Source: Syntrophomonadaceae bacterium (GTDB taxonomy: Bacteria; Bacillota; Syntrophomonadia; Syntrophomonadales; DTU052). From it: DNA of 42,972 nucleotides. Below, piece by piece: positions 1 to 42,972 of the stretch. The stretch lies in contig JAAYEQ010000004.1 in NCBI GenBank assembly GCA_012728655.1, forward strand, positions 1 through 42,972, written 5' to 3'. The notes beneath the pieces were generated by a model. That model saw only the letters and a program-made list of their open reading frames with translations. It was not told the origin of the DNA and made no database searches. Positions within the stretch are counted from its first letter, which is position 1. Every line of letters begins with the position of its first letter. A program made the translations under genes and the position numbers.

Positions 1-17
1 GCTGGTATTACGAACTC

Positions 18-43
18 TTGCAGAGTTGTAAGCAGCTCTGCAA
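18..43. other. Short inverted repeat at window edge
   Basis: An 8-bp perfect inverted repeat (TTGCAGAG at 18-25, CTCTGCAA at 36-43) lies beyond the 3' end of the tRNA gene on the minus strand. It could help end the tRNA transcript, but no T-run follows it, so it is only a candidate hairpin. Nothing else recognisable is seen in positions 1-96. Confidence 0.3.
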
Positions 44-96
44 TACTCTCGAGTGCGCGGCAAACGCCGATATTTCGCCTTTTCCAAACACAAAAA

Positions 97-171
97 TGGT
101 GGAGGCGATGGGATTCGAACCCACGACCCCTGCGTTGCGAACGCAGTGCTCTCCCACTGAGCTACGCCCCC
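97..171 (-). tRNA. tRNA-Ala (anticodon CGC)
   Basis: The reverse complement folds as a full cloverleaf of 75 nt including an encoded CCA end. The acceptor stem GGGGGCG pairs with CGCCTCC and contains the G3-U70 wobble that is the main alanine identity element. The anticodon stem is CTGCG/CGCAG around the loop TTCGCAA, giving anticodon CGC, which reads GCG. The T-loop is TTCGAAT. It lies 6 nt beyond the stop codon of the pyrophosphatase gene in the same direction, so it may share that transcript and be processed out; no separate promoter is evident. Confidence 0.97.
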
Positions 172-177
172 ACTGAG

Positions 178-1536
178 TTAAACCATTTCGTTTTGGGCCA
201 GGGCCTTGAATATCAGGGGAACAATCTGTTTCTTGCGGGACAGGACCCCTTTCAGGAAAACCTCTCCCTCAACGTCATCTCCAAATATCCTTGCCCCCAG
301 GTCTCTTCTCTCCCCGGCAATCAATAGTTGGGTTCCCTCTACAAATATATCAGTTACCATTAAAAACATCAAATCATATCCACGCGTTTTGCTGATTTCC
401 TCCATGGTCGCCTTAATTTCCGGGATATGCCCCTGCAGCAGCGACATGTCGGCAGTCTCAATCTGGGCTACCGCAAAGGTGATATTCCCGTACCGGTATT
501 CTTTGAGATCCTCGTTTATCGCCTGCCGAGTATCTTCAATATTCATGGGAGAGGCTTCGCGGAAGATCTCCCTTCCCCAGGTTTCAATTTCCAGACCGCT
601 CAGTGCTGACAGCCACTCCGCCATCTTGCGATCCTTATCGGTCGTGGTGGGAGAACGAAAGATCATGGTATCCGACAAGATCCCCGCCAGCAGCAGTCCG
701 GCCGTGGCCCGGTCAGGCACATGACCCTTTTCCCGATACATTTCGGCAATCAGGGTACAGGTAGCACCCACCGGCTCATTACGGAAATATATCGGGGTGA
801 TGCTTTCCAGGTCGCCCACCCGGTGGTGGTCGATTATCTCCAGCAATTCGGCTTCCTCCACCCCGTCGACCGCCTGGGATTTCTCGTTGTGATCAACCAG
901 GATTACCTGCTTCCGCTTCATGCTCAGGAGGTGATAGCGGGATATCATGCCCAGAAAACGGTTATCATCATCGGTTACCGGGTAATTGCGGTAACGGGTT
1001 TTCAGCATCATTTCCCGGGCCACGGCCACAGGGTCATCGTCGTCAAAGATAACCAGGTTGTCGGTTTTCATTATCTCACGTAAGCGGGTATCAAATAGTG
1101 CCTGCACTTTGGTGCCGGCTTCCTCCGGCGAGCTAAGATCCGCCAGCCCGTCCATCAGGATCATGGCCAGGTCACCGATAGTAACCAATCCCAGCAGGCG
1201 TCTCTCCGCATCCACCACCGCCAGAGTTTTGGCCCGGCGGTTCCGGAGCAGGCTGCCCGCTTCCTGCAGGCGCATATCCGGGCTTAGCACCTCCTCCGGT
1301 TCCTCGTCCGCCAGGAGGTCTACAACCCGGGCTCTGACGTCCTTAATCCGCTCCGGGGGCTCTATACCCAGCTTCTTAAGGACATAAACGGTTTCATTAT
1401 TCAAATCCCCGGCAGTGCCGGCAATAACGTTGGATTCGCCTTCAAGCTGTTTTAACCGAGCATATGCAATAGCCGAGGCTATTGAGTCGATGTCGGGGTT
1501 TTTGTGTCCTATTATGATAATCGGGTGCTTCTTCAT
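178..1536 (-). CDS. ppaC: Manganese-dependent inorganic pyrophosphatase with inserted CBS pair
   Basis: Predicted family II (DHH/DHHA2) inorganic pyrophosphatase, hydrolysing PPi to two phosphates in the cytoplasm. The N-terminus carries the metal-binding motif GHKNPDIDS (H11, D15, D17). Two CBS repeats follow at about residues 75-205, interrupting the DHH domain, then DHN and the DHH signature in IIDHHRVGD, and a DHHA2 domain to the C-terminus. CBS pairs in this family bind adenine nucleotides and regulate activity. At 452 aa there is room for the CBS pair but not for the extra DRTGG domain found in longer relatives. The ATG start has GAGGAG just upstream and lies 10 bp after the radical SAM gene, so it is probably the last protein gene of the larA-murB-dedA run. 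PPi removal would pull fatty-acid activation forward, since acyl-CoA synthetases release PPi; that link is inference. Confidence 0.93.
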   Translation of the reverse strand: MKKHPIIIIGHKNPDIDSIASAIAYARLKQLEGESNVIAGTAGDLNNETVYVLKKLGIEPPERIKDVRARVVDLLADEEPEEVLSPDMRLQEAGSLLRNRRAKTLAVVDAERRLLGLVTIGDLAMILMDGLADLSSPEEAGTKVQALFDTRLREIMKTDNLVIFDDDDPVAVAREMMLKTRYRNYPVTDDDNRFLGMISRYHLLSMKRKQVILVDHNEKSQAVDGVEEAELLEIIDHHRVGDLESITPIYFRNEPVGATCTLIAEMYREKGHVPDRATAGLLLAGILSDTMIFRSPTTTDKDRKMAEWLSALSGLEIETWGREIFREASPMNIEDTRQAINEDLKEYRYGNITFAVAQIETADMSLLQGHIPEIKATMEEISKTRGYDLMFLMVTDIFVEGTQLLIAGERRDLGARIFGDDVEGEVFLKGVLSRKKQIVPLIFKALAQNEMV

Positions 1537-1545
1537 ACAAACTCC

Positions 1546-3252
1546 TCACAGTTCTATGTATTCAAGGGTGGTCTTTTCCTTTTCGTAACAGAAAAGGACC
1601 GGGTACCACGGCTGCGGCGGAGCAGGTTGGTTGATTCCTGCCAGAAACAAAATGTCAAGCGGGAAAACCTCTATTCTTGTCTTCTCTGCTCCTCGGGCAG
1701 CGAGTTCCTTTTTATTCTTTTCCAGAAAGGCCCTGATTCGGGTATTCTGGTTTTCAACCGTGGTTCTCCCCAATTCATGGGGAATGTTGAGGTGACGGTT
1801 GTTGACAACAAAATCAAGTATCAGAAGCTGCTTATACTGCTCCGAGTTCTCCGGGTCCACGCGGGACAGGAAGTCCGCCAGGATTACATACAACCGTTCC
1901 CTTCTTAAGGGGCGGCCTGCCAAATCTTCGGCCATATAGAACCGGGCCAGGGCCTCATAAAACCTGAAGGCATTGCCGACAAACAATCTTGGTATGCAGT
2001 AGGCCAGGGTATAGTCGAACACATGGCTGTTGTAATACCGGTGCAGAAGATCGTCGATTACCTTCAGGGTGCTGATCTCGTCGTAACTCAGCCACCGGTT
2101 GGCCAGAACCTCATACGGAGGATAATCCTTGTAGACATAGTCCCACCGGGGCGCCTCCTCCCGAATCGCGGTTCCCTTCAATAGTTTAAGGAAGCCGAGC
2201 TGGAAGTAGTCAGGCTGCAAACCATAGACCCAGTTGAAGGATTCTGCCAGGGACTGGTAGTCTTCTTCCGGCAGACCGGCAATCAAATCCAAGTGGATGT
2301 GAATGTTTCTCCTCTCCACCAACAACTTGATGTTCTGAGCCATCCGGCCCAGGTCCTGGCGACGGTTGATCCGCGCCAGGGTGTCGGGGTTAATGGACTG
2401 CACCCCAATCTCAAACTGGAACCTGCCTTTTTTTACCCCCGCCAGCAGCTCCAGCATCTCATCGGTTAAAGCATCGGCCACGATTTCAAAGTGAAAATTG
2501 GTCTCCCCCGGCAGGTCGGCAAGAAACCTCATTAATTCGAGGGCTCGCCGAGGATGGCAGTTGAAACTGCGGTCCACGAACTTGATTTGTGACACCCCCC
2601 GGGCTGCCAGGGCCGAAATCTCCTGACGTACCCGTTCCAGGGGAAAGTAACGCACTCCCCTGATGGTGGAGGAGAGGCAGTAGCTGCAGTTGAAGGGACA
2701 ACCCCGCGAGGTTTCATAGTAGATGATCCGCTGATCGGTTATAATCGGGTCATCGCCATAAGGCAGGGGTATGCGGCTCAAATCCTCTTCCAACTCGCGG
2801 TCCGGGTTTTCATGGATGCAATCCCCCTGTCTCCAGGTAAGACCCGCAATTCCCCGGTAATCCCCACCCTGCCGCCGGGCGAGGAGAAGCTCGCGGAAAG
2901 TTGCCTCTCCCTCCCCCCGAACCGCCATGTCGATGAAGGGATGGTCCTGCATGAGCTTAACCGTTTCGAAGCTAACCTCCGGCCCTCCTGCCACAATCGT
3001 CAGCGACGGCAAAACCTTTTTCAGGTTGTTAGCCAGTTTTAGTGTTTCCTCGATGTTCCAGATATAACAGGAAAAGGCCAGCAAATCCGGCTGTGCCCGC
3101 ACGATGCTGCGCATTACATGGTCCAGGGAATCATTGATGGTAAACTCCATAACCTGGTGGCGCTCCCCAATCTCTCGGGCGACACCGGCCAAGTACCTCA
3201 GTGCCAGGTTGGAATGGATATACTGAGAATTCAGGGTTGCCAGAACCAGCAT
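1546..3252 (-). CDS. B12-binding-domain radical SAM protein (DUF4080 type)
   Basis: 568 aa. The N-terminal ~130 residues look like a cobalamin-binding Rossmann domain (MLVLATLNSQ start, then an IVAGGPEVS segment) and are followed by a radical SAM core with the CxxxCxxC cluster motif at C185, C189 and C192 (SRGCPFNCSYC). The C-terminal ~200 residues match the DUF4080 style region found in this subgroup. The reaction and substrate are not known to me. Members of the B12/radical SAM class commonly do methylations or rearrangements. The start codon directly abuts the stop of dedA with zero spacing, so translation is probably coupled. Nothing in the operon (murB, dedA, larA, ppaC) fixes its role. 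Confidence 0.85.
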   Translation of the reverse strand: MLVLATLNSQYIHSNLALRYLAGVAREIGERHQVMEFTINDSLDHVMRSIVRAQPDLLAFSCYIWNIEETLKLANNLKKVLPSLTIVAGGPEVSFETVKLMQDHPFIDMAVRGEGEATFRELLLARRQGGDYRGIAGLTWRQGDCIHENPDRELEEDLSRIPLPYGDDPIITDQRIIYYETSRGCPFNCSYCLSSTIRGVRYFPLERVRQEISALAARGVSQIKFVDRSFNCHPRRALELMRFLADLPGETNFHFEIVADALTDEMLELLAGVKKGRFQFEIGVQSINPDTLARINRRQDLGRMAQNIKLLVERRNIHIHLDLIAGLPEEDYQSLAESFNWVYGLQPDYFQLGFLKLLKGTAIREEAPRWDYVYKDYPPYEVLANRWLSYDEISTLKVIDDLLHRYYNSHVFDYTLAYCIPRLFVGNAFRFYEALARFYMAEDLAGRPLRRERLYVILADFLSRVDPENSEQYKQLLILDFVVNNRHLNIPHELGRTTVENQNTRIRAFLEKNKKELAARGAEKTRIEVFPLDILFLAGINQPAPPQPWYPVLFCYEKEKTTLEYIEL

Positions 3253-3873
3253 TTAACCACCCTTCAGCACTTCCCTCACCCGGTTGATAACCCAGAAAAC
3301 CACGATGGCAACCAAGGTCAGAATGATAATAACATCGAATTTTTCAAAAATGGCGCGTATCCGGTCCCAGTTGTCTCCCATCTTCACCCCGGCATAAACG
3401 AAAATCACCGTCCAGGGAAACGACCCGGCAATGGTGTAGACCAAAAAAGAAGAGAAATTCATACGGGCGATCCCCGCCGGAAGTGAGATGAAGGTACGCA
3501 CAACCGGCATCAAACGGGCCCAGAAAACTATCTTATTCCCATAGCGCGCAAACAGGTCATCTGCGCGCTGGAGGTCCTGCTTCCTAATCAATATGTATCG
3601 GCCGTATTTCTCAATAAAAGGGCGTCCCCCGTATGAACCGACCAGGTAGGCTATTGTCGATCCGAGCACTCCCCCCAGGAGTCCGGCCAGGACCGCTTCC
3701 CAGAAATTCATGATCCCCTGGGATACCATATAGCCCCCGAAAGGCAGGATTATTTCCGAAGGCAAGGGAAAACAGGCACTCTCCAGAGCCATCCCCATGA
3801 TTAAACCCCAGTAGCCCCACACAGCCATGTATTCTACGGCCAGGGCGTATAAGGCCTCCAGTATCTCAAACAT
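3253..3873 (-). CDS. DedA-family integral membrane protein
   Basis: 206 aa polytopic membrane protein of the DedA/SNARE-associated (VTT) family. The characteristic segment FPLPSEIILPFGGY lies near residues 36-49 and the second re-entrant signature RLMPVVRTFISLPAG near residues 121-135. Several hydrophobic spans are visible (about 15-35, 50-80, 140-160, 175-195). Known members are proposed flippases for undecaprenyl phosphate or phosphatidylethanolamine in the cytoplasmic membrane. Being next to murB suits a role in recycling the cell wall lipid carrier, though the substrate cannot be read from sequence. ATG start with AAGGGG upstream; it directly abuts the radical SAM gene. Confidence 0.9.
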   Translation of the reverse strand: MFEILEALYALAVEYMAVWGYWGLIMGMALESACFPLPSEIILPFGGYMVSQGIMNFWEAVLAGLLGGVLGSTIAYLVGSYGGRPFIEKYGRYILIRKQDLQRADDLFARYGNKIVFWARLMPVVRTFISLPAGIARMNFSSFLVYTIAGSFPWTVIFVYAGVKMGDNWDRIRAIFEKFDVIIILTLVAIVVFWVINRVREVLKGG

Positions 3874-3897
3874 ATAATCCCCTTCGTTGTGCGGTTT

Positions 3898-4791
3898 TCA
3901 ATCCTCACCAACAATCAGGAATTCGGTTTCCAGTTCAATCCCGTACTTCTCTTTCACCCGCCGTTTAATCAGCGAAACCAAGGCCAGCACATCCCGCGCC
4001 GCAGCCCGGCCGCGGTTAATGATAAATCCGGCGTGTTTGGTTGAAACCTCGGCATCCCCTACCCGGCACCCTTTGAGCCCAAGTTCCTCGATCATGGGGC
4101 CGACGAACCTGCCGGGAGGCCGCTTGAATGCACTGCCGGCCGACGGGTACTCCAGGGGCTGCTTTTCCCTCCGCTGTCGCGACAGCTCTTGCATCCTTTC
4201 CTTAATCAGGTGCGGTTCGTCGGGATGAAGAACCAGTTTGGCCTGGAGCACTATATATCCTTTTTTTTGAATGCTGCTGGTGCGATAGCCAAACTCCAGA
4301 GCCGATTTATCCAAAACCGTTATTTCTCCGGCTTCACTGAGGACGGTTACTTCTTTTGTTACTTGGCTTATTTCTCCCCCATAGGCGCCGGCATTCATGT
4401 AGACCGCCCCCCCGAGTGACCCGGGAATGCCCTCTGCAAATTCAAGGCCGCTTAGGCCCCTGTCTGCCGCCATGGCAGCCAACTGGGATATCTTTATCCC
4501 GGCCTGGGCTTCAACCACGGTGCCCCTGAACTCAACCCGGCTGAAACCGGCACCAAGCTTTATCACCACTCCCCTGATGCCCCCATCTTTCACCAGGAGA
4601 TTGCTGCCCTCACCGATGACCAGATAGGTCAGGCCCTGTTTCCGAGCCCACTCCAACACCCCGATGATTTCCGGTATCGATTCCGGCATCACCATAATGT
4701 CGGCCGGTCCGCCGATACGGAAGGTGGTGTGGTCCCGCATCGGCTCGTTGTATTTAATCCTTTCCGCCGGTATCAGGTTTTCTAATCTCAT
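3898..4791 (-). CDS. murB: UDP-N-acetylenolpyruvoylglucosamine reductase
   Basis: 297 aa, the usual length of the shorter (type II) MurB. It reduces UDP-GlcNAc-enolpyruvate to UDP-MurNAc with NADPH and FAD in the cytoplasm. The N-terminal FAD-binding domain includes TTFRIGGPAD, VIGEGSNLLVKD and the GLEFAEGIPGSLGGAVYMNAG segment. The C-terminal part has YPSAGSAFKRPPG, whose serine is the family's proton donor. Start is an ATG with GGGAG about 9 nt upstream, 20 bp after the larA stop. It is a single-copy housekeeping gene embedded in a mixed operon. Confidence 0.97.
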   Translation of the reverse strand: MRLENLIPAERIKYNEPMRDHTTFRIGGPADIMVMPESIPEIIGVLEWARKQGLTYLVIGEGSNLLVKDGGIRGVVIKLGAGFSRVEFRGTVVEAQAGIKISQLAAMAADRGLSGLEFAEGIPGSLGGAVYMNAGAYGGEISQVTKEVTVLSEAGEITVLDKSALEFGYRTSSIQKKGYIVLQAKLVLHPDEPHLIKERMQELSRQRREKQPLEYPSAGSAFKRPPGRFVGPMIEELGLKGCRVGDAEVSTKHAGFIINRGRAAARDVLALVSLIKRRVKEKYGIELETEFLIVGED

Positions 4792-4811
4792 ATGTACCTA
4801 CTCCCGGTTTC

Positions 4812-6080
4812 TTATGCGGCACTGCCGGCCACCTGAACCGCTATGGCCGGCGCCTCCGGCATAACAACGACGGCGGGGTTATCCCCTACCCGCCGGTAAG
4901 CGTATGCCAGTGCTTCTTCGACCGTGGAACGCCAGATCATGAAAGCTTTCTCCACTACGTCCGGTTCCAGTTTGGTCACCATGACCACCTGGCATTTTTC
5001 AACCACGCGGCAGATAGCATAAGCCTTATGTCCCCCCAGTTCAAAGCGGCGGACAAACCGTTCCTTGATGTCCGCCGGTGTCCGGGCTTCGTTGAGCCAG
5101 CGGGCAAAAGTGCCCTCTCCCAGCCCCTCCTCACATCCGGCCACCAGGATGATTACCCCCCCGGGACGCACCGCCTGCACCGCCGCTTCCAGGGCCTTTT
5201 GGGCCTGGTAGAGGTTAATATCCCGGGGATAGCCTCCACAACCGGCAATGACTATGTCAGCCGGGCGGTCAATATAACATAAGCTGGCCTTTTGGCAAAT
5301 CTCTACCCCTTTCAGCCACGCCTGTTCCAAATCCCCGGCCACCGCCGCCACTATTTCCCCGCGGTCGTCGGTAATCACGTTCAGTATGAAATCCACTTCC
5401 GCCCGGCGCGCACCCTCGATCAGCAGTTCATTCACCGGGTTATTCTCAATATTCCCCAGACAGGCCCGTTCATCGGCCATCAGGGAGTGGGTCGCACTGA
5501 TGGCGGCGCGGTCGGCAACACCGGGAATAATTGACTTGCGACCTCCGGAATACCCGGCAATATAATGGAGGCCAATCAGTCCGGTGGTAACCACCACATC
5601 GGATTCCTTAACCAGCCGGTTTATCCGCAGTTCGAAGCCGCCTTTGAGGGTCCCCAGACTGACCAGGTCACGGTCCGGGTTGTGGTTAACCACCCGACAG
5701 CGTTGGCAGACATCCTCACCATATATCAATCGGCTTTCCTCATCCGTCTGTTCGCGGTGTATGCCGTTGGCAATCAGTAGCGAAACCTGTTCATCGGCTA
5801 TCCCCGCCTTCCGGATTTCATCCAGAAGGGGCGGCAGCATCTGTTTATAGGGAGTTGGTCGGGTTATGTCGTTCACCACTATCAATACCGATTTTGCATC
5901 CTTGCGGACAATAATCTCACCCAACCTCGGGGTACCGATCGGTTGGGCCAAAGCGTTTTCGACTGACGTAAGCGAACTGTCCACGCGGGGAAAGCCCCGG
6001 CGCTCAAGAACCGCTTTTATATTCTCATCCGGCACCGTAAAAGATATTGAGCCTTTGGCAAATTTCCAAGTAAAATCCAT
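4812..6080 (-). CDS. larA: LarA-family nickel-pincer 2-hydroxyacid racemase/epimerase
   Basis: 422 aa LarA-family protein. Residues aligned with the characterised Lactobacillus enzyme are present: D72 and R75 in NDITRPTPYK, H108 in ANGIHRE, H172 and K182 in LHYIAGYSGGRKS, and H198. In the known enzyme the lysine carries the nickel pincer cofactor and two of the histidines are acid/base catalysts. The divergent GlcD/GlcF oxidase pair makes lactate racemisation a natural guess, but LarA relatives also act on other 2-hydroxyacids. The cofactor genes larB, larC and larE are absent from this window and would have to be elsewhere. ATG start after GGGTGGGG; an extended -10 promoter lies just upstream. 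Confidence 0.9.
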   Translation of the reverse strand: MDFTWKFAKGSISFTVPDENIKAVLERRGFPRVDSSLTSVENALAQPIGTPRLGEIIVRKDAKSVLIVVNDITRPTPYKQMLPPLLDEIRKAGIADEQVSLLIANGIHREQTDEESRLIYGEDVCQRCRVVNHNPDRDLVSLGTLKGGFELRINRLVKESDVVVTTGLIGLHYIAGYSGGRKSIIPGVADRAAISATHSLMADERACLGNIENNPVNELLIEGARRAEVDFILNVITDDRGEIVAAVAGDLEQAWLKGVEICQKASLCYIDRPADIVIAGCGGYPRDINLYQAQKALEAAVQAVRPGGVIILVAGCEEGLGEGTFARWLNEARTPADIKERFVRRFELGGHKAYAICRVVEKCQVVMVTKLEPDVVEKAFMIWRSTVEEALAYAYRRVGDNPAVVVMPEAPAIAVQVAGSAA

Positions 6081-6103
6081 GGTTCCCCACCCTTCATCCC
6101 CCT

Positions 6104-6112
6104 ATTATACCA
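6104..6112 (-). promoter_or_regulatory. Extended -10 promoter for the larA-murB operon
   Basis: On the minus strand the sequence reads TGGTATAAT, a TG-extended perfect -10 hexamer (hexamer at 6104-6109), 24 bp before the larA ATG. No good -35 is visible, which is typical for extended -10 promoters. It drives the minus-strand run larA to ppaC. Confidence 0.65.
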
Positions 6113-6165
6113 GAGACCTACTCGGCAACAAATAAAACGCTCCCGCCAGCAGGAAGGCTCTTCCC

Positions 6166-6196
6166 TTGCTTCCCTTTGATCCACTTGTGATATAAT
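6166..6196 (+). promoter_or_regulatory. Promoter for glcD-glcF
   Basis: A perfect -10 hexamer TATAAT at 6191-6196 is preceded by TGA, making an extended -10; a weak -35 TTGCTT at 6166-6171 is 19 bp upstream. Transcription would begin near 6203, which leaves no room for translation from the ATG at 6208 and supports the start at 6241. Confidence 0.65.
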
Positions 6197-6240
6197 AGTG
6201 CCGTTGAATGTATGTAAATTCCTGCGATGGGGAGAGTGCG

Positions 6241-7641
6241 ATGGAGCGAAATGCGTTAAAAAGTCATCTGAAGAATATGCTGGGACCCGACAAGGTCCTG
6301 ACCGAGGACCTGGATCTCCTTTATTACTCTTACGACAGTTCTTTCCTGACCAAGCTGCAGATGGTGTCCCCTGATGTGGTGGTCCTGCCGCGTTCCACCG
6401 AGGACGTGCAGAAGGTCATGCAGTTTGCGTTTGAACACAGAATTCCAGTTACTCCTCGAGGAGCAGGAACCGGAGAAACCGGAGGCAGTGCACCATTGAG
6501 CGGCGGTATTGTCCTGGATTTATCCGCGTGGGATGAGATCGTTGAAGTGGATGCCGCCAACATGCAGGTTACCGTCCGCCCGGGGGTGATCCATTCCGAC
6601 CTGAATGACCACCTGGCAGCGTATAACATGTTTTTCCCTCCGGATCCTGGCAGCAGCAAGATGTGCACCATCGGCGGGATGGTGGCCAATAATGCCAGCG
6701 GACTCCGGGCGGTAAAATACGGGTGCACCGAGCAGTACGTCCTGGGGCTCGAAGTCGTTCTGCCCGACGGTCGCGTGATTACCACCGGCGGTATGAAGTC
6801 CAAGGCCATAAAAAACGTGTCCGGGCTCAACCTGACCAAGCTTTTTGTTGGTTCCGAAGGTGTGCTGGGCGTTATTACCCGCATCCGTCTGCGCTGTTTC
6901 CCCAAGCCCAAATCTCGCGGGATTGTAATGGCTGTCTTCGACAACCTTGACGATGCTCCGGCTACCGTCCTGGAGGTGTACCGAGAGGGTATTCTGCCTT
7001 CCGGCATTGAGATATTGGACTCGTCAGCCATCAGGGCGGTTAACGCCTTTAAGCCTCATATAAACCTTCCCGATGCGGAAGCGATTCTGCTCTTTGAAGT
7101 GGACGGCAATCCTCCCAGCGTTGAGTGGGAAGGAACCACCATTGTCAAGATTGCCGAGAAACGGGCTCGCCAGGTGGAGTGGTCCACCGAGCCCAAGCGG
7201 ATGGCAGCCCTGTGGGAAGGCAGGAGCGTAACGGCTGCGGCGGCGGCCCGAGTTCGTCCCGATGGAAGCCGGATTTTTGCCGGTGAAGACATTGCCGTTC
7301 CCCTGTCCGGAGTTGCCGAGGCTCTCAGGAGGATTCGCGCCCTGGGTGAAAAACACGGCATTCAGGTGGTTAACTACGGTCATATTGGCGACGGTAATGT
7401 GCATACGGCTCCCGTTATCGATCCTGAGAATCCGGCGGAGGTAGAAAAGGTCATGGAACTGGTTCATGACATCCACCTGCTGGCCATTGAACTGCAGGGA
7501 ACCACTACGGGAGAACACGGGGTGGGCGCAGTTCGCCGTGAATACGCCCGTCTGGAACACGGGCCGGCCGTTGATGTTATGCAAAGCATTAAAAAAGCCC
7601 TGGATCCTTACAACATTATGAATCCGGGAAAACTCTTTTAG
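6241..7641 (+). CDS. glcD: FAD-binding 2-hydroxyacid (glycolate/D-lactate) oxidase subunit
   Basis: 466 aa flavoprotein of the GlcD/D-lactate dehydrogenase family. The PP-loop FAD domain includes TPRGAGTGETGGSAPL near residues 71-86 and NNASGLRAVKYG further on. The C-terminal domain has the HIGDGNVH metal/substrate motif and the TTGEHGVG signature. It oxidises a 2-hydroxyacid such as glycolate or D-lactate to the 2-oxoacid, passing electrons to the partner iron-sulfur protein encoded 107 bp downstream. The start at 6241 is chosen because GGGGAG lies 6 nt upstream and the earlier in-frame ATG (6208) falls almost on the predicted transcription start. It is divergent from larA, suggesting racemase plus oxidase for use of both lactate isomers; the true substrate is not determined. 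Confidence 0.92.
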   Translation: MERNALKSHLKNMLGPDKVLTEDLDLLYYSYDSSFLTKLQMVSPDVVVLPRSTEDVQKVMQFAFEHRIPVTPRGAGTGETGGSAPLSGGIVLDLSAWDEIVEVDAANMQVTVRPGVIHSDLNDHLAAYNMFFPPDPGSSKMCTIGGMVANNASGLRAVKYGCTEQYVLGLEVVLPDGRVITTGGMKSKAIKNVSGLNLTKLFVGSEGVLGVITRIRLRCFPKPKSRGIVMAVFDNLDDAPATVLEVYREGILPSGIEILDSSAIRAVNAFKPHINLPDAEAILLFEVDGNPPSVEWEGTTIVKIAEKRARQVEWSTEPKRMAALWEGRSVTAAAAARVRPDGSRIFAGEDIAVPLSGVAEALRRIRALGEKHGIQVVNYGHIGDGNVHTAPVIDPENPAEVEKVMELVHDIHLLAIELQGTTTGEHGVGAVRREYARLEHGPAVDVMQSIKKALDPYNIMNPGKLF

Positions 7642-7748
7642 TCGGACAAATCGAGTCGGACTTGGAGCCGGTGCCGGTGTCGGCAGGTTCCGGCAAGGCC
7701 TATTTTATAATTGCTTAATTGCTGAAGCGGCGGAGGAGGATTTTATTT

Positions 7749-9035
7749 GTGGAGTTGCAACAATTTCCCCTGGTAAAAGATCAACTTAAGAAGTGCGTTC
7801 GCTGCGGTCGCTGCCGCACCGTATGCCCAATTTTTGCCGAAATCCGGAACGAAACGGTAGCTCCCCGGGGCCACGTATTCATGGTGCAAGCCCTGCGGGA
7901 CAATAAGGTATTGCCGGAAAAGCAGGTATATGACCGGCTTTCCAACTGCCTCCTCTGTGAAACCTGTTCCATCAACTGTCCCTCGGGGATCGATATACAC
8001 GAACTTAATAAAGCGGCCCGTTCATTCATTTATAAAAAGAACCCCTCGATGGTAAAGGACCTGTTTCTGGACAGGGTTTGGACCAACCCTACGTTGATGA
8101 GGCTGGGCGGCCTGGCGTTGTGGACCTTCAATAAGTCCGGATTGCAAAAAGCGGCCCGCAGCCTCGGGCTGACCAAACTCCTGCCCGGCGACCTGTCGCA
8201 GGCTGAACAGATCATGCAGGATGTTCCCCGTCGCTCGGCGCGCAGCATCCTGCCGGAAATAAATCCTCCCCGGGGAGAAAAGAAACTGCGCGTAGGATAC
8301 TTCCTAGGCTGTGGAACCGATCTCTTTTCCCCGTCGGTGGCGGTGGCCACGGTTAAGGTTCTGACCTCGCTGGGCTGCGAGGTGATAATCCCACGGGACA
8401 TGAAATGCTGCGGGTTGCCTCACGCGGCCAACGGCAAGATAGACAGTGCCCGTGATCTGATGATACAGAATCTCAAGGTGTTCAACAGTCTCAACCTTGA
8501 CTACATCGTAACCGATTGCGGCTCCTGTTCATCCGCTCTCTCCGAAGAGAGCCTTAAGCTTCTGTTGGTTGATCAGGGATACGATGAAGAAATAGAGAAG
8601 TTCTGTTCCCGGCTTTACGATTTGAACAAGTTCCTGCTCGAGGTACTGGAGATCAGCCCCCGGGAACTGTCATCCCTTGACATGAAGGTTACTTACCATG
8701 ATCCGTGCCACCTGGCCAAGGCCCAGGGTATTCGCCGGGAACCGCGCGAGATCCTGAGAATGATACCGGGACTGGAACTGGTGGAAATGGAGGACTCGGA
8801 GCGTTGCTGTGGCGGGTCTGGCACCTTCAGTATGACGCATTACGATTTGTCGATGAAGGTTCTGGGCAAGAAGATGGACTCCATCGCCCGAACCGGAGCC
8901 AATGTGATCGCAACCTGCTGCCCCAGCTGCACCATGCAGCTTAAACACGGTACCAACCTTTACGGCTATGCGGCGCCGGTAAAACACCCGGTAGAATTAC
9001 TGGCTGAATCCGGCACTCAGTTCCGGCAGCAGTAG
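7749..9035 (+). CDS. glcF: (Fe-S)-binding glycolate/lactate oxidase subunit
   Basis: 428 aa. Two 4Fe-4S ferredoxin motifs occur near the N-terminus (C16-C19-C22-C26 and C67-C70-C73-C77), followed by two CCG-type cysteine-rich domains, visible as GYFLGCG...MKCCGLPHA and YHDPCHLA...ERCCGGSG. This is the GlcF/HdrD-like architecture that accepts electrons from the GlcD flavoprotein and passes them on, probably to quinone or electron-transfer flavoprotein. A GTG start at 7749 is preferred: GGAGGAGG ends 8-9 nt before it, whereas the upstream TTG at 7719 precedes that ribosome binding site. It follows glcD in the same direction, probably one operon. Confidence 0.92.
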   Translation: MELQQFPLVKDQLKKCVRCGRCRTVCPIFAEIRNETVAPRGHVFMVQALRDNKVLPEKQVYDRLSNCLLCETCSINCPSGIDIHELNKAARSFIYKKNPSMVKDLFLDRVWTNPTLMRLGGLALWTFNKSGLQKAARSLGLTKLLPGDLSQAEQIMQDVPRRSARSILPEINPPRGEKKLRVGYFLGCGTDLFSPSVAVATVKVLTSLGCEVIIPRDMKCCGLPHAANGKIDSARDLMIQNLKVFNSLNLDYIVTDCGSCSSALSEESLKLLLVDQGYDEEIEKFCSRLYDLNKFLLEVLEISPRELSSLDMKVTYHDPCHLAKAQGIRREPREILRMIPGLELVEMEDSERCCGGSGTFSMTHYDLSMKVLGKKMDSIARTGANVIATCCPSCTMQLKHGTNLYGYAAPVKHPVELLAESGTQFRQQ

Positions 9036-9147
9036 TAGTGATTACGGCAAGGCAACCGATGCATCGGGGCGGTTTCTGAACCATCGCGGTGAGCTCAGCA
9101 AAAACGGTCCGTACCGTCAAGGCTAATAACCCGAAGGAAGGCGCGCG

Positions 9148-10038
9148 TTAACTCCGCCTTCCAAGGATGCTCCGTGCCAACTCTTTCAGGAACCAGCCTT
9201 CCTCACCAAAAATGTCGAGTGACCTGACGGCCTGCTCAATGCACTCCTCTGCCATCTCTTTCGCTCGGGACAAACCGAAAACAGACACGTAGGTGGCTTT
9301 GTTGCCGGCGGCATCACTGCCCGCTCTCTTGCCGGTGACCTTTTCGTCCCCTTCCACATCCAGTATGTCATCGGTGATCTGAAAAGCCAGACCGAGATGA
9401 TCGGCAAACTCTTCCAATGCTTGCAGTTGTTCTTCACCGGCTCCGGAAAGAATGGCTCCGGATTTCAAGGACGCCTTAATCAGCGCCCCCGTTTTTTTCC
9501 GGTGCATGTTCCGCAGAGTGGTACCGTCAACGATTTTGTTTTCCGACTCCAGGTCAATTACCTGTCCGGCTATCATGCCCTGACTGCCGGTGGCCGCGGC
9601 CAGCTCGATCCAGGCCCGCAGGACGTTTTCCTTGGGCAGCGAGGAATCCTGAAGCATGTACGCGGACAGCTCGAAAGCGCGTGCCAAAAGAGCATCACCT
9701 GCCAGTATGGCCATCGCTTCTCCAAATACTTTGTGGCAGGTGGGCTTGCCCCGGCGCAGGTCGTCATCGTCCATTGCCGGGAGATCGTCGTGGACCAGGG
9801 AAAAACAGTGAATCAACTCCACCGCACAGGCCAGAGGCAAAACCTTCTCCATATCCATGCCCCCCAGTCTGGCGCCTTCCATTACCAGTATGGGGCGCAG
9901 GCGCTTTCCCCCGTTGAGAACCGCATAACGCATGGCCTGATGAATGGTGACCGGTTCGGTTTCGCTGCCCGGAAGCAATTCCTCCAGGGCGGACTCAACC
10001 TTTTTCTTTCTTGCGTTCATCTCCTGCTGAAAATCCAT
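9148..10038 (-). CDS. ispA: Short-chain polyprenyl (farnesyl/geranylgeranyl) diphosphate synthase
   Basis: 296 aa, typical for bacterial IspA. The first aspartate-rich motif is DDLPAMD at residues 84-90, preceded by LIHCFSLVH, and the second is ITDDILD in the C-terminal half; KRLRP (45-49) is also present. It condenses IPP with allylic diphosphates in the cytoplasm to make FPP for undecaprenyl and quinone synthesis. ATG start with AAAGGAG upstream. The usual xseA/xseB/dxs neighbours are absent, so it stands alone, convergent with glcF. A GGAAGGCG/CGCCTTCC inverted repeat overlaps its stop codon. Confidence 0.94.
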   Translation of the reverse strand: MDFQQEMNARKKKVESALEELLPGSETEPVTIHQAMRYAVLNGGKRLRPILVMEGARLGGMDMEKVLPLACAVELIHCFSLVHDDLPAMDDDDLRRGKPTCHKVFGEAMAILAGDALLARAFELSAYMLQDSSLPKENVLRAWIELAAATGSQGMIAGQVIDLESENKIVDGTTLRNMHRKKTGALIKASLKSGAILSGAGEEQLQALEEFADHLGLAFQITDDILDVEGDEKVTGKRAGSDAAGNKATYVSVFGLSRAKEMAEECIEQAVRSLDIFGEEGWFLKELARSILGRRS

Positions 10039-10201
10039 AAACTACTCCTTTACAGATCAATCCGCGGTAAAGGCAGAAATCTTCATAAAACGATTCCATA
10101 GGTCTGGGTACAATTAAACTATAACTTGATTGTTTCCAAAACACCAGAAAAACAATTACCAGGCCGATTAGGCCTTTTAACTGCATACCCCTGATCGAAT
10201 T

Positions 10202-10217
10202 TGGCACAGGTAATGCC
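10202..10217 (+). promoter_or_regulatory. Candidate sigma54 promoter upstream of activator 1
   Basis: TGGCAC-AGGTA-ATGCC has a perfect -24 element and the required GG-N10-GC spacing, but the -12 element is ATGCC rather than TTGCA. It would leave a leader of about 150 nt and may permit self-activation. A sigma70 promoter lies closer to the gene, so its use is uncertain. Confidence 0.4.
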
Positions 10218-10305
10218 TCCACCTTAAGTGTGCACGCTGGTGCGACCGTGGTATCCCCATAATTTTGTGCAATAATGACATAGCTGGCTCAAATCCTGAC
10301 TCATA

Positions 10306-10334
10306 TTGTGTCGATTTGAATCTAGCGTTATACT
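10306..10334 (+). promoter_or_regulatory. Sigma70-type promoter for activator 1
   Basis: TTGTGT (10306-10311), a 17-bp spacer and TATACT (10329-10334). The predicted start is about 40 nt before the ATG at 10381, which also shows that the earlier in-frame TTG/ATG codons around 10306 are not used. Confidence 0.6.
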
Positions 10335-10380
10335 GAAATCATCAAGGGAGCAAGTACGGTGGTCAATTAAGGAGGAAACC

Positions 10381-12324
10381 ATGAACAGGAAGGAACTGCG
10401 CCGCAGGTGGGAGGAACTCCATCACAATCCCCGGGCTCGTGAAACATTGCGGCCGGAGATCCGGGACTCGTGGGAAAGAAGCTTTCAATACCGTGTCAAC
10501 CCCTACCTGAAGGAAAACCCCCATGTGCTTGACGGTTCCAGTTTCAAACAAGCCCTGGAAAATGCCGCTCACCTGATTGAAACCTCGCTGCCGGTAATGA
10601 ATACCCTTTCCGAATTCGTGGCGGGAACCGGTTTTATAGTATTATTGACCGACGCCAATCACTGCCTGTTAAAAATCTTGGGAGACGACGAAATCGTTAA
10701 ATGGGCCAACCGGGGTTTCCTGGTTGAAGGTTCCATGTGGTCGGAAGATCTGGTCGGGACTAACGGCTGTGCCCTCAGCATCGCCCTGGCCCGCCCCATC
10801 TCGGTTTACGGTTATGAACACTTCACGCTCTTTTCTCATATTGCAACGAGCTCTTTTGCTCCCATTATTGATCAGGGCAAGATTATCGGCAGCCTGGGGA
10901 TGGTTGCTCCTTACGACAAAGTAAGCCACCACTCGCTGGGTATGGTGGTCGCTTCCGTAATGCATATTCAATCGAAAATGAATCTGGAGCGTACTACCCG
11001 TTACCACGAAGTAATCATGGAATCCATGTCCGAAGGAGTAATGGTCGTCGACTACAATGGCATAATAACCTATATGAACGGCAATTGTGCCCGCTTTCTC
11101 CAGCAGGAGAATCAGGCGGTTATCGGGCGCAATATATACGACCTGCTGGGCCATACCCCGGATAACCAGTACTTTATCAATATCGTCACCCAGGGCCGGG
11201 TGATTACCGATGAAACGGTTCTGCTTACCATAGGCAAAGACAGGATTCAGTGTAACATCACCTGCAGTCCTCTCAACAATCCCGACCCATCCAACGGCGG
11301 GACCGTCGTTATTATCCGTGAAATCCAGCGTATAAACCGGCTGGTGCGCAACTGGATCGGCGGGGGAGCCAAAATGACCTTCCAGGATATTGTCGGGGTC
11401 AATCCCAAGTTTCAGCAGGTTATCAACATCGCCAAAGCCGCCGCCTCTTCATCGTCCAACGTCCTGTTGTTGGGTGAAAGCGGTACGGGCAAGGATATCA
11501 TTGCCCAGGCCATGCACAATGCCAGCCCGCGGCGAAACAATCCTTTTCTGGCCATAAACTGCGCCGCCCTGCCCCGGGAACTTATTGCCAGCGAGCTCTT
11601 CGGTTACGAGGAAGGAGCCTTTACCGGAGCAAAAAAAGGAGGCAATATCGGCAAATTCGAATTGGCCGACCAGGGTACGATCTTCCTCGATGAAATCGGG
11701 GACATGCCTTTGGACCTGCAGGCATCCCTCCTCCGGGTGCTGGAAGAGAAAAGCGTGCTGCGTCTGGGCGGCAATAAACTCATTCCGGTCAACGTCCGGG
11801 TCATTGCCGCCACCAATAAAGACCTGGACCTGGAAATCAGCCGCAATCGCTTTCGCCGTGATCTGTACTACCGGCTGGGAGTCATCAGGATTACCATACC
11901 TCCATTGCGAGAACGCCCTGAGGATATCCGGCTGCTGGCCGAACATATCACGGAAAGCATATGCAGACGCATCAACAAACCGCCTATGAAACTGGCTCCC
12001 GAGGTCATCGACGCGTTTTTGAAGTACGATTGGCCGGGGAACGTCAGAGAGATGCAAAACGTGCTGGAAGGGGCCATTCAGTTGGCAGAGGGGCCGTTGA
12101 TCACCTACGACCTGGTCAAGGATTACTTCAATCAATCGGGCAACCGGATTTCGGAAACACTGATCAAAGCAGAGAATGAAAACCTTACAATATCGGCGAT
12201 GGAAAAACAGATGATCGAAAGTTATCTGGAAAAATACAAATACAACAAGACCGAAGCCGCCAAAGCCCTGGGAATGTCACGCCGTACCCTGTACCGCCGT
12301 TTGAAAGAGTACAATCTTTTGTAA
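10381..12324 (+). CDS. Sigma54-dependent transcriptional activator 1 (GAF-PAS-AAA-Fis)
   Basis: 647 aa bacterial enhancer-binding protein. Order: a short N-terminal RDSWxRS..VNPY segment (~28-43), a GAF-like sensory domain (~60-200), a PAS domain (~210-310), the sigma54 AAA+ domain with Walker A GESGTGK at 365-371 and the sigma54-contact loop GAFTGA at 412-417, and a Fis-type helix-turn-helix at the C-terminus (TEAAKALGMSRRTLYRRL). The order resembles AcoR-type regulators that sense a metabolite in the N-terminal part. It uses ATP hydrolysis to open sigma54 promoters. The ATG at 10381 has AAGGAGG at ideal spacing. Neighbouring sigma54 promoters before beta-oxidation genes suggest fatty acids or acyl-CoA as signal; that is inference. 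A strong terminator follows. Confidence 0.93.
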   Translation: MNRKELRRRWEELHHNPRARETLRPEIRDSWERSFQYRVNPYLKENPHVLDGSSFKQALENAAHLIETSLPVMNTLSEFVAGTGFIVLLTDANHCLLKILGDDEIVKWANRGFLVEGSMWSEDLVGTNGCALSIALARPISVYGYEHFTLFSHIATSSFAPIIDQGKIIGSLGMVAPYDKVSHHSLGMVVASVMHIQSKMNLERTTRYHEVIMESMSEGVMVVDYNGIITYMNGNCARFLQQENQAVIGRNIYDLLGHTPDNQYFINIVTQGRVITDETVLLTIGKDRIQCNITCSPLNNPDPSNGGTVVIIREIQRINRLVRNWIGGGAKMTFQDIVGVNPKFQQVINIAKAAASSSSNVLLLGESGTGKDIIAQAMHNASPRRNNPFLAINCAALPRELIASELFGYEEGAFTGAKKGGNIGKFELADQGTIFLDEIGDMPLDLQASLLRVLEEKSVLRLGGNKLIPVNVRVIAATNKDLDLEISRNRFRRDLYYRLGVIRITIPPLRERPEDIRLLAEHITESICRRINKPPMKLAPEVIDAFLKYDWPGNVREMQNVLEGAIQLAEGPLITYDLVKDYFNQSGNRISETLIKAENENLTISAMEKQMIESYLEKYKYNKTEAAKALGMSRRTLYRRLKEYNLL

Positions 12325-12388
12325 ATACAACGAACCATTATGCATCGTTGTTGTAAACGTTGTCAATAATTGACTGCTCGAACCGAGC

Positions 12389-12430
12389 AAACTGGACCGG
12401 GCAGAACACTTTCTGCCCGGTCCAGTTTTT
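12389..12430 (+). terminator. Rho-independent terminator of activator 1
   Basis: A 16-bp perfect stem (AAACTGGACCGGGCAG / CTGCCCGGTCCAGTTT) with an 8-nt apex ends in TTTTT. Two smaller hairpins (ACAACGA/TCGTTGT at 12327-12351 and TGCTCG/CGAGCA at about 12374-12388) precede it. Confidence 0.93.
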
Positions 12431-12542
12431 CTCTGAAGGTAAGTATTAAAGCCCCATCCCCCTAAAGCAAAGAAGTAGGGGGTTGGAATAACTGTGGTTC
12501 TAAAGGCAGGTACTACGGCCTAAGTTCCGTCCCGCGGTTGAT

Positions 12543-12573
12543 TTGCTTGTCGCAGTTCCTGTAAAAGTATACT
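12543..12573 (+). promoter_or_regulatory. Candidate promoter of the MBL hydrolase gene
   Basis: TATACT at 12568-12573 forms a good -10; TTGCTT (12543-12548) with 19 bp or TTGTCG (12547-12552) with 15 bp may serve as -35. The start lies about 20 nt before the AAGGAGG at 12584-12590. Between 12431 and 12540 a CCCCCTA/TAGGGGG hairpin of unknown role is seen. Confidence 0.45.
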
Positions 12574-12599
12574 ATTTATTTATAAGGAGGTAAGCTTGC

Positions 12600-13565
12600 A
12601 TGTTTGATACTATTCGCCCCGGACTTTTTCGACTGGAGATTCCTTTACCGGGCAATCCCCTGAAAGCAGTAAATTCATATGTCTTTAAGGCCCCGGACCG
12701 GAATCTAATCGTGGATACCGGAATGAACCGCCCGGAATGCCTGGAAGCCATGATGAACGGGCTCAGAGAACTGGATATTGACCTTTCCAAAACCGACTTG
12801 TTCATAACCCATATGCACGCCGATCATTCGGGTTTGATAAGCCATCTGGCCACGGAAACCTCCAGGGTTTTCTGCAGTCAAGCGGACGCCGATATCATAA
12901 ACTCAAAAGACAATTGGCGCCCCATGCTGCTTTTCGCCAACCGCAGCGGGTTTCCCCACGATGAGGAAGCGATAAGACAGCATCCGGGATTCAAATACGG
13001 TGTCCGTGAAATAATCGACTTCACCATCGTAAAGGACGGAGACACCATCAACATCGGTGAATACACCTTCCAGTGCATCTCCACCCCCGGACATACCCCG
13101 GGTCATGTCTGCCTGTATGAGCCGAATCAAAAAATCCTGCTTTCCGGAGATCACATTCTGGGGAAGATTACGCCCAATATCTCCTTGTTTGCCGATGACC
13201 GGAATCCGTTGGACGAGTACCTGCAAAGCCTTGATAAAACCTACGCCCTGGAGGTGGAACAAGTGCTGCCGGCGCACCGCCAGATCTTTACCGATTGCCG
13301 GGGCAGGATCAACCAGTTAAGAGAACACCACAATCGACGGGCGGCGGCCATCCTGAACGTTCTGGAAAAGGGACCCCAGAATGCGTTTGAGATCGCCTCG
13401 CAACTTAAATGGGATCTGAGTTATGAACACTGGGATCAGTTCCCCATCTCCCAGAAGTGGTTTGCTACCGGTGAGGTAATCGCCCATCTGAAATACCTGG
13501 AAGCCCTGGGTAAGGTTAAACATAATCAGAGTTCATATGAGATTAAGTATTACTTAACTGCATAA
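12600..13565 (+). CDS. MBL-fold metallo-hydrolase with C-terminal winged helix
   Basis: 321 aa. The metal-binding motif HMHADH is at residues 71-76, with later ligands in the STPGHTPGH and LLSGDHILG segments, giving a di-metal hydrolase of the glyoxalase II/RNase Z-like superfamily. The last ~90 residues, after HNRRAAAILNVLEKGPQNAFEIA, resemble the winged-helix tail seen in LACTB2-type and related MBL proteins. A thioesterase or nucleic-acid role is possible; neither can be settled here. ATG start with AAGGAGG 9 nt upstream. It sits between a sigma54 activator and an MCP-like protein. Confidence 0.85.
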   Translation: MFDTIRPGLFRLEIPLPGNPLKAVNSYVFKAPDRNLIVDTGMNRPECLEAMMNGLRELDIDLSKTDLFITHMHADHSGLISHLATETSRVFCSQADADIINSKDNWRPMLLFANRSGFPHDEEAIRQHPGFKYGVREIIDFTIVKDGDTINIGEYTFQCISTPGHTPGHVCLYEPNQKILLSGDHILGKITPNISLFADDRNPLDEYLQSLDKTYALEVEQVLPAHRQIFTDCRGRINQLREHHNRRAAAILNVLEKGPQNAFEIASQLKWDLSYEHWDQFPISQKWFATGEVIAHLKYLEALGKVKHNQSSYEIKYYLTA

Positions 13566-13732
13566 GCGGGTTTCACAACTCGGCAGGCGTTCATTCGACA
13601 AAGTTAAGAACCGTCTCCTTATCTCCGGTTATATGGTTTAAATCGAATATTCTTTATTATCAACTGAAAGTCATTCTTTCAAAAATTTAGTCTAGAAAAC
13701 TTACAAATTCTATTAATTAACGTTGGATAATC

Positions 13733-13741
13733 TGTTATAAT
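13733..13741 (+). promoter_or_regulatory. Extended -10 promoter of the MCP-like gene
   Basis: TGTTATAAT is a TG-extended perfect -10 (hexamer 13736-13741) in a very AT-rich stretch. The -35 (TTAATT) is weak. It is 76 bp before the TTG start. Confidence 0.55.
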
Positions 13742-13816
13742 TTCCTAAAGCAGTCCCATAATGCATGAAGATTTTTCACATTTGCCGAGAATACCACACC
13801 AAAGGAGAGGTTCAGT

Positions 13817-14986
13817 TTGGATTGTTTAACCTACAGTGATTTGAAAGCATTTGAAAGGCTCGCCCCTTATCTGGTAGAAACCTACGAACAAGGTGTTATT
13901 TTTCTCATTTCCGATCTGGAAAAGACGGTAGCAAAATACCACTCCAAGAATTTTGACCTGCCGGTGATGAAAGTCGGTGCTCCCCTGGAGAAAGAAGGGA
14001 TGGCGGATACCTGTATCCAGCAAAAAAAGCCGGTAAGCATGGATTTCGTAAGGGCCAAGTACGGAGTACGCGTTCACGCCGAAGTGCTCCCGATATTCGA
14101 TGATGAACAGCCCGAAAGCATCGTGGGCACCCTCAGCATTATTTATCCGGCGGAACCGGTTGTGGCTCGGGCGTTTCCCTACCTCGCCCCCATGCTTTCC
14201 GAGATGTTCCCTGAGGGCGCCTTTATATATATGACCGGTCGTCACCGTTACAGCCACCGCCAGGCATCGGCAAAGTTTGATATGCCGGATATACAGTTGG
14301 AAGCGCCAATTCCGGAGGGCAGTATTCCCTGGGAGGTGCTCAATACTCAAAGACCGGTGTCGCGCGAGTTGGATCCGAGCCAGTACGGGGTTCCGGTTCT
14401 GGTGATGAGCTATCCCCTGTTCGAAGAAGACAGCGACGGCAAACAAAAGCTTACGGGTACTTTCGGACTGGCGTTGCCGAAAACCACAGCCCTTAAACTC
14501 CGTGAGATGTCCAACAACTTGACTCAGGCCCTGGAAGAAATCGCGGGGGTGGTTCAAGAGGTTGCCGCTTCGGCAACGGAAGTCGCCTCCAGCTACAATA
14601 AGGTCGATTCCAATATCAGTGCCGTACATACGCTCTCCAATAACATCAACGAGGTTATGGGCTTTATTAAACAAATAGCGGATGAAACGAAAATGTTGGG
14701 GCTGAATGCGGCCATAGAAGCCGCCCGAGCCGGAGATACCGGCCGGGGATTCGGGGTGGTTGCGGAGGAGATCCGCAAGCTGTCCGATGACTCCAGGCAA
14801 ACAGTTGAAAAAATACGCGATTACACCCGTGAAATTAACGATAAGCTCGAGGAAACCTCATCCTTATCCGAAGCATCAGTCCGCATCAGCGAAGAACAGG
14901 CGGCTGCTACCCAGGAATTGAATGCGAGCATAGAAGAAATCCTGGCCCTGGCTCAGGAACTGGATGCGATATCGAGGATTGTCTAA
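13817..14986 (+). CDS. Soluble MCP-type signalling protein with duplicated sensor module
   Basis: 389 aa. The C-terminal half (~235-389) is a methyl-accepting chemotaxis signalling domain containing the CheA/CheW-contact hairpin tip ([23 protein letters not shown] begins at 284, split here into parts) and [10 protein letters not shown]. There is no transmembrane segment and no HAMP, so it is cytoplasmic. The N-terminal half is made of two similar ~90-residue modules (about 25-112 and 133-222), sharing [48 protein letters not shown] and [18 protein letters not shown]. The signalling domain is short compared with classical MCPs. Start is a TTG with AAAGGAGAGG 6 nt upstream. Probable role: cytoplasmic sensing feeding chemotaxis or another Che-like pathway; ligand unknown. 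Confidence 0.88.
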
Positions 14987-15026
14987 AGCGGCTGTTTCCA
15001 AAACCTCTCCGGATATGACCAAACAA

Positions 15027-15069
15027 GATCTCCCGGCAGCCACAAAAGGGATGCCGGGAGATCTTTTGT
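15027..15069 (+). terminator. Terminator of the MCP-like gene
   Basis: A 12-bp perfect stem (GATCTCCCGGCA at 15027-15038, TGCCGGGAGATC at 15052-15063) is followed by TTTTGTT. Confidence 0.9.
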
Positions 15070-15076
15070 TAACGAC

Positions 15077-15122
15077 AAAAACAAGGCACCTGTACCCCGA
15101 AAATCACAGGTGCCTTGTTTTA
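15077..15122 (-). terminator. Terminator of acyl-CoA synthetase 1 (bidirectional)
   Basis: A 16-bp stem (AAAACAAGGCACCTGT / ACAGGTGCCTTGTTTT, from 15077 to 15121) with A- and T-runs built into the base of the stem, so it can work in both directions. It lies 13 bp past the synthetase stop codon. Confidence 0.9.
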
Positions 15123-15134
15123 ATTCGAATTACT

Positions 15135-16814
15135 TTATTTCTTTTTCTGTTTGGCGATCTCCTCATCGCGCAGGATCCTGCGCAAGGCTTTACCGGTAGT
15201 TGTTCTCGGCAGCGGCTCGGTCCGAAACTCGATCAATTTTGGGACCTTGTAGGGAGCCAGGTGTTCCCGGCAGAAGGCGATCAGTTCTTCTGCGGTTACG
15301 TCTTCGACTCCCGGTTTAAGCTGAACGAATGCTTTGACCGTTTCACCGCGGTATTCGTCAGGTACACCAACAGCCATTGCATCGGCAACTTTCGGATGTT
15401 TAACCAGCACTTCATCAATTTCGCGCGGATAGATATTGAATCCACCGGCGATTATCATATCCTTGGTACGGTCCACGATATAAACATAGCCATCTTCGTC
15501 CATGTAGGCAACGTCACCGCTTTTAAGCCAGCCGTCCTCAGTGAACACCTTGGCTGTTTCTTCCGGATTCCTCCAGTACTCCTTCATGACATAAGGACTC
15601 TTCATCCAGATCTCTCCCGGCTGTCCTAGAGGAACGTCGTTACCGTTTTCATCTACCAGGCGGAGCTCCACGTCAGTATAGGGAACCCCGCAACTGCCGG
15701 GTCTGAAGGCGTTGTAGGGAGTGCTAATAGCGAGAGCCGTGGTTTCACTCATTCCATATCCTTCATGGAAGGAAAAGTCCAATTCGCGGCATTTCTTGAT
15801 TAGTTCCAATGGAGCCGGAGCCGCACCGGTTCCGGTATAAAGGATTTTTTCGTGCCAGTCGATTTCGTTGACCCGGGGGTGATAGAACAGCGCCTGGATC
15901 ATAGTGGGGACACACGGCCAGTAGGTAATGGTATCAAATTTATTAAGGACGTCGAACATCTCATCTACATCAAATCTGGGAAGGATTATCATGGTGCCGA
16001 CACACCAAGCAGCCCAACAGAGGCAGCAGATCTCACCGTACACATGCGAGAAGGGCAAGACACTTAATACGCTCATTTTTTCCAGGGGAACATGGTCCAC
16101 ACAGGCCTGGCTCCAGAGAACGCAACTCATCGTACCGGCAATTATGTTATACTGGGTCAATACCGCGCCTTTGGGAATACCGGTAGTTCCGCCGGTGTAC
16201 TGGATCACCGCCGGATCATCCCATTTGATGTCGACAAGGGGCGGGGCCCATCGCCTGTCAGTTTCCAGTAACTGCGAGAAGTGCAGCCACCCTTCTTCCA
16301 ATCCCAGCTCTTCCGGGGTGCTGACCGGAGTATTCAGCATGAAGTCAGAGAGTTTGGTTATGATAACGAGAGGGATTTTAAATTCCTGGTTAAGTTCTTT
16401 TAATACCGGAACCAATTGATCATAGGCAATTACGCAGCTCAGATCGGCGTCATTAAAAAGGTATCTTAACTCTTCCTTAGTGTACAGGGGATTGAGGTTA
16501 ACGACTACTGCCCCCGCCATGAGAGTGGCCCAGTAAGCAATGACGAACTGAGGACAATTGGGCATCAGTAAACCTATCCGATCACCCTTTTTTATCCCCT
16601 TTTCCACAAAAACATTTGCCAGGCGGCAAACTTTTCGATATAGCTCGCGATAGGTCATTTCCGCACCATAAAACCAGGTAGCGACCTTGTCAGGATGGTA
16701 CGCCGCGGCGTCGCGGAAGATATAATACGCGAATGTTTTTGGATAATTGATGGTCTTTTGTGCCTTCCAGTTGTATGACTTAGTCCAAAAACGGGTTTCG
16801 TAAATAGATGACAT
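15135..16814 (-). CDS. Long-chain fatty acid--CoA ligase (acyl-CoA synthetase 1)
   Basis: 559 aa adenylate-forming enzyme that activates a fatty acid with ATP and CoA, releasing AMP and PPi. The AMP-binding P-loop YTGGTTGIPKG is at 206-216, EGYGMSET and the YIVDRTKDMIIAGGFNIYPREID hinge region follow, and the catalytic lysine lies in PRTTTGKALRR near the C-terminus. No signal peptide. ATG start with TTGGAGG upstream. A sigma54 promoter lies about 195 bp before the start, and the divergent gene encodes a sigma54 activator, so local control is very likely. Chain length preference cannot be told from sequence; medium- or long-chain acids are most likely given the FadNAE-type genes nearby. Confidence 0.93.
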   Translation of the reverse strand: MSSIYETRFWTKSYNWKAQKTINYPKTFAYYIFRDAAAYHPDKVATWFYGAEMTYRELYRKVCRLANVFVEKGIKKGDRIGLLMPNCPQFVIAYWATLMAGAVVVNLNPLYTKEELRYLFNDADLSCVIAYDQLVPVLKELNQEFKIPLVIITKLSDFMLNTPVSTPEELGLEEGWLHFSQLLETDRRWAPPLVDIKWDDPAVIQYTGGTTGIPKGAVLTQYNIIAGTMSCVLWSQACVDHVPLEKMSVLSVLPFSHVYGEICCLCWAAWCVGTMIILPRFDVDEMFDVLNKFDTITYWPCVPTMIQALFYHPRVNEIDWHEKILYTGTGAAPAPLELIKKCRELDFSFHEGYGMSETTALAISTPYNAFRPGSCGVPYTDVELRLVDENGNDVPLGQPGEIWMKSPYVMKEYWRNPEETAKVFTEDGWLKSGDVAYMDEDGYVYIVDRTKDMIIAGGFNIYPREIDEVLVKHPKVADAMAVGVPDEYRGETVKAFVQLKPGVEDVTAEELIAFCREHLAPYKVPKLIEFRTEPLPRTTTGKALRRILRDEEIAKQKKK

Positions 16815-17008
16815 TTCGATACCTCCAACAGTAAGATATCAATAATCCCCTTGTGATAGTCTCAATGCTGCAAAAACTACGCTGAAAAACCACCTCCTTC
16901 GAACAATTTCGAGGTACGGCGGTTAACGCTTGTACCATTGCTGTGAATAGACAGGGCGCTGCGGACTCTCCTGAACAGACGAGTCCTGGTGTTCCGGATA
17001 TATTTAAA

Positions 17009-17024
17009 TGCAATTGTTATGCCA
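17009..17024 (-). promoter_or_regulatory. Sigma54 promoter of acyl-CoA synthetase 1
   Basis: On the minus strand TGGCAT-AACAA-TTGCA matches the -24/-12 consensus at all key positions (GG-N10-GC) with only C to T at the last -24 base. The predicted start is near 16998, giving a leader of about 185 nt. Confidence 0.8.
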
Positions 17025-17180
17025 AGTTTTATGACAGAATAGAATAATTGGATAACCCCGCCAAAATCCGATTTTCTGATAACAACGAATTGCCGACAGA
17101 TTCAAAATATTTATCGGTGAATCTCATTATGATACCCCGTATGCTGTTGACGGTATCGGATTGAGACCGGGACCACAACT

Positions 17181-17189
17181 GGTGTCACC
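17181..17189. promoter_or_regulatory. GGTGTCACC palindrome, possible activator site
   Basis: A perfect 9-bp palindrome about 160 bp upstream of the sigma54 promoter of the synthetase and about 140 bp before activator 2. The GGTGT core recurs upstream of the other two sigma54 promoters (25441-25495 reversed and 42931-42940). Function is inferred from position only. Confidence 0.35.
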
Positions 17190-17326
17190 CTTTGTTTGGC
17201 AATTGTATATGGGAAAGAATTACTGGCGAACTCGTTAATTAAACGGTAAAGTATCAATATGAGACTGTATCGACAATCAGAAGGAACAAGTATTTGAAAC
17301 CTGCGTCGCAGAAAAGGGGTGCAGCT

Positions 17327-19282
17327 ATGATTAAGAGTGTTGAGGAAGGGATACGTATCTGGAGATCGTTCAGAGAAACAGGAGAATGTGAGGGAATCTC
17401 GATTTCCCCTGAAGTTCGCGACTCATGGCTGCGCAGTGAAAAATTTGGGGTCAACCCTTATAAGACCCGCTGTGATGTGGTGCTGACCGAAATGGAGTTG
17501 GAAATCCGAAAAGCCAGAAATCGAGCTCTGCTTACCCATGCATCCGCCATGATGGCCAATCTGCGAAGGTACACCGACGGTTCGGGATATCTTTTCAGCC
17601 TGGCAGACAGCCGGGGTTGTATTCTGGCAAGGACAGGTGACCGGGAGGCTCTCGATTATGCGGATGGTCAAAATCTGATCGAGGGGTCCAACTGGTCGGA
17701 AAAGGTAATGGGTACAACTTCGGGTTCGGTAGCCACCGTTGAGAACAAACCGGTCCAACTGGTCGGATATGAGTACTGGTGCCTGATGAATCCCTTTGTT
17801 ATCAGTTCATCGTGCCCCATTTTGGACATAGAAGATAAGGTTATCGGTGTGCTGTCCGTCGGTGGACCATATCATCCCATTAATCGCCACACCATGGGAA
17901 TGGTGGTGGCTGCGTCTCGGGCTCTTGAAAGACAGCTTGCTCTGCAGACGGCTTTTGAACAAAGTGAGATGGAAAACCTTTATAAGACAATTGTCATGGA
18001 GTCATTGTCCGACGGGGTCTTGACCCTGGATCGCAAGGGCAGGGTCATGGTTATGAATAAGCTGGCGGCTCAAATCCTGGGGATTGATCCGGGTTCCACT
18101 CTGAACAAAACCCTGAAAGAATTGATGCCGCCGTATAACGAGCCCCTCTTTCAGGCTATATCGGAAAACCGGGAGCTAATCAAACCTCTGGAGATTCGCC
18201 GCAAGTATGATCGGTTGAAAACAACGGTAAGCTGCATCCCGCTCGTGGGCAAAAACAATCAGGTTTTGGGAACCGTGGTCATTCTTCAACCCATTCAAAA
18301 GTACAAACGTCCGCTGGAAAAGGTATGCGGTGCTCGCGCCGGGATCACCTTTAATGACATAATCGGAAACAGCAGCGAACTGAATTATGCGCTCAGGCTC
18401 GCCGAAATAGCTTCGAAGTCTGACTCCAACGTTCTTCTGCTCGGTGAAAGCGGTGTGGGCAAGGAGGTGTTCGCCCAGGCTATTCACAACGCCAGCAGAC
18501 GCCGTGATGAACCTTTCATTGCCATAAATTGCGCCGCCGTACCCCGCGAACTGATTTCCAGCGAGCTGTTCGGCTACGAGGAAGGTGCTTTTACCGGCGC
18601 CCGCAAAGGAGGCAATCCCGGCAAACTTGAACTGGCCGACCAGGGTACGCTCTTCCTTGACGAGATCGGAGAAATGCCCCTTGATTTGCAGGGTTCGCTG
18701 TTGCGATTCCTGGAAGAAGGAAACATTATGCGTCTTGGAGGACGGGAGGTTATACCGGTGGATGTCCGCATAATCGCCGCCAGCAATAAGAATCTTAAGG
18801 ATGAAGTCATGAAGGGGCGTTTTCGTCTGGATCTCTATTATCGGCTCAAAGTAATTGACATCGAAATCCCCCCTTTGCGCATGCGAAAAGACGATATCCC
18901 GGGACTGGTTGAGCATTTTGTAAAAACAATCGGATCCAGGCTGGGCAGGAAAATAACCGGTATCGACCCCGGAGCCATGGAGATTCTTCTCAACTACGAC
19001 TGGCCGGGCAATGTCAGGGAACTGAAGAACGTTATTGAACGAGCCGTTAACATCGCCGGCGGTGATGTGTTAACAGTGGACGACCTGCCACCCGACATCA
19101 AAGAGGATAATTTAAAATCACCTCTTATCTGGGAACAAAGCCTTAATAAAGACGAAATTGAGAAACGTCTGATAATGGACTGCCTCCGAAAGCATAACGG
19201 CAACCGCAATCTGGCTGCCAAAGAATTGGGGATCTCCAGGGCTACGATATTTCGAAAGATTAAAAAATACTCGATCAATTAG
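17327..19282 (+). CDS. Sigma54-dependent transcriptional activator 2 (GAF-PAS-AAA-Fis)
   Basis: 651 aa from the ATG at 17327. A paralogue of activator 1, with the same order: RDSWLRS..VNPY segment, GAF-like domain, PAS (~215-330), AAA+ domain with Walker A GESGVGK at 373-379 and GAFTGA at 420-425, and a C-terminal Fis helix-turn-helix (NRNLAAKELGISRATIFRKI). The ATG at 17327 has AAGGGG upstream and gives the same N-terminal length as activator 1; a TTG at 17294 with AAGGA 8 nt upstream is the alternative and would add 11 residues. It is divergent from a sigma54-driven acyl-CoA synthetase gene, making that gene its most likely target. Signal presumably a fatty acid or derivative (inference). 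Confidence 0.92.
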   Translation: MIKSVEEGIRIWRSFRETGECEGISISPEVRDSWLRSEKFGVNPYKTRCDVVLTEMELEIRKARNRALLTHASAMMANLRRYTDGSGYLFSLADSRGCILARTGDREALDYADGQNLIEGSNWSEKVMGTTSGSVATVENKPVQLVGYEYWCLMNPFVISSSCPILDIEDKVIGVLSVGGPYHPINRHTMGMVVAASRALERQLALQTAFEQSEMENLYKTIVMESLSDGVLTLDRKGRVMVMNKLAAQILGIDPGSTLNKTLKELMPPYNEPLFQAISENRELIKPLEIRRKYDRLKTTVSCIPLVGKNNQVLGTVVILQPIQKYKRPLEKVCGARAGITFNDIIGNSSELNYALRLAEIASKSDSNVLLLGESGVGKEVFAQAIHNASRRRDEPFIAINCAAVPRELISSELFGYEEGAFTGARKGGNPGKLELADQGTLFLDEIGEMPLDLQGSLLRFLEEGNIMRLGGREVIPVDVRIIAASNKNLKDEVMKGRFRLDLYYRLKVIDIEIPPLRMRKDDIPGLVEHFVKTIGSRLGRKITGIDPGAMEILLNYDWPGNVRELKNVIERAVNIAGGDVLTVDDLPPDIKEDNLKSPLIWEQSLNKDEIEKRLIMDCLRKHNGNRNLAAKELGISRATIFRKIKKYSIN

Positions 19283-19324
19283 GGAGTTTCAACCGTTTGC
19301 TCACCAAGAATGCCGGTCAATTAA

Positions 19325-19360
19325 AAGGCCCGCACCCGTTAAAAGGGGCGGGCCTTGCCG
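19325..19360 (-). terminator. Terminator between activator 2 and the acyl-CoA dehydrogenase
   Basis: Stem AAGGCCCGC / GCGGGCCTT (19325-19333 and 19348-19356) extended by ACCC/GGG. On the minus strand it is followed by TTTTAATT, so it mainly ends the acyl-CoA dehydrogenase transcript; it may also stop the convergent activator transcript. Confidence 0.85.
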
Positions 19361-19389
19361 TTACATTGGTATCTGGACCGGAACGCTTT

Positions 19390-21222
19390 TTAGTAATCAA
19401 AGATTTCATCCGGTGCGTCGATTACCGACATATCACCGATCTTGATCAGTTCGGTTATGAACCAGACATTGGGAACCGCATTGTTCAGATACCAGCGGGC
19501 GGAAATAACCTTGCCCAGGTAGAAGTTGTAGTCATAGTGATCCTTGCCCAGTTCGGCCATCCGTTTCAGGGCAATCCTGGCCTGATCCATCAGCAGATAA
19601 CCGCAGTACAATTGTGCGGTAGCGGTCAGTATGCGACGGGCATAAACTCCCATCAAGCCGGCTTTGCCGGAAGTGACGTAACCCAGTACTGTCTTCTGCA
19701 GCTCATAGTAGCTGTTAAGAGCTTTCTCCAGATGAGCCATCTCCTGATCGAGGCCTTCCAGTTTGCCTTTGTATTCGGCAATAAAGTCAGCAATCTCTTT
19801 CAGCAGTCTGGCAAAGTCCTGACCCTTGTTCTGTCTCCACTTGCGGCCAATCAGGTCCATGGACTGAATATAGTTGGTTCCTTCCCAGATGGACCAGATC
19901 TTGCAGTCACGGGTGGCTGAAGCGGCGGGATAATCCTCGCAGTAGCCATATCCGCCATAGGATTGCAGGGACTCGGCGGTCAGGATCCAAGCCTCGTCAC
20001 TGGGATAGGCTTTGCAGAGCGGGGTTATCATATCAAGCATGGACTGTGCCCATTTTCTCCGCTCGGGATCCGGAGACCAATGCCGAATGTCCTCATAGTA
20101 ATATCCCTTGGCGAGGAGAGCCCGGCAAGCCTCGGTCGTGGCTTTGTTCATCAGATACATGCGCTTTACGTCTTCATGCTTGTTGATGGTTACCCGGCCC
20201 TCTTTGGGATTGGTCATTGGACGGCCCTGTACCCGCTCGCGTCCGTAAGCGACAGCGTTCCAGTATGCGTTTGCGGCCACGGCAGTGGATAGACGTCCGG
20301 TATCCAGACGAGCCTCGTTCATCATGTGGAACATCTGCTTAATCCCTTCACCGATACCGTTCTCATCGGGAGGATTGCCCAATAGCCAGCCCCGGCATCT
20401 GTCATTTTCGCCTACAACCAATTGAGCAGTTGCCGATCCTTTCAGACCCAGCTTGTGTTCAACCCCGGCGCACTGAACATCGTTGTCTTCCAAGGTTCCG
20501 TCTTCATTAACCCAATACTTGGGCATGATAAACAGAGAAAGTCCCTTGGTTCCCGGTGCTGCACCCTCTACCCGGGCCAGGTACAGGTGGATGATATTCT
20601 CCACGTCGTCGCGGTCGCCGCAGGTAATGAATATCTTCTGGCCTTTTAGCTTGTAGATCCCGGGCTGATCGGTAGGATATGCTTTGGAAAGGAGATCGCC
20701 GACGTCAGAACCGGCACTGGGTTCGGTCAGACACATGGTTCCGGACCAGGTGCCGTCAAAGAGCTTAGGCAGGAATCTCTTCTTCTGCTCTTCGTTTCCA
20801 TATAGCTGGATAACCTGTGCCACCCCTGAACCCGATCCTACATAAGGCATGAATGCCGGGTTGGCCGCTGACTGAATCTCAATCAACAGCCCATTCAAAA
20901 TTGTGGGCATTATGCCATCAGCACTCCAGTCGACGTTGCTGGTTCCCCAGCCGTTTTCCTGCAGGAAGCGGTAAACTCCATGGAACGAAGGGGGTATATA
21001 GGCCTGACCGTTTTCATAACGAACCCCGACTTCATCGCCTTCCTCGGCAGTGGGGGCTATAACCTCGGCCGCTATCTTATGAACCTGGTCGATGATGGTG
21101 TCGAAGTCTTCTTTGCTGTAGTAGTCTTTAAATTTGTCAAAAGCCAGGATTTCGTCTACTGGAAGCCACTCGTTAAGAATAAACTTATGATCGCGCGTTT
21201 TGTAAGAATACTTGTATGCCAT
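19390..21222 (-). CDS. fadE: Acyl-CoA dehydrogenase, FadE-like (long form)
   Basis: 610 aa, longer than the ~380 aa short-chain enzymes and close to the Bacillus FadE/DmdC-type class with an extra C-terminal helical domain. It makes the trans-2-enoyl-CoA using FAD. The mid-domain has MCLTEPSAGSDVGDLLSKA, and the base-bearing motif is WEGTNYIQ with E447 as the likely catalytic glutamate, followed by DLIGRK. It is third in a fadN-fadA-fadE order, but separated from the thiolase by 368 bp containing a large hairpin, so it may have its own promoter; none was recognised. ATG start with AAGGG/AAGG upstream. Electron acceptor (ETF) genes are not in the window. Confidence 0.93.
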   Translation of the reverse strand: MAYKYSYKTRDHKFILNEWLPVDEILAFDKFKDYYSKEDFDTIIDQVHKIAAEVIAPTAEEGDEVGVRYENGQAYIPPSFHGVYRFLQENGWGTSNVDWSADGIMPTILNGLLIEIQSAANPAFMPYVGSGSGVAQVIQLYGNEEQKKRFLPKLFDGTWSGTMCLTEPSAGSDVGDLLSKAYPTDQPGIYKLKGQKIFITCGDRDDVENIIHLYLARVEGAAPGTKGLSLFIMPKYWVNEDGTLEDNDVQCAGVEHKLGLKGSATAQLVVGENDRCRGWLLGNPPDENGIGEGIKQMFHMMNEARLDTGRLSTAVAANAYWNAVAYGRERVQGRPMTNPKEGRVTINKHEDVKRMYLMNKATTEACRALLAKGYYYEDIRHWSPDPERRKWAQSMLDMITPLCKAYPSDEAWILTAESLQSYGGYGYCEDYPAASATRDCKIWSIWEGTNYIQSMDLIGRKWRQNKGQDFARLLKEIADFIAEYKGKLEGLDQEMAHLEKALNSYYELQKTVLGYVTSGKAGLMGVYARRILTATAQLYCGYLLMDQARIALKRMAELGKDHYDYNFYLGKVISARWYLNNAVPNVWFITELIKIGDMSVIDAPDEIFDY

Positions 21223-21590
21223 GCGTTTCTCAACCTTCCCTTCTAAAATACCTGAATTGCAACTCGTGCGGTTGTTATTCAGTTTTCCCCTTCCAAGGCC
21301 TCCTTAACCACCTCCCTTAAACACTGACCATCCCTGTCTTCCCTTAAGTCCGTTACTTTTTCCCAAATTCCCGACATGCAAAACATCCGCATCCCCGGTT
21401 GGAGGAATCGGCCGGCTTGCCCTGCCAAAATCCGTACCAGAAACCTCGGTTTCAGTTGAAGGGACCAAAGTCTTTCTGCCGGTCAGTCTTTTATAAGATT
21501 TGGCGCGGTAACAAAACAGAATTCATTGCCAGGGACCTGGTGTCTACCAGGTCCCCCGGCAATGATTGATGCACAATGGATAAGACCGTT
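21223..21590. other. Intergenic region between thiolase and acyl-CoA dehydrogenase
   Basis: 368 bp with no gene. It holds the hairpin at 21524-21564. I looked for a GG-N10-GC sigma54 element and a sigma70 promoter on the minus strand and found neither. Confidence 0.6.
21524..21564 (-). terminator. Hairpin after the thiolase gene
   Basis: A long stem (CATTGCC-A-GGGACCTGG paired with CCAGGTCCC-CC-GGCAATG) with a 6-nt loop lies 27 bp beyond the thiolase stop. On the minus strand it is followed by AATTCTGTTTTGTT, a weak T-rich tail, so it may be a leaky terminator or an mRNA-stabilising end that lowers fadE expression. Confidence 0.6.
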
Positions 21591-22778
21591 TTATTTTATC
21601 AGTTCGAAAATGGTAGCCGCGCCCTGACCGCCGCCGATGCACATGGTTACCATACCGTACTTGACATCACGTCTCTCCATCTCATACATCAGGGTTGCGG
21701 TCAGCTTGGCTCCGGTCGCACCCATCGGGTGCCCCAGGGCAATGGCGCCGCCGTTCACGTTCACGATTTCCTCATTCAATCCCAGCTCTCTAATGCAGTA
21801 GATTGCCTGGGATGCAAAGGCCTCGTTCAACTCAATCAAACCGATGTCCTTCAGTTCCAGACCGGTCCGCTTCAGTACCTTGGGCACCGCATATACCGGA
21901 CCGATTCCCATAATCGCAGGATCACATCCCGCTACCGCAAAGCCCACGAATTTCAGACGGGGCTTGATCCCCAGTTCCAGGGCTTTCTCCTTGGACATTA
22001 CCATTACGGCTGCCGCTCCGTCGGTGGTCTGCGAGGAGTTGGCCGCCGTTACCGTCCCGCCGGGCACGAAGGCCGGACGCAGCTTGGCCATCGCTTCCAG
22101 GGATACATCGTAACGGATGCCCTCTTCGTAATCATACATGAACTCCTTGGTCACCGGCTTGCCGTCCGGTCCCAGAACCGTCTGCTTAACCGGTACCGGC
22201 ACGATCTCGTCCTTGAACTTGCCGCCCTGCATGGCAGCCGCAGCTTTCTTCATGCTGTTGTAACCGAAAAGGTCCTGGTCTTCCCGGGTTATATTGAAGC
22301 GTTTGGCCACATTCTCCGCGGTCTGGCCCATGCTGGTATACACCTTGGAGATCTCGGGGTCCAAAACCAGGTCCGGGTTGGGTCTGGTTATGCCGCCCAT
22401 GGCAATCATGCTCATGTGCTCAACCCCGCCGGCCAATACCACGTCACAGCGGTTGGCCATGATGGCTTCCGCCGCAAAGGCTATGGCCTGGGAGCCCGAG
22501 GAGCAGAACCGGTTTACCGTACAGGCGGGAACCGACTCGGGAATCCCGGCATACCGGGCGGTAATCCGGGCGGTGTTCATCCCGCACGCCTGCTCCGGAG
22601 TTGCGCATCCCCAAATCACGTCGTCTATCATCTCGGGCTTGAAGTTGGGCCCGCATCTCCTAATTGCTTCTTCCATGCAGAGTTTCCCGAGAAACTCAGG
22701 CCGAACGTCTCTTAAGCTCCCCCTTGGAGCCTTGCCACCAGCGGTACGTACTGCTGAAACGATAACAGCTTCTCTCAC
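21591..22778 (-). CDS. fadA: Acetyl-CoA C-acyltransferase (thiolase)
   Basis: 395 aa type II thiolase. The nucleophilic cysteine is C92 in [10 protein letters not shown]; the C-terminal [15 protein letters not shown] (histidine) and TMCIGGGQG (second cysteine) motifs are intact. It cleaves 3-ketoacyl-CoA with CoA to acetyl-CoA and shortened acyl-CoA. Start is a GTG with GGGGAGG 8 nt upstream. It follows the fadN-type gene by 41 bp on the same strand, so both are probably read from the sigma54 promoter at 25353-25368. Confidence 0.95.
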
Positions 22779-22819
22779 TTGTCTTACCTCCCCGATTTTT
22801 TAATACCTTGCCAAAAACC

Positions 22820-25204
22820 TTAATTGCGCAAAGGCTTGCCGGTTTTCAGCATGTGAGCTATACGCTCCTGGGTCTTGGGTTCGCCGCACAGGCTCAGGAA
22901 AGCTTCTCTCTCCAGGTCCAGGAGGTACTGCTCGGTTATCGGTGTGCCTCTCATAACTTCTCCGCCGGACATAACATCGACCAGCTTGCAGCAGACGAAC
23001 CAATCATACTCGCTGATAACTCCCGCCAGTTTCATACCCATGGTTCCAACCTTGAGTAGTGCGGTCTCGTTCTTGCCCGGGGCTAAAATGGGCTTGCTGA
23101 CAGGTGCCGCATATCCGGCCTCTACCATGTCGAGGACCCGCTTTTTGGCATCACCGAGCAGGAAGTCGGGGTTCATGGTAATCCCGTCAGTAGGTTTAAG
23201 GTATCCCAGACTTACAGCCTGCTTCGCACTCGAGGATGTAGAGGCTTGAGCTATATTCTGGAAGTAGACCTGTAAGAAGTCTACCGGGTGAGCTGTTGTT
23301 CCTTTAACCCTGTCGAGGGCTCTCAATGTCATTTCTTTTACACCGCCCCCGGCAGGTATCAGCCCGAAGCCGAATTCAATCAGACCAATGAACGACTCCG
23401 CTGCCGCCTGTGCCGCCGCTCCGTGCATGATCAGCTCGCAGCCGCTTCCCAGTGCTTTGCCGTGAGGAGCAACCACAATTGGCTTGTCGGAGTATTTGAC
23501 GGCCATGAAGGCATCCTGCATTTTCTTCAGGTTAGCATCAATGACATCCCATGCTTTCGACTCGATGGCCTTTGCGATCACGCTCATGTCGGAACCCGTG
23601 CAGAAATCTCTGCCTGCACTGTAGATTACCATACCTTCCCAATCGGGCTTCTTCAGCTCGGCTTGAGCCTGCATCAGGGCATCTACCACTTCGCCGGTCA
23701 TAACCGAGCCCTTGGTGGTGATGGCGAAGCAGAGTACCCCATCGCCGATATCATAAAGGGTAGCCGCAGGGTTGGAGAAGACCACCTTGTTCTTGGCCTT
23801 CAATTCTGGCAGTACAATAACCTCGGGTTTGTATGTAACCGGTACATACTTCTTGTCGGGAATCGAATAGTAGTACTCGATGCCGTCCTCATACTTGTAA
23901 AATGCGGTTATTCCGGCATCGAACATTTCCTTAACCCACGGAGCCACTGAGCCGCCTTCGGCTTCAATGCGGGCTACGTACTTGGGCAGGTCCAAACCGT
24001 CCCACATTCTGAAGGGACCGGCTTGCCAGTTGTAACCCCACTCCATGGCGTGGTCAATGTTGATTATATCATCGGATATTTCGGGTATCTTCTTGGTTGC
24101 GTACTGGAGAATTCCGCTGTTAATCTTCCATACCAATTGTGCCGCTTTGTCATCCCCTTCATAGAAAGCAGCAAGCTTTTCCGGAAGGGTCTTGGCAGCC
24201 TTGGCTTTTTCAAGGCTCGGGAAATCGGCGGGTTTCAGAGGTACATACTCATAGGTTGCCGGATCCAGCATCAGCCTTTCCTTGCCAACCTTCTTGTAGA
24301 ATCCGCCGCCGGTCTTATTCCCCAGAATCCCTTTCTCTACATTTTTCTTGAACAGTTCCGGTACTTCATAGAACTTCTTGTCCTCAGGATCGGTCAGAAC
24401 ATCATGTATCGACTGGGTGCCGTTAACTGCAATATCAAGTCCAACCAGGTCCATCAAACCGAAGGCTCCGGTTCTGGGTCTTCCCATGGGCGGACCGCAA
24501 ATATCGTCAATCTCGGATATGGTCAGTCCCAGTTCGTCCATCAATCTGCAAATGGTAGGACCGCCCTGATTGCCGAAACGGTTGGCGATAAACCCGGGAG
24601 TGTCTTTACACCAGACAATGCTCTTACCAAGTTTGCGCTCACCGAAATCGGCCATGAACTGCATGACCTCAGGCAGGGTATCTTTGCCGGGTATGATTTC
24701 CAACAGTTTCATGAAACGAACCGGATTGAAGAAGTGAGTTCCCAACCAGTACTGGCGGAATTCAAGGGGCATATCTTCGGCCATGGTGGTGATGGAAATG
24801 GTCGAGGTGTTGGAACTGACAATAGTTCCAGGTTTTACATAAGGCTGAATTTTCTTAAGCAGGTCTTTCTTGATTTGCAGGTTCTCCGGCACAGCCTCTA
24901 CTATCCAATCAACTTCGGACAGCCACTCCAGGTTGTCCTCCATATTCCCGCAGGTAACGAGATCTGCAAGCTCTTTATCCATGAATTGCCGGGTTTTTAG
25001 GGCAAGAGCTTTATTGTTTTCGGCTATTCTATTTCTGAAAGCCGGGCTATTTGGATCAACTCCCTTGGCCTTGTCTTCATCGGTATATTTGGGTACGATG
25101 TCCAGAAGGTAACTAGGAATTCCCGCATTGGCTAGTTGTGCAGCAATACCACTTCCCATGGTTCCTGAGCCTATAATTGCGGCTTTTCTAATCCTTTTCT
25201 TCAC
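22820..25204 (-). CDS. fadN: 3-hydroxyacyl-CoA dehydrogenase/enoyl-CoA hydratase fusion (FadN type)
   Basis: 794 aa bifunctional protein, with dehydrogenase first and hydratase last as in Bacillus FadN (opposite to proteobacterial FadB). The NAD-binding loop IGSGTMGSGIAAQLANAG is at residues 11-28, THFFNPVRFMKLLEIIPG follows, and a second dehydrogenase C-terminal domain reaches about 430. The crotonase part from about 480 contains GSGCEL and IEFGFGLIPAGGG, each carrying a glutamate at the expected catalytic places. It hydrates enoyl-CoA and oxidises 3-hydroxyacyl-CoA to 3-ketoacyl-CoA. GTG start with GGAGG upstream. Leader of about 140 nt from the sigma54 promoter. First gene of the fadN-fadA unit. 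Confidence 0.95.
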   Translation of the reverse strand: MKKRIRKAAIIGSGTMGSGIAAQLANAGIPSYLLDIVPKYTDEDKAKGVDPNSPAFRNRIAENNKALALKTRQFMDKELADLVTCGNMEDNLEWLSEVDWIVEAVPENLQIKKDLLKKIQPYVKPGTIVSSNTSTISITTMAEDMPLEFRQYWLGTHFFNPVRFMKLLEIIPGKDTLPEVMQFMADFGERKLGKSIVWCKDTPGFIANRFGNQGGPTICRLMDELGLTISEIDDICGPPMGRPRTGAFGLMDLVGLDIAVNGTQSIHDVLTDPEDKKFYEVPELFKKNVEKGILGNKTGGGFYKKVGKERLMLDPATYEYVPLKPADFPSLEKAKAAKTLPEKLAAFYEGDDKAAQLVWKINSGILQYATKKIPEISDDIINIDHAMEWGYNWQAGPFRMWDGLDLPKYVARIEAEGGSVAPWVKEMFDAGITAFYKYEDGIEYYYSIPDKKYVPVTYKPEVIVLPELKAKNKVVFSNPAATLYDIGDGVLCFAITTKGSVMTGEVVDALMQAQAELKKPDWEGMVIYSAGRDFCTGSDMSVIAKAIESKAWDVIDANLKKMQDAFMAVKYSDKPIVVAPHGKALGSGCELIMHGAAAQAAAESFIGLIEFGFGLIPAGGGVKEMTLRALDRVKGTTAHPVDFLQVYFQNIAQASTSSSAKQAVSLGYLKPTDGITMNPDFLLGDAKKRVLDMVEAGYAAPVSKPILAPGKNETALLKVGTMGMKLAGVISEYDWFVCCKLVDVMSGGEVMRGTPITEQYLLDLEREAFLSLCGEPKTQERIAHMLKTGKPLRN

Positions 25205-25352
25205 TGACTCTACCTCCGTTCTTACAGGTTGATTCCATCAGTCTGGCACTTTCATGTTGCTACGATTGCGCCAACTAGGTTAGTGGAATTCTTTTTAATT
25301 AACTTGCCAACTCCCTCCTTTCTGGACCGCGGACCTGTCCAATAATGTGCTA

Positions 25353-25368
25353 TGCAACTCCCATGCCA
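25353..25368 (-). promoter_or_regulatory. Sigma54 promoter of fadN-fadA
   Basis: On the minus strand TGGCAT-GGGAG-TTGCA, the same variant as before both acyl-CoA synthetase genes. GG-N10-GC spacing is exact. The predicted start is near 25342. Confidence 0.8.
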
Positions 25369-25440
25369 ATAGGATAGCGAGCACACCCCAAGCCTGATCA
25401 ACCCGCCAATTCACCTTTCACGGGAGTGTAGCCGGCATTG

Positions 25441-25495
25441 GAATACACCGCTGCAACAACAAATGTCGACGCAATATGTGCCGAATAACACCGCT
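25441..25495. repeat. Paired repeats, possible enhancer sites for a sigma54 activator
   Basis: GAATACACCGCT at 25441-25452 and GAATAACACCGCT at 25483-25495 differ by one inserted A and are 42-43 bp apart, close to four helical turns. They lie about 75 and 120 bp upstream of the -24 element, the usual place for enhancer-binding protein sites. Function is inferred. Confidence 0.5.
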
Positions 25496-25518
25496 TTGTG
25501 CCATGTTGTTTCCTGCTT

Positions 25519-25534
25519 TGTGATAAAAGTCACA
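25519..25534. promoter_or_regulatory. TGTGA-N6-TCACA palindrome (Rex- or Crp/Fnr-like site)
   Basis: TGTGATAAAAGTCACA is a perfect 5-bp inverted repeat with 6-bp centre. Extended by one base at each end it resembles the Rex operator TTGTGAA-N4-TTCACAA (11 of 14 defined positions). It is about 150 bp upstream of the fadN sigma54 promoter. Confidence 0.45.
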
Positions 25535-25807
25535 TTTTAATCGCCATTAATCATCCATAATTATGTTATCATAACTTAAGCAGGTATTCCCATGACGATA
25601 TTGCCAGTGCTGGTTTATCCTGGTCAATTCGGTTATTAAAAAGATCGGGCTCCTCAATTTACCTCGTCGGTATATAGTTTCTTGCTGGAATCCAAGGTAT
25701 ATAATAAAACTTCTACTAATTTGCGCGGTTTCCTCTATTGTTTTGATAAATTTTGATATCGAAATATGTCGTGGAAATAAATACCCATTTTGTTTATGTG
25801 ATCTAGT

Positions 25808-26569
25808 TTAATACGGTATAACCGTGCCCACCAGCTCCGTCTCATGTCCGGGTACTATGCGCTTCCTGCTCCCGGCATAGGCTAACACCTTCCATACGCT
25901 ATCATACCAATCACTCAAATCGGTATGAATCCCCGGCGGGTAGAAGGCATGCTCCGGCTGAGGAGTGCAGGCAATCCTGCTGCCCGTTATATCCGTGAAC
26001 TCTGTTATTCCGGGATAGATATTAAGCCGGCAATAAAGGAGATCCCCGGCCAGCACATATCTGCCTTCACAAGTATTAACAACTACCGCCTGCTGGCCTT
26101 TGGTGTGACCGGGAACCAGTATGACATTTACCCCGGGCTCAACCTCGTACCCGTCGCCAACCAAAACCAGATCAAGGTGCTCCAATTCCCTCAGGGTCTG
26201 CGGCTTGTAAAGTGAGCGCTGTATCGGCAACGGCGACTGGGCATATTCCCATTCCCTCTTCTGCAGGATAAAGCGGGCTTGCGGAAACAGGCCTACATTA
26301 TCCGCATGATCAAAATGCAGGTGGGTTAATATTACCGTATCTATATCCTGCGGTTTTAGCCCGATGCTGTTTAATGCCTTGATCACTCCTTCGGGTCCCC
26401 CCACCCCGGTATCGACCAATATCTTCTGCCGGCCTCCCTCCAGGTAGAACACCAGGGCGGGACCTGCACAGGGGGTTTCCATATCCAACAGATGGGTGAC
26501 GGCACCTTTCAGTGTGCCCATCACGCCCACCATAAGCGGATGTATACGATACTCGTAAATGCTCCTCAT
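25808..26569 (-). CDS. MBL-fold hydrolase (AHL-lactonase-like family)
   Basis: 253 aa. The metal motif HLHFDH is at residues 83-88, with PGHTKGQ and LAGDLLY later, and a conserved DTG segment at 53-55. It belongs to the N-acyl homoserine lactonase-like branch of metallo-beta-lactamase folds; many members are general lactonases or thioesterases, so a role on acyl-CoA or hydroxyacyl derivatives is conceivable. The first ATG follows GGGAGG with no spacer, which is unusual; a start at the internal ATG codon 13 would lose little conserved sequence and cannot be excluded. It follows the hydroxyacyl-CoA dehydrogenase gene by 36 bp, probably one transcript. Confidence 0.82.
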   Translation of the reverse strand: MRSIYEYRIHPLMVGVMGTLKGAVTHLLDMETPCAGPALVFYLEGGRQKILVDTGVGGPEGVIKALNSIGLKPQDIDTVILTHLHFDHADNVGLFPQARFILQKREWEYAQSPLPIQRSLYKPQTLRELEHLDLVLVGDGYEVEPGVNVILVPGHTKGQQAVVVNTCEGRYVLAGDLLYCRLNIYPGITEFTDITGSRIACTPQPEHAFYPPGIHTDLSDWYDSVWKVLAYAGSRKRIVPGHETELVGTVIPY

Positions 26570-26605
26570 CCTCCCAAGCTGTAATGACTTAACGGTTCCG
26601 CGATA

Positions 26606-28009
26606 CTATTCTTTGATTGGTTGGTAGGACTCGGTACGGAAGTCATAGTAGAACCTCTGGCCATCGATCTCCCGGTAGAAAGAATCGCATCCCGCGGCCA
26701 GCATTTTCTCTATGCGCTGCGGAACCGGTTTGCCTTCTTCTTTCATTCGAGCGACCGTTTCTTTTAATCCCAAGGCGTCCCAGGCTTCAAAAGGACCGAG
26801 CCTCCAGAAATATCCCCATTTCATCGCGTTGTCAATATCCATAATGGTATCGCAGATTTCCAGGACCCGATTGGCGGCATAGATCAAATCGCTGGCCACT
26901 ACCTCCCAGGCAAACAAAGACCCGCGGTCATTTTTGTCGGAAACCAGCACTCTCAGCCTTTCCGCGGGATCTTCCAATTTTTCCGCCGCCCGCAAGCACG
27001 GAAAATCAGGGGTTATCTTTTCCCGATATTCAAGAGTTTCCAGATCAAGAACCAGTTCCTTCTCCGTCCCGTCCTCTGCTTTCACCGTTTTATAATAACC
27101 CTGACCCGTCTTGTTCCCCAGCAAACCTTTCGCAATCATCTTCTCCACATAAGGGGGATACACAAAAAGGTCTCTGCGCTCATCGTTCGGGACATTGGCA
27201 TAGAGATTGCGGATCACATTGTAGTTGGTATCCAGCCCGATGGCGTCCGACGAGCGGAAAACTGCGGTCTGCAGCCTGGCCATAGCGTGACCGCACAGAG
27301 CATCTACCTCCTCCACCCGCATCCCCATTTTGTATGCCAGGTGCATCGCATTCAGATTGGTGGCCGAGCCCATTCGATTGGCGATGAAATTGGGGGTGTC
27401 TTTACAGATGATTACGTCCTTGGACAGACGCTCGGTGCAGAAGGACTTCATAAAGGCAACCGCTTCCGGAAGAGTCTCCTCCCCGGGGATTATCTCCAGC
27501 AGCCTGATATAGGTGGGAGGGTTGAAGAAATGGGTTCCCATAAAGTACTGCTTGAAGCCCTCGGTCATCCCGGCAGTGATCTGCTTGATGGGAAGCCCGG
27601 AGGTGTTGGTGGTGACAATGCTGTCCGGCCGGCGCAGCTTTTCGATCTTGGCGAAAAGCGGTCTTTTAATCTCCAGCTTTTCAATTATCGTCTCCAGTAT
27701 CCAATCATAATCCGCCACCCGGTGCAGATCATCCTCCAGGTTCCCCACTTTCACCCGGGCAAAACTTTCGTCTGAGGTGAAAAACGGGCGCTTCGCCCTG
27801 CGCAACCCGGCCAGCGCCTGAATCGAGAGTTTGTTTCTCCACTCGGGAGAATTCTCGGTCAGACCCTGCTCCCGGTCGCTGTCCGAGAGTTCCGGCGGCA
27901 GAATATCCAGGAGCAGGACTTCCAATCCGCAATTGGCCAGGTGAGCGGCAATCCCGGCTCCCATTACGCCCGCTCCGATAACAACCGCGTTATTGATCTT
28001 CATACTCAA
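26606..28009 (-). CDS. 3-hydroxyacyl-CoA dehydrogenase, stand-alone (no hydratase domain)
   Basis: 467 aa, a paralogue of the first ~450 residues of the FadN-type fusion. It has the NAD motif IGAGVMGAGIAAHLANCG at 11-28, THFFNPPTYIRLLEIIPG and a doubled C-terminal dehydrogenase domain, but stops before any crotonase domain. It would oxidise 3-hydroxyacyl-CoA with NAD+. The TTG at 28009 has AAAGGAG 8-9 nt upstream; the ATG two codons later is too far from it. Substrate range may differ from the fusion (for example branched or odd substrates), which is inference. Grouped with the SDR and MBL genes. Confidence 0.9.
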   Translation of the reverse strand: MSMKINNAVVIGAGVMGAGIAAHLANCGLEVLLLDILPPELSDSDREQGLTENSPEWRNKLSIQALAGLRRAKRPFFTSDESFARVKVGNLEDDLHRVADYDWILETIIEKLEIKRPLFAKIEKLRRPDSIVTTNTSGLPIKQITAGMTEGFKQYFMGTHFFNPPTYIRLLEIIPGEETLPEAVAFMKSFCTERLSKDVIICKDTPNFIANRMGSATNLNAMHLAYKMGMRVEEVDALCGHAMARLQTAVFRSSDAIGLDTNYNVIRNLYANVPNDERRDLFVYPPYVEKMIAKGLLGNKTGQGYYKTVKAEDGTEKELVLDLETLEYREKITPDFPCLRAAEKLEDPAERLRVLVSDKNDRGSLFAWEVVASDLIYAANRVLEICDTIMDIDNAMKWGYFWRLGPFEAWDALGLKETVARMKEEGKPVPQRIEKMLAAGCDSFYREIDGQRFYYDFRTESYQPIKE

Positions 28010-28031
28010 GCCAACGCTCTCCTTTCATATA

Positions 28032-28060
28032 ATTTACTCGGTGGTAAGTGACATGCCAAC
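28032..28060 (-). promoter_or_regulatory. Sigma70-type promoter of the stand-alone hydroxyacyl-CoA dehydrogenase
   Basis: On the minus strand TTGGCA (28055-28060), a 17-bp spacer and TAAATT (28032-28037), about 25 bp before the TTG start. Confidence 0.45.
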
Positions 28061-28107
28061 GGCGATCAACCGATATCTACTTCCATAATCTATATTATAA
28101 ATGAGAA

Positions 28108-28147
28108 ACTGACCGGGGAAGACGTAATCGGCTCCTCCCCGGCCAGT
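28108..28147 (-). terminator. Hairpin after the SDR gene
   Basis: ACTGaCCGGGGA pairs with TCCCCGGcCAGT around a 16-nt loop; on the minus strand TTTCTCATTT follows. It probably separates the SDR transcript from the dehydrogenase gene. Confidence 0.65.
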
Positions 28148-28194
28148 CAATAATCATTGTTGTTCACCGTTCGAATTGGCCGCTGCGCGTATGG

Positions 28195-28971
28195 CTAAGC
28201 AGAGGCGGTTACTCCGCCTTCCAGCAAAATCGTATGTCCGGTTATATACCGCGAGGCCTCGGAACTCAAAAATACAATAACTCCTTTAATGTCGTCCTCT
28301 TCACCCAACCTCCCCATGGGAATGCGCGGGAGCACCATGTGTTTATTCTTTTCCAAGAGTCCGCTGCTCATATGGGTGGGGAAAAACCCCGGAGCAATGG
28401 CATTGACATTAATATTGTAGCGAGCCCATTTTACCGCCAGGTCTCTGGTCATGGCAATTACCGCACCTTTGCTGGTGTTATAGGCAATGGTGTCCTGGAC
28501 TTCCGGCGGGCTGCCAAAGAAACCGGCCACGGAAGTTATGTTAATAATCTTGCCTCCGCCCTGCTCTTTCATCACCCTGGCAGCCAGGGCCGACAGTTGA
28601 AAAAGGCCGGTTACATTGAGATCCATAACCTTTTGCCACTTGTCCATGGGATAGTCCATGGCATCCGCCGCCCAAGCCAATCCGGCATTGTTGACCAGTA
28701 TGTCAATTCGCCCAAACTCTTTAACCGTTGTGTCAATGAGGTTTTTACAGTCTTCGGCCTTGCTCACGTCGCAGGCTACCGGCAAGGCTTTGACTCCGAG
28801 GCCTTTTAATTCTTCACAAAGCTCAACACAGCGTTCGACCTTGCGGGCGGCTATAACCAGATTGGCCCCGGCTTCCGCCAACCCTCGGGCCATATAAGCC
28901 CCCAAACCGATGGAACCTCCCGTAACAATAGCCACCTCACCCGTCAAATCAAACATGTCCCTGACGTTCAT
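28195..28971 (-). CDS. Short-chain dehydrogenase/reductase
   Basis: 258 aa classical SDR, the usual length. Cofactor motif GGSIGLG at 18-24, NNAG at 94-97 and catalytic S147, Y164 and K168 (YNTSK) are all present. D69 (CDVS) is also conserved. It oxidises or reduces a hydroxy/keto group with NAD(P)H; the substrate cannot be named, although a 3-hydroxyacyl or steroid-like alcohol is typical and the location among beta-oxidation genes fits an acyl substrate. The ATG at 28971 is chosen because AAAGGAGG lies 8 nt upstream; an upstream TTG at 29016 has no such site. Confidence 0.9.
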   Translation of the reverse strand: MNVRDMFDLTGEVAIVTGGSIGLGAYMARGLAEAGANLVIAARKVERCVELCEELKGLGVKALPVACDVSKAEDCKNLIDTTVKEFGRIDILVNNAGLAWAADAMDYPMDKWQKVMDLNVTGLFQLSALAARVMKEQGGGKIINITSVAGFFGSPPEVQDTIAYNTSKGAVIAMTRDLAVKWARYNINVNAIAPGFFPTHMSSGLLEKNKHMVLPRIPMGRLGEEDDIKGVIVFLSSEASRYITGHTILLEGGVTASA

Positions 28972-29324
28972 GCCATAAACCTCCTTTACCAACCTTTCTT
29001 GAGTCGAGCTTCTCAATAAAAGCCATCCGATTTGACCGACCTGGCGATATTTGCTTATGCATGAATTATACCATTAAACCGCCCGGCAGATTTGCCATAT
29101 TCTGGCCATTAATTTAATATAAATGTAGGTCTGTAAACCGGCAGCCGAGTTTTTGCAGGCACTATAGCCAACAAGCGGTAATATGTTCCAAGCTTTATTG
29201 AAAGCTGTGAACAGACACCGCATAGAAAAATTGGAAAAGGTAAGATATGATCATAATAAGGAAGTACAACACTCAGCAAGCAGCCGATGCATGCGTCAAA
29301 GATCAAGAAAGGAGGAAAACAAAA
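28972..29324. other. Divergent region between SDR and galT
   Basis: 353 bp without a gene. On the minus strand TGGTATAATTCATGCA at 29058-29073 contains both a TATAAT hexamer and a degenerate sigma54 pattern (TGGTAT-N5-ATGCA); which is used, if any, is unclear. For galT a TTGGAA-17-TAATAA pair near 29229-29257 is the best but weak promoter candidate. Confidence 0.5.
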
Positions 29325-30332
29325 TTGGCCGAAATCAGAAAGGACCTGCTTAGAGATAACTGGGTGGTGATCGCAACCAGCCGAGCGGTTCGACCAACCG
29401 ATCTCCCGGTTCCATCCCAGGGAAGGGCCGAAAAGGTTCAGGGTTTTTGCCCGTTTTGCGAAGGCAATGAAGGTTTTACACCCCCGGAGATAATGGTCAA
29501 CCGTAAGCCCGGTACCGCGGAGAATGGCCCTGGCTGGACGATCAGAACCATCCCCAATAAATACACCGCATTCAGCCTGCAAACCGAATTTGCCACCGGC
29601 GTCAACGGTATTTACTCCTATATGACGGGATTCGGTGCTCACGAGGTGATTATCGAGACCCCGGAACATGACGTCGAGTTACACCAGCAACCCGCGGAAA
29701 AGATCGCGGAAGTTTTCGAAATGCTCAAGAGGCGTCACCTGGACCTGGCCAAAAACGAGAAGATAAAGTATATCCAGACCTATAAAAACAAGGGGCTCTT
29801 TGCGGGTGCCTCTCTGGGACACAGCCACATGCAGATCGTGGCCCTGCCATATGTGCCTGATGAGCTAAAGGGTTTGCGAACCTATGCTCAGACCATCGGA
29901 AACTGCCTCATATGCGACATGCTGAAACAGGACATCCGGGATCCGGCCAGGCTGGTGTTGGAATCGGAAAACTTCATTGTCATGTGTCCGTATGCCGCCC
30001 GCTTTGCATATGAAACGTGGATTGTGCCGAAGAAGCACGCCCTGAATTTCGGCGACATAACGGAGGAACAAATTCCCGAACTGGCCGGGCTCATTAAGAA
30101 AGTGCTCGCCGCCATGGTAGATTTATTGAACGATCCGTCATACAACCTGGTTATAAACACCTCCCCGGTCAATGTGGAAAACGGGCCGGAAACACACTGG
30201 TTTATCGAAATCTTTCCCCGCCTTATTGTTCAGGCCGGACTGGAGATTGCAACCGGTTACTACATGAACCTGATTTCTCCCGAATGGGCGGCGGAGACCC
30301 TAAAAGAAAAAATCTCTCAGATATCCGGCTAA
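29325..30332 (+). CDS. galT: Galactose-1-phosphate uridylyltransferase
   Basis: 335 aa HIT-superfamily nucleotidyltransferase. It exchanges UMP between UDP-glucose and galactose-1-phosphate. Zinc-type cysteines C42 and C45 lie in FCPFCEGNE, and the active-site motif is H166-S-H168-M-Q170, where the common form is HPHxQ. A second CxxC occurs in NCLICDM. The TTG at 29325 is preferred because AAAGGAGG is 7-8 nt upstream; the earlier ATG at 29247 precedes that site. galK and galE are not nearby, so a role in UDP-sugar interconversion or another nucleotide transfer (for example ADP-sugar or ATP-type activity in this family) remains possible. Confidence 0.88.
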   Translation: MAEIRKDLLRDNWVVIATSRAVRPTDLPVPSQGRAEKVQGFCPFCEGNEGFTPPEIMVNRKPGTAENGPGWTIRTIPNKYTAFSLQTEFATGVNGIYSYMTGFGAHEVIIETPEHDVELHQQPAEKIAEVFEMLKRRHLDLAKNEKIKYIQTYKNKGLFAGASLGHSHMQIVALPYVPDELKGLRTYAQTIGNCLICDMLKQDIRDPARLVLESENFIVMCPYAARFAYETWIVPKKHALNFGDITEEQIPELAGLIKKVLAAMVDLLNDPSYNLVINTSPVNVENGPETHWFIEIFPRLIVQAGLEIATGYYMNLISPEWAAETLKEKISQISG

Positions 30333-30350
30333 AACCATGGCCACCCGGCG

Positions 30351-30408
30351 AACAATCACCGGGGAAGCGGGAAACAGGCCCTAAGCTTCCCCGGTGATTG
30401 TTGTTTTT
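30351..30408 (+). terminator. Terminator of galT
   Basis: An 18-bp perfect stem (AACAATCACCGGGGAAGC at 30351-30368, its complement at 30385-30402) is followed by GTTTTT. Confidence 0.95.
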
Positions 30409-30423
30409 ATATCCCGATTACCC

Positions 30424-30631
30424 TCTTTGCTCCCGCCTTTACTCCAGATTGGCCACGATTCTTCTCCCTCCAGATCGGCCCGGGCTTGCCTTTAGTTCAG
30501 ATCCCCGCGGTACCGCATCCATTAACCCTACCCCGACCGTTCTTCAACCTTGCCTCCGTTTTTTACACGGCTATCCCTCCGCTCCTTTCGGAACAGGCTC
30601 GCCGTCCTTCAGCCTTGCCTCCGTCCTTTAC
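30424..30631. repeat. Pyrimidine-rich region with degenerate short repeats
   Basis: About 200 bp strongly biased to C and T on the plus strand. CTCCAGATTGGCC (30442-30454) and CTCCAGATCGGCC (30468-30480) are 26 bp apart, with a further CAGATC at 30498. A 25-nt unit at 30542-30566 recurs at 30607-30631 with 4 differences (shared core CCTTGCCTCCGT), and a partial relative is at 30424-30441. Together with flanking sequence this fills the 380-bp gap between galT and the coat-type genes; in-frame translation there gives no recognisable protein. Confidence 0.6.
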
Positions 30632-30712
30632 CCCCAACCGCTCCTGCCTGCTCGAATAAAATGCGCTCATCTGCGCACCCTACTCTATAGACAACTACAA
30701 CAAGGAGGTTTG

Positions 30713-30919
30713 ATGCCTGTGACCCGATTCTCTACCCGAGAGTTGCTGTACCTGGAGGACACCAGCAAGCTGTTTGACTCCATTGACAAGACCTGTCAAC
30801 ATGCCCTGATGGAGGTGACCGACCCTCAGATCAAAAGTCTGATCAGTTCGATCAATAATACTCACAAGCAATGGATACAGAGCACCGCCAGTCTGGTAAC
30901 CAAAAGCAGTTTGCAGTAA
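30713..30919 (+). CDS. Small protein, probable spore-coat partner
   Basis: 68 aa. Not recognised with certainty. ATG with AAGGAGG 4 nt upstream; the reading frame is open far upstream, but that part is pyrimidine-rich repeat sequence without a ribosome binding site and should not be included. The protein is mostly helical in appearance, with a charged N-terminus and a KxWIQSTASL segment. It is followed after 12 bp by a Coat-F family gene, and such tandem small genes often encode paired coat proteins, so a coat or spore surface role is inferred. Confidence 0.75.
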   Translation: MPVTRFSTRELLYLEDTSKLFDSIDKTCQHALMEVTDPQIKSLISSINNTHKQWIQSTASLVTKSSLQ

Positions 30920-30931
30920 GGAGGTACATCG

Positions 30932-31195
30932 ATGGCGAGAGAAAGCGAATGGATGGGAATCTTGCTTAACCAACACAAGCTGGCCGCCAGCATGCTGACC
31001 AGCGGAATCCTGGAAAGCAGCAACGAACAGGTGCGTTCTCATTTCAAAAGCCTGCTGGACGGTACCTTGCAGCACCAGAAAGAGATCTACAATGCCATGA
31101 ACCAAAAAGGATGGTATCAGGTCCAGCCGGCACCCCAGGACGAAGTCAACCGGATCCGTCAGAGTATGAGCAGCATGCAGCGGCAGATGCAATAA
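30932..31195 (+). CDS. Coat-F family spore coat protein
   Basis: 87 aa. The order of features (helical ESNEQVRSHFKSLLDGTLQHQKEIYNAMNQKGWYQVQPA, here noted by the segments SNEQVRSHF, HQKEIY and KGWYQV) matches the Coat F domain, a ferritin-like short helical unit of spore coat proteins. ATG with AAGGAGG 7 nt upstream. It implies the organism makes endospores and would be expressed late in the mother cell. No clear sigmaE, sigmaG or sigmaK promoter could be assigned before the pair. Confidence 0.85.
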   Translation: MARESEWMGILLNQHKLAASMLTSGILESSNEQVRSHFKSLLDGTLQHQKEIYNAMNQKGWYQVQPAPQDEVNRIRQSMSSMQRQMQ

Positions 31196-31225
31196 AGCAC
31201 TCCATAGAAATGTACAACGCAGCCG

Positions 31226-31262
31226 GGGGTTGAGTCAAAAAGTCTCAACCCCTTGGTTTTAT
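31226..31262 (+). terminator. Terminator of the coat-type gene pair
   Basis: GGGGTTGAG (31226-31234) and CTCAACCCC (31244-31252) form a 9-bp stem with loop TCAAAAAGT, followed by TTGGTTTTATGTTTTTT. Confidence 0.9.
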
Positions 31263-31326
31263 GTTTTTTATTGCATAACCGGACCGCACACCGGCCGCCC
31301 CCTCCCACAGTGCCGGGAAGGCATTC

Positions 31327-31355
31327 TTGTTTTTTCCGGGTTTTCCGGATACTAT
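31327..31355 (+). promoter_or_regulatory. Candidate promoter of the QueT-family gene
   Basis: TTGTTT (31327-31332), 17-bp spacer, TACTAT (31350-31355). The leader of about 70 nt contains CTGCC/GGCAG and CGGT/ACCG inverted repeats; it does not match the preQ1 riboswitch patterns I know. Confidence 0.45.
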
Positions 31356-31432
31356 AAAGAATAACCGCATGCTGCCCTATTGTGAAATCGGTTTGAACCG
31401 GCAGGACTTTTTATGCCAACGGGGTGGAATGG

Positions 31433-31885
31433 ATGCAGTCGCCTATCCAGAAACTTACGCGGGCAGGTTTGATTGCCGCCCTTTATGTGGCTCTGTGCCT
31501 GGTTTTTAAGGCCACCAGTTTCGGAATCATCCAGTTCAGGCCGGCCGAGGCCCTGGCCGTGCTCCCCATACTTTATCCGGAGGCTATAGCCGGCATTTTT
31601 GTAGGGGTACTGCTGTCCAACATCCTCGGCGGTCTGGGACTGGTAGACATAATACTGGGAAGCCTCATCTCGCTGGCAGCAGCCTATCTCACCTGGTACC
31701 TGCGCCACAGCATGCTGGCTTACCTGCCTCCCATAATCCTGAATGCCCTCCTGGTCAGCCTTTACCTGCATTCGCTGTTCAATTACCCGTACTGGGTTTC
31801 GGTTCTGTCCATCGGCATCAGCCAAACCGTGGTTATATTGCTGATCGGCTATCCCTTGATAAACTATCTCAAGAAAAGGCTGTGA
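31433..31885 (+). CDS. queT: QueT-family transporter (queuosine precursor uptake)
   Basis: 150 aa with about five hydrophobic spans and the family signature FRPAEALAVLPILYPEAIAG followed by LLSNILGGLGLVDIILGSL. QueT proteins are the substrate-binding (S) components of ECF transporters for queuosine precursors such as preQ1. The ATG at 31433 is favoured by GGGGTGG 5 nt upstream; a GTG at 31424 is the alternative. The ECF energising module is not in the window. It is convergent with the methyltransferase gene. Confidence 0.9.
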   Translation: MQSPIQKLTRAGLIAALYVALCLVFKATSFGIIQFRPAEALAVLPILYPEAIAGIFVGVLLSNILGGLGLVDIILGSLISLAAAYLTWYLRHSMLAYLPPIILNALLVSLYLHSLFNYPYWVSVLSIGISQTVVILLIGYPLINYLKKRL

Positions 31886-31931
31886 TTGGTTCTTATCGCC
31901 TTACACTGATACCCTGACGGTTGGCCCGAAC

Positions 31932-34223
31932 CTAGCTTAACCCCAGCTTCTCCCAACAGGATTTCATCCGCCTTAGTTCGTTATCAACAATCCCATACAG
32001 GTCGGCCACCACTTCAGTCAGGAGGTTGGGATCCCCACCGGCAGATACCCGGCGGGCAGTCTGCGCTATCATGCTTTGTATGCTATTCCCGACATAATAC
32101 GGAATCTTTATGAAATTGAGCAGACCGGGCCCGGCAAAGCTCTTACCGCCAACCATAGAGTAAGATGAAATAACGTACTCCACCGGGAGGCTGTTCAGAA
32201 TCCCCGCCAGATACCAGGCCTCGTCCGACGACCTGCAGGCCACCATGGTATGGGTTTCCTGTGGGATTACCGGCTTGTCTTTACCCTCGACAACCGCAGC
32301 TCTCATCCGACCGCCAAAACGCCGCCATACAACCTTAATGGGTGCAAGGGTGTACTCACCCACATCGAACATGGTGTAGAAGGGATCGGTTTTCTTGAAG
32401 TAACGGCGGTAGGCGGCGCGTTTCTCGAGTTCGCTCTTGAACTGATTAAGGTAAGCCAGGGTACGGGGGTAGTTGCGGGCCATCACGACCGGGCTAATCC
32501 CCCGTCGTCTGGTCGGATCCTGCGTCAGGATGATATGGGCGGAGGGGTTTGCCCGCCAGCGGTCAACGTCGTTCCCCTTCAATAGCGGGTATACCAGGCG
32601 ATCCTCAATCACCGCCTCAACGGTTTGCACCCGCCGGCGTGAGGACGCGGCCAGGTTGCGAATCCGGACCAAACCGGGCTGCGGACGGTCCAGTACTTCG
32701 ACCCACAGGATCCCATTCGCTCCCCCGGTATTGGCGCCCTCGCGTGCCCGGTAATCCGAGGTTCCGAGTATTTTTTTTATCCCGGCCTCGCCGCCCTCCA
32801 TATATGTTATCCATGGTGATCCCGGATCTGTCGGATTAGCGGGTTCCGCCATCATATCGAGGATCGTCTTTTCCCCACCGTCTTCGGACAGATGGCTCCA
32901 CAACCGGTATCGAACCGGGTAAACAGTCGGACTTCCCTTCTCCAGGTAGAGGATGGCGGTTCGGTTGGAAGCCTTCACAAACGGGCGCAGCCGGGAAAGA
33001 TCTTCAACCATCAGCACCTTAAGTCCCATGCCCCCCGGGAGGCAAAAGCGCCGAAATCCGTCGGCCGCTCCCCCGGATTTAAAAACACTCTGGGTAATGA
33101 GGAACGCCATCTTTCCCTGCATCTTTAGAAAGCGGTCGGCACTGGCGAGGGTCATAAGGGTCGAGAAATCCTTCTTGCCCTTACCGAGTATGGTATCCAT
33201 CCCCCGGTGGCGAAAAAGCCCATACTTTTTCCAGGAATCCAGGGTGGCCAGCCGATAATCCGCTGAAAGTGACTCCCAGTTTATCCAGGGAGGATTCCCC
33301 ACCACATAATCAAAGCGCATCGAATCCCAGGGGGTATCTACTTCGCTCCAGAGTCCATGGTCATCGCCCGTTACCACATCATGCTGGAATACCGGGACCT
33401 CCAAATCCCCCGCGCATGCAGAGGGCCTGTAACCGGCGGCTATCAGGTAGTTCACTTTTGCGGCCAATACCGCCAGCGGGTTCACATCAATCCCCACCAC
33501 CTGTCCCCAGTCACCCAGGCCGCCCTGCCGGGCTCTCTTGCGCAATATGGCTTCGACCAAAAACGCCCCCGAGCCGCAGGCAGGATCAATCAATGTTGTT
33601 TCCTTTTCCCCGCGGAAGCCGATCTGATCGAGCATGTGAGCCGCCAGCCACTCCGGGGTGTAGTGTTCACCGGTGGCATGGCGCATCTTGGCGGTCAGCA
33701 GATTTTCGTAGAGGGGGCGGAAAAGATCTCCCCCGGCGTATGAGGCCAGGTCCAGCTTATTAATTGTATCCAACAAACCAGCAAGGTGAATGCTGATATC
33801 GAATTCATTGACACTGGGACAGCCTTCCAGCTTCAGGTTTGTAAGCCCCATATCTTCAAACAGCCTGCCCCTTAACAGGGAATCAAGGTCAAAACTTTTG
33901 GGCAAAGGGATTTTCCCCTCGGTAAGATAGCTCCAGGCCGCCAGGAACACCGCTATGAGGTAATACAACTGCCGGCACAGCATCTTCTCCCCGGCAGTTA
34001 AACCCGTTGCCTCATCGGATCCAACAGCAGACATCCCGGATACACTCCCACCCGGATTGTTGTACGCCAGCCAGTCCTGCGTCAGCCGGGAACGAGTTCC
34101 CATATGTATAAGCTGATTCTCAAGACTATTGATGAACTCATCGCCAATACGCGAGCCCATGCCAACCGTCTGCATCAGTCTTGTCGACACATTGTCCGCT
34201 CGGGTTGCTCTCCTGTTTTTCAT
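31932..34223 (-). CDS. N6-adenine DNA methyltransferase, type IIG-like without visible nuclease
   Basis: 763 aa. Motif X-like HYTPEWLAAHML (~187-198), SAM-binding motif I DPACGSGAFL at 213-222, GIDVNP at 244-249 and catalytic motif IV NPPW at 310-313 identify a gamma-class N6-adenine methyltransferase. The C-terminal ~300 residues, including VYPLLKGNDVDRW, look like the target recognition region of TaqI/Eco57I-type enzymes. The N-terminal ~170 residues show no PD-(D/E)xK or HNH motif and no restriction gene adjoins, so it seems to be an orphan methyltransferase or the modifying half of a split system. Start is the first ATG; only a weak GAGG lies upstream, so a later start is possible. Confidence 0.88.
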   Translation of the reverse strand: MKNRRATRADNVSTRLMQTVGMGSRIGDEFINSLENQLIHMGTRSRLTQDWLAYNNPGGSVSGMSAVGSDEATGLTAGEKMLCRQLYYLIAVFLAAWSYLTEGKIPLPKSFDLDSLLRGRLFEDMGLTNLKLEGCPSVNEFDISIHLAGLLDTINKLDLASYAGGDLFRPLYENLLTAKMRHATGEHYTPEWLAAHMLDQIGFRGEKETTLIDPACGSGAFLVEAILRKRARQGGLGDWGQVVGIDVNPLAVLAAKVNYLIAAGYRPSACAGDLEVPVFQHDVVTGDDHGLWSEVDTPWDSMRFDYVVGNPPWINWESLSADYRLATLDSWKKYGLFRHRGMDTILGKGKKDFSTLMTLASADRFLKMQGKMAFLITQSVFKSGGAADGFRRFCLPGGMGLKVLMVEDLSRLRPFVKASNRTAILYLEKGSPTVYPVRYRLWSHLSEDGGEKTILDMMAEPANPTDPGSPWITYMEGGEAGIKKILGTSDYRAREGANTGGANGILWVEVLDRPQPGLVRIRNLAASSRRRVQTVEAVIEDRLVYPLLKGNDVDRWRANPSAHIILTQDPTRRRGISPVVMARNYPRTLAYLNQFKSELEKRAAYRRYFKKTDPFYTMFDVGEYTLAPIKVVWRRFGGRMRAAVVEGKDKPVIPQETHTMVACRSSDEAWYLAGILNSLPVEYVISSYSMVGGKSFAGPGLLNFIKIPYYVGNSIQSMIAQTARRVSAGGDPNLLTEVVADLYGIVDNELRRMKSCWEKLGLS

Positions 34224-34586
34224 CCCCAGGCCATCCTCATCCGTATTGAATCACCGGGCAGTACACCCGCTTCCGCATGCACTTCCGTGGACAGGCGGCG
34301 ACAGCGGTTATTGACTCCGAATATGTTTCGCGACCAATTGGCCCGAACCGCCCAAGCTTTTATCCATCCGTGCCGGTCTTGATTGGTATGATATTTTTCA
34401 TATTTCGCAAATTGTCAGCCCACTCCTGTTACCGCCCTGACATTGTTACCAGTTCCTCTTCGTCATATTACGACATTAGGCCGTGTTTTCGCCATAATAT
34501 CTCAATTTTTCTTGACAGGTTGTCCCACCTGCTCTATACTTGCAAATAAAAGTGCAACAACAATACTTAAAAGAGAGGAAGTAGCC
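34224..34586. other. Divergent region between methyltransferase and nitronate monooxygenase genes
   Basis: 363 bp. It holds the strong promoter at 34512-34540. On the minus strand a CTGACA-19-TATCAT pair near 34393-34423 may serve the methyltransferase. No gene or known RNA was recognised. Confidence 0.55.
34512..34540 (+). promoter_or_regulatory. Strong sigma70-type promoter
   Basis: TTGACA (34512-34517, perfect), 17-bp spacer, TATACT (34535-34540, five of six). Start predicted near 34547, 40 nt before the ATG of the nitronate monooxygenase-family gene. The best conventional promoter in the window, suggesting high constitutive expression. Confidence 0.85.
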
Positions 34587-35696
34587 ATGATCAAATCAAG
34601 ACTCTGCGATCTAGTCGGAATCAAGTATCCCCTCATTCAGGCTGGTATGGGACCATTCGGTACCAATAAACTCTGTATCGCCGCTGCCAATGCGGGCGTG
34701 TTGGGTTTAATCAGTTCAAGCGGTATCACCACCGATAAGGAACAGCCTGAGATCTTCAATTACTTCTGCCGCTCCGGTGGCGCAGATCCTTCCGCCGACA
34801 AGGAAACCATCTTGAGAACCATCTTCAGAAACACCCTTGAAGGCACCAGGGAATCCCAGGGTATATTTGGGGTTAACGTCATGGTTTCAGCCGAGATGAG
34901 GGAAGCTGCCGAACTCATCATCGGTACCATGATTAAAGTCCGCGAAGAAGACCCGGAAATGAAGAAACGTTTCAAGGTTCTGGTAACCTCCGCCGGCGAT
35001 CCGCTGCCCTGGACCGATGTGGTTAAGAAAACCGATCTGATATGGATGCACGTCATGCCTTCGGTACAGGCGGCCAAGCGCTGCAAAAAGGCCGGAGTTA
35101 ATGTGGTCATTGCCTCTGGTCATGAGGGCGGGTTCCACACTTCCTGGGATCCTGTTCACACTATTGTTCTGCTCCCCGCAGTAGTCGACGCGGTTTCCGA
35201 TGCCGACACCCTGGTGGTGGGAGCCAGCGGTTTTTCGGACGGCAAGAGCGTAGCCGCGGCTTTTGCCCTGGGTGCTGATGGTGTTCAGATGGGAACTCGT
35301 TTCCTGGCTACCGAAGAGAGCGACTTCCATCCGAACTGGAAGCAGGCAGTTGTCGAAGCCGGCGACCGTGCAACCTTGATCGCCCGCGGTTTTGTCGGTC
35401 CGGCTCGGTGGTTGAAAAACGCCAGAAGCCAGGAACACGCGGTTAATACCCTCAAGAAATCACCCGGACTTTACATCGGTATGCCGGATGATTACAGTAC
35501 CACCGATATGTCCCTGATCGAGTTTGAACACGAATCGATGAACGCCGTTTACGCCGGAGACAAGGAAAAATCCATGTTTGCCGCCGGCGAATCCGCACAG
35601 CGTATCAACGATTTGCCCAAAACCGCCGATCTGGTTCAGAGAATCATGAAAGAAGCGGAAGAAACGCTTCTGAATCTCTCCAAATTGGTGTACTAA
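34587..35696 (+). CDS. Nitronate monooxygenase/2-nitropropane dioxygenase family FMN protein
   Basis: 369 aa TIM-barrel flavoprotein. The N-terminus IKYPLIQAGMGPFG, the ASGHEGGFH segment and the FMN phosphate-binding GASGFSDGKSVAAAFALGADGVQMGTRF region fit the family, which also includes FabK-type enoyl reductases. It could detoxify nitronates or act as an enoyl-thioester reductase; the family does not let me choose. ATG at 34587 with GAGAGGAA upstream and a very good promoter 47 nt before. A terminator follows, so it is a single-gene transcript. Confidence 0.85.
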   Translation: MIKSRLCDLVGIKYPLIQAGMGPFGTNKLCIAAANAGVLGLISSSGITTDKEQPEIFNYFCRSGGADPSADKETILRTIFRNTLEGTRESQGIFGVNVMVSAEMREAAELIIGTMIKVREEDPEMKKRFKVLVTSAGDPLPWTDVVKKTDLIWMHVMPSVQAAKRCKKAGVNVVIASGHEGGFHTSWDPVHTIVLLPAVVDAVSDADTLVVGASGFSDGKSVAAAFALGADGVQMGTRFLATEESDFHPNWKQAVVEAGDRATLIARGFVGPARWLKNARSQEHAVNTLKKSPGLYIGMPDDYSTTDMSLIEFEHESMNAVYAGDKEKSMFAAGESAQRINDLPKTADLVQRIMKEAEETLLNLSKLVY

Positions 35697-35728
35697 GCAA
35701 TAGATTAAAGACGAAATAGCATATTATC

Positions 35729-35766
35729 AAAGCCCCTGATCTTGTTCGCAGTATCAGGGGCTTTTT
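35729..35766 (+). terminator. Terminator of the nitronate monooxygenase-family gene
   Basis: AAAGCCCCTGAT (35729-35740) pairs with ATCAGGGGCTTT (35753-35764), followed by TTTTT within 35761-35766. Confidence 0.93.
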
Positions 35767-35821
35767 ATACTGTCAGAATGGTTCTGCCGCAGGTACACGA
35801 GTCGGAAATTCCTGTTATTCA

Positions 35822-35851
35822 TTGATGCCAACAATCCTCCGGGAGTATACT
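35822..35851 (+). promoter_or_regulatory. Promoter of the CoA-disulfide reductase-family gene
   Basis: TTGATG (35822-35827), 18-bp spacer, TATACT (35846-35851). The leader of about 140 nt contains a 25-codon open frame at 35892-35969 (ATG to TAA) without a clear ribosome binding site, so it is probably not translated. Confidence 0.55.
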
Positions 35852-35996
35852 GAATCATAAAGCTGCGGTTTAATTGAAAGATGACGATCCCATGAACAAA
35901 AAGCAAGCGCATAGAGAGGACGCAGCTGGCACGATTAAGTCACCGGCGGAACAGCTTACGCTGCCGTAACCGGTGGTTTGGGGAGGAAGGATATCG

Positions 35997-37328
35997 ATGC
36001 GAGTACTGATAATCGGCGGCAATGCCGCCGGGATGAGCGCCGCCTCACGCCTGGTGCGCAAAAGCAAAGACGTCGAAGTCGTGGTTTTTGAAAAGACTCG
36101 CGAGGTTTCTTACGCCGCCTGCGGTTTGCCCTATTATATTGCAGGTCTTAACCCGGAACTCGATCTGATGAGAATCAGACCGGTAAAGGAGTTTGAGAAT
36201 GCCGGCATAAAAGTGCACCTTGAGCATGAGGTCACCGAGGTAAACCCTCCCGAGCACCGCATCACCGTCCGCAACCTGCAGACCGGCAAATCCCGCAGTG
36301 AACGGTACGACAAATTGATTGTGGCAAGCGGGTCTTCACCCTTCATTCCCCCTATTCCCGGAACGGATCTGCAGGGAGTGTTTACGGTGAAAACCCTGGC
36401 CGATGCCGAAAACATAAAGAAAAACCTGCTGCGCCGGGAAGTGCGGAACGTGGCTATTATCGGCGGCGGTTACATCGGACTTGAAATGGCTGAGGCCTGT
36501 GTACTGCAAAAGAAAAATGTTCGTCTTTTTGAGGCGGCTCCCCGCGTATTAAACGGCTTCGATCCGGAATTTGCAGCCGCGGTCGAGCAGGAACTGGCCA
36601 CTCATGGAGTGGCGGTACATACGGGAGCGACGGTGCTTGAACTGGCGGGCAAAAGCCGGGTACGGCAAGTTGCGACCAAGGAGGAGAGATACGACACCGA
36701 TCTGGTGATAATTGCAGTAGGTATACGTCCGAACACATCCTTCATCGATGACACGGCCATACAGAAAAAAACTAACGGAGCCCTGATCACCGACAGTTCC
36801 ATGCGGACCTCCGCGCCCGATATTTATGCCGCCGGCGATTGCTCTACCGTCATACACAAGATTTTAAAGCGCCCCGTATACCTGCCCCTGGGAACCAACG
36901 CCAATAAACAGGGACGCCTGGTGGCTGACGCCATCCTGGGTATACCGGTGCGGTTTGACAATGCGCTGGGAACCACCATGCTGCGCTGCTTGAATCTGGA
37001 GTTTGCCAAGACCGGGATTACCGAGAGCGAAGCTCGGGAAGCCGGCATGGAAATTGGAACGGTAACGGTGAAGCATATCTCCCATGCCCGATATTTCCCG
37101 GACCCGGCTCCGATTACGATTAAACTCTGCTTTGACCCGGCGACCCACGTCCTGCTGGGAGCGCAACTGATGGGCGGGAAGGAGTGTGCCTGGCGGGTAA
37201 ATGTTTTCGCGGTGGCGATTGACCGCGGTATGAAGGCAGATGAACTCGGGTTTTTGGACCTGGGATACGCCCCGCCCTTCGCCACCACCTGGGACGCGAT
37301 CCACATCGCCGCCAATGCGGTGAAGTAA
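35997..37328 (+). CDS. CoA-disulfide reductase/NADH oxidase-family flavoprotein
   Basis: 443 aa pyridine-nucleotide disulfide oxidoreductase. The FAD motif GGNAAGMSAASRL is at 7-19, the single redox cysteine C42 lies in SYAACGLPYY, the NAD motif GGGYIGLEMAE is near 150-165, and the C-terminal dimerisation domain is complete. The family reduces CoA disulfide or persulfides or NADH-dependently reduces O2 to water; a single cysteine fits both. It probably protects CoA-based metabolism from oxidation. ATG at 35997 has GGGAGGAAGGA upstream. Its stop lies 4 bp from that of the convergent kinase gene. Confidence 0.9.
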   Translation: MRVLIIGGNAAGMSAASRLVRKSKDVEVVVFEKTREVSYAACGLPYYIAGLNPELDLMRIRPVKEFENAGIKVHLEHEVTEVNPPEHRITVRNLQTGKSRSERYDKLIVASGSSPFIPPIPGTDLQGVFTVKTLADAENIKKNLLRREVRNVAIIGGGYIGLEMAEACVLQKKNVRLFEAAPRVLNGFDPEFAAAVEQELATHGVAVHTGATVLELAGKSRVRQVATKEERYDTDLVIIAVGIRPNTSFIDDTAIQKKTNGALITDSSMRTSAPDIYAAGDCSTVIHKILKRPVYLPLGTNANKQGRLVADAILGIPVRFDNALGTTMLRCLNLEFAKTGITESEAREAGMEIGTVTVKHISHARYFPDPAPITIKLCFDPATHVLLGAQLMGGKECAWRVNVFAVAIDRGMKADELGFLDLGYAPPFATTWDAIHIAANAVK

Positions 37329-37332
37329 AACC

Positions 37333-39003
37333 TTACTCGAACCAACTGCCGCCGATAAACTCTCGCAAAATCGAATTGGGAGGTATGTTATTACTGGAGA
37401 TACCCCGGAAATAACTGAGGAAACGCAGCAACCGGCTTGCTTCAATATGTTCGGGACAATCATTGTCAATGCATTCAAGCAAAGGTTCGACATACATTTT
37501 CAATACCGCCAACTCGTAAACCAGGGATGAATTGAACATGACGTCAGCACTCTCCTGGAAGGGGAAAATGTTTTTCTCCTCTCCCCGGCGCACCGACGGC
37601 CATTGCCGAATAGTTTGAAGGGCTGTGTTGCCTCGCGTTCGGTTATCCCTGACTATCCTGCGTAAAAGACGGGTGTCGGTGGTCGGGATACGGTTGCTGT
37701 AGTCCACATTTAGCTGCGTCAGGGCACTGATGTAGATCTTGAACTTGTTGGCCGGAGGGATGCTCCAGGTCAAACGATCATTTAACGCATGAATGCCCTC
37801 CAAAATGATCACTTCCCCTGGAGGAACCTTCATTTTTATACCGCATTCTTCACTGCAACCGGTCTTAAAATTATAAATCGGGACCTCCACTTCCTCGCCT
37901 TTTACCAAACGAGAAAGGTGATCGTTGAAGAGTTCCAAATTCAAGGCATCGAGACTGTCAAAGTCGTAGTTGCCTTCCTCATCCAAGGGTGTGAGTTCTC
38001 GGTCGATAAAGTAGTTGTCAAGGGAAATCGATACCGGACGCCGCCCGATAACCCGGAGCTGAATCAGCAATCGCTGCGCAAAAGTAGTCTTTCCGGATGA
38101 TGAGGGCCCGGCAATCAGAACCACCCTTATGCTGGGGTTCCTGCTAATCATATCCGCAATGTAAGCGATTTTCTTTTCATGCAGGGCTTCGTTCACCCGG
38201 ATTAAATCATCAATCTTTCCCTTTACAATCATTTCGTTTAAGGCCGCAACGTGCGGCACTTCCAGCATTTCCGCCCAGTCCTTGGCTTCCCCGTGAATCA
38301 TGGCCAATTTGGGCTGCACCCGATATGGTTTGACCAGTTCAATATCATCAATCTCCGGGGTCCTCAGTATCATTCCCGGCGGGTGGTAAAGCAATTTGAA
38401 TTTTTTCAGCATACCGGTGCGGTTGACCATGTGACCATAGGAATTCTCATACAAGCCGTCCAATTCATAAACATGGGTGCCTTCTTTATCGCGGTAGCGA
38501 AGCAGCTTCAGCTTGTCTTCCTGACCCTGCCGACTGAATATCCGCCTTGCTTCTTCGTTTTCAACGAGGTAATGATTTATGGGCAAATCCAATTCGACTA
38601 TTTCCCTCATTCGCTCCTGGATTTGCTCGACTTCATTGTCGTTGGTTTCCTGATTCAGAAACTCACAAAACAGCCCGTTGGACAAGGTGTGCTTTACCAT
38701 TAGGGTGCGACCCGGGAAAAGATCTCGGCAAGCCTTTACCAACAAAAAACAAACACTCCGGTTATATATCCTTAATCCTGCCGCTTTGGACATATCCACC
38801 AGTTCCATCGCGCAATCATTTTGCAGCCGGTAATGCAAATTCCTGATAGTGTTGTTTATGATTACGGCAACAATCTGGTATGGATGGTCCTTCTGGAGAG
38901 AAGCACATAACTCGCCCACCGGAGTGCCCTTGTTTACCTGGTATTTTCCTTTTCCTTTTACAACAACCTCAATAGTATCAATTGTGAAATCAGCTTGATT
39001 ATT
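37333..39003 (-). CDS. TGS domain-containing uridine kinase-like protein
   Basis: 556 aa. N-terminal TGS-like domain (~1-75) and a region resembling the second additional domain of threonyl-tRNA synthetase (~80-230), followed by a P-loop kinase of the phosphoribulokinase/uridine kinase family with GPSSSGKTT at 300-308 and later motifs such as YDFDSLDALNLEL and VIILEGIHALNDRL. Such fusions are widespread in Clostridia and are called nucleoside kinases; the cell substrate is not clear. ATG at 39003 has AGGGAGAGGA upstream. An earlier in-frame ATG at 39036 overlaps the -10 promoter at 39035-39040 and is therefore rejected. Confidence 0.88.
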   Translation of the reverse strand, partial: NNQADFTIDTIEVVVKGKGKYQVNKGTPVGELCASLQKDHPYQIVAVIINNTIRNLHYRLQNDCAMELVDMSKAAGLRIYNRSVCFLLVKACRDLFPGRTLMVKHTLSNGLFCEFLNQETNDNEVEQIQERMREIVELDLPINHYLVENEEARRIFSRQGQEDKLKLLRYRDKEGTHVYELDGLYENSYGHMVNRTGMLKKFKLLYHPPGMILRTPEIDDIELVKPYRVQPKLAMIHGEAKDWAEMLEVPHVAALNEMIVKGKIDDLIRVNEALHEKKIAYIADMISRNPSIRVVLIAGPSSSGKTTFAQRLLIQLRVIGRRPVSISLDNYFIDRELTPLDEEGNYDFDSLDALNLELFNDHLSRLVKGEEVEVPIYNFKTGCSEECGIKMKVPPGEVIILEGIHALNDRLTWSIPPANKFKIYISALTQLNVDYSNRIPTTDTRLLRRIVRDNRTRGNTALQTIRQWPSVRRGEEKNIFPFQESADVMFNSSLVYELAVLKMYVEPLLECIDNDCPEHIEASRLLRFLSYFRGISSNNIPPNSILREFIGGSWFE

Positions 39004-39319
39004 CATTGGATCCTCTCCCTTTTCAACTGATTCCATTATACATCATTCGGCGAAAACTTAGAATCAACCGCCTTATGTGTTTACTTGAGAGGATTTCTCC
39101 TGAAAGGGTCGGCAGTCTACTAGCCTCAGAAGCAAGGTGAGATCTCATGCGGATAACAGGAGCCCGATTTCACAAGGTCTTGGCATTGCCAAACGCTTAT
39201 CCGGAGTGAGTTAGCGGGTCATAATAGGGTGAATTACGGCAGTTCCACCCTGCCAATATGTGAAAGTGAAGTGCCAAGGAGATTTCTCCCGATACTTTCT
39301 CGACACCTCACAATTCCTC
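39004..39319. other. Intergenic region with kinase promoter and a TTGGCATTGCCAA palindrome
   Basis: 316 bp between two minus-strand genes. A TATAAT -10 at 39035-39040 (minus strand) serves the kinase gene; the -35 (TTCTAA) is poor. A perfect 13-bp palindrome lies at 39180-39192, which might be an operator. No gene seen. Confidence 0.5.
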
Positions 39320-39772
39320 TTATTTCTTGTCCAGGATGTATTCATCCAGCATCATTGCAACTTGCTCAACCAGTTCGATACAAGGGCGCTTTCGGTAACT
39401 ACTGTCAGTTTCCTCCCGGGGTACGGTCCTGTCGGCATTCCGCGAAGGATTCAGGAGTTCTCTGCATATGATGGAGCCGTTTTCATGTTCAAACCGCCTG
39501 GCCATATCCTGAATAAGGCGGTAATGTTCCATTTTTACCTGCTTGGCCGACGGATCGGTATAGCCGTATTTCATGCCCAGAACCATAAACATTCCGCTTA
39601 CCGCTCCGCATACTTCCCGCAGCCGGCCCATACCGGCACCGAAAGAAGAGGCTATTCTTAATGATGTATCAAAATCCAGCCCGGTTTCATCGCAAAAAGC
39701 GGCGACAACAGACTGGGAACAATTATACCCCTGTTTAAACAGTTCTTTTGCCAGATCCGAATGCTTGCTCAA
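39320..39772 (-). CDS. C-GCAxxG-C-C family protein
   Basis: 150 aa. Family features are C18 (GYNCSQSV), C27 (AFCDE), the FGAGMGRLREVCGAVSG segment with C55, and a further cysteine in IICRELL, suggesting a metal- or cluster-binding redox protein; its function is unknown in the literature I know. Predicted soluble. Start is a TTG with AGGAGG and a 7-nt spacer. It is flanked by same-strand genes but spaced by 183 and 316 bp, so it is probably transcribed alone. Confidence 0.87.
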   Translation of the reverse strand: MSKHSDLAKELFKQGYNCSQSVVAAFCDETGLDFDTSLRIASSFGAGMGRLREVCGAVSGMFMVLGMKYGYTDPSAKQVKMEHYRLIQDMARRFEHENGSIICRELLNPSRNADRTVPREETDSSYRKRPCIELVEQVAMMLDEYILDKK

Positions 39773-39955
39773 CTTATAACCTCCTGTCCCCCAATTCTTT
39801 TCCGGCGCAAGTCGTCCTTGAAGGACAAATATCCCGGTTTCCTTGTCGAATATATCTTAACACAGATGGGACGACGGTTCGCCTGCTATCCGTACTGTGG
39901 TTGAACAGATTTGGAAGCATACTGTCCACGGTTCAACCTCTTATAATAAATATCA

Positions 39956-40606
39956 TCAATGGTGCGGCGAAACAGTCGCAGCAAATTCGGATCGAATTGG
40001 GTTCCACTGCACCTTTCCATTTGCTCCCAGCAGTTGTTTGTGTTTTGCTTCCTTATGATAGGGACGATTGGAATTCATGGCGTCAAACGCGTCGGCAACG
40101 CTGACCATCCGAGCAGAAAGAGGTATTTCCTGGGGGGCAACAGAGTAATACCCTTTCCCATCAAGACGCTCGTGGTGCAGCAGAATCATGGGTTCCAACT
40201 GGTAAGCCCAGTCATATTGAGAAATTAGTTCAAAGCCTCTTCTAGGGTGTTCTTTGATTAACTCCCATTCGTCATTTCCCAGTTTATCCGGTTTATCAAG
40301 AATTGAATGCGGTATTTTTGTTTTCCCGATATCGTGGAACAGTGCCCCAATGCACATTATGTAAACTTCCGCTTTTGATAGACCCAGCCGGATGGCAAGT
40401 TGTGCGGTAAGGTATCCGACATTGAGAGAATGCCGGTATACTCCGTCATGATAATCTTGGACATCATACAGAATCTTGCCTACCTCGCGGATTTGTATTC
40501 CAGTCGTTGCTTCTAATTTTGCCACGTCTTTTTTGCCAATCTCCGCACTGAAAAGTATTTGTTGAATCATACTTAAGGAATCCTGAAACGAGTTACATGG
40601 AAACAC
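39956..40606 (-). CDS. HD-GYP-type c-di-GMP phosphodiesterase under riboswitch control
   Basis: 216 aa, a stand-alone HD-GYP-like domain. Metal/catalytic residues: H59, H91-D92 (FHDIGK), H120 and H144-H145 in HHERLDGKGY; the signature GYP reads GYY. The C-terminal VADAFDAM..RPY segment is intact. The family hydrolyses cyclic di-GMP. No receiver or other sensor domain is attached. The GTG at 40606 is taken as start, since AAAGGGG precedes it by 7 nt; the ATG at 40570 has no ribosome binding site. A c-di-GMP-I riboswitch occupies the leader, so the enzyme is controlled by its own substrate. Confidence 0.88.
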   Translation of the reverse strand: MFPCNSFQDSLSMIQQILFSAEIGKKDVAKLEATTGIQIREVGKILYDVQDYHDGVYRHSLNVGYLTAQLAIRLGLSKAEVYIMCIGALFHDIGKTKIPHSILDKPDKLGNDEWELIKEHPRRGFELISQYDWAYQLEPMILLHHERLDGKGYYSVAPQEIPLSARMVSVADAFDAMNSNRPYHKEAKHKQLLGANGKVQWNPIRSEFAATVSPHH

Positions 40607-40620
40607 AAAAAAACCCCTTT

Positions 40621-40700
40621 CGGCAACTGGCTGCCATAGGTAAAACCCGTAGGCCCTGTAGCTTTGCGTCCCTGCCTTTCAACAGGTTTGCCTTTTTCGA
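40621..40700 (-). ncRNA. Cyclic di-GMP-I (GEMM-I) riboswitch
   Basis: Read on the minus strand, the landmarks occur in the right order: GGCAAACC (40685-40692), a GAAA tetraloop (40677-40680), GGGACGCAAAGC (40661-40672), GGGCCTA (40650-40656), a tetraloop-receptor arm ending in GGCAGCC (40629-40635) and closing TTGCC (40622-40626). This is the class I c-di-GMP aptamer. The ribosome binding site AAAGGGG and GTG start follow within about 15 nt, so control of translation is the more likely mode; the TTTTTTT between them could also serve a terminator. Confidence 0.93.
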
Positions 40701-40744
40701 CAAGATGCTGATGATTTATCATTCATTTTGTCGATACCCGTTCT

Positions 40745-40773
40745 ATTATTACTGATTTTCTTTCGTATGACAA
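40745..40773 (-). promoter_or_regulatory. Promoter of the riboswitch-HD-GYP transcript
   Basis: On the minus strand TTGTCA (40768-40773), a 17-bp spacer and AATAAT (40745-40750), each five of six. Transcription would start near 40738, just before a CGACAA/TTGTCG hairpin and the riboswitch. Confidence 0.75.
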
Positions 40774-40916
40774 GTTTTTCTTTTTTGCAAATTCACACCC
40801 GACAATGGCTGGTTTTGTCACTTGGCACTTAAACCAGTGATCGTGTTTCGGTTGTTCATTTCACGCAACTGCTCTCAATAAAAAAACAGTTATAATGAAA
40901 TAATGTCAGTTTTTGC

Positions 40917-40982
40917 ACCGCGAGTATTGAAGAAATCAATGCCATGGCATCACAATTAAAAGAAATTGCAGACCGAATGTAG
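40917..40982 (+). pseudogene. Remnant of an MCP C-terminus
   Basis: A short in-frame stretch ending at TAG (40980-40982) translates to TASIEEINAMASQLKEIADRM (given here split: TASIEEINAM then ASQLKEIADRM). This is the typical end of a chemotaxis receptor signalling domain and aligns with the end of the MCP-like protein at 13817-14986 ([21 protein letters not shown], 371-389). Upstream the frame closes at a TGA (40896), so only the tail remains. Too short to be sure. Confidence 0.5.
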
Positions 40983-41088
40983 CATGAATCGGCAAAGGAA
41001 ACCTATGAAGCAAGAGTGAACCGGCGGCTGACCGATTCCGGGCCCAGGACCCAGGGGTGCGGCGCCGCCGGTTCGCTGTCTACATTGA

Positions 41089-42699
41089 TTACTTGTGCAT
41101 CTTCTGCAACTCGCCTTTCATTATCTTTCCGGTTGGATTGCGCGGGAACTCGGTGTAAAATTCTACAAATTCGGGGATCTTGTATTTGGCTATCTTGTCC
41201 GCCAGGTACTCTTTGACCTCTTCGGCCGTCATGGTTCCGGGTTCCTTCAGGATGATGCAGGCTTTGACCCGCTCTCCCAGGGCGGGATCGGGAACGCCGA
41301 TTACCGCTACCTCGGCGATCTTTGGGTGGGCTTCAAGCGGTATCTCGATCTCCCGTGGATAAATGTTTTCCCCGCCGCGGTTTATCATCTCCTTCTTGCG
41401 GCCCACATAGAAGATGTATCCTTCCTCGTCCATATAACCCAGGTCGCCGGTGTGCAGCCAGCCGTCTCTTATGGCTTCGGCGGTCGCTTCAGGCTTGTTG
41501 AGGTATCCCAGCATCACCGCTTCGCCCCGGATGCATATCTCTCCCACTTCGCCGTAGGGCAGGATGTTGTGGTCGTCGTCCATTATCTCTACTTCTTGCT
41601 CAAAAAATGCCTGCCCGATGGCGCGCGGCTTTATCGGCGCCCCATAGCTTGATGTTGAGACCCCGACTGCTTCCGTAAGACCATAGCCATCCACCACCAG
41701 GACTCCGAACTTCTCCTTGAATGCCTGGACGACCTCCTGGGGCATGGGAGCGGCACCGGAAAAGGCGTACCTCAATTTGAGCTTGCTCATGTCGATGTCC
41801 TTGGGGTCGATCGCATTGACCACGTAGGCGTACATGGCGGGCACCCCCATTACGATGGTGACCCCGTACTGCAGGATGGCGGGCCAAAAGTCCTGGGGAG
41901 AAAACATTTTTCTTATACAGAGGGCAAGCCCCTGATATGTGTATGGATATGTCCACACGCAGAGCGGGTTGGTGTGGAACATGGGCAGTATGATCATCAT
42001 AACATCGCCGGGTTCATTGGCTCCGAAGCGGGCCATGTCCCTGCAGATGGAGAACTGGTTCCGGTTGGAAAGTAGGATCCCTTTGGGATAACCGGTGGTT
42101 CCGGACGAATAGAGCAGCAGGAAGGGGTCATCCAGGGACTGCGGCACCAGGGCCTCGTCCGCGGGGTAAGTGGCCAGTATATCCGCCAGCGTGGTCTCCG
42201 CTATCTTGGCATCATGCTGAATCCCGGTAGCAACTTCGACTACAATGGGCTTGTGCTGGGCCAGTTCCCAGCCCCGGGCAAATTCGGCCATGAACTCGCT
42301 GCCGACAAAGGCTACCTTGGGCTTGGAGTCATCGAGTACGTAGGCGATCTCCGGACCTTTCAGCATGTAGTTTATGGCCCCGGCAACAGCCCCCAGTTTC
42401 TGGGCTCCGAACATGGTGTAGTAGACCTCGGGGGAGTTTAATACCATGACCGAGACTATGTCACCTTTGGTAACCCCTTTTTTCTTTAGATAATTGGCTA
42501 CCCGGTTGGAACGCTCGTTGGTTTGGGCATAGGTTATGACCTGGTCGTAATAGTAAACATGGATGTTGTCCGGTATCTCCTGTGCTCTGGTGGTGATCAT
42601 CTCGGCAATGCTGTCAAAATGGAGCTTTTTGCCCTGCAGGGTGGGCAGGCTGTCAAGAGAATAGCGGGTCTTCAGGTATCTTCTGCCCTTGTCGACCAT
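41089..42699 (-). CDS. Acyl-CoA synthetase 2 (AMP-forming)
   Basis: 536 aa adenylate-forming fatty acid/carboxylate CoA ligase. The P-loop SSGTTGYPKG is at 198-207, DGYGLTEAVG and YFVGRKKEMINRGGENIYP (hinge, at Y-x-G-R-K-K-E) follow, and the catalytic lysine is in RNPTGKIMKG near the C-terminus. It shares organisation but not close identity with synthetase 1. ATG at 42699, with AAAGGAG 9 nt upstream; the preceding TTG codon (42702) is the alternative. A sigma54 promoter 110 bp upstream places it with synthetase 1 and fadN in one probable regulon. Substrate chain length not deducible. Confidence 0.92.
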   Translation of the reverse strand: MVDKGRRYLKTRYSLDSLPTLQGKKLHFDSIAEMITTRAQEIPDNIHVYYYDQVITYAQTNERSNRVANYLKKKGVTKGDIVSVMVLNSPEVYYTMFGAQKLGAVAGAINYMLKGPEIAYVLDDSKPKVAFVGSEFMAEFARGWELAQHKPIVVEVATGIQHDAKIAETTLADILATYPADEALVPQSLDDPFLLLYSSGTTGYPKGILLSNRNQFSICRDMARFGANEPGDVMMIILPMFHTNPLCVWTYPYTYQGLALCIRKMFSPQDFWPAILQYGVTIVMGVPAMYAYVVNAIDPKDIDMSKLKLRYAFSGAAPMPQEVVQAFKEKFGVLVVDGYGLTEAVGVSTSSYGAPIKPRAIGQAFFEQEVEIMDDDHNILPYGEVGEICIRGEAVMLGYLNKPEATAEAIRDGWLHTGDLGYMDEEGYIFYVGRKKEMINRGGENIYPREIEIPLEAHPKIAEVAVIGVPDPALGERVKACIILKEPGTMTAEEVKEYLADKIAKYKIPEFVEFYTEFPRNPTGKIMKGELQKMHK

Positions 42700-42808
42700 C
42701 AATCCGCACTCCTTTCTTGGTCCAATGTATTGTACAAGCTTTATCCCCGACGTTTATTACTTGGGCAACCATCCCTCCTTTTGTGCAATCTTTTTATGTT
42801 TTAACAAT

Positions 42809-42824
42809 TGCAAATCTCATGCCA
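42809..42824 (-). promoter_or_regulatory. Sigma54 promoter of acyl-CoA synthetase 2
   Basis: On the minus strand TGGCAT-GAGAT-TTGCA, with exact GG-N10-GC spacing and the same T at the end of the -24 block as the other two promoters. The start is predicted near 42798, about 100 nt before the ATG. Confidence 0.8.
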
Positions 42825-42930
42825 CCAAAACAAATATTTCGAGAATTCGCGCGAACGGCTGAAATAAGCTAATACTGACAGGGTCGTCTTTTTCACATCA
42901 AGCTGCATGGACATGTGGATCAAGTCTTAA

Positions 42931-42940
42931 TTGGTGTAAC
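42931..42940. promoter_or_regulatory. TTGGTGTAAC, possible activator site
   Basis: It lies about 107 bp upstream of the sigma54 promoter and shares GGTGT with the palindrome at 17181-17189 and, in inverse orientation, with the repeats before fadN. No second copy is evident. Function is inferred from position. Confidence 0.3.
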
Positions 42941-42972
42941 ATGGTGGCACAATGTATGGGTCAATTTGGCAA

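Follow-up and report, generated by a model that had tools for sequence, protein, structure and literature searches.

What does a chemoreceptor without a membrane anchor perceive when its gene lies amid those of fatty-acid breakdown, and to what output is it coupled? These questions are raised by a 389-residue protein of a Syntrophomonadaceae bacterium, encoded within the 42,972 nucleotides of contig JAAYEQ010000004.1 that we analysed (hereafter the window; Table 1). A preliminary description, made from the sequence by itself, had taken it for a cytoplasmic protein with a short signalling domain, and this is confirmed. The protein belongs to the methyl-accepting chemotaxis proteins (MCPs) and is soluble: the MCPsignal model PF00015 matches with E 2.2e-26 (93.2 bits, against a curated cut-off of 34.6), and there is no membrane helix, since hydropathy over 19 residues peaks at only 1.25. 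The reading frame begins with TTG, just downstream of a ribosome-binding-like site. Searches upstream of the gene for sigma-54, sigma-D and sigma-70 patterns found none, and no support was found for the antisense frame that shadows it (13826-14800).

Table 1. Position, strand and basis of assignment of the receptor gene, its parts and its neighbours in the window
Feature	Coordinates	Strand	Basis
Sigma-54 activator, GAF + PAS + AAA + Fis	10306-12324	+	Domain search; synteny conserved
Metallo-beta-lactamase-fold hydrolase (MBL), upstream of receptor	12600-13565	+	Domain search; synteny conserved
Ribosome-binding-like site AAAGGAGAGG	13801-13810	+	6 nt upstream of TTG; sequence
Receptor gene, 389-aa cytosolic tandem-module MCP	13817-14986	+	ORF list and domain search
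Sensor module 1, Cache/PAS-like, about residues 9-111 (N-terminal helix 6-22)	13841-14149	+	Self-alignment, profiles, predicted model
Sensor module 2, about residues 114-221 (own helix 115-129)	14156-14479	+	Self-alignment, profiles, predicted model
Short MCP signalling hairpin (residues 222-389; each arm some 11-12 heptads long)	14480-14983	+	PF00015 match
Hairpin tip, expected CheA/CheW contact	14678-14776	+	Conservation in relatives
AMP-binding acyl-CoA ligase, convergent neighbour	15135-16814	-	Domain search, locus comparison
Second sigma-54 activator, GAF + PAS	17294-19282	+	Domain search
Acyl-CoA dehydrogenase, 610 aa	19390-21222	-	Domain search
Thiolase	21591-22778	-	Domain search
3-hydroxyacyl-CoA dehydrogenase / enoyl-CoA hydratase	22820-25204	-	Domain search

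The N-terminal half had been read as two tandem modules of some 90 residues each, not recognised as a named domain. The two halves do align end to end, with a BLOSUM62 local score of 117; this is far above chance, the scores of 2000 shuffles averaging 26.1 (sd 4.6) and never exceeding 49. Profile-profile comparison of one half with the other, based on six relatives, gives a probability of 99.5% and E 1.5e-22. The duplication thus stands, with a module length closer to 105 residues than to 90, and a profile of one module recovers two copies in tandem relatives and one in relatives of about 280 residues. No Pfam or NCBIfam model exceeds its cut-off in this half of the receptor, GAF and dCache models included. 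Some matches, weak or scattered, do occur in a minority of 40 relatives: to sCache_3, to dCache_1 (weakly, in 5 of the 40), to Cache_WalK and, in a few relatives, to GAF_2. A sequence search of PDB chains returned weak or chance-like matches only, the best being to Ika8 (presumably a designed protein), and homology was not accepted. The two copies differ in their motifs: 30 of the 40 relatives conserve in module 1 a YGxR motif containing Arg85, module 2 has YGxP instead, and RQxSxKFD is conserved in module 2. Such differences would fit different pockets.

An AlphaFold2 model of residues 1-222, built with the sequences of 40 relatives, has a mean pLDDT of 94.7 over the module pair and gives both modules the same order of elements, each having its own N-terminal helix followed by beta-beta-alpha-beta-alpha-beta-beta. 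The two halves are predicted with high confidence to share one Cache/PAS-like fold, a point that the preliminary description had proposed to check; neither different folds in the two halves nor one known sequence family extending over both was found. In Foldseek the best match of the full-length model is chain A of 9a72, an integrative model of YfmS with CheW (279 columns, E 1e-11), while the module pair alone matches YfmS at 23% identity and an rmsd of 3.8 across 120 columns (E 9.6e-7), as well as the Cache chemoreceptor domains of MkcA, TlpA, DctB, PctB and PctC. Because 9a72 is itself a computed, cross-link-restrained model, the likeness to YfmS involves predictions on both sides. The YfmS protein of Bacillus subtilis, which has been modelled with CheW, is likewise cytosolic, with its input fold joined directly to the MCP hairpin, but it has a single module and 286 residues. 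The module, although correctly said to match no named database domain, is therefore not new to nature, being what YfmS-like soluble MCPs use as their input domain, and the receptor is a tandem variant of these, the tandem arrangement being the new part. A match on a plasmid of Niallia, found in a single place, aligns with residues 123-378, i.e., module 2 and the hairpin, at 30% identity. The sCache_2 and sCache_3 domains, such as that of Pseudomonas syringae PscD, have a similar fold but are extracytoplasmic and belong to membrane receptors, whereas the modules here are cytosolic and have no significant Pfam match. HemAT and other soluble MCPs share the lack of a membrane segment; HemAT, however, senses with a globin and not with Cache/PAS-like modules.

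That the gene lies beside genes of fatty acid metabolism was also correctly observed, and the window carries an acyl-CoA ligase, an acyl-CoA dehydrogenase, a thiolase and a 3-hydroxyacyl-CoA dehydrogenase. The ligase (FadD) and the acyl-CoA dehydrogenase are encoded on the opposite strand and so cannot share the receptor's operon. A sister genome keeps the window's gene order up to the end of its contig. In a second genome, from the same family, the sigma-54 activator, MBL, receptor, acyl-CoA dehydrogenase and thiolase have stayed together (loci L096 and L058 being the basis of these two comparisons). At two paralogue loci (L057 and L077) a ligase, a thiolase and an HpaB-family gene adjoin the receptor. 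Elsewhere it has near it a hydroxyacyl-CoA dehydrogenase, a hydratase, a thiolase and an acyl-CoA dehydrogenase (L067, where the last ends 16 bp upstream of the receptor frame on the same strand), or beside it several thiolases (L086) or a family III CoA transferase and a ligase (L075); tandem receptors are also adjoined by glcD/glcF-like oxidase genes (L063, L066 and L073) or by a nickel-insertion (PF01969) gene (L070). Some of the relatives' receptors are apparently co-transcribed with acyl-CoA dehydrogenase or with cheW. As separate observations, the window has upstream of the receptor (4812-9035) a gene for a LarA-type lactate racemase next to glcD/glcF-like oxidase genes, and the HpaB-family genes, which we take to be 4-hydroxybutyryl-CoA-dehydratase-like, directly adjoin tandem receptors at L077:3480-5006, L057:3685-5169 and L062:2581-4032. 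A small membrane-like neighbour at L014 was considered as an acetate transporter and rejected, having no domain match at 1e-10.

The association was counted in ten related genomes within a radius of 5 kb, the markers being the window's own beta-oxidation enzymes and some locus classes having been corrected by hand (L158 and L159 are tandem; L088 and L089 lie outside the ten-genome test). A marker accompanies 9 of 20 tandem receptors versus 1 of 51 module-less MCPs (Fisher p 1.9e-5), in counts whose loci are partly related by descent and not all independent; with the two orthologues of the receptor gene removed, the comparison is 7 of 18 with 1 of 51 (p 2e-4). Single-module receptors have a marker in 3 of 9 cases. 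Receptors in which a Rossmann domain precedes the tandem have one in only 1 of 9, and the linkage may therefore not extend to them. A wider marker set (CoA transferases, the HpaB family and glcD/glcF) gives stronger p-values, still <= 2e-4 without the same-genus genomes, but since these markers were chosen after the loci had been seen we prefer the test with the window's enzymes.

Since the tandem receptors lie near genes for burning fats and acids far more often than other MCPs do, an internal metabolite is probably what they use to steer the cell. As is well established, a small ligand bound by a Cache or PAS domain causes a change that is relayed through the domain's C-terminal helix. We think it more likely than not that the protein is a cytosolic chemoreceptor whose tandem YfmS-type modules sense an intracellular carboxylate or acyl metabolite, with output through CheW and CheA to the flagellar motor. 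The two modules would bind or monitor a small molecule (a free acid, an acyl-CoA or a near product) derived from the breakdown of carboxylates or fatty acids; the change would travel along the continuous helix leaving module 2 into the MCP hairpin, the tip of which would dock to CheW and CheA, and the motor would in this way be biased by metabolic state. We infer here the class of ligand, the direction of the response and the control of the kinase, and likewise that both modules sense the same or a related ligand and that the cell uses the signal for taxis by metabolic state. As a precedent, for the ligand class only, the single-Cache PscD of P. syringae binds C2/C3 carboxylates (PMC5062169). 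Syntrophothermus lipocalidus, an oxidiser of C4-C10 fatty acids, is weakly motile by means of flagella (PMC3035303).

Against metabolite reading it counts, among other points, that 11 of the 20 tandem receptors lack a window-type beta-oxidation gene in the surrounding 5 kb and that such genes abound in the related genomes. The protein could instead be an ordinary soluble YfmS-like receptor for an unrelated signal (redox, pH, a cofactor or an amino acid), with neighbours that are explained simply by how numerous beta-oxidation genes are in syntrophs. PAS and Cache folds take many ligands, the publications consulted, which call YfmS an orphan or soluble chemoreceptor, state none for it, and many tandem receptors do without beta-oxidation neighbours. 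Nevertheless, module-less MCPs of the very same genomes rarely have such neighbours, and the contrast of 1/51 with 9/20 makes gene abundance alone an insufficient explanation; we regard an unrelated signal as somewhat unlikely.

As to the output of the metabolite-sensing receptor that we favour, MCP hairpins control CheA via CheW. The helices of this hairpin are predicted at residues 222-304 and 312-388, with moderate model confidence for the MCP part, and its tip is invariant or nearly so in six relatives; the methylation-site consensus as used here has two matches, at residues 243 and 362, both being pattern matches only. The genes cheA and cheW, which it had been proposed to look for, are both present. 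The host genome has one cheA, several cheW paralogues and cheR, with a cluster of flhA, an flhF-like gene, cheB, cheA, cheW, cheC, cheD and a sigma factor gene, and fliG on the same contig. In Lucifera butyrica and in a soil MAG, a cheW follows the tandem receptor at 15 bp. Given the nearly invariant tip, the che set and the adjacent cheW in these two relatives, coupling to CheW/CheA is very likely. Flagellin was not found in the host MAG, and motor output may for this reason be absent or unassembled, although the assembly (96% complete, 79 contigs) may simply have missed the gene. Perhaps, then, the protein is a regulator which senses a metabolite with its modules but has lost its role in swimming, its hairpin serving some other output, such as CheW sequestration or action on the adjacent sigma-54 activators. 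These flank the gene on both sides, and an activator of this kind also adjoins several relatives; the same module also occurs with a LytTR domain at L052. With flhA and fliG accompanying the che set, the tip conserved and cheW adjacent in two relatives, this seems to us improbable.

It is more improbable still that the module pair is a canonical dCache domain relocated to the cytosol and not a duplicated single-module receptor: Foldseek matches to dCache chemoreceptors (TlpA, TlpC, DctB and PctB, membrane receptors which also have two consecutive PAS-like units) do cover both modules, but the low TM-scores (about 0.35-0.43) and high rmsd (>7 A) mark the pair as a tandem of YfmS-type Cache/PAS-like modules, the N-terminal helices at 6-22 and 115-129 are separate whereas a dCache has a single long one common to both units, and the modules are homologous in sequence to each other and to those of single-module MCPs.

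The search detected the YfmS-type module in 109 of 398 Bacillota genomes. Many of the proteins, which occur across Bacillota, consist of a single module joined to an MCP hairpin and are about 270-300 residues long. A second type, of about 380-420 residues, carries the module twice, and a third, of about 490-520, has a Rossmann domain in front of the module pair and the MCP hairpin. In a tree of 92 modules (111 columns, quick method), 35 of the 37 second modules fall into one group (SH-aLRT 96) with the first modules outside it, and the labels of module position require 5 changes versus 41 in shuffles. This pattern fits one old duplication that preceded the spread into several families, and not a recent or local event. 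The window's genome contains three tandem receptors. A fourth copy (C47:113240, E 0.46) proved to be a chance match within a thioredoxin-like reading frame, and the internal stop reported for the paralogue on C46 falls at the end of the match, that gene being intact. The sister genome also contains, some 16 kb away from its orthologue of the receptor gene, another tandem receptor that has diverged very strongly (L084, G391:C58:8601-9227) and to which the window's genome shows no match. At L090:5684-7159, L091-L095, L080 and L160-L162, the two modules and the MCP part are preceded at the N-terminus by an NAD-binding Rossmann domain (GFO_IDH_MocA-like, with a GGGKGGT motif), and the look of these proteins suggests chemoreceptors that read NAD(H) or a metabolite. 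The window's genome also encodes a 290-residue protein (L005, C77:77766) with a Rossmann-like GAGKGGTSIL start and an MCP hairpin, without Cache-like modules. A 153-residue lone module protein without an MCP domain lies directly downstream of a tandem receptor at L079:7881-8339. L052 (1180-1953, minus strand) encodes a single YfmS-type module joined to a LytTR DNA-binding domain, which puts the same sensor in a transcription factor; the module is therefore not tied to chemotaxis.

YfmS-like soluble receptors are common in Bacillota, and the genomic linkage described here leads to a concrete hypothesis for their ligand, namely carboxylate or acyl metabolites. The tandem receptors are good proteins with which to test it, being soluble and small and carrying their sensor in duplicate. 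More tentatively, they may constitute a distinct, old subfamily that reads the state of beta-oxidation and related carboxylate breakdown inside the cell and that would provide fatty-acid syntrophs with a taxis, based on metabolism, toward the acids that they oxidise. If this is true, syntrophic fatty-acid oxidisers would locate their substrate by monitoring their own beta-oxidation.
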